Assembly: GCF_947648125.1 (NCBI RefSeq)
Contig: NZ_CANSMR010000010.1
Span: 62,001 to 126,000 of the forward strand
Direction of reading: 5' to 3'
DNA length: 64,000 bases
Source of the DNA: an uncultured Bradyrhizobium sp.
GTDB lineage: Bacteria > Pseudomonadota > Alphaproteobacteria > Rhizobiales > Xanthobacteraceae
In this document: positions 1 to 64,000 of the stretch, piece by piece
Position numbering within the stretch: position 1 is the first letter of the stretch
Layout: the number at the start of each line of letters is the position of its first letter
Translations under genes and position numbers: made by a program
The notes under the pieces: model-generated
What the model was told of the DNA's origin: nothing
Database searches by the model: none
The model's input: the letters and a program-made list of their open reading frames with translations, nothing else

Positions 1-632
1 GCGCGCTCGGCGAGCCAGGCGAAGTCGGGCGAGCGCATCAGATGCGCGAGCGTCCAGGCGCAGTAATCGTCGATGTCGCTGACGAAGCGGAATTCGCCGC
101 CCGGCGGCAGCAGCCGGGTCATCGCCGCGACCGTTGCATCCTGCACGAAGCGCCGCTTCCAGTGCCGCCGCTTCGGCCAGGGATCGGGATGAATCAGGTC
201 GATGCGCGCCAGCGAGCGCGCTGGCGCCCAGGCCAGCAGCTCGGCGGCGTCGCCGGCGAACAGGCGGATGTTGCCGATATTCAACGCCTCGATCTGGGTC
301 AGGATCTTGGCCATCCCGTTGACATAGGGCTCGCAGCCGATGAAGCCGGTCGCCGGAAATGCCTGCGCTTCCGCGATCAAATGCTCGCCGCCGCCGAAGC
401 CGATCTCGAGCCTGACATTCGCGATGCCGTCATCGAACAGTTCGGTCAGCGCCTCGGGCGCGGGCGCCGCGATGTCGAGCGAAAGATGCGGCAGCAGATT
501 GTCGATCAGGTCGGCCTGGTGCGCACGCAGTCTGTGGCCCTTGCGTCGCCCGAAGAACGAGCCGCGCGAATGGGCCACCGCGCCATCGTCGGAAGAATCG
601 CGATCGTCGCTGTCGTTCGGAGCCGGGGTCAT
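1..632 (-). CDS. trmB: tRNA (guanine-N7-)-methyltransferase TrmB, 3' end cut by window
   Basis: The enzyme makes m7G46 in the variable loop of tRNA using SAM. I translated the frame directly. It starts with ATG at 632 (MTPAPNDSDDRD) and runs off the left edge at about 210 codons. The SAM-binding motif EIGFGGGEH and the family signature HPDPWPKRRHWKRRF are both present. The ATG overlaps the stop of the upstream M20 peptidase as ATGA (629-632), so translation is probably coupled. The N-terminal Asp/Ser-rich extension is typical of alphaproteobacterial forms. The C-terminal tail is missing only because the window ends. Confidence 0.93.
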   Translation of the reverse strand, partial: MTPAPNDSDDRDSSDDGAVAHSRGSFFGRRKGHRLRAHQADLIDNLLPHLSLDIAAPAPEALTELFDDGIANVRLEIGFGGGEHLIAEAQAFPATGFIGCEPYVNGMAKILTQIEALNIGNIRLFAGDAAELLAWAPARSLARIDLIHPDPWPKRRHWKRRFVQDATVAAMTRLLPPGGEFRFVSDIDDYCAWTLAHLMRSPDFAWLAER

Positions 633-1753
633 CGCAGCGTCTGATAGAGACGGTAGAGCAGCCGCGCGCGCGGCTCGATCGACGAGATGTAGAGCTGCTC
701 GTAATGGGTATGCGCGCCCTTGCCATCGACGCCGAGGCCATCGAGCGTTGCGGTATGCGGTGCGGTGAAATTGCCGTCGGAGCCGCCGCCGGTGAACACA
801 TCAATCAGCTCGAAGCCGAGTTCGCCTGCAAGCTCCCTGGCGTGTTCGTAGAGTGCGGCGCCGGCATTGCTCTTCTCATAGGGCGGACGGTTCAATTCGC
901 CGGTCACCTTCACGGTGACGCCGTCGGTGCGCGAGGTGATTCCGAGGATCTTCGGCACCAGCTCGTCGGCGTCGGCCATGGTCGGCACGCGCATGTCGAC
1001 TTCGGCATAGGCCTCTTCGGCGATCACGTTCGGCTTGGTGCCGCCGCGCACCACGCCGACATTGACGGTGACGCCGCGCTTGAGATCGTTCATCGCCTCG
1101 AGCGCCAGGATCACATGGCCGAGTTCCCGGATCGCGCTGCGCCCGTCCTCGGGGCGCGTGCCGGCATGTGCCGGCGCGCCCTTGATGTGCACGTCGAAGC
1201 GCGCGACGCCCTTGCGCCCGGTGACGATCTTGCCGCCGTCGCGCGCCGGCTCGGTCACCAATACGTATTTGGCCTTGCGGCCTTCGGCCTCGATCAGCGC
1301 CCGCGAGGTCGGGCTGCCGATCTCCTCGTCCGATACGTAGAGCTGGGTGACGCCGAGCGGCGGGCGCACGTCGTCGGCGCAGATCTGCCGGAATGCGTGA
1401 TAGGCGAGATAGGCGCCGCCCTTCATGTCGTAGATGCCCGGGCCGAATGCGCTGTCGCCTTCGATCTTGAATGGTAACCGTTCGATGAATCCCATCGGAT
1501 GAACTGTGTCGAGATGGCTCAACACCAGAATGCCCGGCGCGTCCTGCCCCCAGGACGAGCGCGTCACCAGGTGATCGCCACAGCCGTCGCGTCCCGCAAC
1601 GCGGTCGACGGTGGCCGGCAGGTCGCGATATTCAGACGCGACGAGATCAGCCAGCTTGTTGACCTGATCCGGCCGCTCCGTCGGAGATTCGATTTCGACC
1701 CAACGGCGAATGCCATCGAGGATAGCAGCGGTTTCGAACGGATTGCTGGACAT
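629..1753 (-). CDS. M20 family metallopeptidase (glutamate carboxypeptidase/CPG2-like)
   Basis: 374 aa, a zinc-dependent exopeptidase or deacylase of the M20 family. Metal-ligand motifs are clear: SHLDTVHP (His80, Asp82), GIYDMKGG (Asp109), SDEEIGS (Glu143/144), and a late His in GAHTHYEQ. A dimerisation-domain region lies between about residues 185 and 295. Substrate cannot be read from sequence; CPG2-like members remove C-terminal glutamate or cleave acyl-amino acids. It overlaps trmB by 4 bp. No signal peptide is apparent, so it is probably cytoplasmic, unlike secreted CPG2. Confidence 0.85.
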   Translation of the reverse strand: MSSNPFETAAILDGIRRWVEIESPTERPDQVNKLADLVASEYRDLPATVDRVAGRDGCGDHLVTRSSWGQDAPGILVLSHLDTVHPMGFIERLPFKIEGDSAFGPGIYDMKGGAYLAYHAFRQICADDVRPPLGVTQLYVSDEEIGSPTSRALIEAEGRKAKYVLVTEPARDGGKIVTGRKGVARFDVHIKGAPAHAGTRPEDGRSAIRELGHVILALEAMNDLKRGVTVNVGVVRGGTKPNVIAEEAYAEVDMRVPTMADADELVPKILGITSRTDGVTVKVTGELNRPPYEKSNAGAALYEHARELAGELGFELIDVFTGGGSDGNFTAPHTATLDGLGVDGKGAHTHYEQLYISSIEPRARLLYRLYQTLR

Positions 1754-2060
1754 GCTGTTGTCGTCGCCTGTGAATTCGCTTTGTCATTCAGCGCACGCTA
1801 GAGCCGTTTCCGTTCCGATGAATCGGAACGGGGCTCTAGATTCTTGTTTTGACGCGTTTTCTTCACGCGAACCGGTGTCCACTTCGCTCGAAAACGCTTT
1901 AGGGCATGATCTGGAAAAGTGTGACGCGGTTTTCCGGAAAGATCACGCTCTATCAAGGAGCTAAAGCGCGACGACGGTTCGATCGGAACTCGTCACGCCT
2001 TAACGCATGCCGGAATGACATATTCCAGATTTGACGATCTCTCAAACGGATATGGTCGGA
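1754..2060. repeat. 307-bp gene-free stretch built of dispersed palindromic repeats
   Basis: No convincing gene. It holds a long hairpin at 1798-1839 whose arms ctagagcc/ggctctag enclose a second stem cgttccga/tcggaacg with loop tgaa. A second element follows at about 1850-1950, containing the motif gcatgatctggaaaagtg and ending in ggaaagatcacgctc. Related copies of the second motif occur at 12514-12561, 24583-24611 and 58531-58580, so it is a dispersed family. The hairpin lies between two minus-strand genes and could also act as a transcription end for the regulator upstream. Confidence 0.75.
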
Positions 2061-2477
2061 TCAGACCTGTTCGGCCGCCTCACGCGCCGCGATCTGCTCG
2101 ACCAGTTCGACGATGCTGCGGCGGAGCTTGGCGTCCGCGATCCGCGTAAACGCACGGGTCAGGGCCAGGCCTTCGGCGGTTGCCAGAAAATCGGACACAT
2201 AGGCCGGCGAGGAGCCCTCACTGAAGCCGTCAGCGGTCTTGACGCCGCTCGGGCCGCCATCGAACAGGAAAGAGACCGGCACCTGCAGGATTTCGGAGAT
2301 CTGCTGCAGCCGGCTGGCGCCGACGCGGTTGGTGCCCTTCTCGTATTTCTGCACCTGCTGGAACGTCAGGCCTAACGCCTCGCCCAGTTTTTCCTGGCTC
2401 ATGCCGAGCATGATGCGTCGCATACGGACGCGGCTGCCGACATATTTGTCAACAGGATTGGGCGCTTTGGTGGACAT
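2061..2477 (-). CDS. XRE-family HTH transcriptional regulator, PraR/PhrR-like
   Basis: 138 aa from ATG at 2477. A TTG six bases upstream (2483) is also in frame, but AGGAG lies about 8 nt before the ATG, so I prefer the ATG. The N-terminal HTH_3 domain covers about residues 12-70 (RMRRIMLGMSQEKLG, then TFQQVQKYEKGTNR). A short C-terminal helical part ends ELVEQIAAREAAEQV. The sequence closely resembles the rhizobial PraR/PhrR regulators linked to acid response, quorum sensing and symbiosis. That identification is from memory of the family. Its position beside lnt matches the usual rhizobial order. Confidence 0.85.
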   Translation of the reverse strand: MSTKAPNPVDKYVGSRVRMRRIMLGMSQEKLGEALGLTFQQVQKYEKGTNRVGASRLQQISEILQVPVSFLFDGGPSGVKTADGFSEGSSPAYVSDFLATAEGLALTRAFTRIADAKLRRSIVELVEQIAAREAAEQV

Positions 2478-2740
2478 CTCCAACTCTCCTAAGGGATTGC
2501 GCGCCCGGGGGGTGAGGCAAGTTGGACGTGGAGTATGCCTCAGGCGCCGGTGCCGTCAAATCCTGCAAGGAGGATCGGGACGAAATGCGGACAATTTGCG
2601 CAAAGGGGCTGACTTGGCTTGTGATTTCGCGTGGACCCGTACAATGCGAAGTGCACGGTCGATCTGTCAACAGGTGGAATCACGCTGAGGTAAATTTCGA
2701 CACTTTTTCGGGTTCGTGTGACAACCGGCGATAAGCGCCG

Positions 2741-4354
2741 TCAGGCCTTTCGCCTGACAAAACGCCTCCGCAATACGATTGCGAGGGCAACTAACACAAT
2801 CACGGCGGCGGGGATGTTGCCGACACGCGCATAGATCGTCGGCGCGATGGCCGTCGGCAGGCCGGCATCGAGCACGCCTTCGATGCCGAGCCCGAGCTGG
2901 GCGACAATCCGCCCGAGCGGGTCGATGATGGCCGAGATGCCCGTATTTGCGGCGCGCACCATCGGCAGGCCTTCCTCGATCGACCGCAGCCGGGCCTGCT
3001 GCAGATGCTGATAGGGGCCGGTCGAGATTCCGAACCAGCCGTCATTGGTGACGTTGATGATCCAGCCGGGACGGTCGTCGCGGCTCACGACATTGCCGGG
3101 GAAGATCGCCTCGTAGCAGATCAGGGGCAGCGCGCGCGGCGCATTCGGAATATCGAGCGTGCGACGGATCGTGCCGGGAATGAAGCCGCCCTGCACCTTG
3201 GTGAGCTGCACGAAGCCGAGCTTCTCCATCCAGTCCTGGAACGGCAGATACTCTCCGAATGGGACAAGGTGCAGCTTGTCGTAGACCGCAAGCACGCTGC
3301 CATCATGGTCGATGACGTAGATCGAATTATATGCGCGGGTGACGCGGACGCCGGGCGGCAGATCGGGCGCGCGCACCGAACCGGTGATCAGCACGGTTCC
3401 CTTCGGCAGCAAATCGGCGATCTGCGCCATCGCGTCGGCTTCCTTGGTCAGGAAGAACGGGAAGGCGGATTCCGGCCAGATCAGGATGGTGGAGTCGCTC
3501 ACGCCGGTCGAGTGCGGCCCGGAGGCGCGATCCGACAGAGTGAGATATTTCTGCATCACCGCCGCCTTGGCGGAGTAGTTGAACTTGGCGTCCTGCTGCA
3601 GATCGGGCTGCATGATGCGCAGCTTGACGCCGCTGGCCATGCTGGTCGGCCGTTGCGAGAGGCGGACTGCGCCGAACGCCAGCATCGCGGCGAGCACCAG
3701 CACCGCGGCCACCGGCGCGCGCCACGGCTTGCGGCCGCGCGAGGCGCCGTCGATCAACACGGCGGGGCTTGCGAAGATCGCGACGGCCAGGAACGTCATG
3801 CCCCACAGCCCGATCAGCGATGCGGTCTGGGCCAGCGCCAGGGGTTCGGTCAGCGCGTAGCCGAATGCATTCCACGGAAAGCCGCTGAGGAGATGGCCGC
3901 GCAGCCATTCCGAAATCGTCAAGCTAACCGCCAGCGCTAGCACGCGCGAGGCGTCGCGCGGCCAGATCAGCCTTGCCAGTGCGAAGCCGAAGGCGGTGAA
4001 CAAAGCGAGGTAGGCGGGCAGGCCGAGCACCGCGAACGGCGTCAGCCAGGCGAAGGTGTCTGCATCGACGAAGAAGGCGTAACCGATCCAGTACAGTCCC
4101 GGCACGAAATAGCCGAGGCCGAACCAGAAGCCGGACAGCGCTGCGGCGGGTACGCCGCGCCAGCGTCCCGCAGCGCTACCATCGATCAGCCAGACCGCGA
4201 TCGAAAAGGTCAGGAACAGGACCGGCCAGGCGTTGAACGGCGCCATCGCCAGCGAGGACAAGGCGCCCGCCGCGAGCGCGAGCACGGCGCGCTTCCATCC
4301 CCAGGTCAGGATGACGGCGAGGCCGATCGATCGGAGCTTGTCGGAAAGCCTCAC
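2741..4354 (-). CDS. lnt: apolipoprotein N-acyltransferase
   Basis: 537 aa inner-membrane enzyme that adds the third acyl chain to lipoproteins. The N-terminal half has several hydrophobic segments. The C-terminal half is a carbon-nitrogen hydrolase domain with the Glu-Lys-Cys triad in WPESAFPFF, YDKLHLVPFGEYLPF and LICYEAIFPG. The GTG start at 4354 overlaps the stop of the CorC-like gene as GTGA, so the two are probably co-translated. Length is normal for the family. Confidence 0.95.
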   Translation of the reverse strand: MRLSDKLRSIGLAVILTWGWKRAVLALAAGALSSLAMAPFNAWPVLFLTFSIAVWLIDGSAAGRWRGVPAAALSGFWFGLGYFVPGLYWIGYAFFVDADTFAWLTPFAVLGLPAYLALFTAFGFALARLIWPRDASRVLALAVSLTISEWLRGHLLSGFPWNAFGYALTEPLALAQTASLIGLWGMTFLAVAIFASPAVLIDGASRGRKPWRAPVAAVLVLAAMLAFGAVRLSQRPTSMASGVKLRIMQPDLQQDAKFNYSAKAAVMQKYLTLSDRASGPHSTGVSDSTILIWPESAFPFFLTKEADAMAQIADLLPKGTVLITGSVRAPDLPPGVRVTRAYNSIYVIDHDGSVLAVYDKLHLVPFGEYLPFQDWMEKLGFVQLTKVQGGFIPGTIRRTLDIPNAPRALPLICYEAIFPGNVVSRDDRPGWIINVTNDGWFGISTGPYQHLQQARLRSIEEGLPMVRAANTGISAIIDPLGRIVAQLGLGIEGVLDAGLPTAIAPTIYARVGNIPAAVIVLVALAIVLRRRFVRRKA

Positions 4355-5463
4355 TGCGGACCGGCTCCCTCGCCGGGCGGCGGCATGTTGTCATTCGCCT
4401 GCGGGTTGCCGGAGTCCGGCGCCTGCTCACGGCGCCGCTCGCGTTCCTTGCGCGGTGCCGGCCGTTCTTTGCGCGTCGTGATCCGCACGCGCTTGACCCG
4501 CCGCGGATCGGCGTCGAGCACCTCGACCTCGTAATTGCCCGGACCGGAAATCACCTCGCCGCGCACCGGCAGGCGGCCGACGAACGACACCAGATAACCG
4601 CCCAGCGTCTCGACCTCCTCGCCGGCCTCGCCGGTGACGAAGTCTTCGCCGATCACCGAACGGACATCGTCGAGGCTGGCGCGCGCGTCGGCGATAAAGG
4701 AGTTGTCCGGCTGGCGGACGATGGACGGCGGCTCGTCGGAATCGTGCTCGTCGTCGATCTCGCCGACAATCTGCTCGACGATATCCTCGATCGACACCAG
4801 TCCGTCGGTGCCGCCATATTCGTCGACCACCAGCGCGAGATGGATGCGCGAGGCCTGCATCTGCGCCAACAGGTCGATCGCGCGCATCGACGGCGGAATG
4901 TAGAGCAGCTTACGGATGATATGGGCGTCCGCCAGCGGCAGCGCGAGATCGACGCTGCGCAGATCGAGCCCGGCCGGGAACGGCTTCTTGCGCTTCGTCT
5001 TGGTCGCGTCGGTGACGCGCGCCTTCGCGGTCATGAAGGCGAGCAGGTCGCGGATGTGCACCATGCCCTCGGGGTCGTCGAGGGTTTCGTTGTAGACAAC
5101 GAGCCGCGAATGCGCCGCGCTCTCGAACAGGCTCATCAATTCGCCGAGCGGGATGTCGCGCTTGACCGCGACGATGTCGGCGCGATGGATCATGACGTCG
5201 GCGATCCGCCGCTCGTTCAGCGACAGGATGTTGCGCAGCATGGTGCGCTCGATCGCCGAGAAGCCGACATCGTCGGGCGTCGAGGCGTCGAGTACCACCT
5301 GCAAATCGTCGCGCACCGAGCCGGCTTTCCAGCCGAACAGCGTGCGGATCGCGCGCACCAGCCAGCCTTCGGCTGCCGGGCGCTGCACCTCGCCTTCATG
5401 CACGACGGCGGGCAGGTTGCTCACATTGCGCGGATTGTCATGGGTCGGGTCGGAATCCGGCAT
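4351..5463 (-). CDS. CBS-domain hemolysin/CorC family protein
   Basis: 370 aa from ATG at 5463 (MPDSDPTHDN), which follows the ybeY stop by 1 nt. A longer in-frame extension would overlap ybeY and looks artificial. The tandem CBS pair is at about 60-200 (for example RRIADVMIHRADIVAVKRD and DEYGGTDGLVSIEDIVEQI). A CorC_HlyC domain at about 220-310 and a charged tail rich in Arg/Glu/Pro follow. There is no membrane DUF21 domain, so this is the soluble CorC/YbeX type. YbeX is linked to ribosome and Mg2+ homeostasis, in line with the phoH-ybeY-lnt neighbourhood. Confidence 0.9.
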   Translation of the reverse strand: MPDSDPTHDNPRNVSNLPAVVHEGEVQRPAAEGWLVRAIRTLFGWKAGSVRDDLQVVLDASTPDDVGFSAIERTMLRNILSLNERRIADVMIHRADIVAVKRDIPLGELMSLFESAAHSRLVVYNETLDDPEGMVHIRDLLAFMTAKARVTDATKTKRKKPFPAGLDLRSVDLALPLADAHIIRKLLYIPPSMRAIDLLAQMQASRIHLALVVDEYGGTDGLVSIEDIVEQIVGEIDDEHDSDEPPSIVRQPDNSFIADARASLDDVRSVIGEDFVTGEAGEEVETLGGYLVSFVGRLPVRGEVISGPGNYEVEVLDADPRRVKRVRITTRKERPAPRKERERRREQAPDSGNPQANDNMPPPGEGAGPQ

Positions 5464-5464
5464 G

Positions 5465-5962
5465 TCAGGCGATCCGATCCGCATAGGGGTCGGGAATGCC
5501 GAGGGAGGAGAGGATCTCGCGCTCGAGCGCCTCCATGTCCTCGGCATCGTCATCGTTCTCGTGGTCGTAACCGATCAGATGCAGGAAGCCATGCACCGCG
5601 AGATGGCTCAAATGATGGTCGAACGGCTTCTGTTCTTCATCGGCTTCGCGCCGCGTCGTCTGATAGGCGATCGCGATGTCGCCGAGCATGCGCGGGGCAT
5701 CGTCGGGTCCGCCGGCGCCTTCCGGCTGCAGCGCCGGAAACGACAGCACGTTGGTCGGCTTGTCGATGCTGCGCCAGTTGGCGTTCAGGGTGCGGATTCC
5801 GGCGTCGTCGGTCAGCATCACTGCAAGCTCGGCGTCCGCGACATCGGCGTCGGCGATTGCGGCGGCGGCCTCGATGGCGCGGTGAATCACCGCGTCGGCA
5901 TCGGGCTCGGCCTGCCAGCATTCGGCGGTGACGAGAACGTCGGTTGCAGGAAAAGCAGACAC
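5465..5962 (-). CDS. ybeY: endoribonuclease YbeY (rRNA maturation)
   Basis: Single-strand endoribonuclease for 16S rRNA 3'-end maturation and ribosome quality control. The zinc-binding H-x3-H-x5-H signature is intact in HLAVHGFLHLIGYDH, and the conserved NVLSFP is present. A GTG at 5962 gives 165 aa, the usual length. A TTG at 6034 that overlaps the phoH stop as TTGA would add 24 residues, and I cannot exclude it because neither start has a strong ribosome site. It is part of the phoH-ybeY-corC-lnt set. Confidence 0.92.
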   Translation of the reverse strand: MSAFPATDVLVTAECWQAEPDADAVIHRAIEAAAAIADADVADAELAVMLTDDAGIRTLNANWRSIDKPTNVLSFPALQPEGAGGPDDAPRMLGDIAIAYQTTRREADEEQKPFDHHLSHLAVHGFLHLIGYDHENDDDAEDMEALEREILSSLGIPDPYADRIA

Positions 5963-6030
5963 GTTGGTTTCAAAATCTGCGTTATGGCCGGAACCCGCAT
6001 CGCGCGGGCTCGCGGCCGAAGCTATTGGTC

Positions 6031-7101
6031 TCAAGATCTGGCGTTTGCCGGCTTTTGCGGCAATCCCTCATAGGCGGCCACAATGCGCGCCACCAATTCA
6101 TGGCGGATGACGTCCTCGGCCTTGAAATGCACCTGTGCGATGCCCTCGACGCCATCGAGCAGCTTCACGGCTTCGGTGAGCCCCGAAGCCTGGCCGTGCG
6201 GCAGGTCGACCTGCGACGGGTCGCCGGTGACGATCATCCGGCTGTTTTCGCCGAGACGCGTCAAAAACATCTTCATCTGCATCGTCGTGGTGTTCTGCGC
6301 CTCGTCGAGGATGATGGCGGCATTGGTCAGGGTGCGGCCGCGCATGAAGGCGAGCGGCGCGATCTCGATCTCGTTGCCCTGCAGCGCGCGCTCGACGACG
6401 CGGGCATCCATCAGATCGTACAGCGCATCGTAGATCGGACGCAGGTACGGATCGACCTTCTCCTTGAGGTCGCCAGGCAGGAAGCCGAGCCGCTCGCCGG
6501 CTTCGACCGCGGGTCGCGTCAGGATGATGCGATCGACTTCCTTGCGCTCGAACAGTTGCGCCGCATGGGCGACCGCGAGCCAGGTCTTGCCGGTGCCGGC
6601 CGGGCCGATGCCGAACACCAATTCATGCCGCTTCAGCGCGCGGATGTAGGAATCCTGCGCCGCGGTGCGGGCGCGCACCGGACGCTTGCGCAGATTGATC
6701 GTTTCAAACGTCGGCTTGGCGGTCTTGTTGTCGAATTCGAACAGCGAGCCCTGCGCGATCACGACGCGGATGGCGCCTTCGACTTCGCCCTGATCGAGGT
6801 CGTGCCCTTCGACGGCCTGCGCGTAGAGTGTCTCGAGCACGCGCCGCGCCGCGTCGCAGCCGTCGCGGGAGCCCGCGATGGTGAGATGATTGCCGCGGGA
6901 ATCGACCACGACACCGAGCCGCCGCTCGATCAGCGCCAGATTCTGTCCATAGGGGCCGACCAGCACGGATGCGGCACGATTGTCGTCGAAATCGATGACG
7001 ACCTGAGTTTCAGGAGGCCGGGTCTCAGGTGGCATTTGCATGTCGCGGTCAGGTTTGCGGCTGGGAGCGAGCGAAGACGAATCCGATGCGCTTTTGGGCA
7101 A
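6031..7101 (-). CDS. PhoH-like ATPase (YbeZ)
   Basis: 356 aa cytoplasmic P-loop NTPase with Walker A GPAGTGKT at about 166-173, Walker B IILDEAQN, and an N-terminal KH-like region. It works with YbeY in RNA metabolism in the families studied. The listed start is TTG at 7101, 5 nt after the miaB stop, with GGAG about 10 nt upstream. An ATG at 7041 (MQMPPET) is the alternative. It reads in the same direction as miaB and is probably one transcript with it. Confidence 0.93.
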   Translation of the reverse strand: MPKSASDSSSLAPSRKPDRDMQMPPETRPPETQVVIDFDDNRAASVLVGPYGQNLALIERRLGVVVDSRGNHLTIAGSRDGCDAARRVLETLYAQAVEGHDLDQGEVEGAIRVVIAQGSLFEFDNKTAKPTFETINLRKRPVRARTAAQDSYIRALKRHELVFGIGPAGTGKTWLAVAHAAQLFERKEVDRIILTRPAVEAGERLGFLPGDLKEKVDPYLRPIYDALYDLMDARVVERALQGNEIEIAPLAFMRGRTLTNAAIILDEAQNTTTMQMKMFLTRLGENSRMIVTGDPSQVDLPHGQASGLTEAVKLLDGVEGIAQVHFKAEDVIRHELVARIVAAYEGLPQKPANARS

Positions 7102-7106
7102 GGATT

Positions 7107-8495
<1,389 letters not shown>

Positions 8496-8507
8496 GGAAC
8501 CTTGAAT

Positions 8508-8541
8508 GCGAAAATGGAAACGGCGCCATCAGGGCGCCGTT
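8508..8541 (-). terminator. hairpin between the HAD gene and miaB, possible terminator
   Basis: A perfect 8-bp stem acggcgcc/ggcgccgt (8520-8527 and 8533-8540) has a 5-nt loop and is followed on the minus strand by a T-rich run (TTCCATTTTC). It could end the fur-HAD transcript. Because it lies 25-45 nt upstream of the miaB ATG, it could instead be a leader hairpin. Confidence 0.5.
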
Positions 8542-8586
8542 GCTCAAATAAGGCTTAAACCGGGGAAAATCCAGCGTCCTACGGCG

Positions 8587-8668
8587 TCATTCCGGGGCGA
8601 TGCGCCAGCATCGAACCCGGAATCTCGAGATTCCGGGTTAGCTCCCTTCGGCCGCGCCCCGGAATGAC
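8587..8668. repeat. palindromic 'gtcattccgggg' repeat
   Basis: Outer arms gtcattccggggcg/cgccccggaatgac enclose an inner palindrome around aacccggaatctcgagattc (8614-8640). A shorter relative lies at 39612-39650. It starts a few bases downstream of the HAD stop codon. Confidence 0.75.
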
Positions 8669-8679
8669 CCGGAGTGGGC

Positions 8680-9363
8680 TTAGTCGGCGATCTGGATGTC
8701 AGCCCCAATCCGACCGATCAAATCGGGCAATTGGCGCATATCGGCAAAGGTTATGGCCGCGCCGGCCTGGCGCAGCAGGTCCTCGTGTTCCGCCGTGCAG
8801 TGGCTGCCGCCGTAAAAGCCGAGCACGGTCATCCCGGCGGCGCGGGCGCCGGTGACGCCGGCCACGCTGTCCTCGATCACGACACAGCGCGCAGGGCTGG
8901 CACCCATCTGGGTGGCTGCGAACAGGAAGAGATCGGGCGCCGGCTTGCCGCGCTTGACCTGGGTGGCGGAGAAAATATGCGGCGCCAGCCGGTCGTAGAG
9001 CCTGGCACAGGTCAGGCCGTGATGGATCTTCTCCGGCGTACCGCTCGACGCCACGCATTTCGGCAAGGCAAGCGCTGATATCGCTTCGCCGACATGCGCG
9101 ATCGCGCTGAGATCGTCGGCATAGAGACTGAGCGTCGCGTGCTTGACCTCGGCCTCGAAGCTCTCGGGCAGCGCGCGTCCGATCTCGCTTTCGACGATGC
9201 GCCGGGCCTCCCGGTCGGACACGCCGAGGAAACGCTTCAGCACGCCGTCGGGCGTGATCGGAAAGCCGTGCCGAGTCAGCGCGTCCGCATGTGCGCGACA
9301 GGAGATCACCTCGCTGTCAACCAGCACGCCGTCGCAGTCGAAGATGACGAGTTCGAAACTCAC
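8680..9363 (-). CDS. HAD family phosphatase (beta-phosphoglucomutase/phosphatase type)
   Basis: 227 aa from GTG at 9363, 5 nt after the fur stop. The nucleophile motif FDCDGVLVDSE is at the N terminus, the Lys motif is RGKPAPDLFLF, and the acidic motif is VIEDSVAGV. The cap insertion is alpha-helical as in subfamily IA enzymes. Substrate cannot be assigned; sugar phosphates are likely for this group. Longer starts would run into fur. The spacing suggests co-transcription with fur. Confidence 0.87.
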   Translation of the reverse strand: MSFELVIFDCDGVLVDSEVISCRAHADALTRHGFPITPDGVLKRFLGVSDREARRIVESEIGRALPESFEAEVKHATLSLYADDLSAIAHVGEAISALALPKCVASSGTPEKIHHGLTCARLYDRLAPHIFSATQVKRGKPAPDLFLFAATQMGASPARCVVIEDSVAGVTGARAAGMTVLGFYGGSHCTAEHEDLLRQAGAAITFADMRQLPDLIGRIGADIQIAD

Positions 9364-9368
9364 CCGGC

Positions 9369-9821
9369 TTACGACTTGCCGTCTTCGTCGAGCGGGACGC
9401 AATAGAGCTCGAGCCGGTGATCGACCAGCTTGTAGCCGAGCTTGCGCGCGATCTCGGCCTGCAGCTTCTCGATTTCCTCGGAGGTGAATTCGATCACCTT
9501 GCCGTCGCGCAAATTGATCAGATGGTCGTGATGGCTCTCGGGCATCTGCTCGTAGCGCGCGCGGCCCTCGCGGAAATCGTGACGCTCGATGATGCCGGCA
9601 TCCTCGAACAGCTTGACGGTGCGATAGACCGTCGAGATCGAGATCTTGTCGTCGACTGCCACGCAGCGGCGATAGAGCTCCTCGACATCGGGATGATCCA
9701 TGGCCTCCGCGAGCACCCGCGCGATCACGCGGCGCTGTTCGGTCATGCGCATGCCGGTCGCAGCGCAGCGCGCCTCGATGCCGGTATTTTTATGCGCCGG
9801 CGGGATTTTCACCGTGGTCAT
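9369..9821 (-). CDS. fur: Fur family metal-dependent transcriptional regulator
   Basis: 150 aa. It has a winged-helix DNA-binding half (MTEQRRVIARVL, then ISISTVYRTVKLFEDAG) and a metal/dimer half with the HHDHLINLRDGKVIEF motif. The sequence matches the Bradyrhizobium Fur type (called Mur in some rhizobia because it senses Mn2+), not Irr, which carries a different N-terminal haem motif. It probably controls iron or manganese uptake. A TonB siderophore receptor lies 12 kb away. It is followed closely by the HAD gene. Confidence 0.92.
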   Translation of the reverse strand: MTTVKIPPAHKNTGIEARCAATGMRMTEQRRVIARVLAEAMDHPDVEELYRRCVAVDDKISISTVYRTVKLFEDAGIIERHDFREGRARYEQMPESHHDHLINLRDGKVIEFTSEEIEKLQAEIARKLGYKLVDHRLELYCVPLDEDGKS

Positions 9822-9889
9822 GGGTTTCGAGCCGTATTCTTCAAGCCTTGGGTGGCAGAGCAGGGCGCTGTTCTGCCATCGCGCCGATG

Positions 9890-10375
9890 TTACGACAAGT
9901 CGCGCCGCATCAGAAGCGCGTTCAAATGTTCCCCGCCGGGCTGCTTGTAATAGCGTTCGCGGCGGCCGATCACGCCGAATCCGGCCCTTTCATAGAGCCG
10001 TCGCGCCGGCTGATTGTTCTCTTCCACCTCGAGGAAGATGGTGCGGATGCCGCGGCCGGCAAGATGGCCGAGATGGGTCAACAACAGGTCGCGCGACAGG
10101 CCGCGCCCGCGCTGATTGGAATCGATCGCAATCGACAGGATTTCCGCCTCATCCGCCGCCATCCGCGAGACGGCGAAGCCGATCACCCTGCGGCCCTGCC
10201 GCAGCCGGTGCACCAGCGTGTTGCGCTCGGTCAGCATCGCCTCGAATTCACCTTCGCCCCAGCCGCGATGAAACGACGCGCCGTGCAGTTGCGCGAGCCG
10301 CGCTGCATCACGCAACGATGCGGGCTCGACCGCGGGCGGACCGCCGCCCCACCATCGCGACAGCCAGCCGGTCAT
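9890..10375 (-). CDS. rimI: ribosomal-protein-S18-alanine N-acetyltransferase RimI-like
   Basis: 161 aa GNAT from ATG at 10375 (MTGWLSRWW), which overlaps the tsaB stop as ATGA. The acetyl-CoA loop is SNQRGRGLSRDLL, and the RimI-like end FLEVEENNQPARRLYERAGF is present. Family members acetylate the N terminus of S18. Pairing with tsaB is the classic arrangement. An N-terminal extension from 10498 is possible on paper but would overlap tsaB. Confidence 0.9.
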   Translation of the reverse strand: MTGWLSRWWGGGPPAVEPASLRDAARLAQLHGASFHRGWGEGEFEAMLTERNTLVHRLRQGRRVIGFAVSRMAADEAEILSIAIDSNQRGRGLSRDLLLTHLGHLAGRGIRTIFLEVEENNQPARRLYERAGFGVIGRRERYYKQPGGEHLNALLMRRDLS

Positions 10376-11067
10376 GTCGATGGCGGCGCGCTGATGACCA
10401 GGCGATCCTTCGGCGGTTTCGCGTCGGGTGCGCGCAAATAGAACGGACGCGGCGGCGCAGTGTCGGGATCCACGGCGGCGCCGACCCAGGCAACCCAAGT
10501 GATGTCGGGCGCGGGCTGCCTGTCGACCTTGACCGGCGGAGCGGCATCCGCAGGCCAGCGCTCGGCAAGGACGTTGGCGGCGTTGCCGACCAGATGCAGC
10601 GCGCCGAACTGTGCGGCCTCGAGCGCTTCGGCGATCGGCGCAACCTTCGGCTTGAGCATCAAGCTGCCGTCGCCGGCGACCAGCTGGAAATAGACGTGAT
10701 CGTGCCGCGCATCGATTGCCGACAGGATCGGCGGTGCGCCATTCTCGGCAACCACGGGCGCGGCGTAGGCGGCAAGCGTCGACAGCCCGACCACGGGCTT
10801 TTCCGCTGACAGTGCGAGGCCGCGCGCTGCCGAGAGCCCGACGCGGAGGCCGGTGAAACTGCCGGGTCCGGTGGTGACGGCGATGCGGTCAAGCCCGGCA
10901 AAGCCGATGCCGCTCGCTTTCATCACCCGCGCGATCAGCGGCATCAGCGCCTCGGCATGGCCGCGCTGCATCGCCTGCGATTCGATGGCGATGGTGTTGC
11001 CGGAGTTGGTGTCGAGCACCGCCGCGGAGCAGGCGTCGAGCGCCGTATCGATCGCGAGAATCATCAT
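10372..11067 (-). CDS. tsaB: tRNA threonylcarbamoyladenosine biosynthesis protein TsaB
   Basis: 231 aa, partner of TsaD and TsaE in t6A37 synthesis. The N-terminal ASKHA fold starts ILAIDTALDACSAAVLD, and the signature TTGPGSFTGLRVGLSAARG is intact. It begins MM; either ATG would work. It is translationally coupled to rimI. A repeat of short gcgaat words lies just upstream (11075-11140). Confidence 0.94.
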   Translation of the reverse strand: MMILAIDTALDACSAAVLDTNSGNTIAIESQAMQRGHAEALMPLIARVMKASGIGFAGLDRIAVTTGPGSFTGLRVGLSAARGLALSAEKPVVGLSTLAAYAAPVVAENGAPPILSAIDARHDHVYFQLVAGDGSLMLKPKVAPIAEALEAAQFGALHLVGNAANVLAERWPADAAPPVKVDRQPAPDITWVAWVGAAVDPDTAPPRPFYLRAPDAKPPKDRLVISAPPST

Positions 11068-11071
11068 GGGA

Positions 11072-11146
11072 GGGCGAATGGCTGATAGCGAATAGCGAAT
11101 GGACTATCAGGGTGGATCCCTATTCGCCATTCGCTACCCACCATTG
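11072..11146. repeat. imperfect inverted/tandem repeat of 'gcgaatrg' words
   Basis: Three gcgaat words on the left face complementary attcgc words on the right, around a central ggatcc. It fills the gap between the Nfu-type gene and tsaB. No gene is visible. Confidence 0.6.
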
Positions 11147-11153
11147 GCCTCCA

Positions 11154-11723
11154 TCACATCGGCCGGACTTCCTGCACGTCGGGCACGAAGTGCCGCAGCA
11201 GGTTCTGGATGCCGTGTTGCAGGGTCGCGGTCGATGACGGGCAGCCGGCGCAGGAGCCCTTCATGTTGAGATAGACGATGCCGTCCTTGAAGCCGCGGAA
11301 GGTGATGTCGCCGCCGTCATTGGCAACCGCCGGACGCACCCGGGTCTCGATCAGGTCCTTGATCTGCTCGACGGTCTCGGCGTCTGCCTCGTCGAAGAAC
11401 TCGCCTTCCTCATCGCGGGCGTCGTCGCTACCAGCGGCGCCGTCGGCGAGCAGCGGCGCGCCGGACATGTAATGCTCCATGATGGCGCCGAGGATCGCGG
11501 GCTTGAGGTGCTGCCAGTCGCCGTCCGCTTTCGTCACCGTGACGAAGTCGGCGCCGTAGAACACGCCGGTGACGCCTGCGACGGCGAACAGCCGTTCGGC
11601 GAGCGGCGAGCGTGCGGCGGATTCGGGCGAGGAGAATTCCATGGTGCCGCTGTCGAGCACCATGCGGCCCGGAATGAATTTCAGGGTGGCGGGATTGGGC
11701 GTGGCTTCGGTCTGAATGAACAT
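11154..11723 (-). CDS. NifU family Fe-S scaffold protein (Nfu type)
   Basis: 189 aa from ATG at 11723 (MFIQTEATPNPATLKF), with GGAG 6-7 nt upstream. The N-terminal Nfu domain covers about 1-87. An acidic linker follows, then the C-terminal NifU domain with the cluster ligand pair CAGCPSS. It acts as a carrier delivering Fe-S clusters in the cytoplasm. The window has other Fe-S users, namely miaB and the IorA-like subunit. Confidence 0.92.
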   Translation of the reverse strand: MFIQTEATPNPATLKFIPGRMVLDSGTMEFSSPESAARSPLAERLFAVAGVTGVFYGADFVTVTKADGDWQHLKPAILGAIMEHYMSGAPLLADGAAGSDDARDEEGEFFDEADAETVEQIKDLIETRVRPAVANDGGDITFRGFKDGIVYLNMKGSCAGCPSSTATLQHGIQNLLRHFVPDVQEVRPM

Positions 11724-11887
11724 TTGCTGTCTCCGGCGTCGCCGGTTCAAGGCCGGCGCGTTGGGTTCCCCTACCAGATGGCAATTAAAAAGCCTGCGAT
11801 CAAGCTGCAAAACCGCGGTTCCAGGCCCGCAACGGCGGATTCTGAGTGACAGGGCGGCGATGAAGCCGGGCCTTACGCCTCATACTC

Positions 11888-11974
11888 GTCATGCCCGGCC
11901 TTGTGCCGGGCATCCACGTCTTCGGTGCCACTTGCGAGAAAGACGTGGATGGCCGGGACAAGCCCGGCCATGAA
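11888..11974. repeat. REP pair of the gtcat-GCCGGGC family (empty form)
   Basis: Left unit gtcatgcccggcc...atccacgtc faces right unit gacgtggatggccggg...catga, with a loop of about 20 nt. It belongs to the family also seen at 16401-16489, 57711-57793 and, split by a gene, at 50658-51022. Confidence 0.8.
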
Positions 11975-11994
11975 CGGAAGGTTGTGCATCTTCC

Positions 11995-12489
11995 CTAGGA
12001 CAGGGCGTCGATCTCGGCGTCGGTCAGGCCGCCCGGCACGATCGTCACCGGGATCGGGAACGCCCCCATGGTCTTGGCCATGGTGGTGATGATCGGCCCG
12101 GGCCCCTCGGCGCCCGGATTGGCGGCCAGCACCAGCATGGCGATATCGACGTCCTTGTCGATCACGTCGAGGATCTGCTCGGTCGGGTCGCCTTCGCGAA
12201 TCACCCGCTCCGGGGTGATCGCGGCGATCCCGTTGGCTCGGCCGGCGGCGCGGTCGAGCGCCTCGTTGGCGGCCTCCTCGGCCTCCGCGCGCATGATGTC
12301 GGCGACCCCCAGCCATTGCTGGTTCTGGTCCTCGGTCTCGATCACCCGCAGCATCAGAACGCCGCCGCCGACCCGGATCGCCCACCGGCTAGCGTAATAG
12401 ACCGCGCGGTCCCATTCCGCGGTGTCGTCAACGATGACGAGGCATTTCGGCTTGTGACCTGTCTCGTAGCTTCGTCGCTGGGCGGTCAT
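11995..12489 (-). CDS. universal stress protein (UspA family)
   Basis: 164 aa from ATG at 12489 (MTAQRRSYETGHKPK). The Usp fold is recognisable in KCLVIVDDTAEWDRAVYYASR and the final strand IPVTIVPGG. The usual ATP-binding G-x2-G-x9-G(S/T) motif is degraded (LVLAANPGAEGPGPIITTM), so nucleotide binding is uncertain. It lies downstream of trpS and is separated from it by a dispersed palindromic repeat. Longer N-terminal extensions run into that repeat and are unlikely. Confidence 0.85.
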   Translation of the reverse strand: MTAQRRSYETGHKPKCLVIVDDTAEWDRAVYYASRWAIRVGGGVLMLRVIETEDQNQQWLGVADIMRAEAEEAANEALDRAAGRANGIAAITPERVIREGDPTEQILDVIDKDVDIAMLVLAANPGAEGPGPIITTMAKTMGAFPIPVTIVPGGLTDAEIDALS

Positions 12490-12513
12490 GCATGTCCCGG
12501 TGCTGAACCAACA

Positions 12514-12561
12514 AGCATGATCCGGAAAAGTGCGCAGCGGTTTTCCGAAAAGATCATGCTC
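12514..12561. repeat. 'gcatgatccggaaaagtgc' palindromic repeat
   Basis: A near-perfect inverted repeat with arms agcatgatccggaaaa and ttttccgaaaagatcatgct. Relatives are at 1904-1950, 24583-24611 and 58531-58580. Here it sits between trpS and the universal stress gene. Confidence 0.8.
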
Positions 12562-12629
12562 GAACCAGGCCCATGCTGCCACACTCCCTCCCTGTTGGGG
12601 AGAGGGCGCGCGCAGTTCTGCCGGTGATG

Positions 12630-13682
12630 TCAGCGCTGGCGGATGAAGCCGACGATGTCCTTGGTGATGCGCATGGTCTCGTCGGCGATGCCGCGGGCGC
12701 GGTTGGCGCCGTCGATCAGGATCGAATCGACATGGCCGGGATCGGCGACCAGCTTCTTCATCTCGGAGGCGATCGGCGCCAGTTTTGCGACGCAAACCTC
12801 GACCAGCGCGTTCTTGAAGCTGGAGAACTGCCCGCCGCCGAACTGCGTCAGCACCTCCTGCTTGGAGACGCCGGCGAGCGCGGCGTAGATGCCGACCAGA
12901 TTGTCGGCCTCGGGGCGGGTCTCGAGGCCCTTTTCCTCCGACGGCAGCGGCTCCGGATCGGTCTTTGCCTTGCGGATCTTTTGCGCGATGGTGTCGGCGT
13001 CGTCGGTGAGATTGATGCGCGAATTGTCTGACGCATCCGACTTCGACATCTTCTTGGTGCCGTCACGCAGGCTCATCACCCGCGTCGCCGGCCCCGTGAT
13101 CAGCGGCTCGGGCTGCGGGAAGAACAGGCCGTCGGCAAAGCCATGGCCACGGATCGAATCGCCGAAATCATTGTTGAACTTCTGCGCAATGTCGCGGGAC
13201 AGCTCCAGATGCTGCTTCTGGTCCTCGCCGACCGGCACATGGGTGGCGCGGTACAAGAGAATGTCGGCAGCCATCAGCACCGGATAGTCGTAGAGGCCGA
13301 CCGAGGCGTTCTCGCGGTCCTTGCCGGCCTTCTCCTTGAACTGCGTCATGCGGTTCAGCCAGCCGATGCGCGCGACGCAGTTGAAGATCCAGGTCAGCTC
13401 GGCATGGCCGGCGATCTGGCTCTGGTTGAACACGATGTGCTTCTTGGCATCGATGCCCGAGGCGATGAAGGCGGCGGTCACCTCGCGGGTATTGCGCGCG
13501 AGTTCGGTCGGGCCGCCCCAGACCTCGATGCCTTGCGTGATCGCATGCATGTCGACGACGCAATAGATGCAGTTGTGGGTCTGCTGCATCTTCACGAAGT
13601 TGACGATGGCGCCGAGGTAGTTGCCGAGGTGCAGATTGCCCGTCGGCTGGACGCCTGAGAAAACCCGTTCAACGAACGCCAT
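12630..13682 (-). CDS. trpS: tryptophanyl-tRNA synthetase
   Basis: 350 aa class I aminoacyl-tRNA synthetase that charges tRNA-Trp. The HIGH-equivalent is TGNLHLGN at about 14-21 and the KMSKS loop is KKMSKSDAS. The C-terminal anticodon region ends [14 protein letters not shown]. Length is normal. It lies 67 nt downstream of murJ in the same direction and is probably co-transcribed. Confidence 0.95.
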
Positions 13683-13748
13683 GGTCTCGATTCCCGGAAA
13701 TTGCGGCTTTGGCGGCGTCGTTTGCCACTTAAGCCCCGCGTGCGCAAG

Positions 13749-15287
13749 TCAGGCCGGGCGTCTTTGCCTGACGGCGTTAACCGCCTCACGCCAGCCTGTG
13801 ACGCCGAAAAGCTGCAAGAACAGCCCGTAACCGGCGATCCCGGCCGTGATCAGCACGAGGAGGGAGGCCGCCTGCACGAAACCGTGGCCGCCGGCCGCCG
13901 GCAGCGCGCCTGCGGCGAGCCACAGCAGGCCACCCATCGCGAGCGCTGCGGCCAGGATGCGCGGCAGCCGGCGGCGCGCCTCGGCATCGATCGAAAAGCC
14001 GAAGGTCGCGGCGCCCTTGCGGATCAGCGTCAGCGCATTGCTCCAGGCGCCGAGCGCGATGCCAGCGGCGATTCCGCTCGCGCCGAAGATATGGCCGAGC
14101 AGGAAGGCCGCCGCGATCGCGACCACGATGGCCTTCAGCGTCGCAAACAGCGGCGTCAGCGTGTCCTCGCGCGCAAAGAACGCCGGCGACAGCGCCTTCA
14201 CCAGCACATGCGCCGGCAAAGCCAGCGTCAGCCAGATCAGGGCTTGGGCGGTTGCCGCGGAATCCTCCGCAGTGAACGCGCCATGCTCGAACAGCATCCG
14301 CACGATCGGTTCGCTCAGCACCATCAGGCCGAGCGTTGCCGGCAGCGCCAATCCGACGGCGAGTTCGAGCCCGCGCGATTCCGCATGCGCGATCGCGGCA
14401 TGCTCGCCGCTGCGCACCGCGCGGGTCATCTCCGGGATCAGCACGGTGCCCATGGCGACGCCAACGATGCCGAGCGGCAGCTCGAGCAGACGGTTGGCGA
14501 AATAGAGCCAGGACACTGCCGATGGCGAGGTCGACGCGATCACCGCGCCCGCCACCATGAGCCATTGCGGCGCGCTGCTCGCGACCATGCCGGGGACCGC
14601 GCGGCCGAGAAAGCCGCGCATCTCGGGATCGAAGGAGACGCGCAGCGGCGCGGCAAGCTTTGCGCCGCGCAGCGCCAGCATCGACAATTGCAGGAAGCCG
14701 GCGACGCCGATCGTCGCGGCCATGACCAGCGCGGCCTGCACCGGCTCCTGCTGCCGCGCCAGCAGTACGGCCATCACTGATATCAGCGCGATGTTGAACA
14801 GCAGCGGCGAGAACGCCGTCAGCGCAAAGCGTCCCTGCGCATTGAGCAGCGCCATCATCACGGTGACGGGGCCGGCGAAGGCGAGATAGGGCAGCATCAG
14901 CCTCGCGTCGTCGACGGCGAATTGCAGCGTGTCGCGGCCGACGAACCCCGGCGCGATCGCCGCGATCACCAGCGGCATCAGCACGCCGATCACGAGCGCC
15001 GCCGCGATGACAGCGGCGCTGACGGTGCCCAGCACGCGGCCGGCAAACGCGGTCGCCGCGGCCATGCCTTTCGCGTCGCGCGCCTTGAGCCAAGCCGGCA
15101 CCAAGGCGGCATTCAATCCACCCTCAGCCAGCAGCCGTCGCACCACATTCACAAGCTGAAATGCCGCCAGGAAGGCATCCGCCACGGGCCCTGCGCCGAG
15201 CAGCGCCGCGATCACGGAATCGCGCACGAAACCGAGCAATCGCGAGGCCAGCGTTCCCGAGGAGACCGTGAGGAAGGAGCGGAACAT
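13749..15287 (-). CDS. murJ: lipid II flippase MurJ (MviN)
   Basis: 512 aa polytopic inner-membrane protein of the MOP/MATE-like superfamily that flips lipid II for peptidoglycan synthesis. The start MFRSFLTVSSGTLASRLLGFVRDSVIA is typical. The conserved AEGGLNAALVPAW and multiple hydrophobic segments (about 14) are visible. It is transcribed divergently from the adenosine-kinase-like gene, with 93 bp between the two starts. Confidence 0.95.
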   Translation of the reverse strand: MFRSFLTVSSGTLASRLLGFVRDSVIAALLGAGPVADAFLAAFQLVNVVRRLLAEGGLNAALVPAWLKARDAKGMAAATAFAGRVLGTVSAAVIAAALVIGVLMPLVIAAIAPGFVGRDTLQFAVDDARLMLPYLAFAGPVTVMMALLNAQGRFALTAFSPLLFNIALISVMAVLLARQQEPVQAALVMAATIGVAGFLQLSMLALRGAKLAAPLRVSFDPEMRGFLGRAVPGMVASSAPQWLMVAGAVIASTSPSAVSWLYFANRLLELPLGIVGVAMGTVLIPEMTRAVRSGEHAAIAHAESRGLELAVGLALPATLGLMVLSEPIVRMLFEHGAFTAEDSAATAQALIWLTLALPAHVLVKALSPAFFAREDTLTPLFATLKAIVVAIAAAFLLGHIFGASGIAAGIALGAWSNALTLIRKGAATFGFSIDAEARRRLPRILAAALAMGGLLWLAAGALPAAGGHGFVQAASLLVLITAGIAGYGLFLQLFGVTGWREAVNAVRQRRPA

Positions 15288-15380
15288 GGAGCTTGTATAG
15301 CAGTCGCTTCCCTTGCTGGCGCTAGGCCTAACGTGATAGGTCGCGGCTCTTGTTGGGTGGCGTTAACACAGGGCAGGTCT

Positions 15381-16382
15381 ATGGCTGACGCAAAATATGA
15401 CGTTCTCGGGATCGGCAACGCGATCTTCGACGTGCTGGTGCAGACCGACGAGGGGTTCCTTGCCCGTCACGGCATGACCAAGGGCTCGATGCAGCTGATC
15501 GACGAGGCGCGTGCCACCGCGATCTACAGCGACATGGGCGTGGCGACTGAGATGTCGGGCGGCTCGGCTGCGAACACCATCGTCGGCGTCGGCAATCTCG
15601 GCGCCCGCGCCGCCTATGTCGGCAAGGTCAAGGACGACCAGATCGGCAAACTCTACGTCCACGACATCCGCGCCGCCGGCGTGACCTTCGACACCGCGCC
15701 GGCCAAGAGCGGGCCGGCCACTGGCTGCTCCTACATCCTGGTGACGCCGGATGGCGAGCGCACCATGAACACCTATCTCGGCGCCGCGCAGGACCTGACG
15801 CCCGACGACATCGATCCGGCCCAGATCGCAGCCGCCAGCATCATCTATCTTGAGGGCTATCTCTGGGATCCGAAGAACGCCAAGGACGCCTTCGTGAAGG
15901 CGGCTGAGATCGCGCATGGCGCCGGCCGCCAGGTCGCGCTGACGCTGTCGGATTCGTTCTGCGTCGATCGCTACCGCGACGAATTCCTCGATCTGATGCG
16001 CAAGGGCACCGTGGATCTGGTGTTCGCCAACGAGTCCGAGCTGCACTCGCTGTACCAGACCTCGGATTTCGACACTGCGCTGAAGCAGTTCGGCAAGGAC
16101 ACCAAGCTCGGCGTCGTCACCCGCAGCGAGAAGGGCTGCGTGGTGATCTCAGGTGATGGCGTCGTATCGGCGCCCGCCTCTCCGATCGACAGGCTTGTCG
16201 ACACCACCGGCGCCGGCGACCTCTTCGCGGCGGGCTTCCTCGTCGGTCTCGTGCGCAATGTCGGCCATGAGAATGCCGGCCGCCTCGGCGCGCTCGCGGC
16301 CGCCGAGGTGATCCAGCACATCGGCGCCCGGCCGCTGGTGTCGCTGAAGGAGCTGGCGAAGCAGAAGGGGTTGCTAGTTTAG
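15381..16382 (+). CDS. PfkB family sugar/adenosine kinase
   Basis: 333 aa from ATG at 15381 with GGCAGG upstream. It is a ribokinase-fold enzyme: the N-terminal GIGNAIFDVLV, the substrate-loop GGSAANTIVGVGNLG and the C-terminal anion-hole signature DTTGAGDLFAAGFLVG are clear. Rhizobial orthologues are annotated adenosine kinase. The exact substrate (adenosine or a sugar) cannot be settled here. A longer frame reading upstream is antisense to murJ and not used. A REP pair follows the stop. Confidence 0.9.
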   Translation: MADAKYDVLGIGNAIFDVLVQTDEGFLARHGMTKGSMQLIDEARATAIYSDMGVATEMSGGSAANTIVGVGNLGARAAYVGKVKDDQIGKLYVHDIRAAGVTFDTAPAKSGPATGCSYILVTPDGERTMNTYLGAAQDLTPDDIDPAQIAAASIIYLEGYLWDPKNAKDAFVKAAEIAHGAGRQVALTLSDSFCVDRYRDEFLDLMRKGTVDLVFANESELHSLYQTSDFDTALKQFGKDTKLGVVTRSEKGCVVISGDGVVSAPASPIDRLVDTTGAGDLFAAGFLVGLVRNVGHENAGRLGALAAAEVIQHIGARPLVSLKELAKQKGLLV

Positions 16383-16400
16383 GGCAGGATACTTCCTCTC

Positions 16401-16489
16401 GTCATGGCCGGGCTTGTCCCGGCCATCCACGTCTTTTTTCTTGTCACGGATTCGAAGTCGTGGATGCCCGGGACAAGCCCGGGCATGAC
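16401..16489. repeat. REP pair of the gtcat-GCCGGGC family (empty form)
   Basis: Left unit gtcatggccgggcttgtccc faces right unit gggacaagcccgggcatgac, with inner arms atccacg/cgtggat and a loop of about 27 nt. It lies between two convergent genes and may double as a bidirectional transcription barrier. Confidence 0.8.
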
Positions 16490-16513
16490 GATGTGGAGAG
16501 AGTGGGGCGTCCC

Positions 16514-18217
<1,704 letters not shown>

Positions 18218-18315
18218 GATCGTCCTCCTCGTGGTCGTGTTCGTGTCGTCACGCTTTTTTGCGCGATCTTAGTCGTTTGGTGCCGGCAGGACAGGCCCGA
18301 CCTATGGCGGGTATG

Positions 18316-18347
18316 AAAAATCCCTCCCCGCAAGGGGAGGGATTTCT
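18316..18347 (-). terminator. rho-independent terminator of the serine hydrolase gene
   Basis: A perfect 12-bp stem aaatccctcccc/ggggagggattt (18318-18329 and 18334-18345) with a tetraloop, followed on the minus strand by a T run. It is 20 nt beyond the stop of the serine hydrolase. Confidence 0.88.
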
Positions 18348-18365
18348 TGTTGCTGGACTGGAACC

Positions 18366-19559
18366 TCAGGCCGCCCTCTGCCCGCTGCCGGCGTCGAGCC
18401 CGGCATAGATGCCCTTCTCGAAGCCCGCGAAGGCCTCGAGGCTATGCTTGTCGGCGAACGGCAACAGCTGGGTCAGGATCACGCCGCAGACGTCGCGCGA
18501 CGGATCGATCCAGTAATAGGTGTTGGCAAGGCCCGCCCAGGCGAGGCTGCCGGCGCTGCGGCCTTCCGGCGTCTTGGCGGTGTTGATGAGGAAGCTCAGT
18601 CCCCACTTCTTCACCTGATCGGGATAGAGATCGACGTCGTTGGTGTAGGGCGGCGCCGCCGTCGTCATCTTGACGACATTGATGTCGCCCATCTGGTTCT
18701 GCCCCATGGCCGCGACGGTCTCGGCCTTCAGCAGCTGGTTGCCGTTGCCTTTGCCCTTGTTCAGGATCATCTGGCAGAACTTGAGGTAGTCGGCCGCGGT
18801 CGAATACAGCCCGCCGCCGCCCATATGGAATTCAGGGTTCTGCTCGAGCTCGAATGGGATCGCCGCCAGCGTGCCGTCCTCACCGCGCGCGTGCATGCCG
18901 ACCAGGCGCTTGCGCATGTTGTCTGAAATCTTGAAGCCGGTGTCGCTCATGCCGAGCGGCGCGAACATGTTGTCACGCAAATACGCATCGAGCTTCTTGC
19001 CGGATGCGGCTTCCACGGCCTTGCCGACGAAGTCGATATTGATGCCGTATTCCCAGCGTGTGCCGGGCTCGTTGGCGAGCGGCGTCTTCAGCGCGGCATT
19101 GAGGCACGAGATGATCCCGGGCGTGCCGGTCTTTTCCATGTATTTGCCCATGTCGGCGTTCCACAGGTCGTAGCAGAAGCCGGCGGTGTGGGTCATGAGT
19201 TGGCGCAGCGTGATCGGCGTTTTCGCCGGCCGCAACTTTGGCTCGCCCTTGGCGTCGAAGCCTTCCAGCACCTGTGGTGCGGCGAGATCGGGCAGCAGCT
19301 TGCCGATCGGCTCATCGAGCGAGAGCTTGCCCTGCTCGACCAGTTGCATCGCGCCCGCGGAGGTCACCGCCTTGGTCATCGAGGCGATCCAGAACACGCT
19401 ATCCGCCGTCATGGGATCGCTCTTGGAAAGGTCGCGTTTGCCGAACGCGCCCTCGTAGATCACGTCCTTGCCGGTGGCCGCGATGGCGACCACGCCGGGA
19501 ATCTCCTTTGCCTCGCTCTTCTGCCGCAATACCTGATCGATCTGAGCCTTGCTCTGCAT
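18366..19559 (-). CDS. beta-lactamase-fold serine hydrolase (class C/esterase family)
   Basis: 397 aa. The active-site SxxK is SMTK in FWIASMTKAVTSAG and the Tyr motif is YGIN in RWEYGINIDFVG. No signal peptide is seen, which points to a cytoplasmic esterase or peptidase, not a secreted lactamase. I prefer the ATG at 19559 (MQSKAQIDQVL) because GGAGG lies 9 nt upstream. An ATG at 19568 abuts that ribosome site with no spacing. A strong terminator follows. Confidence 0.88.
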   Translation of the reverse strand: MQSKAQIDQVLRQKSEAKEIPGVVAIAATGKDVIYEGAFGKRDLSKSDPMTADSVFWIASMTKAVTSAGAMQLVEQGKLSLDEPIGKLLPDLAAPQVLEGFDAKGEPKLRPAKTPITLRQLMTHTAGFCYDLWNADMGKYMEKTGTPGIISCLNAALKTPLANEPGTRWEYGINIDFVGKAVEAASGKKLDAYLRDNMFAPLGMSDTGFKISDNMRKRLVGMHARGEDGTLAAIPFELEQNPEFHMGGGGLYSTAADYLKFCQMILNKGKGNGNQLLKAETVAAMGQNQMGDINVVKMTTAAPPYTNDVDLYPDQVKKWGLSFLINTAKTPEGRSAGSLAWAGLANTYYWIDPSRDVCGVILTQLLPFADKHSLEAFAGFEKGIYAGLDAGSGQRAA

Positions 19560-19905
19560 TGGGGGCATCCTCCGGTGGGTTTATTGTTTTGAAGTGGGCG
19601 GATCATCCTCCCGCTTTTCCGCTCCCGCAAGGCGGGCGCGCTGCGATGATGTCGCGATGTCGTGACAGCAGGGCCGCACTGGAACGGCTTCGCTGAGAGG
19701 ATGTTCACCACGCGCGCAGATTTTGCGGTGGACTCCGCACAAGTCCCGGTGACCTCCGACGACGGCCACGGTAACGTGATCAAGGAATGATTTTCGTACC
19801 TGATTTTTTGCATTAACGCATTCAGATCGCTGCACAAACAGTACGGCGGATTAGGCCGGATTTGACGAAAAACGTCGTCATTTCCAGCCTTGCGGGGACG
19901 CAGCA
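19560..19905. other. 346-bp gene-free divergent region
   Basis: It lies between the divergent serine hydrolase and the 107-aa gene. I see ribosome sites at both edges but no repeat, RNA gene or convincing promoter. Small reading frames here overlap shadows and have no recognisable product. Confidence 0.6.
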
Positions 19906-20229
19906 ATGATTTCGACATGGAGTGAATGGAAGCGCTATCCGCGGCCAGGCCGCGGCGACAATATCGAAGCGCCGATCAGCCCGGGTCTCTACGAAGTTCG
20001 CTACGCGGGTACCGGCGCCCTGCACTCGTTCGAGGCCGTCGACAATGTCGCCCAGGCGCTGGCGCTGCTGCTGACCGGCACCAAGTCCTGGTTCGGCCGC
20101 CGCGACGCGCGGGCGCAGGCCGACCTCGAATACCGGACCTGCGCGACCTCGACCAAGGCGGATGCCAAGGCCGCGGCCGAACGGATGATCGGCCGTCGTG
20201 AAACCTACATGTCGGGCGGCGCGATCTGA
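19906..20229 (+). CDS. hypothetical protein, 107 aa
   Basis: Unrecognised small soluble protein beginning MISTWSEWKRYPRPGRGDNIEAP. It has a GLYEVRYAGTG stretch and a charged C-terminal half (DARAQADLEYRTCATSTKAD). No signal peptide or membrane segment is visible. ATG at 19906 is preceded by GCGGGG as a weak ribosome site. Codon usage and the composition of third positions look like those of its neighbours, so I believe it is real. No function is proposed. Confidence 0.65.
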   Translation: MISTWSEWKRYPRPGRGDNIEAPISPGLYEVRYAGTGALHSFEAVDNVAQALALLLTGTKSWFGRRDARAQADLEYRTCATSTKADAKAAAERMIGRRETYMSGGAI

Positions 20230-20359
20230 CGGAAGAATGATGCGCAATCGCGCATCTGAGGTTCGATGCGACTCATCGCCCCGGAACGGCAGCTCGCAAC
20301 GGCGCCGCGTTTGCGTCCAAGCAGGGTCGCGCTGGCCGCCAGTGCATCGCAGCGGCTTT

Positions 20360-20375
20360 CCGCCTATATAGGCGG
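20360..20375. promoter_or_regulatory. perfect 16-bp palindrome upstream of gabD
   Basis: The sequence ccgcctatataggcgg is a perfect palindrome centred 44 bp before the gabD ATG. Its tatata core could be a -10 element and the flanks an operator. Function is inferred from position and symmetry only. Confidence 0.5.
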
Positions 20376-20411
20376 CGAATACCCCTCCAAAGAAATTCCA
20401 GGAGTAACGCC

Positions 20412-21908
20412 ATGACCCCGCCCGTCGCCGCACGCGCCACGCAATCCGCAGCATCCTCCCTGCAAAGCCGCCTGAAGGATCCGTCGCTGCTGCGCGACCG
20501 CTGCTACATCGACGGCGCCTGGGTCGGCACGCCGGAATTCGCCGTCAACAATCCCGCGACCGGCGTCGAGCTGATCAAGATTCCGCAACTGGGCGCTGAC
20601 GATACCACCAGGGCCGTCGAGGCCGCCCAGCGCGCGTTTCCGGCCTGGGCCAAGCTGACCGCCAAGCAGCGCTCCAACACCTTACGCAAATGGTTCGACC
20701 TGATCATCGCCAATCGCGAGGATCTCGCGCTGATCCTGACCTCCGAGCAGGGCAAGCCGCTGGCTGAGGCGCTCGGCGAAGTCGATATCGGCGCGGCCTA
20801 TGTCGAGTTCTTCGCGGAGGAAGCGCGCCGCGTCTATGGCGAGACGATTCCGACCCAACGTCCGGATGCCCGCCTGCTCGCGATCCGGCAGCCGATCGGC
20901 GTCTGCGGCGCCATCACGCCGTGGAATTTCCCGAACTCGATGATCACGCGAAAAGTGTCGCCGGCGCTGGCGGCCGGCTGCACGGTGGTGCTGAAGCCCG
21001 CCAACGAGACGCCGCTGTCCGCGCTCGCGCTGGCGGTACTGGCCGAAAAGGCCGGCGTGCCGAAGGGCGTGCTCAACATCGTCACCGGTGATGCGCCGCC
21101 GATCGGCAAGGTGCTGTGCGAGCATCCGGCGGTGCGGTTCGTCGGCTTCACGGGTTCGACCAATGTCGGCAAGATCCTCTACCGGCAAGCATCGGTCGGC
21201 GTGAAGAAGCTCGGCCTCGAGCTCGGCGGCAACGCGCCCTTCGTGGTGTTCGACGATGCCGACATCGACGCCGCGGTCGACGGCGCTATCGTCTCCAAGT
21301 ATCGCAACATGGGCCAGACCTGCGTCTGCGCCAATCGTCTCTACGCGCAGGACAAGATCTACGACCAGTTCGTCGAGAAGCTGTCGAAGAAGGTCGCCGA
21401 GATGAAGATCGGCGACGGCACGGAGGCCGGCGTGACCCAGGGACCGCTGATCAACATGAAGGCGATCGAAAAGGTCGAGCGGCACATCGCCGACGCCGTG
21501 AAGGGCGGTGCCAAGGTGGTGACCGGCGGCAAGCGGTCCTCGCTGGGCCGCAGCTTCTTCGAGCCGACCGTGCTGTCGGACGTGAGACCCGACGCGCTGG
21601 TGGCGCAGGAGGAAACCTTCGGCCCGCTCGCGCCGGTGATCCGCTTCAAGGACGAGGCCGACGTGATCGCGATGTGCAACGCCTCGCCGTTCGGTCTTGC
21701 CTCCTACTTCTATTCGCGTGACATCGGCCGCGTCTGGCGCGTCGCCGAAGCGCTGGAGTCGGGCATGGTCGGCATCAACTCCGGCCTGATCACGACCGAG
21801 GTCGCACCCTTCGGCGGCGTCAAGGAATCGGGCCTTGGCCGCGAAGGCTCGCGCCACGGCATGGATGAATATGTCGAGATCAAATACGTGATGATGGCCG
21901 GCGTCTGA
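20412..21908 (+). CDS. gabD: NAD(P)-dependent succinate-semialdehyde dehydrogenase
   Basis: 498 aa aldehyde dehydrogenase that converts succinate semialdehyde to succinate at the end of GABA catabolism. The Glu motif LELGGNAPF and the catalytic Cys in NMGQTCVCANR are intact. SSADH-specific stretches include SEQGKPLAEALGEV and GFTGSTNVGKIL. Start ATG at 20412 has AGGAG about 6 nt upstream. It is monocistronic, with no GABA transaminase next to it, so substrate preference comes from family resemblance. Confidence 0.93.
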   Translation: MTPPVAARATQSAASSLQSRLKDPSLLRDRCYIDGAWVGTPEFAVNNPATGVELIKIPQLGADDTTRAVEAAQRAFPAWAKLTAKQRSNTLRKWFDLIIANREDLALILTSEQGKPLAEALGEVDIGAAYVEFFAEEARRVYGETIPTQRPDARLLAIRQPIGVCGAITPWNFPNSMITRKVSPALAAGCTVVLKPANETPLSALALAVLAEKAGVPKGVLNIVTGDAPPIGKVLCEHPAVRFVGFTGSTNVGKILYRQASVGVKKLGLELGGNAPFVVFDDADIDAAVDGAIVSKYRNMGQTCVCANRLYAQDKIYDQFVEKLSKKVAEMKIGDGTEAGVTQGPLINMKAIEKVERHIADAVKGGAKVVTGGKRSSLGRSFFEPTVLSDVRPDALVAQEETFGPLAPVIRFKDEADVIAMCNASPFGLASYFYSRDIGRVWRVAEALESGMVGINSGLITTEVAPFGGVKESGLGREGSRHGMDEYVEIKYVMMAGV

Positions 21909-22301
21909 TCGCCGGGCCGCGTCCCTTCGCCCTTTGCGGGTGAGGGGACGCATGCCGGCGAATCCGTCAGTCGTCATTGTCGGCTGCTCCGTCTGCCGGC
22001 GTGCGACAATTCACCGCGTCCGCCGAATGATGTCGCTGCGATCGCTGCGGCAATTGCATCAAGAATCTTTCTAATCTCGAAGCGAGCTCTCAGAATCAAG
22101 CTGCGTACGCGCGATGCCACGCAACGGAAGAATTTCGAATCATGGAATCTGCCGCATCGATATCGCCTCGCGCAGCAAGCTTCATCCCCGTTTCCTAGAT
22201 ACGTTCTAGTTGGCGTCGCAGCGCATGCTGCTTATGCCCCGGTGGTCGCGCTCGAACTCTGACGATGTTCGAGCCGAAACCAAGAAGAATCCGGGGGCCT
22301 C
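21909..22301. promoter_or_regulatory. 393-bp upstream region of the TonB receptor
   Basis: No gene. It is somewhat richer in A/T than its surroundings. It contains an imperfect inverted motif at 22069-22095: TTCT...CTCG, a 3-nt centre, CGAG...AGAA. This could be an operator for an iron regulator such as Irr or Fur, but the match to a known box is weak. A GGGGG ribosome site precedes the receptor ATG. Confidence 0.4.
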
Positions 22302-24584
22302 ATGCTCGTCACCTCAAATGTTGCGTGCGCATTCCGACTCGCGTGCGCGTCTCTCCTCCTGACCGCGGTCCCTTCGCTCGCGCAGTCGCCGGAGCAACCA
22401 CCCGCAAGCGGTGCCGCGCCGCTTCCGCCGGTCGTCGTGGCCGCGCCACAGCATCGCGCCACGCCGGTTCGGAGGCCGTCATCGTCACGAGCAGCGCGCT
22501 CGTCGGCATCGCATCAGGCGAGCAGGCGTGAGCATGTGCAGACACCCGCGGCCACGCCCACGGCCGGCGCGCAGCAAGCGGCGTTGCCCGTGCCCTATAT
22601 CGGCGGCCAGGTCGCGCGCGGCGGACAACTCGGGCTGCTCGGCAACAAGGACTTTATGGATACGCCGTACAGCCTGACGAGCTACACGGAGAAGACGATC
22701 CGCGATCAGCAGGCAACCAGCGTTGCGGAAGTGCTGACGAATTCCGATCCGTCGGTGCGTGCTGCGATCGGCAGCAGCAACCGTTACGACGCGCTGACCA
22801 TCCGCGGCTTCCGGGTCGAGAACAGCGAAATCGCGTTGAACGGGCTTTACGGCCTCGTTCCGGCCTATCGCGTCAACCCGGCTCCGATCGAGCGCATTGA
22901 GCTGCTCAAGGGACCGGGTGCCTTCCTCAACGGTATGGCCCCGCAAGGCAGCATCGGCGGCACGGTCAACGTCGTGACCAAGCGGGCGGCGGAAGACCTC
23001 ACGCGCCTGACCGCGGGCTACATCTCGGATGGACGTTTCGGAACGGAGCTCGACCTCGCACGCCGCTATGGCGAACAGAAGGAGTGGGGCGTTCGCTTCA
23101 ACGGCGGGATCGACGGCGGCAACACCGCCATCGACCGGCAGTCCACGCGCAACGGCGTGGGCTCGCTCGGCGTCGACTATCATGGCGAACGCTTTCGCTG
23201 GTCCGCGGACATCATCTCCCAGGACGATTGGATGAAGGCGGCCCAGCGCGGCTACACGCCGGTGCCCGGCATCGCCATGCCGAAGGCGCCCGATCCGCGC
23301 ATCAATCTCGCACAGCCGTTTGACCGTGCGCGGTCGCAGAGCCTGACCGGCTTGACCAGGGCCGAATACGATCTCAGCAACAGCGTCACCGTGTTTGGCG
23401 CGATCGGCGCCAACCAGTTTCGCTACGACAAGCAGGAAGATCCGGGCGCGACCATTCTCAACACCGCGGGCGATGCCCGGGGCACGTCCCGATTCCAGAC
23501 CGGCAAGTCGGAGGGCGTCTCCGGTGAGGCGGGCGTCCGTGCGCGTTTCGACACGGGACCCGTCGGCCATGACGTCGTCGTCAGCGGCAGCGCGCTCGAC
23601 CGGACCGATTGGCTCGGGCAGACCAACTACGCGACCTACCTGACCAACATCTACCGACCGACCTTGTTGACGACCGCCGGCACCCCGGTATCGACGTTCC
23701 CGGAGGGCAAGTCGGGCTTCCTCGGGCTGCGCAGTGTCGGCGTTGCCGATACCATCACGACAATGGGGGGCATGCTGCAAGTGATCGTGGGCGCCCGCCA
23801 GCAGCAGGTGATCGCGAACAGCTTCGATCCTGTCAGCGGCCTGGAGACCACGCACTACGACGCAAGCGCAACGTCGCCTTCGATCGCGCTGGTGGTGAGG
23901 CCAGTCAAGCAGCTCTCGCTCTATGCCAACTACATCGAAGGCCTGACGCCGGGGCCGACGCCGCCTTCCGGCGCGGTGAACACCAATGCGGTGTTCGCGC
24001 CCTTCAAGACCCGGCAGGTCGAAGTCGGCACAAAGCTCGATCTCGGAGGCTTCGGCGCGAACCTCTCGGCGTTCCAGATCAGCCTGCCGAGCGGTGTGAT
24101 CGATCCCATCACCAAGATCTACAGCCTCGATGGCGAACAGAGAAACCGCGGCGTTGAGCTCAATACATTTGGCGAGGTCGCGCCCGGTGTCCGCGTGCTC
24201 GGCGGCGTGACCTGGCTCGATGCCCGGCTCACCCAGACCCAGGGCCACCTCTACGACGGCAATCGCGCGATCGGCGCGCCCGACCTGCAGGGCAATCTCG
24301 GCGTCGAATGGGATACGCCCTTCATGCCCGGCCTCACCGCGACGGCGCGTGCCATCTACACCAGCCGGGCCTATGTCAGCGCCGATAACATCCAGAGCGT
24401 CCCCGCCTGGGCGACCTTCGACATCGGTGCGCGTTACGCGACGAGCCTCGCGGGGCGCCCGACCACGTTCAGGGCGTCACTGACCAATCTGTTCGACAAG
24501 CACTACTGGATCGGCAATCCAACCGGCTATGTGATCAGCGGCATGCCGCGGACGCTGTGGCTGTCGATGACGGTCGATTTCTAG
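22302..24584 (+). CDS. TonB-dependent siderophore receptor
   Basis: 760 aa outer-membrane receptor. The signal peptide ends near PSLAQS, followed by a Pro/Ala-rich linker of about 90 residues. The plug domain has SYTEKTIRDQQATSVAEVL, ALTIRGFRVENSEIALNG and ELLKGPGAFLNG. The C-terminal beta-barrel ends in the expected Phe (LWLSMTVDF). It resembles the FhuE/FcuA ferric-siderophore receptors. No ABC transporter, TonB or siderophore enzyme is adjacent, so it probably uses uptake parts encoded elsewhere. Confidence 0.92.
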   Translation: MLVTSNVACAFRLACASLLLTAVPSLAQSPEQPPASGAAPLPPVVVAAPQHRATPVRRPSSSRAARSSASHQASRREHVQTPAATPTAGAQQAALPVPYIGGQVARGGQLGLLGNKDFMDTPYSLTSYTEKTIRDQQATSVAEVLTNSDPSVRAAIGSSNRYDALTIRGFRVENSEIALNGLYGLVPAYRVNPAPIERIELLKGPGAFLNGMAPQGSIGGTVNVVTKRAAEDLTRLTAGYISDGRFGTELDLARRYGEQKEWGVRFNGGIDGGNTAIDRQSTRNGVGSLGVDYHGERFRWSADIISQDDWMKAAQRGYTPVPGIAMPKAPDPRINLAQPFDRARSQSLTGLTRAEYDLSNSVTVFGAIGANQFRYDKQEDPGATILNTAGDARGTSRFQTGKSEGVSGEAGVRARFDTGPVGHDVVVSGSALDRTDWLGQTNYATYLTNIYRPTLLTTAGTPVSTFPEGKSGFLGLRSVGVADTITTMGGMLQVIVGARQQQVIANSFDPVSGLETTHYDASATSPSIALVVRPVKQLSLYANYIEGLTPGPTPPSGAVNTNAVFAPFKTRQVEVGTKLDLGGFGANLSAFQISLPSGVIDPITKIYSLDGEQRNRGVELNTFGEVAPGVRVLGGVTWLDARLTQTQGHLYDGNRAIGAPDLQGNLGVEWDTPFMPGLTATARAIYTSRAYVSADNIQSVPAWATFDIGARYATSLAGRPTTFRASLTNLFDKHYWIGNPTGYVISGMPRTLWLSMTVDF

Positions 24585-24611
24585 GGCATGATCCGGAAGA
24601 GTGCGAAGCGG
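24583..24611. repeat. partial copy of the 'gcatgatccgga' repeat
   Basis: The sequence gggcatgatccggaagag is only one arm of the palindromic family, directly after the receptor stop codon. It appears truncated compared with 12514-12561. Confidence 0.6.
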
Positions 24612-24630
24612 TCGATCCGGCGATTGCCGG

Positions 24631-25530
24631 TCACACGCCCTTGTCGTTCGGATTGGCGACGGCGTCCTTCAGTGGCGCCGTCATCGGGAAATTCAGGTTC
24701 ACGTTCTTCGGCGGGATCGGCCGCGTGAACCATTTTGCATAGAGCTCCTGGAATTCATTGCTCTTCATCATGGTGGCCAGCGTCCGATCGACCAGCGCCT
24801 TGAACTCCGGATCATCCTTGCGGATGATCAGCCCGTAGGGCTCGGTGCGCAGGCTGTCGTCGATGATGCGCCAGTCGGACGGATTGGGGCTGCCCGCGAT
24901 CAGGCTGGCGAGCAGAATGTCGTCCATCACGAAGGCGTCGCTGCGCCCCGTGGTCAGCGCGAGGAACGACGCCGCATGGTCCGGCGTCAGGATGTTCTTG
25001 GTCTGAAAGTTCTTCGCCTGGGCGCGCGCGCTCAACAGTCCGATCGAGGTTGATCCCGAGGTCAGCGAGACCGGCCTTCCGCCGAGATCCTCGAAGGTCT
25101 TGATCGGCGCGTCCTTCGGCACCACCGCACGGATGCTCGACACGAAGATCGTGGTGCTGAAGGCGACGACCTTCTGCCGCTCCAGCGTGTTGGTGGCGGG
25201 GCCGCAGACGATGTCGATGGTGCCGTTCTCGATCAGCGGTATCTGGGTGGAGAGCTGGATCGGCTGCAGTTTGGTCTGCAACGCCGGCAGCTTGAGTTCG
25301 TCCTTCACCGCGTCGACGATCCGCGCGCAGAGGTCCATCGCGAAGCCGACCGACTTCTGGTTGTCGTCGAGATAGGAGAACGGGACCGAGACGTCGCGGT
25401 GCCCGAGCCGGATCTCGCCGGTATCACGGATCTTGGCCAGCGTGCCGCCGGGCGATTGCGCCTGCGCCGGGGCGCACACCGCAATCGAGAGAAAGGCTAT
25501 GTAAGTCAATTGCTTGAAGGTCTGGTTCAT
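24631..25530 (-). CDS. periplasmic amino-acid-type ABC transporter substrate-binding protein
   Basis: 299 aa from ATG at 25530 (MNQTFKQLTYIAF), with a signal peptide cleaved near APAQAQS. SBP_bac_3 fold with GEIRLGHRDVSVPFSYLDDNQKSVGFAMDLC, the GltI/glutamate-aspartate-binding type. No permease or ATPase gene is next to it, so it is an orphan binding protein. It is divergent from the GntR regulator over a 142-bp region with a direct repeat. The regulator and the downstream FAD oxidoreductase may serve the same substrate. Confidence 0.9.
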   Translation of the reverse strand: MNQTFKQLTYIAFLSIAVCAPAQAQSPGGTLAKIRDTGEIRLGHRDVSVPFSYLDDNQKSVGFAMDLCARIVDAVKDELKLPALQTKLQPIQLSTQIPLIENGTIDIVCGPATNTLERQKVVAFSTTIFVSSIRAVVPKDAPIKTFEDLGGRPVSLTSGSTSIGLLSARAQAKNFQTKNILTPDHAASFLALTTGRSDAFVMDDILLASLIAGSPNPSDWRIIDDSLRTEPYGLIIRKDDPEFKALVDRTLATMMKSNEFQELYAKWFTRPIPPKNVNLNFPMTAPLKDAVANPNDKGV

Positions 25531-25574
25531 CGGATTGCTCTCGGACACCGGCAGCATTGGATACGATAGGCCAA

Positions 25575-25619
25575 GATTTTATACACAGGATTGCATAATC
25601 GCCAAATCGATTTTATACA
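25575..25619. promoter_or_regulatory. direct repeat GATTTTATACA, candidate GntR operators
   Basis: The 11-mer gattttataca occurs at 25575-25585 and 25609-25619 in the divergent region between the binding protein and the GntR gene. The 34-bp spacing is close to three helical turns. A/T content is high here. FCD-type GntR proteins often bind TTGTATA-like sites, and ttgtataaaatc is present on the minus strand. Confidence 0.55.
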
Positions 25620-25672
25620 ATCGATACTCAGTCGGATATTGTAGTCTGGTCGCCCAGCGAGAGAGAAGCCGG

Positions 25673-26374
25673 ATGGAACCCGCAACCGCCGCCAGCCATC
25701 GAGGGGCCGGACCTCACGGTTCCGCGCCTGACGCCGTGCGTGAGGCGCTGCGGGCCGCGATCAGCTCGGGCGAGCTCGCGCCCGGACTGCAGCTCCGCCA
25801 GGACGAGCTCGCTGCGCGGTTCGGCACCAGCCGCATCCCGGTGCGCGAGGCGCTGCGCCAGCTCGAGGCCGAAGGCTTTGTCACGTTCCTGCCCAACCGC
25901 GGAGCCGTGGTTTCGGATCTGTCGATCGACGAGGTGATCGAGCTGCTCGAGATCCGTATCGCGCTCGAATGCCACGCGTTACGATTGGCGATCCCCGCCA
26001 TGGGTGAGATCGATCTCGAGGCGGCGACGAAAATCCTCCGCGCCTACGACGCCGAGCCTGATCCGGCACAATGGGGCGCCTTCAACTGGAAATTCCACGC
26101 CACGCTCTACGCGCCGTGCAACCGACCGCGTCTGCTCAGCATGATCGAAGCGAATTACGGCCACGTTGGCCGCTTCACGCGGGCGCTGGTGTCGCAGGCG
26201 ACCGGCAAGGAGCGTCCGCAGCGCGAGCACTACCGGCTGCTCGAATTCTGCCGCGACGGCGAGGTCAAGAAGGCCGTCCGCCTGCTGCGCGATCATATCG
26301 AGGAGACGCAGAAGACGCTGCGCTCGGCGCAGCGCCAGGCGGAGCGCGATGCGAGCCCCGAACGCCCGGTCTGA
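25673..26374 (+). CDS. GntR family transcriptional regulator, FCD domain
   Basis: 233 aa from ATG at 25673 (MEPATAASHRGAG). The winged-helix domain is at about 20-85 (LRQDELAARFGTSRIPVREALRQLEAEGF). The FCD ligand domain follows with the metal-binding style ECHALRLAIPA and FNWKFHATLYAP. A longer upstream frame would cross the divergent promoter region and is not used. It is likely autoregulated and controls the flanking binding protein and oxidoreductase. Confidence 0.92.
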   Translation: MEPATAASHRGAGPHGSAPDAVREALRAAISSGELAPGLQLRQDELAARFGTSRIPVREALRQLEAEGFVTFLPNRGAVVSDLSIDEVIELLEIRIALECHALRLAIPAMGEIDLEAATKILRAYDAEPDPAQWGAFNWKFHATLYAPCNRPRLLSMIEANYGHVGRFTRALVSQATGKERPQREHYRLLEFCRDGEVKKAVRLLRDHIEETQKTLRSAQRQAERDASPERPV

Positions 26375-26430
26375 TTGCCATCAAGACACCATGAACCATC
26401 GCGGGCCGTCGCGGCCCATGGAGACTACGT

Positions 26431-27801
26431 GTGAAGACCAATGACGTCGAAATCCTGGTGATCGGTGCGGGCATCGTCGGCATCGCCACGGCCTATTACC
26501 TCGCAGTCCAGCACAAGCGGTCGCGTCTGTTGATCGTCGACGAAGGCCAGCCGATGGCGCTGACCTCGGCGCAATCAGGCGAGAACTACCGCAACTGGTG
26601 GCCGCATCCGACGATGGCCGATTTCACCGATCATTCCACCGACCTGATGGAGGAGATCGCACGCCGTAGCGACAACCGCATTCACATAACGCGACGCGGA
26701 TATCTGCTGGTCACGCGCGAGGAGAAGCCCGAGGAATTGCTGCAGCAGCTCTACGCCGGCTATGGCGCGCAGGCCGCGAAGCTGATCCGCCTGCATGAAG
26801 GGTCGAGCCGCGGCTATGTGCCGCCGCATTCGGCGGACTGGCAGAGCGCACCCGACGGCGTCGATGTCTTGCGCGGCCGCGATCTGATTCAGCAACATTA
26901 CCCGACCTTCGATCGGGAAGTCGCAACCGCGCTGCATATCCGCCGGGCGGGCGACATCAGCGGACAACAGCTCGGCCAGTACATGCTGGAGACCATGCGC
27001 CCGCTGGGCGCGCAGTTTCAGCAGGCAAGGGTGGTCGGCATTGCGAAGAGCGGTCGCTTCGCCGTCGACGTGCTGGCCGATGGCGCGCGGCAGACCATCA
27101 AGGCCGATATCATCGTCAATGCCGCCGGGCCGTTTGCCGCGCATGTCGCGGCGATGCATGGCGAGCAGCTTCCGATCGTCAATGTGCTGCAGCAGAAGAT
27201 CGCGTTCGCCGATCGCAACCGCGCGGTCGATCGCAAGATGCCGTTTGCGATCGATCTCGACGGCCAGACGCTGGCCTGGTCCGATGACGAGCGCGAGGCG
27301 CTGTCGGCGGCACCGGAATTCGCGCAGCTGCTGGCGCCGATGCCGGGCAGCATCCATTGCCGGCCCGACGGCGGCGATCACGGCGAGTGGATCAAGCTCG
27401 GCTGGGCCTTCAATGCCGAGCAGACCACGGCGCCGGTGCGCGAGCCGGAGCTCAACCCTTATTTCCCCGAGGTCGTGCTGCGCGCGGCGAGCCGGCTGCA
27501 GCCACGGCTCGCGCAGTATCTCGGCGCGCTGCCGCGCGACCGCGTGCATTACGGCGGCTATTACCCGATGACGAAAGAGAACTGGCCGCTGATTGGCGCT
27601 GCGAAAACATCAGGCGTCTTCCTCGCCACCGCGCTGTCGGGCTACGGCACGATGGGCGCCTGCGCCACCGGCGATCTCTGCGCCCGCGCCGTGGTCGGCG
27701 CGCCCGCACCCGGATTCGCCCGCAGCCTCTCGCTCGCGCGCTATGCCGACAAGGCGCTGATGGCCGAACTCGCGGCAAGCGAAAGTCGGGGGCTGCTGTA
27801 G
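26431..27801 (+). CDS. FAD-dependent amino-acid oxidase/dehydrogenase (DAO family)
   Basis: 456 aa from GTG at 26431. The N-terminal dinucleotide motif is VIGAGIVGIATAYYLA. A DAO-type body follows with INAAGPFAAHVAA-like sequence (IVNAAGPFAAHVAAMHG) and a C-terminal FAD motif ATALSGYGTMGACATGDLC. It probably oxidises an amino acid or N-substituted amino acid. It lies 56 nt after the GntR gene in the same direction. With the orphan amino-acid-binding protein, it suggests capture and oxidation of one substrate. Confidence 0.87.
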   Translation: MKTNDVEILVIGAGIVGIATAYYLAVQHKRSRLLIVDEGQPMALTSAQSGENYRNWWPHPTMADFTDHSTDLMEEIARRSDNRIHITRRGYLLVTREEKPEELLQQLYAGYGAQAAKLIRLHEGSSRGYVPPHSADWQSAPDGVDVLRGRDLIQQHYPTFDREVATALHIRRAGDISGQQLGQYMLETMRPLGAQFQQARVVGIAKSGRFAVDVLADGARQTIKADIIVNAAGPFAAHVAAMHGEQLPIVNVLQQKIAFADRNRAVDRKMPFAIDLDGQTLAWSDDEREALSAAPEFAQLLAPMPGSIHCRPDGGDHGEWIKLGWAFNAEQTTAPVREPELNPYFPEVVLRAASRLQPRLAQYLGALPRDRVHYGGYYPMTKENWPLIGAAKTSGVFLATALSGYGTMGACATGDLCARAVVGAPAPGFARSLSLARYADKALMAELAASESRGLL

Positions 27802-27816
27802 CTCAACCTCACCTTC

Positions 27817-27904
27817 GTAGCCCGGATGAAGCGAAGCGAAATCCGGGGCCCATGTCGCCGCATAGCGATATTCCCGGATTGCGCTTCGCTTCATCCGGGC
27901 TACG
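27817..27904. repeat. 'gtagcccggatgaagcg' inverted repeat
   Basis: Arms gtagcccggatgaagcgaag and cttcgcttcatccgggctac enclose a short loop. It lies between two convergent genes. It is a single copy of this family in the window. Confidence 0.8.
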
Positions 27905-27916
27905 CACTACGCACTG

Positions 27917-30115
27917 TCATCGCCGCAGCACGGCGATGGTGCGGTTCGCAAACGTCAGCCGCTCCGCCATCACGGACACGAAATACGTCAGCAGCTTGTG
28001 GCTGAGCTCGGGGTCCTCGTCGCGGATCGCGGTGAACTGGTGGGTGTTCAGCACATAGAGCACGCTCGCCGTCTCGGCCTGGATGGTCGCGCTGCGCGGG
28101 GTGTGCGCGACGAGACCCATCTCGCCGATCGTGGTGTAGCGGCCGAGGCTGCGTACCCGGGTGGAGCGGCCGTCCTCGGCGGGCACCATGATGCCGACGC
28201 GGCCGTCGAGGATGAAGTGCATGGAATCGGCGGCGTCGCCGGCGTGCACGATGACCTCGCCGGCATCGACCTCGATGCGCTGGCAGCGCCGGATCAGGGC
28301 GTCGGCGTCGCTCTCGCTGTCGAGCAGTCCCGTGAACCAGCCGCGCAGGTCGGCCTCTTCCTGCGCGAGCTCCTGGTGTTGTGCGATGATCTGGTTCTCG
28401 CACCATTCCTGTGCATGGTCGAGCTCGTCGATCACGGTGACGCCCTCGGTGATGAAGTCGCTGGCGCGCAGCACCTGCTCGGCCTTGGCAGATAGGTGCA
28501 CCAGCACCAGCTCGACGCCGACCTCGTGCGCGCTGCGCTTGATCTGGGCAAAGCTGTAGACCGCGGACGAATCGACGCCGGTGACGAGCCTGAAGTCGAA
28601 CAGCAAATAGCGGCACTCCGGGTGCTCGCGCAGCAGCGCCTTGACGTGCTGGTAGAGCCGGTTGGCGGAGCCGAAGAACAGATAGCTCTGCAGCGTCAGC
28701 CCCTGGATCTTGCCGCCGTGGGCTTGCAGCACATCCCGATCGTCGCGCGAGCGGTCCAGCGAGCTGCGATATTCCGAGCCGTCAAAGCCGTATTTGATCG
28801 CCTCGACCCGCGCCGCGCTGAGCGCAAAGGTCGCACAGCCGATGATGATGCCGATCAGGATGCCGGGCACGAAGCCCCAGGCCACGATGATGACGATGAT
28901 CGCGAGCAGCGACAGATACTCGGTTTGCGACAGTCGCTTGCGCGATTCGATCATCCATTTGTGCAGCTGGTCGGCGCCGAGATAGATCAGGAGCCCGCCG
29001 AGCACGAATTTCGGCATGTAGCCGAGCAGCTGCGGCGCTACCGCCAGCATCAGCAGCGAGATCGCCGCAACCGTCAACCCCGACAGCCGGCCGCGCCCGC
29101 CGCTGGAGAAATTCAGGATCGAGCGGCTGACCGAAATGCAGCCGGCGTAGCCGGCCAGTGCACCGGTCACGATGTTGGCGAAGCCGGTGATGTTGAGCTC
29201 GCGCTCGAGATTGGCCTCGCGATGGACCGCAACCTCGATGCCGGTGGTGTTGAACAACGTGCTCGCCGCCGTGACGAACACCACCGCGATCATGTTGCCG
29301 AGCAGGTCCGGCACCGCCGACCATGGATACTGCGCGAGCTCGGCCGCGTGCCACGGCAGCATGAAGGTCGATGCCGGCGGCGGCGCGAAGGTCCAGCCGG
29401 TCAGGTGGGCTTCCTCGGGCGTAATGCCGATGATCCAGAATGCGAGATGCGCCACGATCACGCCGGAGACCAGGATGATCGGCAGGCCAAACGGGGTGCG
29501 CGAGCGATGCCAGGTCAGGTACAGCACAAGAGCCATCGCGCAGGCAGCGCTGAGCTCGGAGATCGTGATGACATTCGTGAAGTGGAAGAGCGTGCCGAGC
29601 TGCACGGGGTAGCCGGTGATCACCCTGATCGCGCCGAGCACGATCAATAGGCCGGTTGCCCCGAGGAACCCGCCGACCACGGGGTAGGGCACGTAGCGGA
29701 TGGCGCGGCCGAACCGTGTCAGCCCGAGGCAGCACAGCAGGATGCCGGTGACGATGGTCGAGAGCCCAAGTGTGATCAGCACCGGTGCGAGCAGTGGCGC
29801 CGTCGGGTCGGCGGCACCGATGCGCTCGACCAGCGAGGCCATCAGGATCCCCGTTACCGCCGCCGTCGAGCTGTCAGGGCCGGCGACCGCGAAGGGCAGC
29901 GAGCTGCCGAGCGCAATCAAGGTCGCAAGCACGGCCGAGGAGATGAATGTCGCCGCGACGCCGTATGACAGATAGGGCGACAATGGCCCGGCGAAGATCA
30001 GCAGCGCGTAGGACAGGCCGAAGGTGATGCCGAGGACACTGGCGGCGCTGCCGCCGAGAACGTCATGCATGGCCCGCCGCGCCCGCGAGCCGAAATAAAG
30101 CGATCGACTAATCAC
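27917..30115 (-). CDS. SulP family anion transporter with STAS and cyclic-nucleotide-binding domains
   Basis: 732 aa. Residues about 1-430 form the SulP/SLC26 transport domain (AGPDSSTAAVTGILMASL, then FANIVTGALAGYAGCISVSRS). A STAS domain at about 460-580 has LLFDFRLVTGVDSSAVYSF. A cNMP-binding domain at about 606-720 has ILDGRVGIMV and IGEMGLVAHTPRSATIQAE. This three-part fusion would let a nucleotide signal gate anion transport. The substrate (sulfate, bicarbonate or a dicarboxylate) is not readable. No carbonic anhydrase is adjacent. Confidence 0.9.
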   Translation of the reverse strand: MISRSLYFGSRARRAMHDVLGGSAASVLGITFGLSYALLIFAGPLSPYLSYGVAATFISSAVLATLIALGSSLPFAVAGPDSSTAAVTGILMASLVERIGAADPTAPLLAPVLITLGLSTIVTGILLCCLGLTRFGRAIRYVPYPVVGGFLGATGLLIVLGAIRVITGYPVQLGTLFHFTNVITISELSAACAMALVLYLTWHRSRTPFGLPIILVSGVIVAHLAFWIIGITPEEAHLTGWTFAPPPASTFMLPWHAAELAQYPWSAVPDLLGNMIAVVFVTAASTLFNTTGIEVAVHREANLERELNITGFANIVTGALAGYAGCISVSRSILNFSSGGRGRLSGLTVAAISLLMLAVAPQLLGYMPKFVLGGLLIYLGADQLHKWMIESRKRLSQTEYLSLLAIIVIIVAWGFVPGILIGIIIGCATFALSAARVEAIKYGFDGSEYRSSLDRSRDDRDVLQAHGGKIQGLTLQSYLFFGSANRLYQHVKALLREHPECRYLLFDFRLVTGVDSSAVYSFAQIKRSAHEVGVELVLVHLSAKAEQVLRASDFITEGVTVIDELDHAQEWCENQIIAQHQELAQEEADLRGWFTGLLDSESDADALIRRCQRIEVDAGEVIVHAGDAADSMHFILDGRVGIMVPAEDGRSTRVRSLGRYTTIGEMGLVAHTPRSATIQAETASVLYVLNTHQFTAIRDEDPELSHKLLTYFVSVMAERLTFANRTIAVLRR

Positions 30116-30217
30116 GTTGAAAAATGTCCTGAACTTTCGCCGTCAGTCGTAGACGAGCCCAGCGCAGGACGACAACAGGATTTTTGTGACAACCGGTTCT
30201 CAATACGCGCATTTTTC

Positions 30218-30258
30218 GCCTCACCCGGTTGCGGGCGAGGGCCAGGGTGGGGCGAGCC
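30218..30258. repeat. short imperfect inverted repeat 'ctcacccggttgcgggcgag'
   Basis: A short GC-rich hairpin element in the 173-bp gap between the MetX-like gene stop and the SulP start. It resembles the elements near 37460 and 12570. Confidence 0.45.
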
Positions 30259-30288
30259 GAATCGGATGTATCGATCTGGTCCGATTGC

Positions 30289-31326
30289 CTAGCCGAGGCT
30301 GTCCATGAAGGCGCGCAACCGCGGCGCCCATTTGCGCGCGTCGCGGCCCGATGCGGAGTGGCCGTAGTCGCTGTCGAGCAGAAAATAATCGGCGTCGACG
30401 CCGGCGGCCTTCAGCGCCGGCATCACCTGCGGCGCAAGCTCCGGCGGGAACAGCTTGTCGGTCCGTGACAGGACATAGAGCACCTTGGCCTTGATCCGTC
30501 CGAACCGCGCCGTCACGTCGAAGCCGCGCAGCGCCTTGGCCAAAGTCAGCAGCGAATTGGCGTCGAACCCCCTGGCCCACTCCGCCGCCTCGGCGCGGAT
30601 CGCGGCCTCGATATCAGCGGGGTCGGCCAGCGTGTCGCGGAGCCGCGTTTCGATGCCGTAGGTCTTCAGCGTCGCGGTGCGGATCTGGATCATGCTTTCG
30701 AGCACGCCGCCGTGATCGTAATAGTCGCCGCCGTTCCAGTTCGGATCCTGCGACAGCGCCGCCATCAGGCGGGCGACATTGCCCTCGGCGCGCTCGCGCG
30801 GCACCAGCGGCGCGGTGACGACGGCGGCGATGCCGCGCATGGCATCCGGATAGTTCACCGCCCATTGCAGTGCCTGGAAACCGCCATAGGACGGACCGAC
30901 GATCGCAACGAGCTGCTCGACGCCGAGTTCATCGAGCAGTGCACGCTGGGTGGCGACGATGTCGCCGACGGTGATATCAGGGAAGCGCGGCCCGTAACGC
31001 CGGCCGGTCCGCGGGTCGATGCTCGCCGCATTGGTCGAGCCGTAGGACGAGCCCAGCATGTTCGGGCAGATCGCGAAGTAGCTGTTGGTGTCGACCGCCT
31101 TGCCGGGGCCGACGATCTCATTCCAGCTGCCTTCGCCGGTCGATCCGCCGGGATCGATCATCTGCGGCCCGCTGGTGTTGCCGTGGGTCACCAGCACGAC
31201 ATTGTCACGGTTGGGCGCCAGCGTGCCGACGGTGCGGTAGGCGATGGTGACTTCGCCCAGCACGCTGCCGTTCGCCAGGCGGAAATCGGATGTGGTGAAT
31301 GTCTTCAGCTCGGTTGCGGGCATCAT
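30289..31326 (-). CDS. alpha/beta hydrolase of the homoserine O-acyltransferase (MetX) family
   Basis: 345 aa. The nucleophile elbow is GPSYGGFQAL (Ser146), with Asp290 in SRTDKLFPPE and His323 in DYGHSASGRD as the likely triad. True MetX proteins usually have GGSxGG and are longer (about 370-400 aa), so methionine synthesis is not assured. It is third in a same-strand set after an alcohol dehydrogenase and a crotonase. It could be an acyltransferase or hydrolase in a catabolic route. Confidence 0.82.
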   Translation of the reverse strand: MMPATELKTFTTSDFRLANGSVLGEVTIAYRTVGTLAPNRDNVVLVTHGNTSGPQMIDPGGSTGEGSWNEIVGPGKAVDTNSYFAICPNMLGSSYGSTNAASIDPRTGRRYGPRFPDITVGDIVATQRALLDELGVEQLVAIVGPSYGGFQALQWAVNYPDAMRGIAAVVTAPLVPRERAEGNVARLMAALSQDPNWNGGDYYDHGGVLESMIQIRTATLKTYGIETRLRDTLADPADIEAAIRAEAAEWARGFDANSLLTLAKALRGFDVTARFGRIKAKVLYVLSRTDKLFPPELAPQVMPALKAAGVDADYFLLDSDYGHSASGRDARKWAPRLRAFMDSLG

Positions 31327-31430
31327 GTGTTTCCGGATGGCTGGGTCAGCTCAGCACGTTCGCGATGGGAACGCAAAGCCTCGGGTTTAAGCCTCGGGTT
31401 TAAGCACCGCGATGATGTAACTCGCGGGCC

Positions 31431-32237
31431 TCAACCATTGCCGCCTTCATTGCCGAATGCGCCGTGGCGGCCGACGCCGGAGGCAAAGCGAGCCGCGCCG
31501 GATAGCGTCTCGCCGGACGCGATCACCTCGAGCCCGCCGCGCATCTCGTTCTTGATCGCATCTTCCTCCTCCAGATCCCACTGCCGCAGCGCCGACAGGC
31601 GATCGGCGCGCATGCAGTTCTGCGGGAATTTCGCGATGTCCTTGGCGAGCGCGACGGCGTGCGCGCGCGTCTCGCCCTTCGGCACCAAGCGGTTCGCGAG
31701 CCCCATACGATGCGCCTCGGGCCCTGCGACCGGGCGTCCGGTGAGGATCAGATCGATCGCCTGCGAATGGCCGATCAGGCGCGGCAGGCGGATGGTGCCG
31801 AGGTCGATCAGCGGCACGCCGAAGCGGCGGCAGAACACGCCGAAGGTTGCGTCCTCGGCGACGACGCGCATGTCGGCCCACAGCGCGAGCTCCATGCCGC
31901 CGGCGACCGCAAAGCCCTCGATCGCGGCAATCACCGGCTTCGACAGCCGCAGCCGGCTCGGTCCCATCGGCGCGATCGTGTTGTGGCCGCCGACCTCGCG
32001 CTTCTTCTCGGGATCCCCTGCTGCCACCGCCTTCAGGTCGGCGCCGGCACAGAAATAACCGCCGGTGCCGGTGAACACCGCGACCGATGCGCTTGCGTCG
32101 GCGTCGAAGGCCAGGAACGCGTCATACAGCTTGCGCGCGGTGGCGCCATCGACCGCGTTGCGGTTGTGCGGACGGTTGATGGAGATGATGGTGACGGGAC
32201 CGTCGCGCTCGACGAGCACGGTATCGGCATCGGACAT
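31431..32237 (-). CDS. enoyl-CoA hydratase/isomerase (crotonase family)
   Basis: 268 aa. The oxyanion-hole segments are GYFCAGADLKAV and IEGFAVAGGMELALWADMRV. The position of the first catalytic Glu is filled by a less typical FGVFCRRFGVP region, which resembles crotonase-like proteins annotated for carnitinyl-CoA or other substrates. It lies between the alcohol dehydrogenase (49 nt upstream) and the MetX-like gene (104 nt downstream), so an operon is plausible. Confidence 0.9.
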   Translation of the reverse strand: MSDADTVLVERDGPVTIISINRPHNRNAVDGATARKLYDAFLAFDADASASVAVFTGTGGYFCAGADLKAVAAGDPEKKREVGGHNTIAPMGPSRLRLSKPVIAAIEGFAVAGGMELALWADMRVVAEDATFGVFCRRFGVPLIDLGTIRLPRLIGHSQAIDLILTGRPVAGPEAHRMGLANRLVPKGETRAHAVALAKDIAKFPQNCMRADRLSALRQWDLEEEDAIKNEMRGGLEVIASGETLSGAARFASGVGRHGAFGNEGGNG

Positions 32238-32286
32238 ATGGGTCGCTCCCTGAGTTTGTTGGTTGGAGCCAACCTAACGGTCCCCG

Positions 32287-33327
32287 TCAGGCAATGCCAT
32301 CGCGAACGAAGGCGACGCGGATGGTCAGGTCGCCGATCGCCTCATGCGCGTCCTCGAAACGGACGCGGCGGGTGATCACCTCTTCTGGGTGGTAATGGCC
32401 TGCCGTCACATGGGCAACGCATTCGGGCAGCTCGGCCCGGACATTGACGCGCGAGACCTTGAGCGTGACGCCGACGCCATACATGTGCCGGAGCGGGACC
32501 GGCGTCGTCTCGGCAAAGTCGCCATACATGCGCTGGCAAATGCCGTTGGGCTCGGTCGTGCGTATCGCGAGCAGGGTGCTGGCGTCGGTCGCAGCCGCGT
32601 CGATCACGATCGGGAACAGGCCGGGCGGCTCCATCGACAGGCCGCTCGGGGCTTCGATAATGTCGGCACCGAGCGTCTTCGCCTTGGCGAGGCGTGGCGC
32701 GTGATCGTCGAGATAGACGACGCGGCCTGCGCCGCGCGCCACCGCCGCCTGCACCGCGAATAGCGCGAGCGACTGCGCGAAACCACCGATCACGAGCACG
32801 TCTGCGCCGGGCCGTTGCGCGAGCCAGCGCGCCACCGCGCTGAACCCGTCGGTCGCACCGTCCGCCAGTCCCGCGGTTTGCGACAGCGCATGGCCGTTCG
32901 GTTGGCGGACCAGCATGTGATCGGCAAACGGCACGCGGATGAGGTCGGACAGGCCGCCGCCATATTCCACGCCGCAGACCGGCTTCAACCCATAGGAGGA
33001 GCGGAACGGCACCGCCGTGCAGGCATTGGTGTGGCCGCGCCGGCAGCGGTCGCAGGTGCCGCAACTGATCTGGAACGGAACGATGACGAGATCGCCGGGC
33101 GCGAAATGCCTCACCGCGCCGCCGATGTCGACGATGCGGCCCGCGGTCTCATGTCCGAGCGCAAACGGACCCGCAAGGCCCGATCGGCCGTGCACGATCG
33201 CAAGATCGAGATCGCAGCGCGTCACCGCGAGCGGCTGCACCAGCGCGTCGCGGTCATCCCGTAGCCTCGGCGGGGGAACGTCCCACCACTCGACCTTGTT
33301 GTCGCCGATATAAGTCAATTGCCGCAT
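32287..33327 (-). CDS. zinc-dependent medium-chain alcohol dehydrogenase
   Basis: 346 aa. The structural zinc site has four Cys in CGTCDRCRRGHTNAC at about 95-109, and the catalytic-zinc motif GHETAG is present. The Rossmann part is ADVLVIGGFAQSLALFAVQAAVARG. In place of the usual GxGxxG there is GGFAQS, a slight deviation. Substrate is unknown. The start lies just after a perfect 9-bp hairpin that contains its ribosome site. Confidence 0.88.
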   Translation of the reverse strand: MRQLTYIGDNKVEWWDVPPPRLRDDRDALVQPLAVTRCDLDLAIVHGRSGLAGPFALGHETAGRIVDIGGAVRHFAPGDLVIVPFQISCGTCDRCRRGHTNACTAVPFRSSYGLKPVCGVEYGGGLSDLIRVPFADHMLVRQPNGHALSQTAGLADGATDGFSAVARWLAQRPGADVLVIGGFAQSLALFAVQAAVARGAGRVVYLDDHAPRLAKAKTLGADIIEAPSGLSMEPPGLFPIVIDAAATDASTLLAIRTTEPNGICQRMYGDFAETTPVPLRHMYGVGVTLKVSRVNVRAELPECVAHVTAGHYHPEEVITRRVRFEDAHEAIGDLTIRVAFVRDGIA

Positions 33328-33329
33328 CG

Positions 33330-33358
33330 TGCACTCTCCGCTTTGCGCCGAGAGTGCA
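33330..33358 (-). promoter_or_regulatory. leader hairpin overlapping the ADH ribosome site
   Basis: Arms tgcactctc (33330-33338) and gagagtgca (33350-33358) are a perfect 9-bp inverted repeat with an 11-nt loop. It ends 3 nt before the ATG at 33327. On the minus strand the GGAGAG ribosome site lies in one arm. It may act as a translational switch or an operator. Confidence 0.55.
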
Positions 33359-33423
33359 GCGCGACCGATGCGCCGACAAAAGGTTTGTCTTCAACAGGGG
33401 TGAATGGGATTCACCTGGCCTCT

Positions 33424-33570
33424 CTCCCCGTCATCCCCGCGCAACGGCTATGCCGTTGTCGCTGGAGGAGCGCGTAGCGCGTCTCGAAGGATGCGCGGCC
33501 ACCAGCGGGGCCGTCGACCCTTCGAGACGGCCGCGTTGCGGCCTCCTCAGGGTGACGGTGATAGCGAACG
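33424..33570. repeat. dispersed 'gtctcgaagg' repeat block
   Basis: The gap between purC and the ADH leader holds an inverted repeat gtctcgaagg/ccttcgagac (33481-33490 and 33519-33528). It is flanked by gtcatccccgcgcaacgg and cctcctcagggtgacgg. No gene is seen. Confidence 0.6.
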
Positions 33571-33584
33571 CGCCGACGATGCCG

Positions 33585-34499
33585 CTAAACCTTCAACTCG
33601 CTGCCCGTCACGCGACGATACGCTTCCAGATACCGCTTGCTGGTCGCGTCCACCACGCTCGCCGGCAGCGGCGGGGCTGGGGCGTCGCCGTTCCAGCGGC
33701 CGGCGTGCCGCTCGACGTCGAGATAGTCGCGCAGCGGCTGCTTGTCGAAGCTCGGCTGCGGCTGGCCGGGCTTGTAGGCATCGACCGCCCAGAAGCGGGA
33801 CGAGTCCGGCGTCATCACCTCGTCGATCAGGATGATGCGGCCATCCTTGTCGCGGCCGAATTCGAACTTGGTGTCGGCGATGATGATGCCGCGGGCGCGG
33901 CTGGTCTGTTCGCCATAGCCATAGACATCGCGCGCCATCTTCTCCAGCGTCGCGGCGACGTCGTCGCCGACGATCTCGCGGACCCGTGCCACCGTGATGT
34001 TCTCGTCATGGCCGGCCTCGGCCTTGGTCGCCGGGCTGAAGATCGCGGGTTCGAGTTTTTGGCTCTCGACCAGACCCGCCGCCAGCTTCTCACCGGCAAG
34101 GGTGCCTACGGCGGCGTATTCCTTCCAGGCCGAGCCGGAGATGTAGCCGCGGATCACGCATTCGATCGGGAACACGGTGGTGCGCTTGCACAGCATCGCA
34201 CGTCCGAGGATGTCGGCGCGATGGTTCTGGAGCTCAGGCACCGCGCGGATGATCTCGTCGGCATCGGCGCTGATCATGTGATGCGGCACGGTGCCTTCGA
34301 GCTGCCGGAACCACCAAGCGCTGATCTGGGTCAGCACCGCGCCCTTCATCGGAATGGTTTCCGCCATCACCACGTCGAATGCCGAGATGCGGTCGGTGGT
34401 GAGCAGCAGCACGCGGTCGTCGCCGACAGCGTAGATATCGCGCACCTTGCCGCGGCCGATCCGGGGCAGGGGCAAATCGCTGGATAGCATCGCGGTCAT
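33585..34499 (-). CDS. purC: phosphoribosylaminoimidazole-succinocarboxamide synthase
   Basis: 304 aa, SAICAR synthetase of purine synthesis. Motifs: [12 protein letters not shown] at the N terminus, [16 protein letters not shown], and the ATP-site [17 protein letters not shown] at 34499 has GGAAAG about 9 nt upstream. Two further upstream in-frame starts (34505, 34541) are too close to, or lack, a ribosome site. The long bacterial/yeast-like form with a C-terminal extension fits alphaproteobacteria that carry two PurC types. Confidence 0.95.
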
Positions 34500-34595
34500 G
34501 GGCATGGTCTTTCCGGGCTCGTGTCTCAACGCGGTGTTCAAAGACGTGCGCCCGCACGAGGCGTGCGGGCGCCAGAGATTATCACAGCAAATAGC

Positions 34596-35513
34596 TCACT
34601 CCGGCAGTGGAATGAACTCGTGTTCGTGCGGAACCTGCGCGAAACGCCCGGTTTTCCAGTCCTGTTTGGCCTGCTCGATCCGCTCCTTGGAGGACGAGAC
34701 GAAATTCCACCAGATATGGCGCGGCCCTTCCAGCGCGTCGCCGCCGAGGAACATCATGCGGGTCGGCCGCAGCGTCTTCACGGTGATGCGGTCGCCGGGC
34801 CGGAAGATCAAGAGCCGCGGCCCCTCGTGGCGGTCGCCCGCGATCTCGACCTCGCCGTCGACGAGGTAGATCGCGCGCTCCTCGTGATCAGGGTCGAGCG
34901 GCACCGAGGTGCCGGCCTGCGCGGTCACCTCGGTGTAGAACCACGGCGAGACCATGCTGACCGGCGAGCTGATGCCGAATGCCGAGCCGGCGATGACCCG
35001 CGCGGTGAAGTCGCGCTCCGAGATCATCGGCAGGTCGCCCGCGCCATAATGCTGGAACGACGGCGCGATCTCTTCCTTGCCGGCCGGCAGCGCGATCCAG
35101 CTTTGCAGGCCGAGCATCTTCTGGCCGTCGCGGCGCTGCACGTCGGGCGTGCGCTCGGAATGCGCGATGCCGGCGCCCGCGGTCATCAGGTTCATCGCGC
35201 CGGGCTGGATCTCCTGAATGTTGCCCTCGCTGTCGCGGTGCATGATGCTGCCGTCGAACAGATAGGTGACGGTGGCGAGCCCGATATGCGGATGCGGCCG
35301 CACATCCATGCCCTTGCCGGCGAGATATTGCACCGGGCCGAAATGGTCGAAGAAGATGAAGGGCCCGACCATCTGCCGCTTGCCATGCGGCAGCGCGCGG
35401 CGCACGGCAAAACCGTCGCCGAGATCGCGGGTGCGCGGCACGATGATCAGATCCAGCGCGTCGCAGGTCTTGGGATCGCCGAGTTCGGGATCGGTCGAGG
35501 GCTGCCAGCTCAT
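34596..35513 (-). CDS. pirin family protein
   Basis: 305 aa bicupin from ATG at 35513 (MSWQPSTDPE), with AAGGAG 6 nt upstream. Pirin motifs include FDHFGPVQ, RPHPHIGLATVTYLF with metal-binding His, and MTAGAGIAHSERT. It may be a quercetin dioxygenase-like enzyme or a redox-sensing cofactor; the family has mixed functions. The neighbour in the same direction is purC, 96 nt on. Confidence 0.92.
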   Translation of the reverse strand: MSWQPSTDPELGDPKTCDALDLIIVPRTRDLGDGFAVRRALPHGKRQMVGPFIFFDHFGPVQYLAGKGMDVRPHPHIGLATVTYLFDGSIMHRDSEGNIQEIQPGAMNLMTAGAGIAHSERTPDVQRRDGQKMLGLQSWIALPAGKEEIAPSFQHYGAGDLPMISERDFTARVIAGSAFGISSPVSMVSPWFYTEVTAQAGTSVPLDPDHEERAIYLVDGEVEIAGDRHEGPRLLIFRPGDRITVKTLRPTRMMFLGGDALEGPRHIWWNFVSSSKERIEQAKQDWKTGRFAQVPHEHEFIPLPE

Positions 35514-35570
35514 GTCGGACTCCTTGCAGTTTTGCCGGATCATACTCTTTTGCCGCGATCATACTCTATC

Positions 35571-35707
35571 CGTCGTCCCGGCCAAGCGAAGCGCGAGCCG
35601 GGACCCATAACCACAAATGTCAATTGTTGCGCTCGCTGGGGCCACGGCTTGCTTCAACAACGCAACCCTGTGGTTATGGGTCCCTGCTTTCGCAGGGACG
35701 ACAGCGG
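35571..35707. repeat. 'cgtcgtccc...ggtccctgctttcgcaggg' repeat, copy 1
   Basis: Ends are inverted: cgtcgtccc on the left and gggacgacag on the right. The right half (from caacgca onward) is nearly identical over about 50 bp to the copy at 39834-39962. It sits between the divergent pirin and GNAT genes, so it may carry or block promoters. Confidence 0.8.
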
Positions 35708-35768
35708 AGTGTTCGGCTCTGGCGTGCGTTTCACGACAACGGCATAATTCCGGAAACTGGAGCATGTG

Positions 35769-36344
35769 ATGGTTTCTCTGATCAAGCCGGGCGCTAAGCT
35801 GTTGCAGGTCAATGGTCCCGTGATCGAGACCGCGCGGCTCATCCTGCGGCCGTGGCGCGCGTCCGACATCGCGGACAACACGAAAATGCTGTCCGATCCC
35901 GAGACGGCGCGCTTCATCACGCCGGATCATCAGCCGGTCACCTCGGAGCTGAAGGGCTGGCGCAACGCCGCCGTCATCTCCGGGCATTGGGCGCTGCACG
36001 GCTTCGGCATGTTCGCGGTCGAGGAGAAATCCTCCGGCCGCTACATCGGCCGCGTCGGGCCGTATTGTCCGCCTGATTGGCCGGGCTTCGAAGTCGGCTG
36101 GGGCATTGCCAAGGAGTATCGCGGCAAGGGCTATGCGGTGGAGGCCGCGCGTGCCGCGATCGACTTTGTGTTCGCGAACTTCACCGTCGACCGCATCATC
36201 CATTGCATCGATCCCGCCAATTTCGCCTCGCAGGCCGTGGCGCGGCGGCTGGGTGCGGTGAACGAGGGCCCGGGCAAGCTCGAGGGCGATGTCGTGGATA
36301 TCTGGGTCACGCGGCGCAGCCGCTGGCCGCGCGATGGTTCTTGA
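35769..36344 (+). CDS. GNAT family N-acetyltransferase (RimJ/RimL-like)
   Basis: 191 aa from ATG at 35769 with GGAG 6 nt upstream; a GTG at 35766 is also in frame. The start ETARLILRPWRASDI and the acetyl-CoA region GWGIAKEYRGKGYAVEAARAA are typical. The C-terminal CIDPANFASQAVARRLGA motif also fits. It probably acetylates an N-terminal amino group or a small molecule; the acceptor is unknown. Confidence 0.9.
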   Translation: MVSLIKPGAKLLQVNGPVIETARLILRPWRASDIADNTKMLSDPETARFITPDHQPVTSELKGWRNAAVISGHWALHGFGMFAVEEKSSGRYIGRVGPYCPPDWPGFEVGWGIAKEYRGKGYAVEAARAAIDFVFANFTVDRIIHCIDPANFASQAVARRLGAVNEGPGKLEGDVVDIWVTRRSRWPRDGS

Positions 36345-36397
36345 AAAATCTCGCCTGACGGACGATTCTCTGCTGACCTTGGAGATCGCATCGACCG

Positions 36398-37456
36398 ATG
36401 ACCTTTGCCGCGACCGAACTGTGCCTGCGCGCCGCCACCGTGACGCTGCTGCTGGTGCTTGCGGCCTCTATGTTCGCGGATTTCCGCAAGGTGCTGGCCG
36501 GGCGGCTCGCGATCGCCTTCGCGCTCGGCTCGGCCGCGCATGCGGTGACCGCGTCGATGGGGGCCGGGCCGCCGGTCTCGGACTGGCATGCGCCACTGAT
36601 CGCGCTCTCGACCGGCGATATCGTGGTGTTCTGGCTGTTCACGCGCGCGCTGTTCGATGACGCGTTTCAGCTGCGCTGGCGGCACGGCCTGATCTGGGCC
36701 GCGGTCGTGGCCTACAGCTTCGTCAGTTGCATGTGGATCGCACCCGCCGGTCACGCGCGGATCGCCATCACCATGGTCAATTCGCTCACGCTCGTCTTCG
36801 TTGCGCTCGCGGTGGCGCAAACCATCGGATCGTGGTCGGCAGATCTGGTCGAGCGCCGCCGCCGTGTCCGCGTCTTCATCGTCGCCGCATCTGCGCTGTA
36901 CGGCGGCATGAACGCGCTGCTCCAGATCACCTATGCCGGCAGCCGCGTGACCGTCGAATGGGCCAATTTGCTGAACGCGGCCGTGCTCACCGCCATCGTG
37001 GCCGCAATCACCTGGGCGATGATGCGCGTCGACGGCGCCGACCTGTTCGCGGTGCCGGCGGAGGCCGTCGTGCTGACGAAGCCGGCCGCGGCCGAGGAGG
37101 CGGCGGACCAGAGACTGGTCGATGCCCTGATGCGGCTGATGGCGGACGAGCGCATCTACCGCCACGACAACATCACCATCGGCACGCTGGCGACCCGGTT
37201 GAAGATTCCCGAATATCGTCTCCGGCGGCTGATCAACCAGCGGCTCGGCTATCGGAATTTCAACGTCTTCCTCAACAACCACCGGATCGAGGAGGCCAAG
37301 GCCGCGCTCGCCGATCCCTCGCAGGCCGAAGTTCCCGTCATCACCATCGCCATGGACGCCGGCTTCCAGTCGCTCGGCCCCTTCAACCGCGCTTTCAAGG
37401 CGACGACCGGTGTGACGCCGACGGAGTACCGGCGGCTGAAGGCGAGCGCGGTGTGA
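36398..37456 (+). CDS. membrane-anchored AraC family transcriptional regulator
   Basis: 352 aa. The first about 225 residues contain some six to seven hydrophobic segments (LCLRAATVTLLLVLAASMF, GLIWAAVVAYSFVSCMW, LLNAAVLTAIVAAITWAMM). The C-terminal HTH_18 domain is at about 245-350 (TIGTLATRLKIPEYRLRRLINQRLGY, then FNRAFKATTGVTPTEYRRL). It would sense a signal in or across the inner membrane. Targets are unknown. It lies 53 nt after the GNAT gene in the same direction. Confidence 0.9.
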   Translation: MTFAATELCLRAATVTLLLVLAASMFADFRKVLAGRLAIAFALGSAAHAVTASMGAGPPVSDWHAPLIALSTGDIVVFWLFTRALFDDAFQLRWRHGLIWAAVVAYSFVSCMWIAPAGHARIAITMVNSLTLVFVALAVAQTIGSWSADLVERRRRVRVFIVAASALYGGMNALLQITYAGSRVTVEWANLLNAAVLTAIVAAITWAMMRVDGADLFAVPAEAVVLTKPAAAEEAADQRLVDALMRLMADERIYRHDNITIGTLATRLKIPEYRLRRLINQRLGYRNFNVFLNNHRIEEAKAALADPSQAEVPVITIAMDAGFQSLGPFNRAFKATTGVTPTEYRRLKASAV

Positions 37457-37459
37457 CCC

Positions 37460-37600
37460 TTCTCCCTCTCCCGCTTGCGGGGGGAGGGCCGGGGTGGGGG
37501 TGTCTCCGCGAGGTACGTGCTGTCATTTCGGGGAGAGAGCCCCCACCCGGATCGCATCTTTCGATGCGATCCGACCTCTCCCCGCAAGCGAGAGAGGTGA
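37460..37600. repeat. GC-rich inverted repeat block after the AraC gene
   Basis: The 306-bp gap 37457-37762 holds arms ctccctctcccgcttgcgg and ccgcaagcgagagaggtg, plus a central palindrome gatcgcatctttcgatgcga near 37551. After 37600 there is nothing I recognise apart from the ribosome site of the next gene. Confidence 0.65.
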
Positions 37601-37762
37601 CACGAGTCCGCGGCTGGACCCTTTGTAATCACAGCACATTTCGAAAATCGGCGAGCCGCCCTCAATCCTCGACTAGCCTCATTTCCAAATCCGGCGAGCG
37701 CTTCCCCGCCCGCTGCGGCCTGATCCCGGCCACGCGCCCAATGTGCCATGCCGGAGGATCCC

Positions 37763-39190
37763 GTGACCCGTCGAAAGCTCGCCTTCATTCTCATAGCCAC
37801 CACCGCTTGCGGCGCGCTGGCGCTGTCCGCCGCCCGCGCCCGCGACGTGCCGAACGTCGCGACCGGCTTTGTTGCGAATGTCGTCTGCTCGGAGACCTTC
37901 GTCAGCGGGCTCGATCCGAAGCGAAACCTGACCGAAACCACGGATGCGATGCCGGGGGCCGGGCTGATCACCTGGGCGATGGACACCGAGGTCGACCTTG
38001 ATCGCCGCGACGTCACCGTGACGCTGTTCGGGCTTGGCCGCAGCCATGCGATCTATCGCGAGGGGCTCGGCTGCACGCTCGACCACGGCGAGACGCTGGC
38101 CGATGGCCCGCTGCCGCCCTCGAAGCCGCAAGCCGCATCGCGGCCCGAGATCGCAGGTCCTGCGCTCGTCGCGCCACAAAGCCCGCAGCTTGGAGCCGCG
38201 CTCGACCGCGCCTTTGCCGAGCCGGCGGAGCCGCCGTTCCGCCACACCCGGGCTGTCGTCGTGATGAAGGACGGCCGCATCGTCGCCGAGCGCTACGCCG
38301 ACGGCATCGGCATCGAGACGCCGCTGCTCGGCTTCTCCGCGACCAAATCGGTGATCTCCGCCCTGGTCGGAATTCTGGTGCGCGACGGCAAGCTCACGGT
38401 CGACCGGCCGGTGCCGATCGCCGCCTGGCGGGATCCGAAGGATCCGCGCCACGCGATCACGGTCGACCAGCTGCTGCGCCACACCGCCGGCCTTGCGCTG
38501 GGCAGCTCGCTGCAGGCTTCGCTGGCCTCGGCGCTCGAACCGGTCAACCGGATGAAGTTCATGGAGCCGGACATGGCCGCGTACGCCGAGAGCATTCCGC
38601 TCGAGACCGCGCCGGGCGCGGCGTGGAATTATCACGACGGCAATTTCATCATCCTCTCGCATCTGATCCGCAAGGCGGCCGGCGGCCACGCCGCTGATGT
38701 GATGCGCTTTGCACGCCGGGAGTTGTTCGATCCGCTCGGCATGCGCAATGTCGTGATGCAGTTCGATGCTGCGGGCACGCCGGAAGGATCGGGCGCGATG
38801 ATGGCGAGCGCGCGCGACTGGGCGCGTCTCGGCCAGCTCTACCTCAATGACGGAATGGCCGGCGACAAGCGCATCCTGCCCGAAGGCTGGGTGACATATT
38901 CGGCCTCGCCGACGCCGAACGCCTGGGTCGGCATCGGCGCCGGCTTCTGGACCAATCTCGGCGACAGCTTCGGCGCCAACTATCGCATCGCGCATGGCTG
39001 GCCGCGCGATGCGTATTTCGCCAAGGGCACGATCGGGCAATATGTCATCATTGCGCCGTCGCAGCACCTCGTCATCGTGCGGCTCGGCCGCTCGCCGAAC
39101 ATGCCGCCAGAGGCGGACGGCGTGTCCGATCTGGTCCGTGACGTCGTGACGGCAACCTCAACAGGCGCGCGGCTCGCGGGCGGCAATTGA
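37763..39190 (+). CDS. exported beta-lactamase-fold serine hydrolase
   Basis: 475 aa from GTG at 37763 (GGAGG 5 nt upstream); an ATG at 37748 lies ahead of that site. The signal peptide RRKLAFILIATTACGALALSAARA has no strict Tat motif. The SxxK is SATK in FSATKSVISALVG and the Tyr motif is YHDGN. It belongs to the S12/class C beta-lactamase-related group. A 120-residue N-terminal extension precedes the catalytic domain. A 6-aminohexanoate-dimer hydrolase-like role is possible. Confidence 0.88.
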   Translation: MTRRKLAFILIATTACGALALSAARARDVPNVATGFVANVVCSETFVSGLDPKRNLTETTDAMPGAGLITWAMDTEVDLDRRDVTVTLFGLGRSHAIYREGLGCTLDHGETLADGPLPPSKPQAASRPEIAGPALVAPQSPQLGAALDRAFAEPAEPPFRHTRAVVVMKDGRIVAERYADGIGIETPLLGFSATKSVISALVGILVRDGKLTVDRPVPIAAWRDPKDPRHAITVDQLLRHTAGLALGSSLQASLASALEPVNRMKFMEPDMAAYAESIPLETAPGAAWNYHDGNFIILSHLIRKAAGGHAADVMRFARRELFDPLGMRNVVMQFDAAGTPEGSGAMMASARDWARLGQLYLNDGMAGDKRILPEGWVTYSASPTPNAWVGIGAGFWTNLGDSFGANYRIAHGWPRDAYFAKGTIGQYVIIAPSQHLVIVRLGRSPNMPPEADGVSDLVRDVVTATSTGARLAGGN

Positions 39191-39315
39191 CGGAGGCGTC
39201 ACACACCACCCGCGCGATCGTGAATTGAATCTCGGCCTCCGGAATTTTCTGATGCCGCGGCGCATCTCGCAGGAGATGCGCCGCGTTCTCTAAGATCACA
39301 TCAGCCGGAGACCTC

Positions 39316-39606
39316 ATGCCGAAAGCCTACTGGATCGTGCACGTCACGGTGCACGATGAAGCCCGCTATCCCGAATATCTCGCCGCCGCGATGCCGGTAT
39401 TCGCCAGATACGGCGCCAACTTCATCGTGCGCAATGGCCCCTATGAGGTGATGGAGGGCGCGACGCGCCAGCGCAATTTCGTCATCGAGTTCAGGGATCA
39501 CGCCACCGCGATGGAATGCTACACCTGCCCCGACTACCAGGCCGCCAAGGCGATCCGGCAGAAATATTCGGACGGGGATTTCGTGATCATCGATGGAGCG
39601 GAGTAG
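39316..39606 (+). CDS. DUF1330 domain-containing protein
   Basis: 96 aa, a small dimeric alpha-beta barrel protein. DUF1330 signatures: YWIVHVTVHDEARYPEY, VRNGPYEVMEG and FVIEFRDHATAMECYTCPDY. Function is unknown in the family. It is separate from its neighbours by repeats. Confidence 0.88.
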   Translation: MPKAYWIVHVTVHDEARYPEYLAAAMPVFARYGANFIVRNGPYEVMEGATRQRNFVIEFRDHATAMECYTCPDYQAAKAIRQKYSDGDFVIIDGAE

Positions 39607-40002
39607 GTCTCCGTCATTCCGGGCTTTCGCTTCGCGAGCCCCGGAATGACAGTGAGGTGAGCAAGCGGCGCGCGACACTCCCACAACTGTCATCGCCCGG
39701 CTTGACCGGGCGATCCAGTACGCCGCGGCCTCTCGGCTCAAGTACAGGCGTCTCTGGAATGCTGGATCACGCGCTTTCGCAGGTGATGACACCGAACAAG
39801 CTGTTTGACCGGTTGAATCGAGGACGATCTTCATCGTCGTCCTGGCGAAAGCCAGGACCCACTACCCCAAATGGGATTTGTTGTGCGAGGCTGCGGCCAC
39901 AGATCGCTCTTACAACGCAACTCTGTGGTTATGGGTCCCTGCTTTCGCAGGGACGACAGCGGTGGGTGTGGCGCGCAGCCTGCGCAGCAACGATGGATCC
40001 GC
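39607..40002. repeat. 396-bp gap made of three repeat families
   Basis: 39612-39650 is a gtcattccggg hairpin, 39689-39789 a gtcatcgcccggc REP-type pair, and 39834-39962 the second copy of the cgtcgtcc repeat seen at 35571-35707. No gene is supported here. It lies between convergent genes (DUF1330 and MmgE/PrpD). Confidence 0.75.
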
Positions 40003-41373
40003 CTACTGCCGCCCCAACTGCGTCGCCTTCTCCACGCGGTCGAACCGCTCCAGCGTCATGATCGCGTCCGCGAGCTGGTCGGCGCGCTTGTCGAGCACCG
40101 GGCGGGCCAGCGTCAGGAACTTCTGCTGCATCGCCTGCGCATCGGGGAACGAGGTCGGCTCGCCGGAGGGATCGGCGTAGAGGCGCTCATGGGTGCCGTC
40201 ATCGGTGGTGATCGAGACGCGAGCGCCGAACGGATGGGTGCGGCCGACCTCGAGGCGGTCGTCCTGCACCACGTCGAACTTGTCGGCGAGCGCGTCGATT
40301 GCCGCATCGCCGAGCCGGTCGTAATCGTCCCACCCGAAATGGCCCTGGTCGAGCGCAATCGCGCCGGTGAAGAACATCGAGAACTGGCCGCCGACCACCG
40401 AGGTCGGGTGGCGCTTGGTGGCGGCATCGCCGGTCAGCGTGATGCCGTTGCGGTGCAGGCCGATCTCGACCTTCCTGATCTGGTCCGGCGTCAGATTGTG
40501 CTCGCGCCGCATCGCGATCAGCGCGTCGATCGCGGCATGGGTGTAGCGGCAGCTCGGATACGGCTTCACGCCGATCTTCAGGGTCTCATAAGTGCTGCCA
40601 AGACCGGCCACCGCCTTGTCCGGATGCGCGTCATCGGTATAGCCGACCAGCAGGCCGTGCTTGCCCTCGACCGACTCGCTCGAACCGATGAAGTCGTTGC
40701 GTGCGAGGGTCGCGGCGATCACGCCGTTCATCGCGGCGGCGCCGACCTGGTAACGCTTGTTCCAGGCGCCGTTGACCAAGAATTGCAGCGAGCCCGCAGC
40801 CTGGCTGCCGGAGACGCCGAACGCGGAGACGATCTGCTCCTTCGACAGCCCGAACAGTTTTGCCGCCGCGGCCGCGGCACCGTAGGTGCCGGCCGTCGCG
40901 GTCGGGTGGAAACCCCTCGCATAATGCGAGGTCGGGTCGAGCGCGTTGCCGAGCCGGCAGCACACTTCATAACCGGCGACGATCGCGGTCAGCACGTCGC
41001 GGCCGGAGGCGCCAACCATCTCGCCGATCGCGAAGGCGGCGGGCACCACCGGCGCGCTCGGATGCAGCGAGGAATCGGCGTGGGTGTCGTCGAAGTCGAG
41101 CGAATGGCCGAGCGCGCCGTTGAGCAGCGCCGCCACCGCCGGCGTCCAGGTCTTGGTGTCGCCGAACACCGTGGCCTCGCCCTTGCCGTCGAGCGCCAGT
41201 GCCTCCAGCATCTTCATCAGCGAGGGGGTCGATTCCGCATCGCGGCGGGCGCGAATGGTGCTGCCGAGGAAATCCAGCGTCAAAACCTTGGCGCGCTCCA
41301 GCACCTCCGGCGGGATATCGGAATATTTCAGGTCGGCGACGTAGGCGGCGAGCGTTGCGGTTTCGTGGGCCAT
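40003..41373 (-). CDS. MmgE/PrpD family protein
   Basis: 456 aa. Family members include 2-methylcitrate dehydratase and cis-aconitate decarboxylase. Motifs: DFLGSTIRARRDAES near the start, LDFDDTHADSSLHPSAPVVPAAFAIGE, and SCRYTHAAIDALIA. No other methylcitrate-cycle gene is adjacent, so the reaction is not certain. ATG is preceded by GAGGAAA. It is divergent from the FUSC-type gene. Confidence 0.92.
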   Translation of the reverse strand: MAHETATLAAYVADLKYSDIPPEVLERAKVLTLDFLGSTIRARRDAESTPSLMKMLEALALDGKGEATVFGDTKTWTPAVAALLNGALGHSLDFDDTHADSSLHPSAPVVPAAFAIGEMVGASGRDVLTAIVAGYEVCCRLGNALDPTSHYARGFHPTATAGTYGAAAAAAKLFGLSKEQIVSAFGVSGSQAAGSLQFLVNGAWNKRYQVGAAAMNGVIAATLARNDFIGSSESVEGKHGLLVGYTDDAHPDKAVAGLGSTYETLKIGVKPYPSCRYTHAAIDALIAMRREHNLTPDQIRKVEIGLHRNGITLTGDAATKRHPTSVVGGQFSMFFTGAIALDQGHFGWDDYDRLGDAAIDALADKFDVVQDDRLEVGRTHPFGARVSITTDDGTHERLYADPSGEPTSFPDAQAMQQKFLTLARPVLDKRADQLADAIMTLERFDRVEKATQLGRQ

Positions 41374-41520
41374 CGTGTTTCCTCAATTTTGCGGCGCAGG
41401 GTAGGCGGGCAGGTTTGGCCTTTCAAGCCACCTTGCCGCCGCGGGCAGCAGCCATGCTTCAGGTCGCTGGACTCGACGTCATGTAACACGGGCCTTTCCA
41501 TTGATTGCGGATCAGGGTGC

Positions 41521-42660
41521 ATGAGGACCTTCGCAAAACGCATGTTCGAGCAGCTCTGGACCCGCAAGACGCAGCTGGCGCTGGCGGTCCGGATCGCGTC
41601 CGCCGGCGTCGCGGCCTATGCCATCGCGCTGGCGCTCCACCTGCTGCTGCCGCTGTGGGCGGTGCTGACCTCGCTGATCGTGACCCAGATGAGCGTCGGC
41701 CGCTCGCTGAAGGCAACCCGCGACTACATGCTCGGCACCATCGGCGGCGCCATCTATGGCGGCGCGATCGCGGTGCTGATCCCGCATTCCGGCGAGGGCA
41801 GCCTGCTGGCGCTGCTGGTCCTGGCGATCGTGCCGCTGGCGTTCATCGCCGCGCTCAATCCCAGCCTGAATTCGGCGACGGTGACGGCGGTGATCGTGCT
41901 GCTGCTGCCGACGATGCATCATTCCAATCCGCTGGACTCCGCGATCGACCGCGTGCTCGAGGTCACTGTCGGTGCGCTCACTGGCCTTGTGATCTCGTTC
42001 CTGGTGCTGCCGTCGCGCGCGGTCAGCCAGATCAGGGTCAATGCGTCAAAGCTCTTGGAACTGCTCTCGGCGGCGTTCGCCGAATTGCTCGCCGGCCTGA
42101 CCCGCGGGCTCGACAACGACGCACTGCACCGGATCCAGGATGGCATCGGCACCGCGGTGACCAATCTGCACGCGACCGGCCTCGAGGCCGAACGTGAACG
42201 CACCATGCATCTGTCGTCGGGGCCGGACACCGGTCCGCTGCTGCGGACCATTCAGCGGTTGCGGCACGACGTCGTGATGATCGGGCGCGCCTGCGTGGTG
42301 CCGCTGCCGGCCGATATCCAGGCCAGGCTGGCGCGGCCATTGGCCGACGTCAGCAATGCCATCGTGACTTATATGGTGGCGGTCGCGACCGCCCTGCGCG
42401 CCGGGAGCGGCCCGGCCGACATGGCGCCGGTTGATGCCGCGTTGCATGCCTACAGCGAGGAGGTTGCCGCGGTGCGCAGCGAGGGCCTGACCCGGGGCCT
42501 TCCGGTCGATGCCATGGAGCGGTTCTTCGCGCTTGGATTCTCGCTCGACCAGATGCGGCAGAACCTGAACGACCTCAAGCGCTGCCACGGCAATTGGTGC
42601 ACCAACGAGGACGCCGCCGGGAAGATCGTTGCCGAAGCATCGGAGAAGAGCGCGGCATAA
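41521..42660 (+). CDS. FUSC family membrane protein (aromatic acid exporter-like)
   Basis: 379 aa from ATG at 41521. The first about 165 residues hold six hydrophobic segments (VAAYAIALALHLLLPLWAVL, GTIGGAIYGGAIAVLI, FIAALNPSLNSATVTAVIV). The remainder is cytoplasmic and helical. It resembles FUSC/ArAE proteins that export aromatic acids, in a half-length form. A much longer upstream frame is antisense to MmgE/PrpD and is rejected. Confidence 0.87.
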   Translation: MRTFAKRMFEQLWTRKTQLALAVRIASAGVAAYAIALALHLLLPLWAVLTSLIVTQMSVGRSLKATRDYMLGTIGGAIYGGAIAVLIPHSGEGSLLALLVLAIVPLAFIAALNPSLNSATVTAVIVLLLPTMHHSNPLDSAIDRVLEVTVGALTGLVISFLVLPSRAVSQIRVNASKLLELLSAAFAELLAGLTRGLDNDALHRIQDGIGTAVTNLHATGLEAERERTMHLSSGPDTGPLLRTIQRLRHDVVMIGRACVVPLPADIQARLARPLADVSNAIVTYMVAVATALRAGSGPADMAPVDAALHAYSEEVAAVRSEGLTRGLPVDAMERFFALGFSLDQMRQNLNDLKRCHGNWCTNEDAAGKIVAEASEKSAA

Positions 42661-42667
42661 CCCGTGG

Positions 42668-43324
42668 CTATGCTGTGCGGCGTGTCAGGCCCTTGCTCTC
42701 CATCCGCCAGATCAGGAGGTCGATGCGGTCCTGACCGAAGAACGGCTCGTTCTCGAACACGAAGGTCGGCACGCCCCAATGGCCGGAGGCCGCGTGCGCG
42801 TCCTCGTTGCCCTTGATGACTGTCTCATAGCGATCGGGATCGGCGGCGATCGCCGCATCCATCGCGGCGAGATCGAAGCGGGCGGCATTGGCCGCTTTCG
42901 CCAGATGATCGCCCTCGTTCCAGCCCTTCACCGAGCCGTCCCACAGCACTGGGCTGATCGCGGAGGTGAAGGCGAGCGATCGTCCCTCGAGCTGCGCCGC
43001 GGCGCCCAGCCGGGTCAGGCGGTGGATGTAGGGCTGATGCGCGGCGACGTCGAGCGTCGTCATGTCCTGCACGATCGGGTCCGGACGCGGGAAGCGGAAC
43101 GGGATGTTCTCGTGCTTGGCGACGCGGCTGGAATCGAGCACGACGTAGCGGGCGAATTGCGGATTGGTCTTCTTGAAGAAGCCGGGCACGCGCACCGCGA
43201 GCGGATAGACCGGCCGCAAATTCACCGCGACATCGTAGTCGGCGACCATCTCCAGCGTCTTCGGCAGCGCCAGATAGCTGTACGGACTGCGGAACGAGAA
43301 GAACAGGTCGACCGACAAGGTCAT
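42668..43324 (-). CDS. 2-hydroxychromene-2-carboxylate isomerase/DsbA-like protein
   Basis: 218 aa thioredoxin-fold protein of the HCCA-isomerase (kappa-GST) group. The active-site start is LFFSFRSPYSYLALP, where Ser replaces the DsbA Cys pair. GHWGVPTFVFENEPFFGQDR near the C terminus is typical. It would act on an aromatic glutathione-linked substrate. It lies 3 nt after the DUF2867 gene, so the two are an operon. Confidence 0.9.
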   Translation of the reverse strand: MTLSVDLFFSFRSPYSYLALPKTLEMVADYDVAVNLRPVYPLAVRVPGFFKKTNPQFARYVVLDSSRVAKHENIPFRFPRPDPIVQDMTTLDVAAHQPYIHRLTRLGAAAQLEGRSLAFTSAISPVLWDGSVKGWNEGDHLAKAANAARFDLAAMDAAIAADPDRYETVIKGNEDAHAASGHWGVPTFVFENEPFFGQDRIDLLIWRMESKGLTRRTA

Positions 43325-43327
43325 GGA

Positions 43328-43816
43328 CTAGCCTCCGGCCTTGCGCAGCATCGCCGGCACGATCAGACGGTGGAACGGCAGGATCACCGCGAGATAGGCG
43401 CGTCCGAGCCAATTGTGGGTGAGCACCAGCGTGGTCGCGGTGATGCTGCGCGCGGGCCCTTCTGGCGCGACGTCGACTGGCGCGACGTCGACGACGAGGC
43501 GGAAATCGAGATGCTTGTCGTTGAAGCCCGCGACCAGCCGCTCCGGCGTTTCGCTGACCACCGGGAATATTCCGATCAGGTCGCGCACCACGCCCTCCGT
43601 CGCGCCCGAGGTCTTCAGGCCAAGCGGCGCGACGAGGAGGTTGCGCAGGGCGAGCAGCCATTCGATCCAGCGCGGCTGTCGCGCTACCATCGCCTCGACC
43701 GCGTGGCGCGCGTCGAGGCCGGGGTTGGTGGTCGCAATCCGGAACGCGTCGATGAACTGCGCGCCGTCGAGCAGCGCGGCGGAATCCACTTTCGGCGTGA
43801 CCTCGTCGACCCTCAT
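43328..43816 (-). CDS. DUF2867 domain-containing protein
   Basis: 162 aa, about the family length. It has LDFRLVVDVAP and the HNWLGRAYLAVILPFHRLIVP end seen in DUF2867 proteins. A 15-bp tandem repeat yields VDVAPVDVAP in the middle. It sits 10 nt after the MATE gene and 3 nt before the HCCA-isomerase gene. Function is unknown; START/lipid-like binding has been suggested for relatives, which I cannot confirm. Confidence 0.82.
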   Translation of the reverse strand: MRVDEVTPKVDSAALLDGAQFIDAFRIATTNPGLDARHAVEAMVARQPRWIEWLLALRNLLVAPLGLKTSGATEGVVRDLIGIFPVVSETPERLVAGFNDKHLDFRLVVDVAPVDVAPEGPARSITATTLVLTHNWLGRAYLAVILPFHRLIVPAMLRKAGG

Positions 43817-43826
43817 GGCGCAACCT

Positions 43827-45224
43827 TCATCCAGCCAGTCTGCGTGCCAGCAAGCGGAAACGCAAGATCAGGAGGGTCGCATAGACCGCAGTCCCGAGCG
43901 ACAATCCGATCCAGACACCGGGGGCGTTGAGCCCGGCCCAGAAGGCCAGCGCAGAGGCCGACACGAAGCCGATCAGCCAGTAGCTGATGACGGCGAACAA
44001 CAGCGGCACCTGGGTGTCGTTCATGCCGCGCAGCGCGCCGGCGGTCGTGGTCTGCACGCCATCGGCGATGAAGAAGGTCGCGCCGATCAGCAGCAGCATC
44101 GCGGTGAGTTGCGCGGTGGCGTCGGAGGCTTCACCGAGGAACAGCGCCGCGATCTCGAAGCGCGCCAGGATCACCGCGAGCGTCATCACGCTCATGAAGA
44201 CGCCAGCGAGCGCGACCGCGACGAAGCCGGCGCGCTGCACCGCCTCGGTGTCGCGGCGGCCGACCGCCTGGCCGACCCGCACGGTGGCGGCCATGCTGAC
44301 GCCGAACGGCACCATGAACAGGATCGCCGCGATCTGCAGCGCGATCTGGTGCGCCGCCAGCGCCGTGGTGCTGATCAGCCCCATCAGCAAGCCGGCCGCG
44401 CCGAACAGGCCGTATTCCAAGAGGAAGGCGATCGAGATCGGTGCGCCGACGGCGACAAGCTTGCCCATCAGCGGCCAGTCGATGCGCCAGACGCGGCTGA
44501 ACACATGGTACTTGCGGAACGGGCGGCGCCGTGCCGCGAACCACACGCCGGCGAGGAAGGTGGCGAGATTGACGATCGTGGTCGCAAGTCCGGCGCCGAA
44601 CATGCCGAGTTCGGGCATGCCCCATTTGCCGTAGAGCAGAAGATAGACCATCAGCGCATTGGCCGGGATCGCCGCGAGCGTGATCCACAGCACCGGCTCC
44701 GGCCGGTTCACCGCGCTCATGAAGCCGCGGATTGCAATGAACCACAGCGCCGGCAGGATGCCCCAGGCGAGGCCGAACAGATATTGCTGCGCCAGATGCG
44801 CGGTGGCCTGGGTTTGGCCGAGCGCGAGCAGGATGCGCTCGCCATGGAACGGCAGCGCCATCAGCGGCAGCACCATGAAGAATCCTGCCCACAGGCCGAC
44901 GCGGAGCGCGCGTCGCATCACGCGCGGGTTGCGGGCGCCGAACGCCTGCGCGGCCAATGGCGAGACCGCCGACATCATGCCCATGCCGATGGTGAAGCTG
45001 ACGAAATACACGGTGTGCGCCAGCGCCGCCGCGGCGACGTTCTCGCTGCCGAGCCGGCCGATGAAGGCGAGATCGGTCGTCATCATCGCGATCTGCCCGA
45101 GCTGCGTCAGCGCAAGCGGCACCGCGAGCTTCAGCGTTTCCGTGAGCTCGGCCGTGAGCAGCTTGCGAGGTGGGACGACGGCCGCGCGCGACGCGGCCGG
45201 ATCGATCTTGTCGATGCAGGTCAT
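43827..45224 (-). CDS. MATE family multidrug efflux transporter (NorM type)
   Basis: 465 aa with about 12 membrane segments. Family motifs: VPLALTQLGQIAMMTTDLAFIGRLG at the first helices and GMGMMSAVSPLAAQAFGARNP. It exports cationic or aromatic compounds using Na+ or H+. It heads an operon with DUF2867 and HCCA-isomerase genes, which hints that it exports an aromatic product. Confidence 0.93.
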   Translation of the reverse strand: MTCIDKIDPAASRAAVVPPRKLLTAELTETLKLAVPLALTQLGQIAMMTTDLAFIGRLGSENVAAAALAHTVYFVSFTIGMGMMSAVSPLAAQAFGARNPRVMRRALRVGLWAGFFMVLPLMALPFHGERILLALGQTQATAHLAQQYLFGLAWGILPALWFIAIRGFMSAVNRPEPVLWITLAAIPANALMVYLLLYGKWGMPELGMFGAGLATTIVNLATFLAGVWFAARRRPFRKYHVFSRVWRIDWPLMGKLVAVGAPISIAFLLEYGLFGAAGLLMGLISTTALAAHQIALQIAAILFMVPFGVSMAATVRVGQAVGRRDTEAVQRAGFVAVALAGVFMSVMTLAVILARFEIAALFLGEASDATAQLTAMLLLIGATFFIADGVQTTTAGALRGMNDTQVPLLFAVISYWLIGFVSASALAFWAGLNAPGVWIGLSLGTAVYATLLILRFRLLARRLAG

Positions 45225-45353
45225 GACGGCACGCTTAGCACGGCAAACCAGCCGGAAGGATGGCCAAACTGCCCAAACGCGACGATCTCACGCAGAGATC
45301 ATCGGATCATGAGTTGTCGTTTGAGCATGATCCCAGCGTGGGTTAGACGCGGA

Positions 45354-46646
45354 TCACGATCGCGCTGGTATCCGCTTGATCTTGGCGCCGAGCGCGTTGA
45401 GCCGCTCGTCGATCCGCTCATAGCCGCGCTCGATCTGGTCGGCATTGTTGATGGTGGAGGTGCCGTTGGCGCACACCGCGGCCAGCAACATCGCCATGCC
45501 GGCGCGGATGTCGGGCGAGTTCATCGGCGCGCCGCGTAGCCGGCTGGGACCGGCCACGATCGCGCGGTGCGGGTCGCACAGCACGATGCGGCCACCCATC
45601 GCGATCAGGTTGTCGACGAAGAACATCCGCGACTCGAACATCTTCTCGTGCATCAGGATGACGCCGTCGCACTGCGTCGCGGTGACGATCGCGATCGACA
45701 TCAGGTCGGCCGGGAAGGCCGGCCAGGGCTGATCCTCGAGCTTCGGCACGTGGCCGCCGAAATCATCCTGGATCTTCATGGTCTGGTTCGACGGCACGAC
45801 GAGGTCGTCGCCCTCGATGCCGCAGACGATGCCGAGCCGCTCAAAGCCCATCCGGATCGAGCGCAGGTGTTCGACGCCGGCGCGCGCGATACGCAGCGGC
45901 GAGCGGGTCACCGCGGCAAGGCCGATCAGCGATCCGACCTCGATATGGTCGGGCTGGATCGCGTAGGTCGTGCCGCCGAGCGTCGCCTGGCCGTGCACGA
46001 TGATGGTGTTGGTGCCGATGCCTTCGATCCTGGCGCCGAGCGCGACCAGGAAGTTGGCGAGGTCCTGCACATGCGGCTCGGAGGCCGCGTTGCGCAGATA
46101 GGTCGTGCCGCGGGCGGCGACGGCGGCGACCAGCGCGTTCTCCGTCGCAGTGACGCTGGGCTCGTCGAGGAACACGTCGGCGCCCTTCAGGCGCGAAGCG
46201 CGGAATTCCAGCCGGTGCGTCGCGGTCACCGTGGCGCCGAGCTGCTCGAAGGCCAAAAAGTGTGTGTCGAGCCGGCGGCGGCCGATCACGTCGCCGCCCG
46301 GCGGCGGCAGCGCCACCTCGCCGCAACGGGCGAGCAGCGGACCCGCCAGCAGGATCGAGGCGCGGATGCGCGCGCACAGCGCCGGATCGAGATCGGCGGC
46401 GCGGATCTCCTTGGCATGGATCTGCAGCGTGTTGCGCTCGGTCCATTCGGCGCTGGCGCCGACCGAACGGCACAGCTCGACCAGCGTTTCGGTGTCGCGA
46501 ATACGCGGCACGTTGGTCAGCGTGACCGGATGCTCGGTGAGCAGGGCAGCTGCGATGATCGGCAGCGCGGAGTTCTTGTTGCCCGACGGCTCGATGGTGC
46601 CCGAAAGGCGGCGGCCGCCTTCGACGATGTATTGGATCGGCGGCAC
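45354..46646 (-). CDS. murA: UDP-N-acetylglucosamine 1-carboxyvinyltransferase family (MurA), Asp variant
   Basis: 430 aa. The family catalyses enolpyruvyl transfer from PEP to UDP-GlcNAc. Present: SGNKNSALPI (Lys24), IRASILLAGPLLARCG and FPADLMSIA with the catalytic Asp. At the place of the E. coli Cys115 loop (GGCTIG) it reads GGDVIG, so residue 119 is Asp. MurA enzymes with Asp there (for example in mycobacteria) are insensitive to fosfomycin. Rhizobiales usually carry another murA near hisD, so this may be a paralogue. It lies downstream of gyrB. Confidence 0.9.
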   Translation of the reverse strand: MPPIQYIVEGGRRLSGTIEPSGNKNSALPIIAAALLTEHPVTLTNVPRIRDTETLVELCRSVGASAEWTERNTLQIHAKEIRAADLDPALCARIRASILLAGPLLARCGEVALPPPGGDVIGRRRLDTHFLAFEQLGATVTATHRLEFRASRLKGADVFLDEPSVTATENALVAAVAARGTTYLRNAASEPHVQDLANFLVALGARIEGIGTNTIIVHGQATLGGTTYAIQPDHIEVGSLIGLAAVTRSPLRIARAGVEHLRSIRMGFERLGIVCGIEGDDLVVPSNQTMKIQDDFGGHVPKLEDQPWPAFPADLMSIAIVTATQCDGVILMHEKMFESRMFFVDNLIAMGGRIVLCDPHRAIVAGPSRLRGAPMNSPDIRAGMAMLLAAVCANGTSTINNADQIERGYERIDERLNALGAKIKRIPARS

Positions 46647-46713
46647 GCGGAATGTCCCCTAACGCATCATCCAGATTTGGATGCAGACTTGGATTCGAAC
46701 TTGGCCATGCGAA

Positions 46714-46728
46714 ATTCCGTAACGGAAT
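46714..46728. promoter_or_regulatory. palindrome attccgt-a-acggaat in the gyrB-murA gap
   Basis: A perfect 7-bp inverted repeat about 70 bp upstream of the murA-like start. It could be an operator or simply a small hairpin. Confidence 0.35.
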
Positions 46729-46847
46729 CAATGGCTGTGCGGCACCGTAACACAATTCCCGGCGCAGCTTCCACACGAAAGGTAGCGGCCCGACGGCGCC
46801 GATCGCGCTGTCACGGACACGTCATCTCAGCCGCCGGGAGCAGGTCC

Positions 46848-49367
<2,520 letters not shown>

Positions 49368-49400
49368 CTAGCGCAAAGTCTCTGTCTACAAACTATTGAA

Positions 49401-49428
49401 TAAATAGGATTTTTTCGGCCTGTTTCAA
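49401..49428 (-). promoter_or_regulatory. candidate sigma-70 promoter of gyrB
   Basis: On the minus strand TTGAAA (49428-49423) and TATTTA (49406-49401) are 16 nt apart. They lie in an A/T-rich patch about 120 bp upstream of the gyrB start. Confidence 0.5.
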
Positions 49429-49512
49429 GGCTCTCAAAGGCCGATTCCGGAGGCTCTGAAAAGCCCGATTCGAAGCCAGATTCGAGCCCCTTTCGGAGCT
49501 GATTTCGCGCGC

Positions 49513-50649
49513 TCAGCCGCGCCGTGTGGCGCGGCCGGATTCGACGTCGAAAATCTCTCCTCGCGGGCCGATATCGACGAAGGCGGCAGGATCGGCGCCG
49601 GTCATCCAGACCTGTGCACCGAGCTTGGCGAGCTCCTCGAACAGCGCCTTGCGCCTATTGGGATCGAGATGGGCGACGACCTCGTCGAGCAGCAGCAGCG
49701 GCACGATGCCGGTCATCTCCGCGACCATCGTGGCATGCGCCAGCATCAGCCCGATCAACAGCGCCTTCTGCTCGCCGGTCGAGGCGTCGCGCGCCGGCAT
49801 GCTCTTCGGCGCGTAGACCACCTGCAGGTCGGTCAGATGCGGGCCGTCGAGCGTGCGCCCGGCAGCGGCGTCGCGCGGACGGCTGGCGCGCAGGATCTCG
49901 CGGTAGCGGTCCTCCACTGCGGTTGCCGGCTCCTGCAGCAGCGCATTCTCCATCCAGCCGTCGAGCATGATCTCGGCGGAGGGGAAGGCCGAGGCCGCGC
50001 CGCGCTCGCGCAGCATCGCGGCAAGCTTGGCGGCGGTCTGGCCGCGCGATGCGGCGACCGCGACGGCAAGCTCCGCGGTCTCACGCTCGATCGCGTCACA
50101 CCAATGGTCGTCGTAGTTGCGCACTTCGAGCAGCCGGTTGCGCGAGCGCAGCGAGCGCTCCAGCGCCGAGACGCGGCTGGAATGCTCGGAATCGATCGCC
50201 AGCACCAGGCGGTCGAAGAAGCGCCGCCGCTCGGACGCTGCGCCCATGAACAGGCCGTCCATCGCCGGCGTCAGCCACACGATGCGCAGATGGTCGCCGA
50301 ACGCGGTCGCCGAACCCACCGGTTCGCGATCGATGCGACAGCGCCGGCTGTTGCTCGCCTCGCCGGTCGGCGGATCGATGCCGGTGCCGAGCGTGGCGAG
50401 GCCGAGCGCGCCCTCGACTTCGGCCGAGACCGCCCAGGAGCCGTCGCCCTGATTATCGGCGATGTCCTCCAAGGTCGCGCGGCGCAGGCCGCGGCCCGGC
50501 GACAGGAACGAGACCGCCTCCATGCAATTGGTCTTGCCGGCGCCGTTCGGCCCGACCAGCACCACCATGTCGCCCGCGACCTGCAGCGTCGCCGTCCGGT
50601 AATTGCGGAAATGCGTCAGCGACAAGCGATGAATGCGGGACGGGGTCAT
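49513..50649 (-). CDS. recF: DNA replication and repair protein RecF
   Basis: 378 aa SMC-like ATPase that helps RecO/RecR load RecA at gaps. Walker A is GPNGAGKTN at about 33-41, the signature DASTGEQKALLIGL, and Walker B LLLLDEVVAHLD. It starts 8 nt after the left repeat of the GIY-YIG cassette, so that repeat lies in its leader. The order dnaA-dnaN-recF-gyrB is the ancestral bacterial arrangement. Confidence 0.96.
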   Translation of the reverse strand: MTPSRIHRLSLTHFRNYRTATLQVAGDMVVLVGPNGAGKTNCMEAVSFLSPGRGLRRATLEDIADNQGDGSWAVSAEVEGALGLATLGTGIDPPTGEASNSRRCRIDREPVGSATAFGDHLRIVWLTPAMDGLFMGAASERRRFFDRLVLAIDSEHSSRVSALERSLRSRNRLLEVRNYDDHWCDAIERETAELAVAVAASRGQTAAKLAAMLRERGAASAFPSAEIMLDGWMENALLQEPATAVEDRYREILRASRPRDAAAGRTLDGPHLTDLQVVYAPKSMPARDASTGEQKALLIGLMLAHATMVAEMTGIVPLLLLDEVVAHLDPNRRKALFEELAKLGAQVWMTGADPAAFVDIGPRGEIFDVESGRATRRG

Positions 50650-50657
50650 GTTACCTT

Positions 50658-50689
50658 GTCATTGCCGGGCTTGACCCGGCAATCCATCG
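50658..50689. repeat. left inverted repeat of the GIY-YIG cassette
   Basis: A 32-bp unit (GTCATT...ATCCATCG) with the core GCCGGGCTTGACCCGGC (50664-50680). It pairs with 50992-51022 in inverse orientation at 30 of 32 positions when compared unit to unit. Confidence 0.85.
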
Positions 50690-50695
50690 TCCGCG

Positions 50696-50983
50696 CTAGC
50701 GGACAATTTCATCATATAAGTCTCGCCAGTCGGGATTGCCGGCAACGATCAGATCAATCTTCCACTCACGCGACCAGTGCTTGATGTTTTTCTCGCGCTG
50801 AAGCGCCGCGGCGATTGTCTCATGGGCCTCAAAATAGACGAGCGTCTTGATGCCGTACTTCTTGGTAAAGCCTTCGGCGAGACCCTCGCGATGCTCGTAA
50901 ACTCGCCGGACCAGATTGTTGGTCACGCCAACGTAGAGAGTTCCACCGGGCTTGCTCGCGAGGATGTACACCCAATAGGTCAT
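50696..50983 (-). CDS. GIY-YIG nuclease family protein, 95 aa
   Basis: Small single-domain GIY-YIG endonuclease (UPF0213/YhbQ-like). The motif is split as WVYILASKPGGTLYVGVT, followed by the conserved Arg in NLVRRVYEHRE, Glu in REKNIKHWSREWKIDLI, and the end NPDWRDLYDEIV. ATG at 50983 is preferred; an ATG at 51010 would start inside the right inverted repeat. The gene fills the space between dnaN and recF and lies inside a 32-bp inverted-repeat pair. It is probably a selfish or repeat-linked gene, not a replication gene. Confidence 0.88.
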   Translation of the reverse strand: MTYWVYILASKPGGTLYVGVTNNLVRRVYEHREGLAEGFTKKYGIKTLVYFEAHETIAAALQREKNIKHWSREWKIDLIVAGNPDWRDLYDEIVR

Positions 50984-50990
50984 CTCTTGT

Positions 50991-51022
50991 TCGATGGATG
51001 GCCGGGTCAAGCCCGGCCATGA
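50991..51022. repeat. right inverted repeat of the GIY-YIG cassette
   Basis: The unit CGATGGATGG...CCGGCCATGAC is the inverse of 50658-50689 with two differences. These two are compensatory within the palindrome, so each hairpin is kept. Confidence 0.85.
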
Positions 51023-51034
51023 CGAGAGGAGAAA

Positions 51035-52153
51035 TCACACCCGCATCGGCATCAGCACGTAGAGCGCGCCCTTGCTGTCGCGGTCCTGCACCAGGGTCGG
51101 CGAGCCGGGATCGGCGAGCTTCAGCACCGCGACTTCGCCCTCGATCTGGGCGGCGATGTCGAGCAGATAGCGCGAGTTGAAGCCGATATCGAGTGCATCG
51201 GAGGCGTACTCGACCTCGATCTCTTCGGTGGCGCTGCCGGAATCCGGGTTGGTGACCGAGAGCACCAGCTTGCCCGCGGACAAGGCCAGCTTCACCGCGC
51301 GGCCGCGTTCGCTGGAGATAGTCGAGACGCGGTCGACGGCAGCCTCGAAATCCTTCTTGTCGACCACCAGTTCCTTGTCGTTGTTCTGCGGAATGACGCG
51401 GCCATAGTCCGGGAAGGTGCCGTCGATCAGCTTCGAGGTCAGCACCACATTGCCGAGCGTGAAACGGATCTTGCCGTCGGACAGCTCGATCGAGATCTCG
51501 GCGTCGTCGCCCTCGATCAGCCGCTGCACCTCGCCGACGGTCTTGCGCGGGACGATCACGCCGGGCATGCCGGTCGCGCCCTTGGGCAGCGCGAGGTCGA
51601 TCTGCGCCAGGCGATGGCCGTCGGTCGCAACCCCGCGCAGGGTCGCAGCCTTGGCGCTGCCGGCGGCGTGCAGATAGATGCCGTTGAGGTAATAGCGGGT
51701 CTCTTCGGTCGAGATCGCAAACTGGGTGCGGTCGATCAGGCGCTTGATGTCGGACGCCGGTAGCGAGAACGAGTGCGTCATGTCGCCGGCGGCAAGGCCC
51801 GGGAAATCGCTCTCGGGCAGGGTCTGCAGCGTGAAGCGCGAGCGGCCGGCACGCACCGCGAGCACCGAGCGGTCGCCGTCGGCCTCCAGCACGATCTGCG
51901 AGCCGTCAGGCAGCTTGCGGACGATGTCGTAGAACATGTGCGCAGGCACCGTGGTCGAGCCGGCGGTTCCGGTCTCGGCCGGGAGCGTCTCCGTCACCTC
52001 GAGATCGAGGTCGGTCGCCTTCAGCGACAATTTGGCGCCCTCGGCGCGGATCAGCACGTTGCCGAGGATCGGGATGGTGTTGCGGCGCTCGACCACGCGG
52101 TGAACGTGACCCAGCGATTTCAGGAGTTGCGCGCGCTCGACGGTGACCTTCAT
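51035..52153 (-). CDS. dnaN: DNA polymerase III subunit beta (sliding clamp)
   Basis: 372 aa processivity clamp. It starts MKVTVERAQLLKSLGHVHRVVERRNTIP and ends in the conserved ALYVLMPMRV. Three clamp domains of about 120 residues each are present. It is separated from dnaA by 280 bp including a terminator, so it must have its own promoter. The GIY-YIG cassette starts 12 nt beyond its stop. Confidence 0.96.
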   Translation of the reverse strand: MKVTVERAQLLKSLGHVHRVVERRNTIPILGNVLIRAEGAKLSLKATDLDLEVTETLPAETGTAGSTTVPAHMFYDIVRKLPDGSQIVLEADGDRSVLAVRAGRSRFTLQTLPESDFPGLAAGDMTHSFSLPASDIKRLIDRTQFAISTEETRYYLNGIYLHAAGSAKAATLRGVATDGHRLAQIDLALPKGATGMPGVIVPRKTVGEVQRLIEGDDAEISIELSDGKIRFTLGNVVLTSKLIDGTFPDYGRVIPQNNDKELVVDKKDFEAAVDRVSTISSERGRAVKLALSAGKLVLSVTNPDSGSATEEIEVEYASDALDIGFNSRYLLDIAAQIEGEVAVLKLADPGSPTLVQDRDSKGALYVLMPMRV

Positions 52154-52350
52154 TGCAATACCCGCCAGATCCCTCAGATGGAAAAGCCGGGCGGCCGTTC
52201 AGGGCAGCACCGCGGCATTGGAAACCCGATAAGCCAGATCAATACCGGATTTGATCAAACCCACGGGGGGACCGCAAGGTGGCGCGGATGGGCGGCCGGT
52301 GCAAGGGATACGGGCGCGAAACGGGCCCCGTTCCCCACGTTTTGGGCCGG

Positions 52351-52390
52351 AAAAAAGTTTAGCCCTCCCCTCTTGATCAAGGGGAGGGCT
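52351..52390 (-). terminator. rho-independent terminator of dnaA
   Basis: Stem agccctcccc/ggggagggct (52361-52370 and 52381-52390) with a 10-nt loop, followed on the minus strand by AAACTTTTTT. It lies 44 nt beyond the dnaA stop and separates dnaA from dnaN. Confidence 0.88.
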
Positions 52391-52433
52391 ATGGAACGAG
52401 CCAGCCAAATGAGGCGGCCTGATTCCCGCAGTC

Positions 52434-53864
52434 CTATTCCTGCAGCTGACGCTTCAGCGATTCGACTTCCTCTGACAGCGTCGTGTCCTTGGCGACCAGT
52501 GCCTCAATCTTGCGCACCGCGTGCAACACCGTGGTGTGGTCGCGGCCGCCAAACCGTCGGCCGATCTCCGGCAGCGAGCGCAGGGTCAGCGTCTTGGCCA
52601 GATACATCGCAACCTGGCGCGGACGCACCACGTTGGCGGTGCGGCGAGACGACAGGAGGTCGGAACGGCTGACATTGTACTGCCGGGCGACCACGCGCTG
52701 GATGTCCTCGATCTTGATCCGCTTCGGCTCCTGCGGGCGGATCAGGTCGCGGACCTCGCGCTCGGCCATCTCCAGCGTCACCGGCTGGTTGTTGAGCTTG
52801 GAGTGGGCCAAGAGGCGGTTGATCGCGCCTTCGAGGTCGCGGCCGTTGTGGGTGATGGTGCGCGCCAGATAGTCCAGCACTTCCTCCGGCACATCGAAGG
52901 TCGCATGGTGGGCGCGGGCCGCGGCGACGCGCGACTTCAGGATGCCAAGTCGCAGTTCCTCGCCGAGCGAGCCCATCTCGACCACCAAGCCGCCGGCGAG
53001 CCGCGAGCGCACGCGGTCGTCGAGGCTTTCGAGGTCGGACGGCGGACGGTCGGCCGCGATCACGACCTGACGGCCGGCGTCGATCAGCGCGTTCAGCGTG
53101 TGGCAGAACTCGGCCTGCGTCGACTTGCCCTGCAGGAACTGCAGATCGTCGATGACAAGCACGTCGATGCCGCGCAGCGCCTCCTTGAACGCCAGCGCCG
53201 TCTGCGTCTTCAGCGCCGCAACGAAGCCGTACATGAACTTCTCGGCGGTGAGATACAGCACCTTGCGCTCGCCGCCGGAATTGCCGGCCCAGGTCACTGC
53301 CTGCAGCAGGTGCGTCTTGCCGAGGCCGACGCCGGCATGGATGTAGAGCGGGTTGAACATCACTGGATCGCCGCGGCGACCTTCCGCGACCTGGCGCGCA
53401 GCCGCATGGGCCAGCGTGTTGGAACGGCCGACGACGAAGCTTGCAAAAGTCAGGCGCGGATCGAGCGGCGAGCCGCCGAGCGCGTCATGGCTGGCGGACA
53501 CCGGCGCCGTCGCGAACGAACGCAGTTCAGGCGCGGGACGGCCGTCATGGCGCTCGACACGGCGCACTTCGACCGGCGCAGCCGCTTCCTTCACCGGAGC
53601 CGTCGCGCGGATCGCCGAGCGCACGGTGAGGTCGATGCGATGCACTTCGGGCATCTCGGCCTGCCAGCAGGTGAGCACGCGTTCGGCGTAATGCGCCTGG
53701 ATCCAGCTCTTGAGGAACCGGGTCGGAACCGACAGATGCACGCTCTCGTTGTGCACGCTCTCCAGATCCATCCGTGCGAACCAGCTCGTGTAGACGTCCT
53801 CGCCAACGCTCGTCCGCAAACGTCCCTTTACCCGCGACCAGCGATCCTGTTCCGTGTTCGTCAT
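52434..53864 (-). CDS. dnaA: chromosomal replication initiator protein DnaA
   Basis: 476 aa from ATG at 53864 ([17 protein letters not shown]). Domain I is at about 1-90. The AAA+ domain has Walker [13 protein letters not shown] and Walker [11 protein letters not shown]. Domain IV carries the DNA-binding signature [16 protein letters not shown]. An extended start at 53996 has no support. The 1.2 kb upstream region is free of genes and likely carries its promoter and perhaps oriC. The gene ends at a strong terminator. Confidence 0.97.
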
Positions 53865-55099
53865 TGCCTTCGTACTTTTCCAAAACTGAGAGATGATGAT
53901 TGCGAAAGCGCCGTGCAGGGGTCCTGCCACGACGCGACCTCTAGCGGGCGCGGTCTGCTCCGGACAAAGCTCTCCCGTGTGGCGGCCATGCGCCACGCGA
54001 CAGGTCAGCTGTTTGGAGAAGATGCGTCCCGCGAGGTCAGCGCGTACTCGACGGTCTCTGCGGGTAAGAGCCAGCGTCCGAGGGGTTGATTACGGCACCA
54101 CAGGAAATCTGCACTTGGGCTGTCGTTGGTTCGACTGCAGTGATGATACCGTAAGGCATAAGTCCTCCCCCTCCCGCCGCGACGTATCGCGGCAAGTTGT
54201 CAGCTTGCTCGTGTCTTCAAAATCGAACTGCTGCTACCGAACACCGAAATGCCCGGCGCTTCGCCGCCGCGTGTCGCCGTCAATCCGTTCGCTTGCGCCA
54301 CGTCCCCGCTGCCAGATTCCGACTGACGTCCTGGTCTCTCTTGTTCGATCCCCCAAATTGCCGGGGACACCGCCGGAGATATTTTGACACAGGTCGACCG
54401 TCCTCATATCGCTATGAGCCGTCAATCTAGCTTCGCTTGGAAAGCGTCGCTAACGCGCACACCGCCGCCGATTTGCACGTCCGCCCTTGGGTCTCAAACC
54501 GCGCTGATCTGGAGAGCCGTGGGCGTCGCGAACAAGAAATAAATACACCAAGCGTATTTTCTGACAATCCGTGGATTCGACGGGGATCGAGACTCTTCGC
54601 GACTGTTGCGGTGTTGCCGACGCGGAGTTGCGAAAGCAAGTTTTTGAATCAGCGCACAGATTCACGCGTGTCACAAACGACGGTGCAATACCAAAAATTT
54701 TTCATAGAAAATTTACATTTGGTCTCGCGCCGGTCATTTTTCCAATCGCTGCTCAGCGCTATGTGCATAAGTAATTCGCGACGCGTGAGTTTTCACGATT
54801 ACTTTTGCAGGGTAACCCGCGTCGCAATTTTCGACGCGAGATGCCGCGCCCTATTCCATTTATCGCGCTTAGCGCCGAACAATCTGCGCGAGTGCGACGC
54901 ATTAAGCATATTGGGCCGGTAGAACTACGGACGCGACGAAACATGACACGCAGTTCGTTGCGCGGCAACGCCGACTCTTCTCGCGCTATGAAACTTCCAC
55001 GACAAAATGCGAGGCCAAAACAAAAAGCCCGGCGCGAGCCGGGCTTCGTGACAAATGGGTTGTTCAGTCAGCTCACGCGGCGAGCTTTACTCGCTGAGC
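53865..55099. promoter_or_regulatory. 1235-bp gene-free region between rpsT and dnaA, candidate oriC
   Basis: No gene is supported. It has a DnaA-box match TGTGCATAA at 54772-54780 (inverse TTATGCACA, consensus TTATNCACA). A very A/T-rich tract lies at about 54691-54720 and four GANTC sites in 90 bp (54574-54663). Base composition is lower in GC than the flanks. In related genomes dnaA is near the numbering origin. Only one good DnaA box was found, so origin function is not proved; it may be just the dnaA control region. Confidence 0.5.
55015..55046 (-). terminator. rho-independent terminator of rpsT
   Basis: A perfect 9-bp stem aagcccggc/gccgggctt (55025-55033 and 55038-55046) with tetraloop gcga, followed on the minus strand by T-rich sequence. 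It is about 54 nt after the rpsT stop. Confidence 0.92.
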
Positions 55100-55366
55100 T
55101 TACTTGGCGAGCTTGGCGATGCTCTGCGTAAGGCGCGACACCTTCCGGCTCGCGAGGTTCTTGTGAATGATGTTGCGCTGCGCTGCCTTCATCAGTTCGG
55201 GCTCGGCCTTGCTCATCGCCTTGAGTGCCGCCTCGCGGTCGCCGCTCTTGATCGCTTCCTCGACGGTGCGAACCGCGCCACGCATCTGCGTGCGGCGCGA
55301 TTTGTTGACGATGGTGCGGCGAGCAATCTTGCGGGTCGCCTTCTTGGCGGAGGTGGTGTTGGCCAT
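55100..55366 (-). CDS. rpsT: 30S ribosomal protein S20
   Basis: 88 aa, a helical Lys/Arg-rich primary 16S rRNA-binding protein. It starts [18 protein letters not shown] and ends [10 protein letters not shown], both as expected. It is monocistronic, with its own sigma-70 promoter about 210 bp upstream and a strong terminator. It is the usual neighbour of dnaA in this group. Confidence 0.97.
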
Positions 55367-55738
55367 GGTTCTCTAACTGTCCTTCGGCGGTGATCGCTCG
55401 GTGGTCGGGCTTGCGCGCACCGGCCGGTTCAAATCTCAACTCTGATGTATTTGTCCAAGGTGGTTTTCTTGGGTGTCCTTGAGGCGGCCATGCCAAGGCG
55501 CATAATGCTGCCCCCGCATGCGGCACTGTCCAAAGAACAGCGGCGGCAGGATTGCGCCCGCCGCCATCGGCCGGTCTTATAGATGGCGCAGGCTTAACCG
55601 TCAACGCTTTCGGGACCGAAAAAGGGCCTGAAATCGGCCTCGCGGGGGCCGGATAAGTCGCTGAAGAGGTTGAATTTCCGGGGGGCGCCCGGTAAGGCCT
55701 GTCGACGCGTGGGGCGCGACAGGGAGTTAGGGTGACGC
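55367..55738. other. 372-bp divergent region between rpsT and the small membrane protein
   Basis: It contains the rpsT promoter (55576-55604) and a long rpsT leader of about 200 nt. Nothing else is recognised. No ribosome site or repeat suggests a further gene. Confidence 0.6.
55576..55604 (-). promoter_or_regulatory. sigma-70 promoter of rpsT
   Basis: On the minus strand TTGACG (55604-55599) and TATAAG (55581-55576) are exactly 17 nt apart. Transcription would begin near 55568, giving a leader of about 200 nt before the rpsT ATG. Confidence 0.75.
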
Positions 55739-56056
55739 ATGATCCGCGGCTTTTTCCGCCTGATCGGCCTTTTGCTGCTGGCCGGCAGTTTCATCTTCAT
55801 GGTCTATGACGGGGCCCGCTACGTCGCCGACCAGAGCCTGCGGTTTACCCAGTTCGGCCAGTTCTGGAACGATATCCACCAGTCGAGCCAGCAGGCGTTC
55901 CATGCCTGGGTGGATCGCTTCGCGCCCTGGCTCTGGAACGACGTGATCCGCGTGCTTCTGGAGCAGCCGGTGTTCGCGGTGCTCGGCATTGCCGGCATCC
56001 TGCTGATGATCCTATTCCGGCCGCGCAAGCCGCTGATCGGCTACGCGCGCGACTGA
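55739..56056 (+). CDS. small membrane protein, 105 aa, unknown function
   Basis: Two hydrophobic segments: LIGLLLLAGSFIFMV near the N terminus and VFAVLGIAGILLMILF near the C terminus. An amphipathic middle (FGQFWNDIHQSSQQAFHAWVDRF) and a basic tail RPRKPLIGYARD complete it. It looks like a conserved inner-membrane protein. I do not recognise a function. It is not tightly linked to msrA (114 bp). Confidence 0.75.
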   Translation: MIRGFFRLIGLLLLAGSFIFMVYDGARYVADQSLRFTQFGQFWNDIHQSSQQAFHAWVDRFAPWLWNDVIRVLLEQPVFAVLGIAGILLMILFRPRKPLIGYARD

Positions 56057-56170
56057 ACGGGCCGCAACGGTCAGTAACGGGGCTGCCATCATCCGCGTAA
56101 GGACATATATAGGTGACAGCCGGCCCGCAGGCCGTTGCCGCGTCGGCCGATGTCCCGCCCGGAGGTATCC

Positions 56171-56827
56171 ATGTTGTTCATGCGCAAGACCACCGCGTTG
56201 CCAAGCGCCGCCGAGGCGCTGCCTGGCCGCGCGACGCCGATCCCGACCGCGACCACGCATTTCGTCAATGGCAGCAAATTGACGCCGCCTTATCCGCAAG
56301 GCCTCGAGCAGGCCGTGTTCGGGCTCGGCTGCTTCTGGGGCGCGGAACGGAAGTTCTGGGAACTCGGCGACGGGATCTACACCACGGCGGTCGGCTATGC
56401 CGGCGGCCATACGCCGAACCCGACCTATGAAGAGGTGTGCTCGGGACGCACCGGCCACACCGAAGTCGTGCTGGTCGTGTTCGACCCGAAGAAGATCTCC
56501 TACGAGAAACTGCTGAAGACGTTCTGGGAGAACCACAACCCGACGCAGGGCATGCGCCAGGGCAACGACATCGGCACGCAGTATCGTTCCGCGATCTACA
56601 CGTTCAGCGACGCGCAGCGCAAAGCCGCCGATGCGTCGCAAGCGATGTATCAGAAGGCGCTTGCCGCCAAGGGCCTCGGCGCGATCACGACGGAAGTGGC
56701 ACCGGCCGGCGAGTTCTACTTCGCCGAGGACTACCATCAGCAATACCTCGCCAAGAATCCGGCGGGCTATTGCGGGCTCGGCGGCACCGGCGTGTCCTGC
56801 CCGATCGGCGTCGGCGTCAACGCCTGA
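56171..56827 (+). CDS. msrA: peptide-methionine (S)-S-oxide reductase
   Basis: 218 aa from ATG at 56171 with GGAGG 5 nt upstream. The catalytic Cys is in [14 protein letters not shown]. The family body [22 protein letters not shown] follows, with a C-terminal resolving region ([13 protein letters not shown]). It repairs oxidised methionine in proteins. No secretion signal is seen. It lies alone, without msrB. Confidence 0.96.
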
Positions 56828-56900
56828 TCGCTCTTGTCATGCGCTAAATCGAGGGGGAGGCGGGCGTTCCGGCTCCCACTCGGTCCTCGAAAACCTTTTA

Positions 56901-56908
56901 TTAACCAT
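56901..56908 (+). promoter_or_regulatory. TTAACCAT, possible CtrA half-site
   Basis: TTAACCAT matches the CtrA half-site used in alphaproteobacteria. It lies 54 bp before the polysaccharide-export gene. A single 8-mer may occur by chance, though A/T-rich words are rare here. Confidence 0.3.
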
Positions 56909-56954
56909 AAGTGGTGCAAGACTGGGCTTGTCTCGCCGTTGAGGGATAGGTCCG

Positions 56955-57701
56955 GTGCCGGTTGCACACGCGTTACGATTGCCGATCACTGCCGTTGTGG
57001 CTGCGCTCGCGCTGTCTGGCTGCATGAGCACGTCCGGTCCGGTCGCCGTCGGCCCGCAAGGTGTCGATGCCGTCACCTATGGACCGGGCTACGCACCCGC
57101 TCCGGTTGCTGACGGAGGCGGCGGTGCCATCAGCGCACTACGCTCCGCCTTCGCCAGTGCTTCTCCTGGTTATGGCTATGCCGCGCCGGTCGCCGCCCCG
57201 GTGGTCTATGCCGCCGCACCGGGTGGGCCCGCCGGTTACGACAACTCCTATCATCTCGGCCCGGGCGACAAGCTCCGCGTCGTGGTCTACGGCCAGGAAG
57301 GCCTGACCAACTCCTATGCGATCGACGCCGCCGGCTCGATCACCATGCCGCTGATCGGCTCGGTGCCGGCGCGTGGCCGCACGCCGGCCGGGCTCGCCGG
57401 TGAAATCTCTGCACGGCTGCGCAACGGCTTCATCCGCGAGCCTTCGGTGGCGGTCGAGATCGAATCCTACCGGCCGTTCTTCATCCTCGGCGAGGTCCAG
57501 GCTCCGGGCCAGTATCCCTACGTGCCGAACATGACCGTCGAGAGCGCGGTCGCGATCGCCGGCGGCTTCTCGCCACGTGCCCGCCGCGACAGCGTGACGC
57601 TGACCCACACGGACGCGTCCGGCGCCGGCCGCTTCGTGGTGCCGCTGGGCACACCGATGAGCCCGGGCGATACGGTGTTCGTCGGCGAGCGCTGGTTCTG
57701 A
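56955..57701 (+). CDS. outer-membrane polysaccharide export lipoprotein (Wza/ExoF type)
   Basis: 248 aa from GTG at 56955. The lipoprotein signal ends with the lipobox LALSGC. A low-complexity Ala/Pro/Gly/Tyr stretch follows, then the Poly_export domain (YHLGPGDKLRVVVYGQEGLTN) at about 95-180. A SLBB domain (RPFFILGEVQAPGQYPYVP) is at about 175-240. It forms or guides the channel for capsule or exopolysaccharide. No other polysaccharide gene is adjacent. Confidence 0.9.
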   Translation: MPVAHALRLPITAVVAALALSGCMSTSGPVAVGPQGVDAVTYGPGYAPAPVADGGGGAISALRSAFASASPGYGYAAPVAAPVVYAAAPGGPAGYDNSYHLGPGDKLRVVVYGQEGLTNSYAIDAAGSITMPLIGSVPARGRTPAGLAGEISARLRNGFIREPSVAVEIESYRPFFILGEVQAPGQYPYVPNMTVESAVAIAGGFSPRARRDSVTLTHTDASGAGRFVVPLGTPMSPGDTVFVGERWF

Positions 57702-57710
57702 CCACCGCTC

Positions 57711-57793
57711 GTCATGCGCGGGCTTGACCCGCGCATCCATTTACGAAGAGTCTCCCGAAGAAGATGGATTGCCGGGTCAAGCCCGGCAATGAC
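57711..57793. repeat. REP pair of the gtcat-GCCGGGC family (empty form)
   Basis: Left unit (57711-57742) GTCATGCGCGGGCTTGACCC... and right unit (57763-57793) ending CCCGGCAATGAC face each other across a loop of 20 bp. Its architecture is the same as the GIY-YIG cassette at 50658-51022, but without the gene. Confidence 0.85.
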
Positions 57794-57795
57794 GG

Positions 57796-58467
57796 TCAGC
57801 GCAGATGCTTTCCAAAAAATTCCATGCTGCGCGGCCAGGCGGTCTCGGCGCTCGCCTTGTCGTAGCTGGCGCGCTCGTCGCAATGGAAGCCGTGCTGCGC
57901 GCCGGGATAGATGAAGACCTCGACCTCGGGCCGCTTCGACTTGATGGTCTCGACATCGCTCAAGGGAATGCCTGCATCCTTCTCGCCGAAATGCAGTTGC
58001 GTCGGCACGGTCGGCCTGTCGTCGGCGAAGCGCACGACGGCGCCGCCGTAATAACCGATCGCGGCCGAGAGCCCGGACAGCTTGGTGGCGGCCGCATAGG
58101 CGATACTGCCACCGAGGCAGAAGCCGATGATGCCGACCGGCCCGACCGACTTCACCGTGTCGATCGCCGCCTGGCTGTCGCGCAGCATCGCGGCAAAGTC
58201 CGGATTGGCGACGAACTTCCGCGCCTCTGCGACTTCGTCGGGGGAGTAGCCGCTCTGGAAGTTCGGTGTGATGCGGTCGAAGATCGACGGCGCAACCGCG
58301 ACATAGCCTTCCTTCGCCAGCCGGTCGCAGACCGAGCGGATGTGGTGGTTGACGCCAAATATCTCCTGGATCACGACAACAGCGCCCTTCGGCGCGCCGG
58401 CGGGATCGGCGCGATAGCCGCCGAGTTCAAATCCGTCCGAAGCTTTCAGTCTGATGTCTTGTCCCAT
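57796..58467 (-). CDS. dienelactone hydrolase family protein
   Basis: 223 aa alpha/beta hydrolase with a Cys nucleophile in IGFCLGGSIAYAAA. The Asp is in HFGEKDAGIP and the His in YPGAQHGFHCDERASYD. DLH hydrolyses dienelactones in chlorocatechol breakdown, but many relatives act on other esters. The REP pair lies directly downstream. No catechol genes are next to it. Confidence 0.93.
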   Translation of the reverse strand: MGQDIRLKASDGFELGGYRADPAGAPKGAVVVIQEIFGVNHHIRSVCDRLAKEGYVAVAPSIFDRITPNFQSGYSPDEVAEARKFVANPDFAAMLRDSQAAIDTVKSVGPVGIIGFCLGGSIAYAAATKLSGLSAAIGYYGGAVVRFADDRPTVPTQLHFGEKDAGIPLSDVETIKSKRPEVEVFIYPGAQHGFHCDERASYDKASAETAWPRSMEFFGKHLR

Positions 58468-58530
58468 GGTCCATCCTTGTCATGTTGGGGGTTGCATGAA
58501 GCTTTCGATGATGAAGGCGCCTCATATTTT

Positions 58531-58580
58531 GAGCATGATCTTCTCGGAAAACCGCTCCGCACTTTTCCGGATCATGCTCT
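58531..58580. repeat. 'gagcatgatc' palindromic repeat overlapping a gene stop
   Basis: Arms gagcatgatc and gatcatgctc bound an inner inverted core ggaaaaccgctccgcacttttcc in short stretches. The 3' arm supplies the TAG stop region (58579-58581) of the 111-aa gene. Confidence 0.8.
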
Positions 58581-58914
58581 AGCGCCACATCCAGTTCTCG
58601 CCCCAGTCGCCCTTCCAGCCGGCGAGCCGGCCCTTGCGGAATTGCAGGAAGAGGCGGTCATGGTGCGGGAACAGCCCGCTGCCCCCGAGGTCGCGGAAGG
58701 TCAGGAAGATCTCGTTGCCGGGCCGCCCGCTGACATAGGTGAGCGGCGTGCCCAGTGCGCGCTGCGCGTCCGCGACGTCCATGCCGAACACCAGTGGCGT
58801 GTTGTTCGACAGCGTCGCAGTGAAGGTAGACGGGGCAGTTACGAACGGCAGCTTCTGCGCGCTCGCTTCTGTTGCGGCGGCAGTCAGCAACAATGCGACG
58901 GCGATCGTCTTCAT
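58579..58914 (-). CDS. small exported protein, 111 aa, unknown function
   Basis: A signal peptide MKTIAVALLLTAAATEASA is followed by a globular domain with FGMDVADAQRALGTPLTYVSG, GNEIFLTF and LFLQFRKGRLAGWKGDW. This resembles small SmpA/BamE-like lipoprotein folds by pattern only, and I assign no function. The ATG overlaps the stop of the alpha/beta hydrolase as ATGA. Its stop lies at the edge of a dispersed repeat. Confidence 0.75.
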   Translation of the reverse strand: MKTIAVALLLTAAATEASAQKLPFVTAPSTFTATLSNNTPLVFGMDVADAQRALGTPLTYVSGRPGNEIFLTFRDLGGSGLFPHHDRLFLQFRKGRLAGWKGDWGENWMWR

Positions 58915-59699
58915 GACGCGGTCTTTTCCGGCGCACTCGCTTCAAGGCTATCGAGGAACGGCAGCACGGCGGCGATGAAGGCTTGCGGCTGATCGATGTT
59001 GACAGCATGGCCGGCGTTCGGAATCACCGCCTTCTGTGCGCCCGGGATCTTCGCCGCCATGTAATCGGACGCCGCCAGGAACGGCGTGTCGTCGGCGCCG
59101 ACCACAACCAGCGACGGCACCTTGATCCCGGGCAATGACTCGATCACCCGCGCATCGCGTTGCGCCAGCATGCCGCGCGCGGCGAGCGCCAGGCCCTTGG
59201 CATTGCGATGCGTGACCGACGCGCGCTCGGCGCTCAGCGACTTCAGCACCTCGAGCCCTTCGCGATCGAAACGGTCGCCGGTGTCGCGGGCGCGTGTGTT
59301 CCAGACCTCGCGGGCGTCATCCTTCTTGAATCCCGGGCCGGTGTCGATGATCAACAGCGCGCGCACCCGCTCCGGATGGGCGCGGTGGAAGGCAAGCGAC
59401 ATGTAGCCGCCGAGCGACAGGCCGCCGACGATCGCCTTGTCGGCGCCGGCAACGTCGAGCAGGGCGGCGATGTCGCCGACCGTCGCCGCTTCGCTATAGG
59501 CATCCGGATTTTCCGGATAGTCGGACTGGCCGTGCCCGCGCATGTCCCACAGGATCAGTTTGTGCCGCTTCGACAGCGCCTCGATCTGGCCGTGCCACAT
59601 CGCAGAGGTCGACGAATAGCCGTGGGTGAGGATCAGGGGTGGGCCGCTGCCGTGAATCTCGTAGTAGATATCGACGCCGCTGCGGTTGAGCTTGGCCAT
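58911..59699 (-). CDS. alpha/beta fold hydrolase
   Basis: 262 aa. It has HGYSSTSAMWHGQIEAL, the nucleophile elbow GGLSLGGYMSLAF, Asp in GADDTPFL and His in PNAGHAVNIDQP. It resembles small esterases and enol-lactone hydrolases. Substrate is unknown. It is translationally coupled to the 111-aa exported protein gene. Confidence 0.92.
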   Translation of the reverse strand: MAKLNRSGVDIYYEIHGSGPPLILTHGYSSTSAMWHGQIEALSKRHKLILWDMRGHGQSDYPENPDAYSEAATVGDIAALLDVAGADKAIVGGLSLGGYMSLAFHRAHPERVRALLIIDTGPGFKKDDAREVWNTRARDTGDRFDREGLEVLKSLSAERASVTHRNAKGLALAARGMLAQRDARVIESLPGIKVPSLVVVGADDTPFLAASDYMAAKIPGAQKAVIPNAGHAVNIDQPQAFIAAVLPFLDSLEASAPEKTAS

Positions 59700-59985
59700 T
59701 GACGGGCTCCTTCTGCTGTCGATGTCAGGTCCGGCAGCGCTACCGACCTTGGTAGGAGTGATCGATATGGCATCAATACTGGCATTTCAAAGCTTCATGC
59801 CGTTTCCGCATCGCACAACCGGCAGTTTCCGAAATTTATTCTTTTCGAGCAATTCCAAATTGGATTGCCTCCAGCCGGGAACCGGATCATTGTTTCGGCA
59901 ACTGTCGCTTACCCGGTGGGCGCCAGCCATGACCCAACAGTGAGTTGCCGCCGTAAGCGGCTTCCTACACCGGAAGGGGAGAGAG

Positions 59986-60477
59986 ATGCCAAATCTCAAT
60001 ATCAACGGACGGAATATGTCCGTCGAAGCGGCCAATGACACGCCGCTGCTTTGGGTCATCCGCGAGCAATTGCAGATGACGGGCACCAAATTCGGTTGCG
60101 GCGCCGGTCTCTGTGGCGCCTGCACGGTTCATCTCAACGGCGAAGCGGTGCGGTCCTGCCAGACCTCGCTCGCCGACGCCGTCGGCAAGAAGATCACCAC
60201 CATCGAAGGCCTCTCCGCCAAGGGCGAACATCCCTTGCAGAAGGCCTGGGTCGCCGAGCAGGTGCCGCAATGCGGCTACTGCCAGTCCGGCCAGATCATG
60301 CAGGCGGCAGCGCTGCTGTCGAAGAACACCAACCCGACGAAGGAAGAAGTGGTCGCGCATATGGATGGCAATCTCTGCCGTTGCATGACCTATTCACGAA
60401 TCCAGAAGGCGATCATGCGCGCTGCGTCCGACATGCGCACCGCATCGGCCACCGGATCCGAGCGGAGGGCCACATGA
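59986..60477 (+). CDS. (2Fe-2S) subunit of a molybdenum hydroxylase (IorA type)
   Basis: 163 aa. It has a plant-type ferredoxin 2Fe-2S domain with [15 protein letters not shown] and a second C-terminal 2Fe-2S helical domain with [10 protein letters not shown] and [11 protein letters not shown]. It passes electrons from the molybdenum subunit. Members include isoquinoline 1-oxidoreductase alpha chain and aldehyde dehydrogenases. GGGGAGAG precedes the ATG. The stop overlaps the next gene as ATGA. Confidence 0.95.
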
Positions 60478-62759
60478 ACAAGCACGTGAAAGACCTCGCC
60501 CCCGAGACGACCGATCTCAGCCGCCGTTCCTTCCTGGTCGGCACCGCTGCAACCGGTCTCGTGCTCGGCTACGCCGCGTCCGGCATCGACCACGCGCTCG
60601 CGGCCCCTGCACCCGCCAACTTCGAGCCGAGCGTCTGGTACGCGATCGCGCCCGATGGCCTCGTCACCGTGACCTGCGGCAAGGCCGACATGGGCCAGCA
60701 CGTCGCCTCGACGATGGCGCAGATCGTGGCCGAAGAGCTCGGCGCGAACTGGAAGGACATGCGGGTCCAGCTCGCCTCCAACGATCCGAAGTTCAACGAT
60801 CCCGTGCTGGGCGCGCAGATCACCGGCGGCAGCTGGTCGACGATGATGAACTTCGACGCCATGAGCCGCGCCGGCGCTGCCGGCCGTATCGCATTGACCG
60901 AGGCGGCGGCGGCCTCGATGGGCGTGCCGGCCAGCGAGCTGGTGGTGCGCGCGTCCACGATCAGCCATCCGAAGTCGAAGAAGTCGATGTCATTCGCCGA
61001 GGTGGTGAAGAGCGGCAAGGCGACCAAGACCTTCACGGCGGATGATCTGAAGGCGATCAAGCTGAAGTCGGCCGACCAGTACACCATGATCGGCGTCTCG
61101 GTGCCGCAGCTCGACATTCCGTTGAAGGTCAACGGCACCGCCAAGTACGGCATCGACGTGATGCTGCCGGGCATGGTCCACGGCGCGCTGGTCACCCCGC
61201 CGGTCCGCTACGGCGCCACCGTGAAGTCGGTGGACGATAGCGCGGCCAAGAAGGTGCCGGGCTTCATCAAGGCCGTCACCCTGGACGACAAGACCACGAC
61301 CACGACCGGCTGGGTCGTCGCGGTCGCCAACACCTACGCCAACGCCAAGAAGGCGGCGGCGGCGCTGAAGATCGACTACGATGGCGGTCCGAACGCCAAA
61401 TTGTCGAGCGAATCGCTGTTCGCCGAGGCCAAGCGGCTTCAGGGGTTGAGCGATTCCGGCGAGTTCTTCGTCAAGGACGGCGATCCGAACGCAGCCTTCG
61501 GCACGGCGGCCAAGGTGTTGGAGGCGGAATACACCACCAACATCAACATCCACGCGCCGATGGAGCCGATGAACGCCACCGCGGAGTTCAAGGGCGACAT
61601 CCTGCACATCTATTCCGGCAACCAGTTCGCGACTCGCTCCGGTGCGATCGCAGCCGGCGCCGCCGGGATCGATCCGAAGTTCGTGGTGATGCACCAGATG
61701 TGGCTGGGCGGCGGCTTCGGTCGGCGTCTCGACGCCGACATGATGGTGCCTGCGGTGCAGGCGGCCAAGGCCGTCGGCAAGCCGGTCAAGGTCATCTACA
61801 CGCGCGAGAACGACATGACGATGGATTTCTCGCGTCCGCTGACCTACCAGAAAGTAAAGGCCGGCGTGGACGGCGACGGCAAGCTCGTCGCATTGAGCCA
61901 CGACGTGGTCTCAGCCTGGCCGACCCAGCGTTGGGGCATCCCCGACTTCCTGTCGCCTTCGGTCGACAAGAAGGGACCGCTCGACGCTTTCACCGTGAAC
62001 GGTTCGGACTTCTTCTACACCGTCCCCAACCACTATGTGCGGGCGATCAAGAACGAGATGGCGCACAACGCCACCCCGTCGGGTCAGCTCCGTTCGGTGG
62101 CGCCGGGCTGGACGTTCTGGGCGGTCGAAAGCATGATCGACGAGATCGCGCATGCGACCGGCAAGGATCCGGCCCTGCTTCGCGTCGAGTTGCTCGACGG
62201 CAAGGGCAAGAACGACGGCGGCGCGCAGCGTCTCCGTAACACCTTGCTCGCGGCGATGGGTCTCGCCGGCTACGGCACCAAGAAGCTGCCCAAGGGCGAA
62301 GGCATGGGCGTTGCCTGCGTGTCGTCGCAGGAGCGCGCCACGGCGAGCTGGACCGCCTGTGTCGCCCACGTCGCCGTCGCCCCCTCGGGCGAGGTGACGG
62401 TGAAGAAGCTGACGGTTGCGACCGACGTTGGTACGCAAGTGAATCCCGACGGCATCCGGGCCCAGGTCGAGGGCGCGGCACTGTGGGGCATGTCACTGGC
62501 GCTGTTCGAGAAGGCGACGTTGAAGGACGGCGGCATCGAACAGACCAATTTCGACAGCTACACGCCGCTTCGGATGAGCCAGCTGCCGGAAGTCGCGGTC
62601 AACGTCATCGCCAATGGCGAGAAGGCGACCGGCGTCGGCGAGCCTGCGGTGACGGTGGTGGCGCCGGCGATCGGCAACGCCGTCTTCAATGCGGTCGGCG
62701 CCCGCGTCCGCGGCCTGCCGATCACCGCGGAGGCCGTCAAGGCTGCGATGAAGGCGTAA
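60474..62759 (+). CDS. molybdopterin-binding subunit of a molybdenum hydroxylase (IorB type)
   Basis: 761 aa from ATG at 60474 with GGAGG 6 nt upstream. A Tat signal [18 protein letters not shown] shows folded export to the periplasm with the small subunit. The Moco-binding region is [15 protein letters not shown], and [20 protein letters not shown] is near the end. It oxidises an aromatic or aldehyde substrate, perhaps an N-heterocycle. The FAD subunit is absent as usual for IorAB. No cytochrome acceptor or Moco chaperone is seen nearby. Confidence 0.94.
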
Positions 62760-62777
62760 CGGCCTGAACCAATGAAG

Positions 62778-62811
62778 ACGCCGGAGAGCACAGCGCTCTC
62801 CGGCGTTTTTC
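62778..62811 (+). terminator. rho-independent terminator of the IorAB-type operon
   Basis: Stem acgccggagagc/gctctccggcgt (62778-62789 and 62795-62806) followed by TTTTT. It lies 18 nt beyond the stop of the large subunit. Confidence 0.92.
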
Positions 62812-63054
62812 TTTGCTCCAAGCGTCGGCCGGGTGGGGGCGGCGTCGCCGTCTTTGACGCCGCGAAAATTCACGATTCGTCGGCGCTGCGGCCGCCCGCC
62901 ATCATTTTCTGCCGGCCTGATTCCGCTGGTGGATTCCGCGGTTCCTCAAATTGTATCCATTGCGCTTAACCGCCGTTCAGCATCCCCATTAAGCCGGAGG
63001 GAACGCATCGTCAGGTAGCGTCCCGGCGTCGGTCGTTACCGCGACGGGGATTGC

Positions 63055-64000
63055 ATGACAGCTTTAGCCAACAACCAGACTTCGAAGCGCCGCCTGCTGC
63101 TGGCGTCGGATCGAAGCGATCAGAGCAACGAACTCGCCAGCATCCTGCGCTCGGTGGGCGAGGTCGACACCGTTCCGACCTCGGATATTCCCGAGCAGCC
63201 GGCCCACGATCTCTCCGGCATTGTGGTCGACATCAATCTGCGCTCGCCCGAAGCCGTGCAGATGGTCCGCGCCAAGCTGCAGGCCGACGCCTATCGCGAG
63301 ATGCCGCGGCTGTTCGTGCTGGCGGATGCGCTGCATCACGCCTCGATGCAGGCCTGGGCGCTCGGCGCCACCGACACGATCTCGCGGCCGTTCGACGCGC
63401 GTGGCATCCTGCAGCGCATCCGCGCCGCGTTTCCCGACAACAGCGGCTATGACGAGACCGATCGCGGCAAGGCGCTCAACCGCGGCGTCGAGGCCGCGCA
63501 CGGCGTGATGGTCAAGATGTTCGAGCGGATGCGCGCCGGCGAGCCGCTCAAATTCGAGGACATCGTCGCCGCCGAAAACAAGATCCTCAAGGCGATCAAG
63601 CACAATTCGCTGCGTGAATGGCTGACCACGGTCGGCTGCCATCACCAGGAAACCTATCGCCATTGCCTGTTCGTGACCGGCTTTGCGGTGGCGTTCGCGC
63701 AGCACCTCGGCATGCGCGACGACGACCAGCGCCGGCTCGCCCGTGCCGCGCTGCTGCACGATGTCGGCAAGGCTTTCGTTCCGGTCGCGCTGCTCGACAA
63801 GCCCGGCGCTTTCACGGTCGAGGAAATGGCCGAGATGCGAGAGCATCCGCGCCGCGGCTACGAGGCGCTGTCGGCGCAGGGCGGCTTCCCGCCGGAAATG
63901 CTCGACGTGATCCTGCATCATCACGAATTCCTCGACGGCACCGGCTATCCGAACGGCCTCAGCGGCAACCAGATCAGCGACATCGTCCGCGTCACCACGA
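63055..64000 (+). CDS. HD-GYP domain phosphodiesterase with receiver-like N terminus, 3' end cut by window
   Basis: Translated directly from ATG at 63055; open to the window end (315 codons). The receiver-like domain at about 12-125 has a possible phospho-Asp in VVDINL (Asp59), but the usual KP turn is SRPFD, so Lys is replaced by Arg. The HD-GYP domain starts around 190: HHQETYRHC, LLHDVGKAF and HHHEFLDGTGYP. It likely degrades cyclic di-GMP. The C terminus is missing because the window ends. Confidence 0.9.
   Translation, partial: MTALANNQTSKRRLLLASDRSDQSNELASILRSVGEVDTVPTSDIPEQPAHDLSGIVVDINLRSPEAVQMVRAKLQADAYREMPRLFVLADALHHASMQAWALGATDTISRPFDARGILQRIRAAFPDNSGYDETDRGKALNRGVEAAHGVMVKMFERMRAGEPLKFEDIVAAENKILKAIKHNSLREWLTTVGCHHQETYRHCLFVTGFAVAFAQHLGMRDDDQRRLARAALLHDVGKAFVPVALLDKPGAFTVEEMAEMREHPRRGYEALSAQGGFPPEMLDVILHHHEFLDGTGYPNGLSGNQISDIVRVTT

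Follow-up and report, generated by a model that had tools for sequence, protein, structure and literature searches.

The window analysed here is a stretch of 64,000 nt from the genome of an uncultured Bradyrhizobium sp. (assembly of 8.57 Mb in 71 contigs), in which a small, intact reading frame, P0001 (50699..50983, minus strand, 95 aa), occupies the gap between two open reading frames on the same strand that we take to be recF on the left (49513..50649, from the frame and its translation) and dnaN on the right (51035..52153, from the frame); this gene order is kept in relatives. A Pfam search at E 0.001 returned GIY-YIG as the sole match to P0001 (E 4.4e-16), with no HUH motif or catalytic tyrosine (Y1 transposase) domain. 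Positions Y6, Y17, G19, R27, H31, E52 and N83 were invariant across an alignment of 38 GIY-YIG sequences, presumably including the catalytic residues, and the gene is under purifying selection, with a median dN/dS of approximately 0.06 (187 of 190 pairs among 20 orthologs). Together, the Pfam match, the conserved motif positions and the dN/dS identify a GIY-YIG endonuclease gene; the fold assignments of all nucleases discussed below are likewise based on Pfam and alignments. Among the matches listed, the nearest named relatives of P0001 are in Bradyrhizobium MAGs, at 93-94% identity, and no near-identical second copy was found in the same genome, where the next best match has 62% identity.

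P0001 is enclosed by two inverted CGTC-type REP hairpins, both with the tag facing outward. The left hairpin (50657..50686, plus strand, 3' of the gene) consists of the tag TGTC, a 9-bp stem, a CTTGA loop and a CCA tail, and the right hairpin (50995..51024, minus strand, 5' of the gene) differs in carrying the tag CGTC on an otherwise equal layout. Both arms were recovered by three scans, both stems begin with AT, and the folds gave a 9-bp stem and a 5-nt loop with z values of -5.2 and -4.9. The spacing is tight, with 7 nt from the recF start codon to the left arm and 10 nt from the right arm to the dnaN stop codon. As the initial annotation had noted, two units of 32 nt match inversely with just two differing positions, and these differences keep the hairpins paired, T-A in one hairpin corresponding to G-C in the other. 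Passages of the survey by Di Nocera et al. 2013 (PMC3733652) describe CGTC REPs, already known in Bradyrhizobium, by a CGTC or TGTC tag, AT at the stem base, an 8-9 bp stem, a 4-5 nt loop, a CCA tail and occurrence as dimers. Both arms belong to this superfamily by tag, AT-starting stem, stem and loop lengths and CCA tail, and the genome also holds many dispersed copies, often in inverted pairs: 20 exact CTTGA cores and 27 exact CTTGT cores were found, against 0 for a reversed-pattern control.

P0001-type genes were found in 23 of 98 genus genomes, always between dnaN and recF among the matches listed, and in 22 of these 23 orthologs REPs are present at both ends at mostly equal spacing, the exception (L020) having a single arm in a 1675-nt gap. 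The contents of the gap were scored in 92 genomes, leaving out G090 and G097, which gave no usable recF match, G046, whose locus lacked dnaN, as well as G041, G078 and G091; two states were set by hand, G034 as DUF559 and G002 (L272) as REP-only. The GIY-YIG cassette was present in 23 of these gaps, a DUF559 nuclease in 36, CGTC REPs only in 17 and neither in 16. On a RecF-DnaN tree the GIY-YIG state required at least 20 changes, of which well supported branches force eight, and presence was not clustered (215 of 500 shuffles were as low). Divergence among the copies at this site tracks that of RecF (rho 0.71 across 21 loci, in pairs that are not independent), which, taken with the purifying selection, indicates that the gene is either a kept resident with frequent loss or is exchanged by recombination with its neighbours.

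Neither a clean empty site nor a target duplication was seen in the gaps of relatives. Of 68 scored gaps that lack the gene, 16 open on the left arm's initial 11 nt, allowing at most one mismatch (shuffle rate 0.0003); these are 15 partial left-arm remnants and L272, an internally deleted cassette that keeps both whole REP arms and the first part of the gene only. With most of its gene deleted and its arms left, L272 shows how a gene-less pair can arise. Two of the partial remnants, L056 and L059, match the left arm only with a mismatch, and the 13 exact remnants (at least 11 nt) all stop at positions 11-16, in the stem top or loop, although L045-L047 and L049, and perhaps others of the 13, may go back to a single inherited scar. 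In three gaps that hold DUF559 (L070, L276 and L283), other DNA starts directly after CGTCATTGCCGGGCTT. This breakpoint pattern was noticed post hoc and covers remnants of at least 11 nt; the clustering of ends is as expected from cutting at the loop, but slippage at hairpins could cause it too. Arm remnants in gaps without the gene, the divergence with RecF and the lack of a clean empty site among the relatives suggest that much of the pattern goes back to loss and replacement. The proposal in the initial annotation of an insertion at a permissive gap, for which clean empty sites in sister strains would speak, is not supported if taken as a recent event.

A high turnover at one site is also what a homing-type process could leave, in which the nuclease would cut dnaN-recF alleles that lack the cassette, or a REP in them, and recombination would copy the cassette in, so that it spreads among strains. 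GIY-YIG enzymes include homing endonucleases, and both the unclustered presence changes and the fact that the 23 matches with 85% identity or more all share a single site (among the matches listed) would fit such a process. The distribution of the gene is compatible with homing but not specific to it, and we consider it unlikely, since GIY-YIG identity follows RecF identity (a correlation that co-transfer of recF could mimic), other subfamilies are found at other loci with the same architecture, and the arm remnants left in strains that lack the gene speak for loss.

The genome encodes six genes of the GIY-YIG family of P0001, all inside inverted palindrome pairs, and the six palindromes are all different, being of the CTTGA, CTTGT, CGCCCGG stem, CCCTGC-GAAA, CCTGGC-GAAA and ATTGCGAG types. 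To score enclosure, the 250 nt to the left of a gene were compared with the 250 nt to its right and the highest-scoring local inverted repeat was taken, with a threshold of 16; the three other GIY-YIG proteins of the genome, including a 724-aa frame that is presumably UvrC, reached 10.0 each when scored at the frame ends, and no CGTC REP was found in the stretches around these three genes. Similarity among the family's proteins was then compared with similarity among their repeat arms, with proteins thinned at 80% identity and arms cut at 60 nt. The two were correlated across 71 genes (Mantel rho 0.39, the best of 999 permutations reaching 0.12; the bin below 35% identity in this comparison probably holds misaligned rows). 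The correlation also held for the 21 genes compared inside the genus, at rho 0.36, and for the 50 in the named set, at rho 0.60, both values exceeding all 999 permutations (p 0.001 each). The persistence of this covariation inside one genus means that host composition alone is no explanation for it.

REP counts followed the presence of the gene in part. Genomes with the dnaN-recF gene (23) contained a median of 18 CTTGA REPs, two of which are the arms flanking the gene itself, versus 6 in the 75 genomes without it (p 6e-7), while counts of the control CTTGT repeat were 14 with and 9 without the P0001-type gene (p 0.07). A test of independent pairs, drawn from supported branches, gave no significant CTTGA link (mean 3.9 in the same direction, 0.6 in the opposite direction), and there was no significant link between the second subfamily and CTTGT REP counts (p 0.12). 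CTTGA REPs were also counted in three genomes with no P0001 relative at E 0.001 among the matches listed, namely G008 (13), G025 (8) and G081 (4).

The covariation bears on a reading in which the REPs regulate the gene, through transcription termination or mRNA stability, while the nuclease acts elsewhere, for example in repair or defence. The arms do lie close to the genes, with median distances to the matched ends of 14 and 11 nt, and a role of REPs as RNA elements has been proposed in passages of PMC3733652. However, regulation predicts neither the covariation of nuclease and repeat nor the presence of that repeat in dispersed copies at a distance from the gene, and this reading appears quite improbable.

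Three gene-less inverted REP pairs are present elsewhere in the window, at 57710..57794, 11887..11975 and 16400..16490. The initial annotation had treated all three as the unit that flanks P0001; all three exist, but the same unit, with the CTTGA loop of the P0001 cassette, is found at 57710..57794 only. The other two have the CTTGT loop type and extended arm of another GIY-YIG paralog (L010, on contig C13), with the arm at 11887..11975 lengthened by CACGTCTT as in the L010 cassette. A single REP at 39688..39717 (plus strand) is of the CGCCCGG-stem variant, which also flanks the third GIY-YIG paralog (L011). Whole gene-less pairs resembling 11887-11975 recur at dozens of places in some relatives (G010, G070), so that the pair, rather than the single REP, looks like the dispersed unit. 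At the 16400-16490 site several relatives (L346, L347, L352, L353) carry a CCCTCTCC-type repeat instead, and two repeat systems thus alternate at another gap too. For two gene-less pairs, no clean junction or empty site was seen among the relatives listed; their sites vary and hold partial pairs or another repeat family. Some CTTGT cassettes (L037, L039, L040, L043) carry an extra REP next to one arm, as if a gene-less pair and a cassette were adjacent or shared an arm. The initial view of the GIY-YIG frame as sitting in the loop of a common inverted pair of REPs is supported.

Such pairs would also be expected of an autonomous transposon in which the REP arms are terminal inverted repeats and gene and arms move together, as gene-less pairs resemble internally deleted derivatives, such as L272, and the orthologs are, with one exception, bounded by arms at both ends. 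The P0001 subfamily, however, is confined to dnaN-recF in its 23 of 98 genomes (among the matches listed), the genome holds no near-identical second copy, and relatives show neither clean empty sites nor target duplications. Because of the single site and the lack of clean empty sites in the gaps seen, the view that the gene itself is a transposon was rejected; we regard it as very improbable.

Enclosure by inverted palindromes extended well beyond P0001, which, taken from its first start codon, has an inverted-repeat score of 23.5 and was alone in reaching 16 among the 44 open reading frames tested in the window. Most copies tested carry flanking repeats, which is the outcome that the initial annotation had named as supporting its view: 161 of 192 distinct testable GIY-YIG relatives (among the matches listed) were enclosed in an inverted palindrome pair, the remaining 31 lacking a scoring pair. 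This comprised 6/6 genes in this genome, 101/109 in the genus list (among the matches listed) and 54/77 further named genes. The count derives from 197 rows tested, 166 of them at 16 or above, after removal of the repeats L001, L002, L157, L158 and L162. The 109 genus genes come from 29 loci and 80 further stretches in a list ranked by similarity to P0001 (among the matches listed), and the named genes are from the best 80 of at least 588 loci matching one peptide pattern, with L174 left out and L181 counted as two genes. Among the matches listed, enclosed named examples span Alpha-, Beta-, Gamma- and Deltaproteobacteria, Omnitrophota, Patescibacteria and Dehalococcoidales. Control windows of equal layout beside the GIY-YIG genes never reached the threshold (0/377, maximum 14.5), and flanking open reading frames of at least 150 aa did so in 12 of 348 cases, six of which lie at DUF559 loci (L247, L263, L311, L316 and, twice, L321) and may belong to the DUF559-palindrome association described below. 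That enclosure is a chance or host effect, whereby REPs present in many intergenic gaps would bracket any short gene, has a probability close to negligible: REPs are common and 12 flanking frames do score, but the window frames, the control windows and the other GIY-YIG proteins (0/3 enclosed) speak against it, as does the repeat-protein covariation inside one genus.

A second nuclease family showed the same arrangement. A DUF559 gene from the dnaN-recF gap (one tested) matched PF04480 at E 2.1e-36, a Pfam family unrelated to GIY-YIG, and 77 of 92 distinct DUF559 genes lie inside inverted CCCTCTCCC...GGGAGAGGG-like palindromes, compared with 0 of 167 controls. By set, these were 32 of 34 distinct genes in the dnaN-recF gap, 27 of 31 rows from 60 genus genomes sampled by Pfam-model search, and 18 of 27 from 200 phylum genomes; the 92 are 94 rows minus the repeats L250/L302 and L285/L305, with L306 and L307 left out as repeats. 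Gaps with DUF559 inside CCCTCTCCC/GGGAGAGGG palindromes include L048, L050, L054, L055, L057, L063, L065 and L069, among others. The palindrome differs among DUF559 subfamilies, as judged by eye. DUF559, a Vsr-like PD-(D/E)XK nuclease, thus resembles the GIY-YIG cassette in its gap and its inverted palindromes, but differs in Pfam family and in palindrome family. In Caulobacter, VsrA (DUF559, PF04480) has been proposed as a Vsr-like mismatch-repair nuclease (PMC12907096), the pertinent passages of that article making no mention of flanking repeats, and flanking repeats were not a topic of the articles found to mention DUF559, as far as titles and the opening of abstracts indicate. The DUF559 system is the part of these observations most likely to be new.

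A third kind of enzyme was found in an equivalent position. The one Y1/RAYT-like match without stops in the genome (L345, approximately 1426-1974) lies between inverted copies of a CGTAGGATGGGTAGAGCGCAGCGAAACCCATCA-like repeat, and its own inverted repeat scores 33, providing a positive control for RAYT-like units and a third repeat family. A broken Y1 transposase gene (L344), with four stops in the match, has no scoring inverted pair. A RAYT as the partner of CGTC REPs in this genome was accordingly rejected, as L344 has no scoring pair and L345 a different repeat.

Two known systems invite comparison. Site-specific, single-strand GIY-YIG nucleases (Ssn) have reportedly been described from Neisseria meningitidis, in Nature Communications in 2025, with homologs elsewhere; their cognate repeat (NTS) is said to be present in many copies, and the homologs to have cognate sequences of their own. 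By that description, the family studied here is alike in pairing a small GIY-YIG protein with its own multi-copy repeat, but several paralogs per genome with different repeats, the dnaN-recF site and the exchange with a DUF559 cassette are not known to be features of Ssn. CGTCATTCCCGCGAAAGCGGGAATCCAG is present in some outgroup GIY-YIG cassettes. The dRS3 repeats of Neisseriae are assigned to CGTC-1 in passages of PMC3733652, which also describe REPtrons, in which RAYT (TnpA-REP) genes are flanked by GTAG REPs and are repeat-specific in species with several REP families. The cassette is similar to a REPtron in that the gene of a DNA-processing enzyme is flanked by its own REPs ('cognate' here rests on covariation), but its enzyme is GIY-YIG rather than an HUH tyrosine transposase, and its REPs are CGTC rather than GTAG.

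RAYTs are described as resident single-copy elements, and P0001 likewise behaves as a resident single-copy element and not an active transposon. For CGTC REPs, passages of the 2013 survey (PMC3733652) report no dedicated transposase and describe association with transposase genes as only fortuitous. A word search found 'GIY' absent from the main text of that survey and from the later REP papers PMC12306157 and PMC8266576, and no literature joining GIY-YIG with REPs was found by title and the start of abstracts. The GIY-YIG family could therefore be the enzyme that was missing for CGTC REPs in the 2013 survey, and enclosure together with covariation indicates that, as initially proposed, it holds for these REPs the place that RAYTs hold for GTAG REPs. 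The accompanying suggestion that such a role is new stands in so far as no link was found in the REP literature, but is weakened by the GIY-YIG nucleases with cognate repeats reportedly described from Neisseria in 2025.

These observations are best accounted for by the cassette being a REPtron-like unit, in which a small GIY-YIG nuclease would recognise its own CGTC-type REP and be encoded inside an inverted pair of it, a reading to which we assign a probability of roughly 0.72 from sequence comparison. The nuclease is probably site-specific and single-strand. It would cut the REP when this is single-stranded and folded, whether on the lagging strand, in incoming DNA or in transcribed DNA, with the cut falling at or beside the hairpin loop. 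Dispersed gene-less REPs would then be non-autonomous targets that the cutting maintains and perhaps spreads, and internal deletion of a cassette would yield a gene-less pair. The gene-less pairs have probably moved. A wider reading, which we put forward tentatively and at less than even odds, is that HUH tyrosine, GIY-YIG and DUF559 PD-(D/E)XK enzymes, which are unrelated folds, are each the partner of their own class of hairpin repeat, even in one genome, that GIY-YIG and DUF559 compete for shared intergenic sites, with the former as the missing enzyme of the CGTC REPs and the latter as a third, undescribed REP system, and that loop cutting drives site turnover.

Bacterial genomes commonly carry REPs, and the results suggest that the P0001 family is the partner of a hairpin-repeat class that had been reported without a known enzyme. 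Protein type tracking hairpin type gives a direct, testable answer for the CGTC REPs, and joins the literature on these repeats with that reportedly existing on Ssn. The finding of DUF559 with the same architecture at the same site further suggests that enclosure of a nuclease by a hairpin pair of its own is a general arrangement and not a peculiarity of RAYTs, with each subfamily and its own hairpin offering a ready set of candidate sequence-specific, single-strand cutters.
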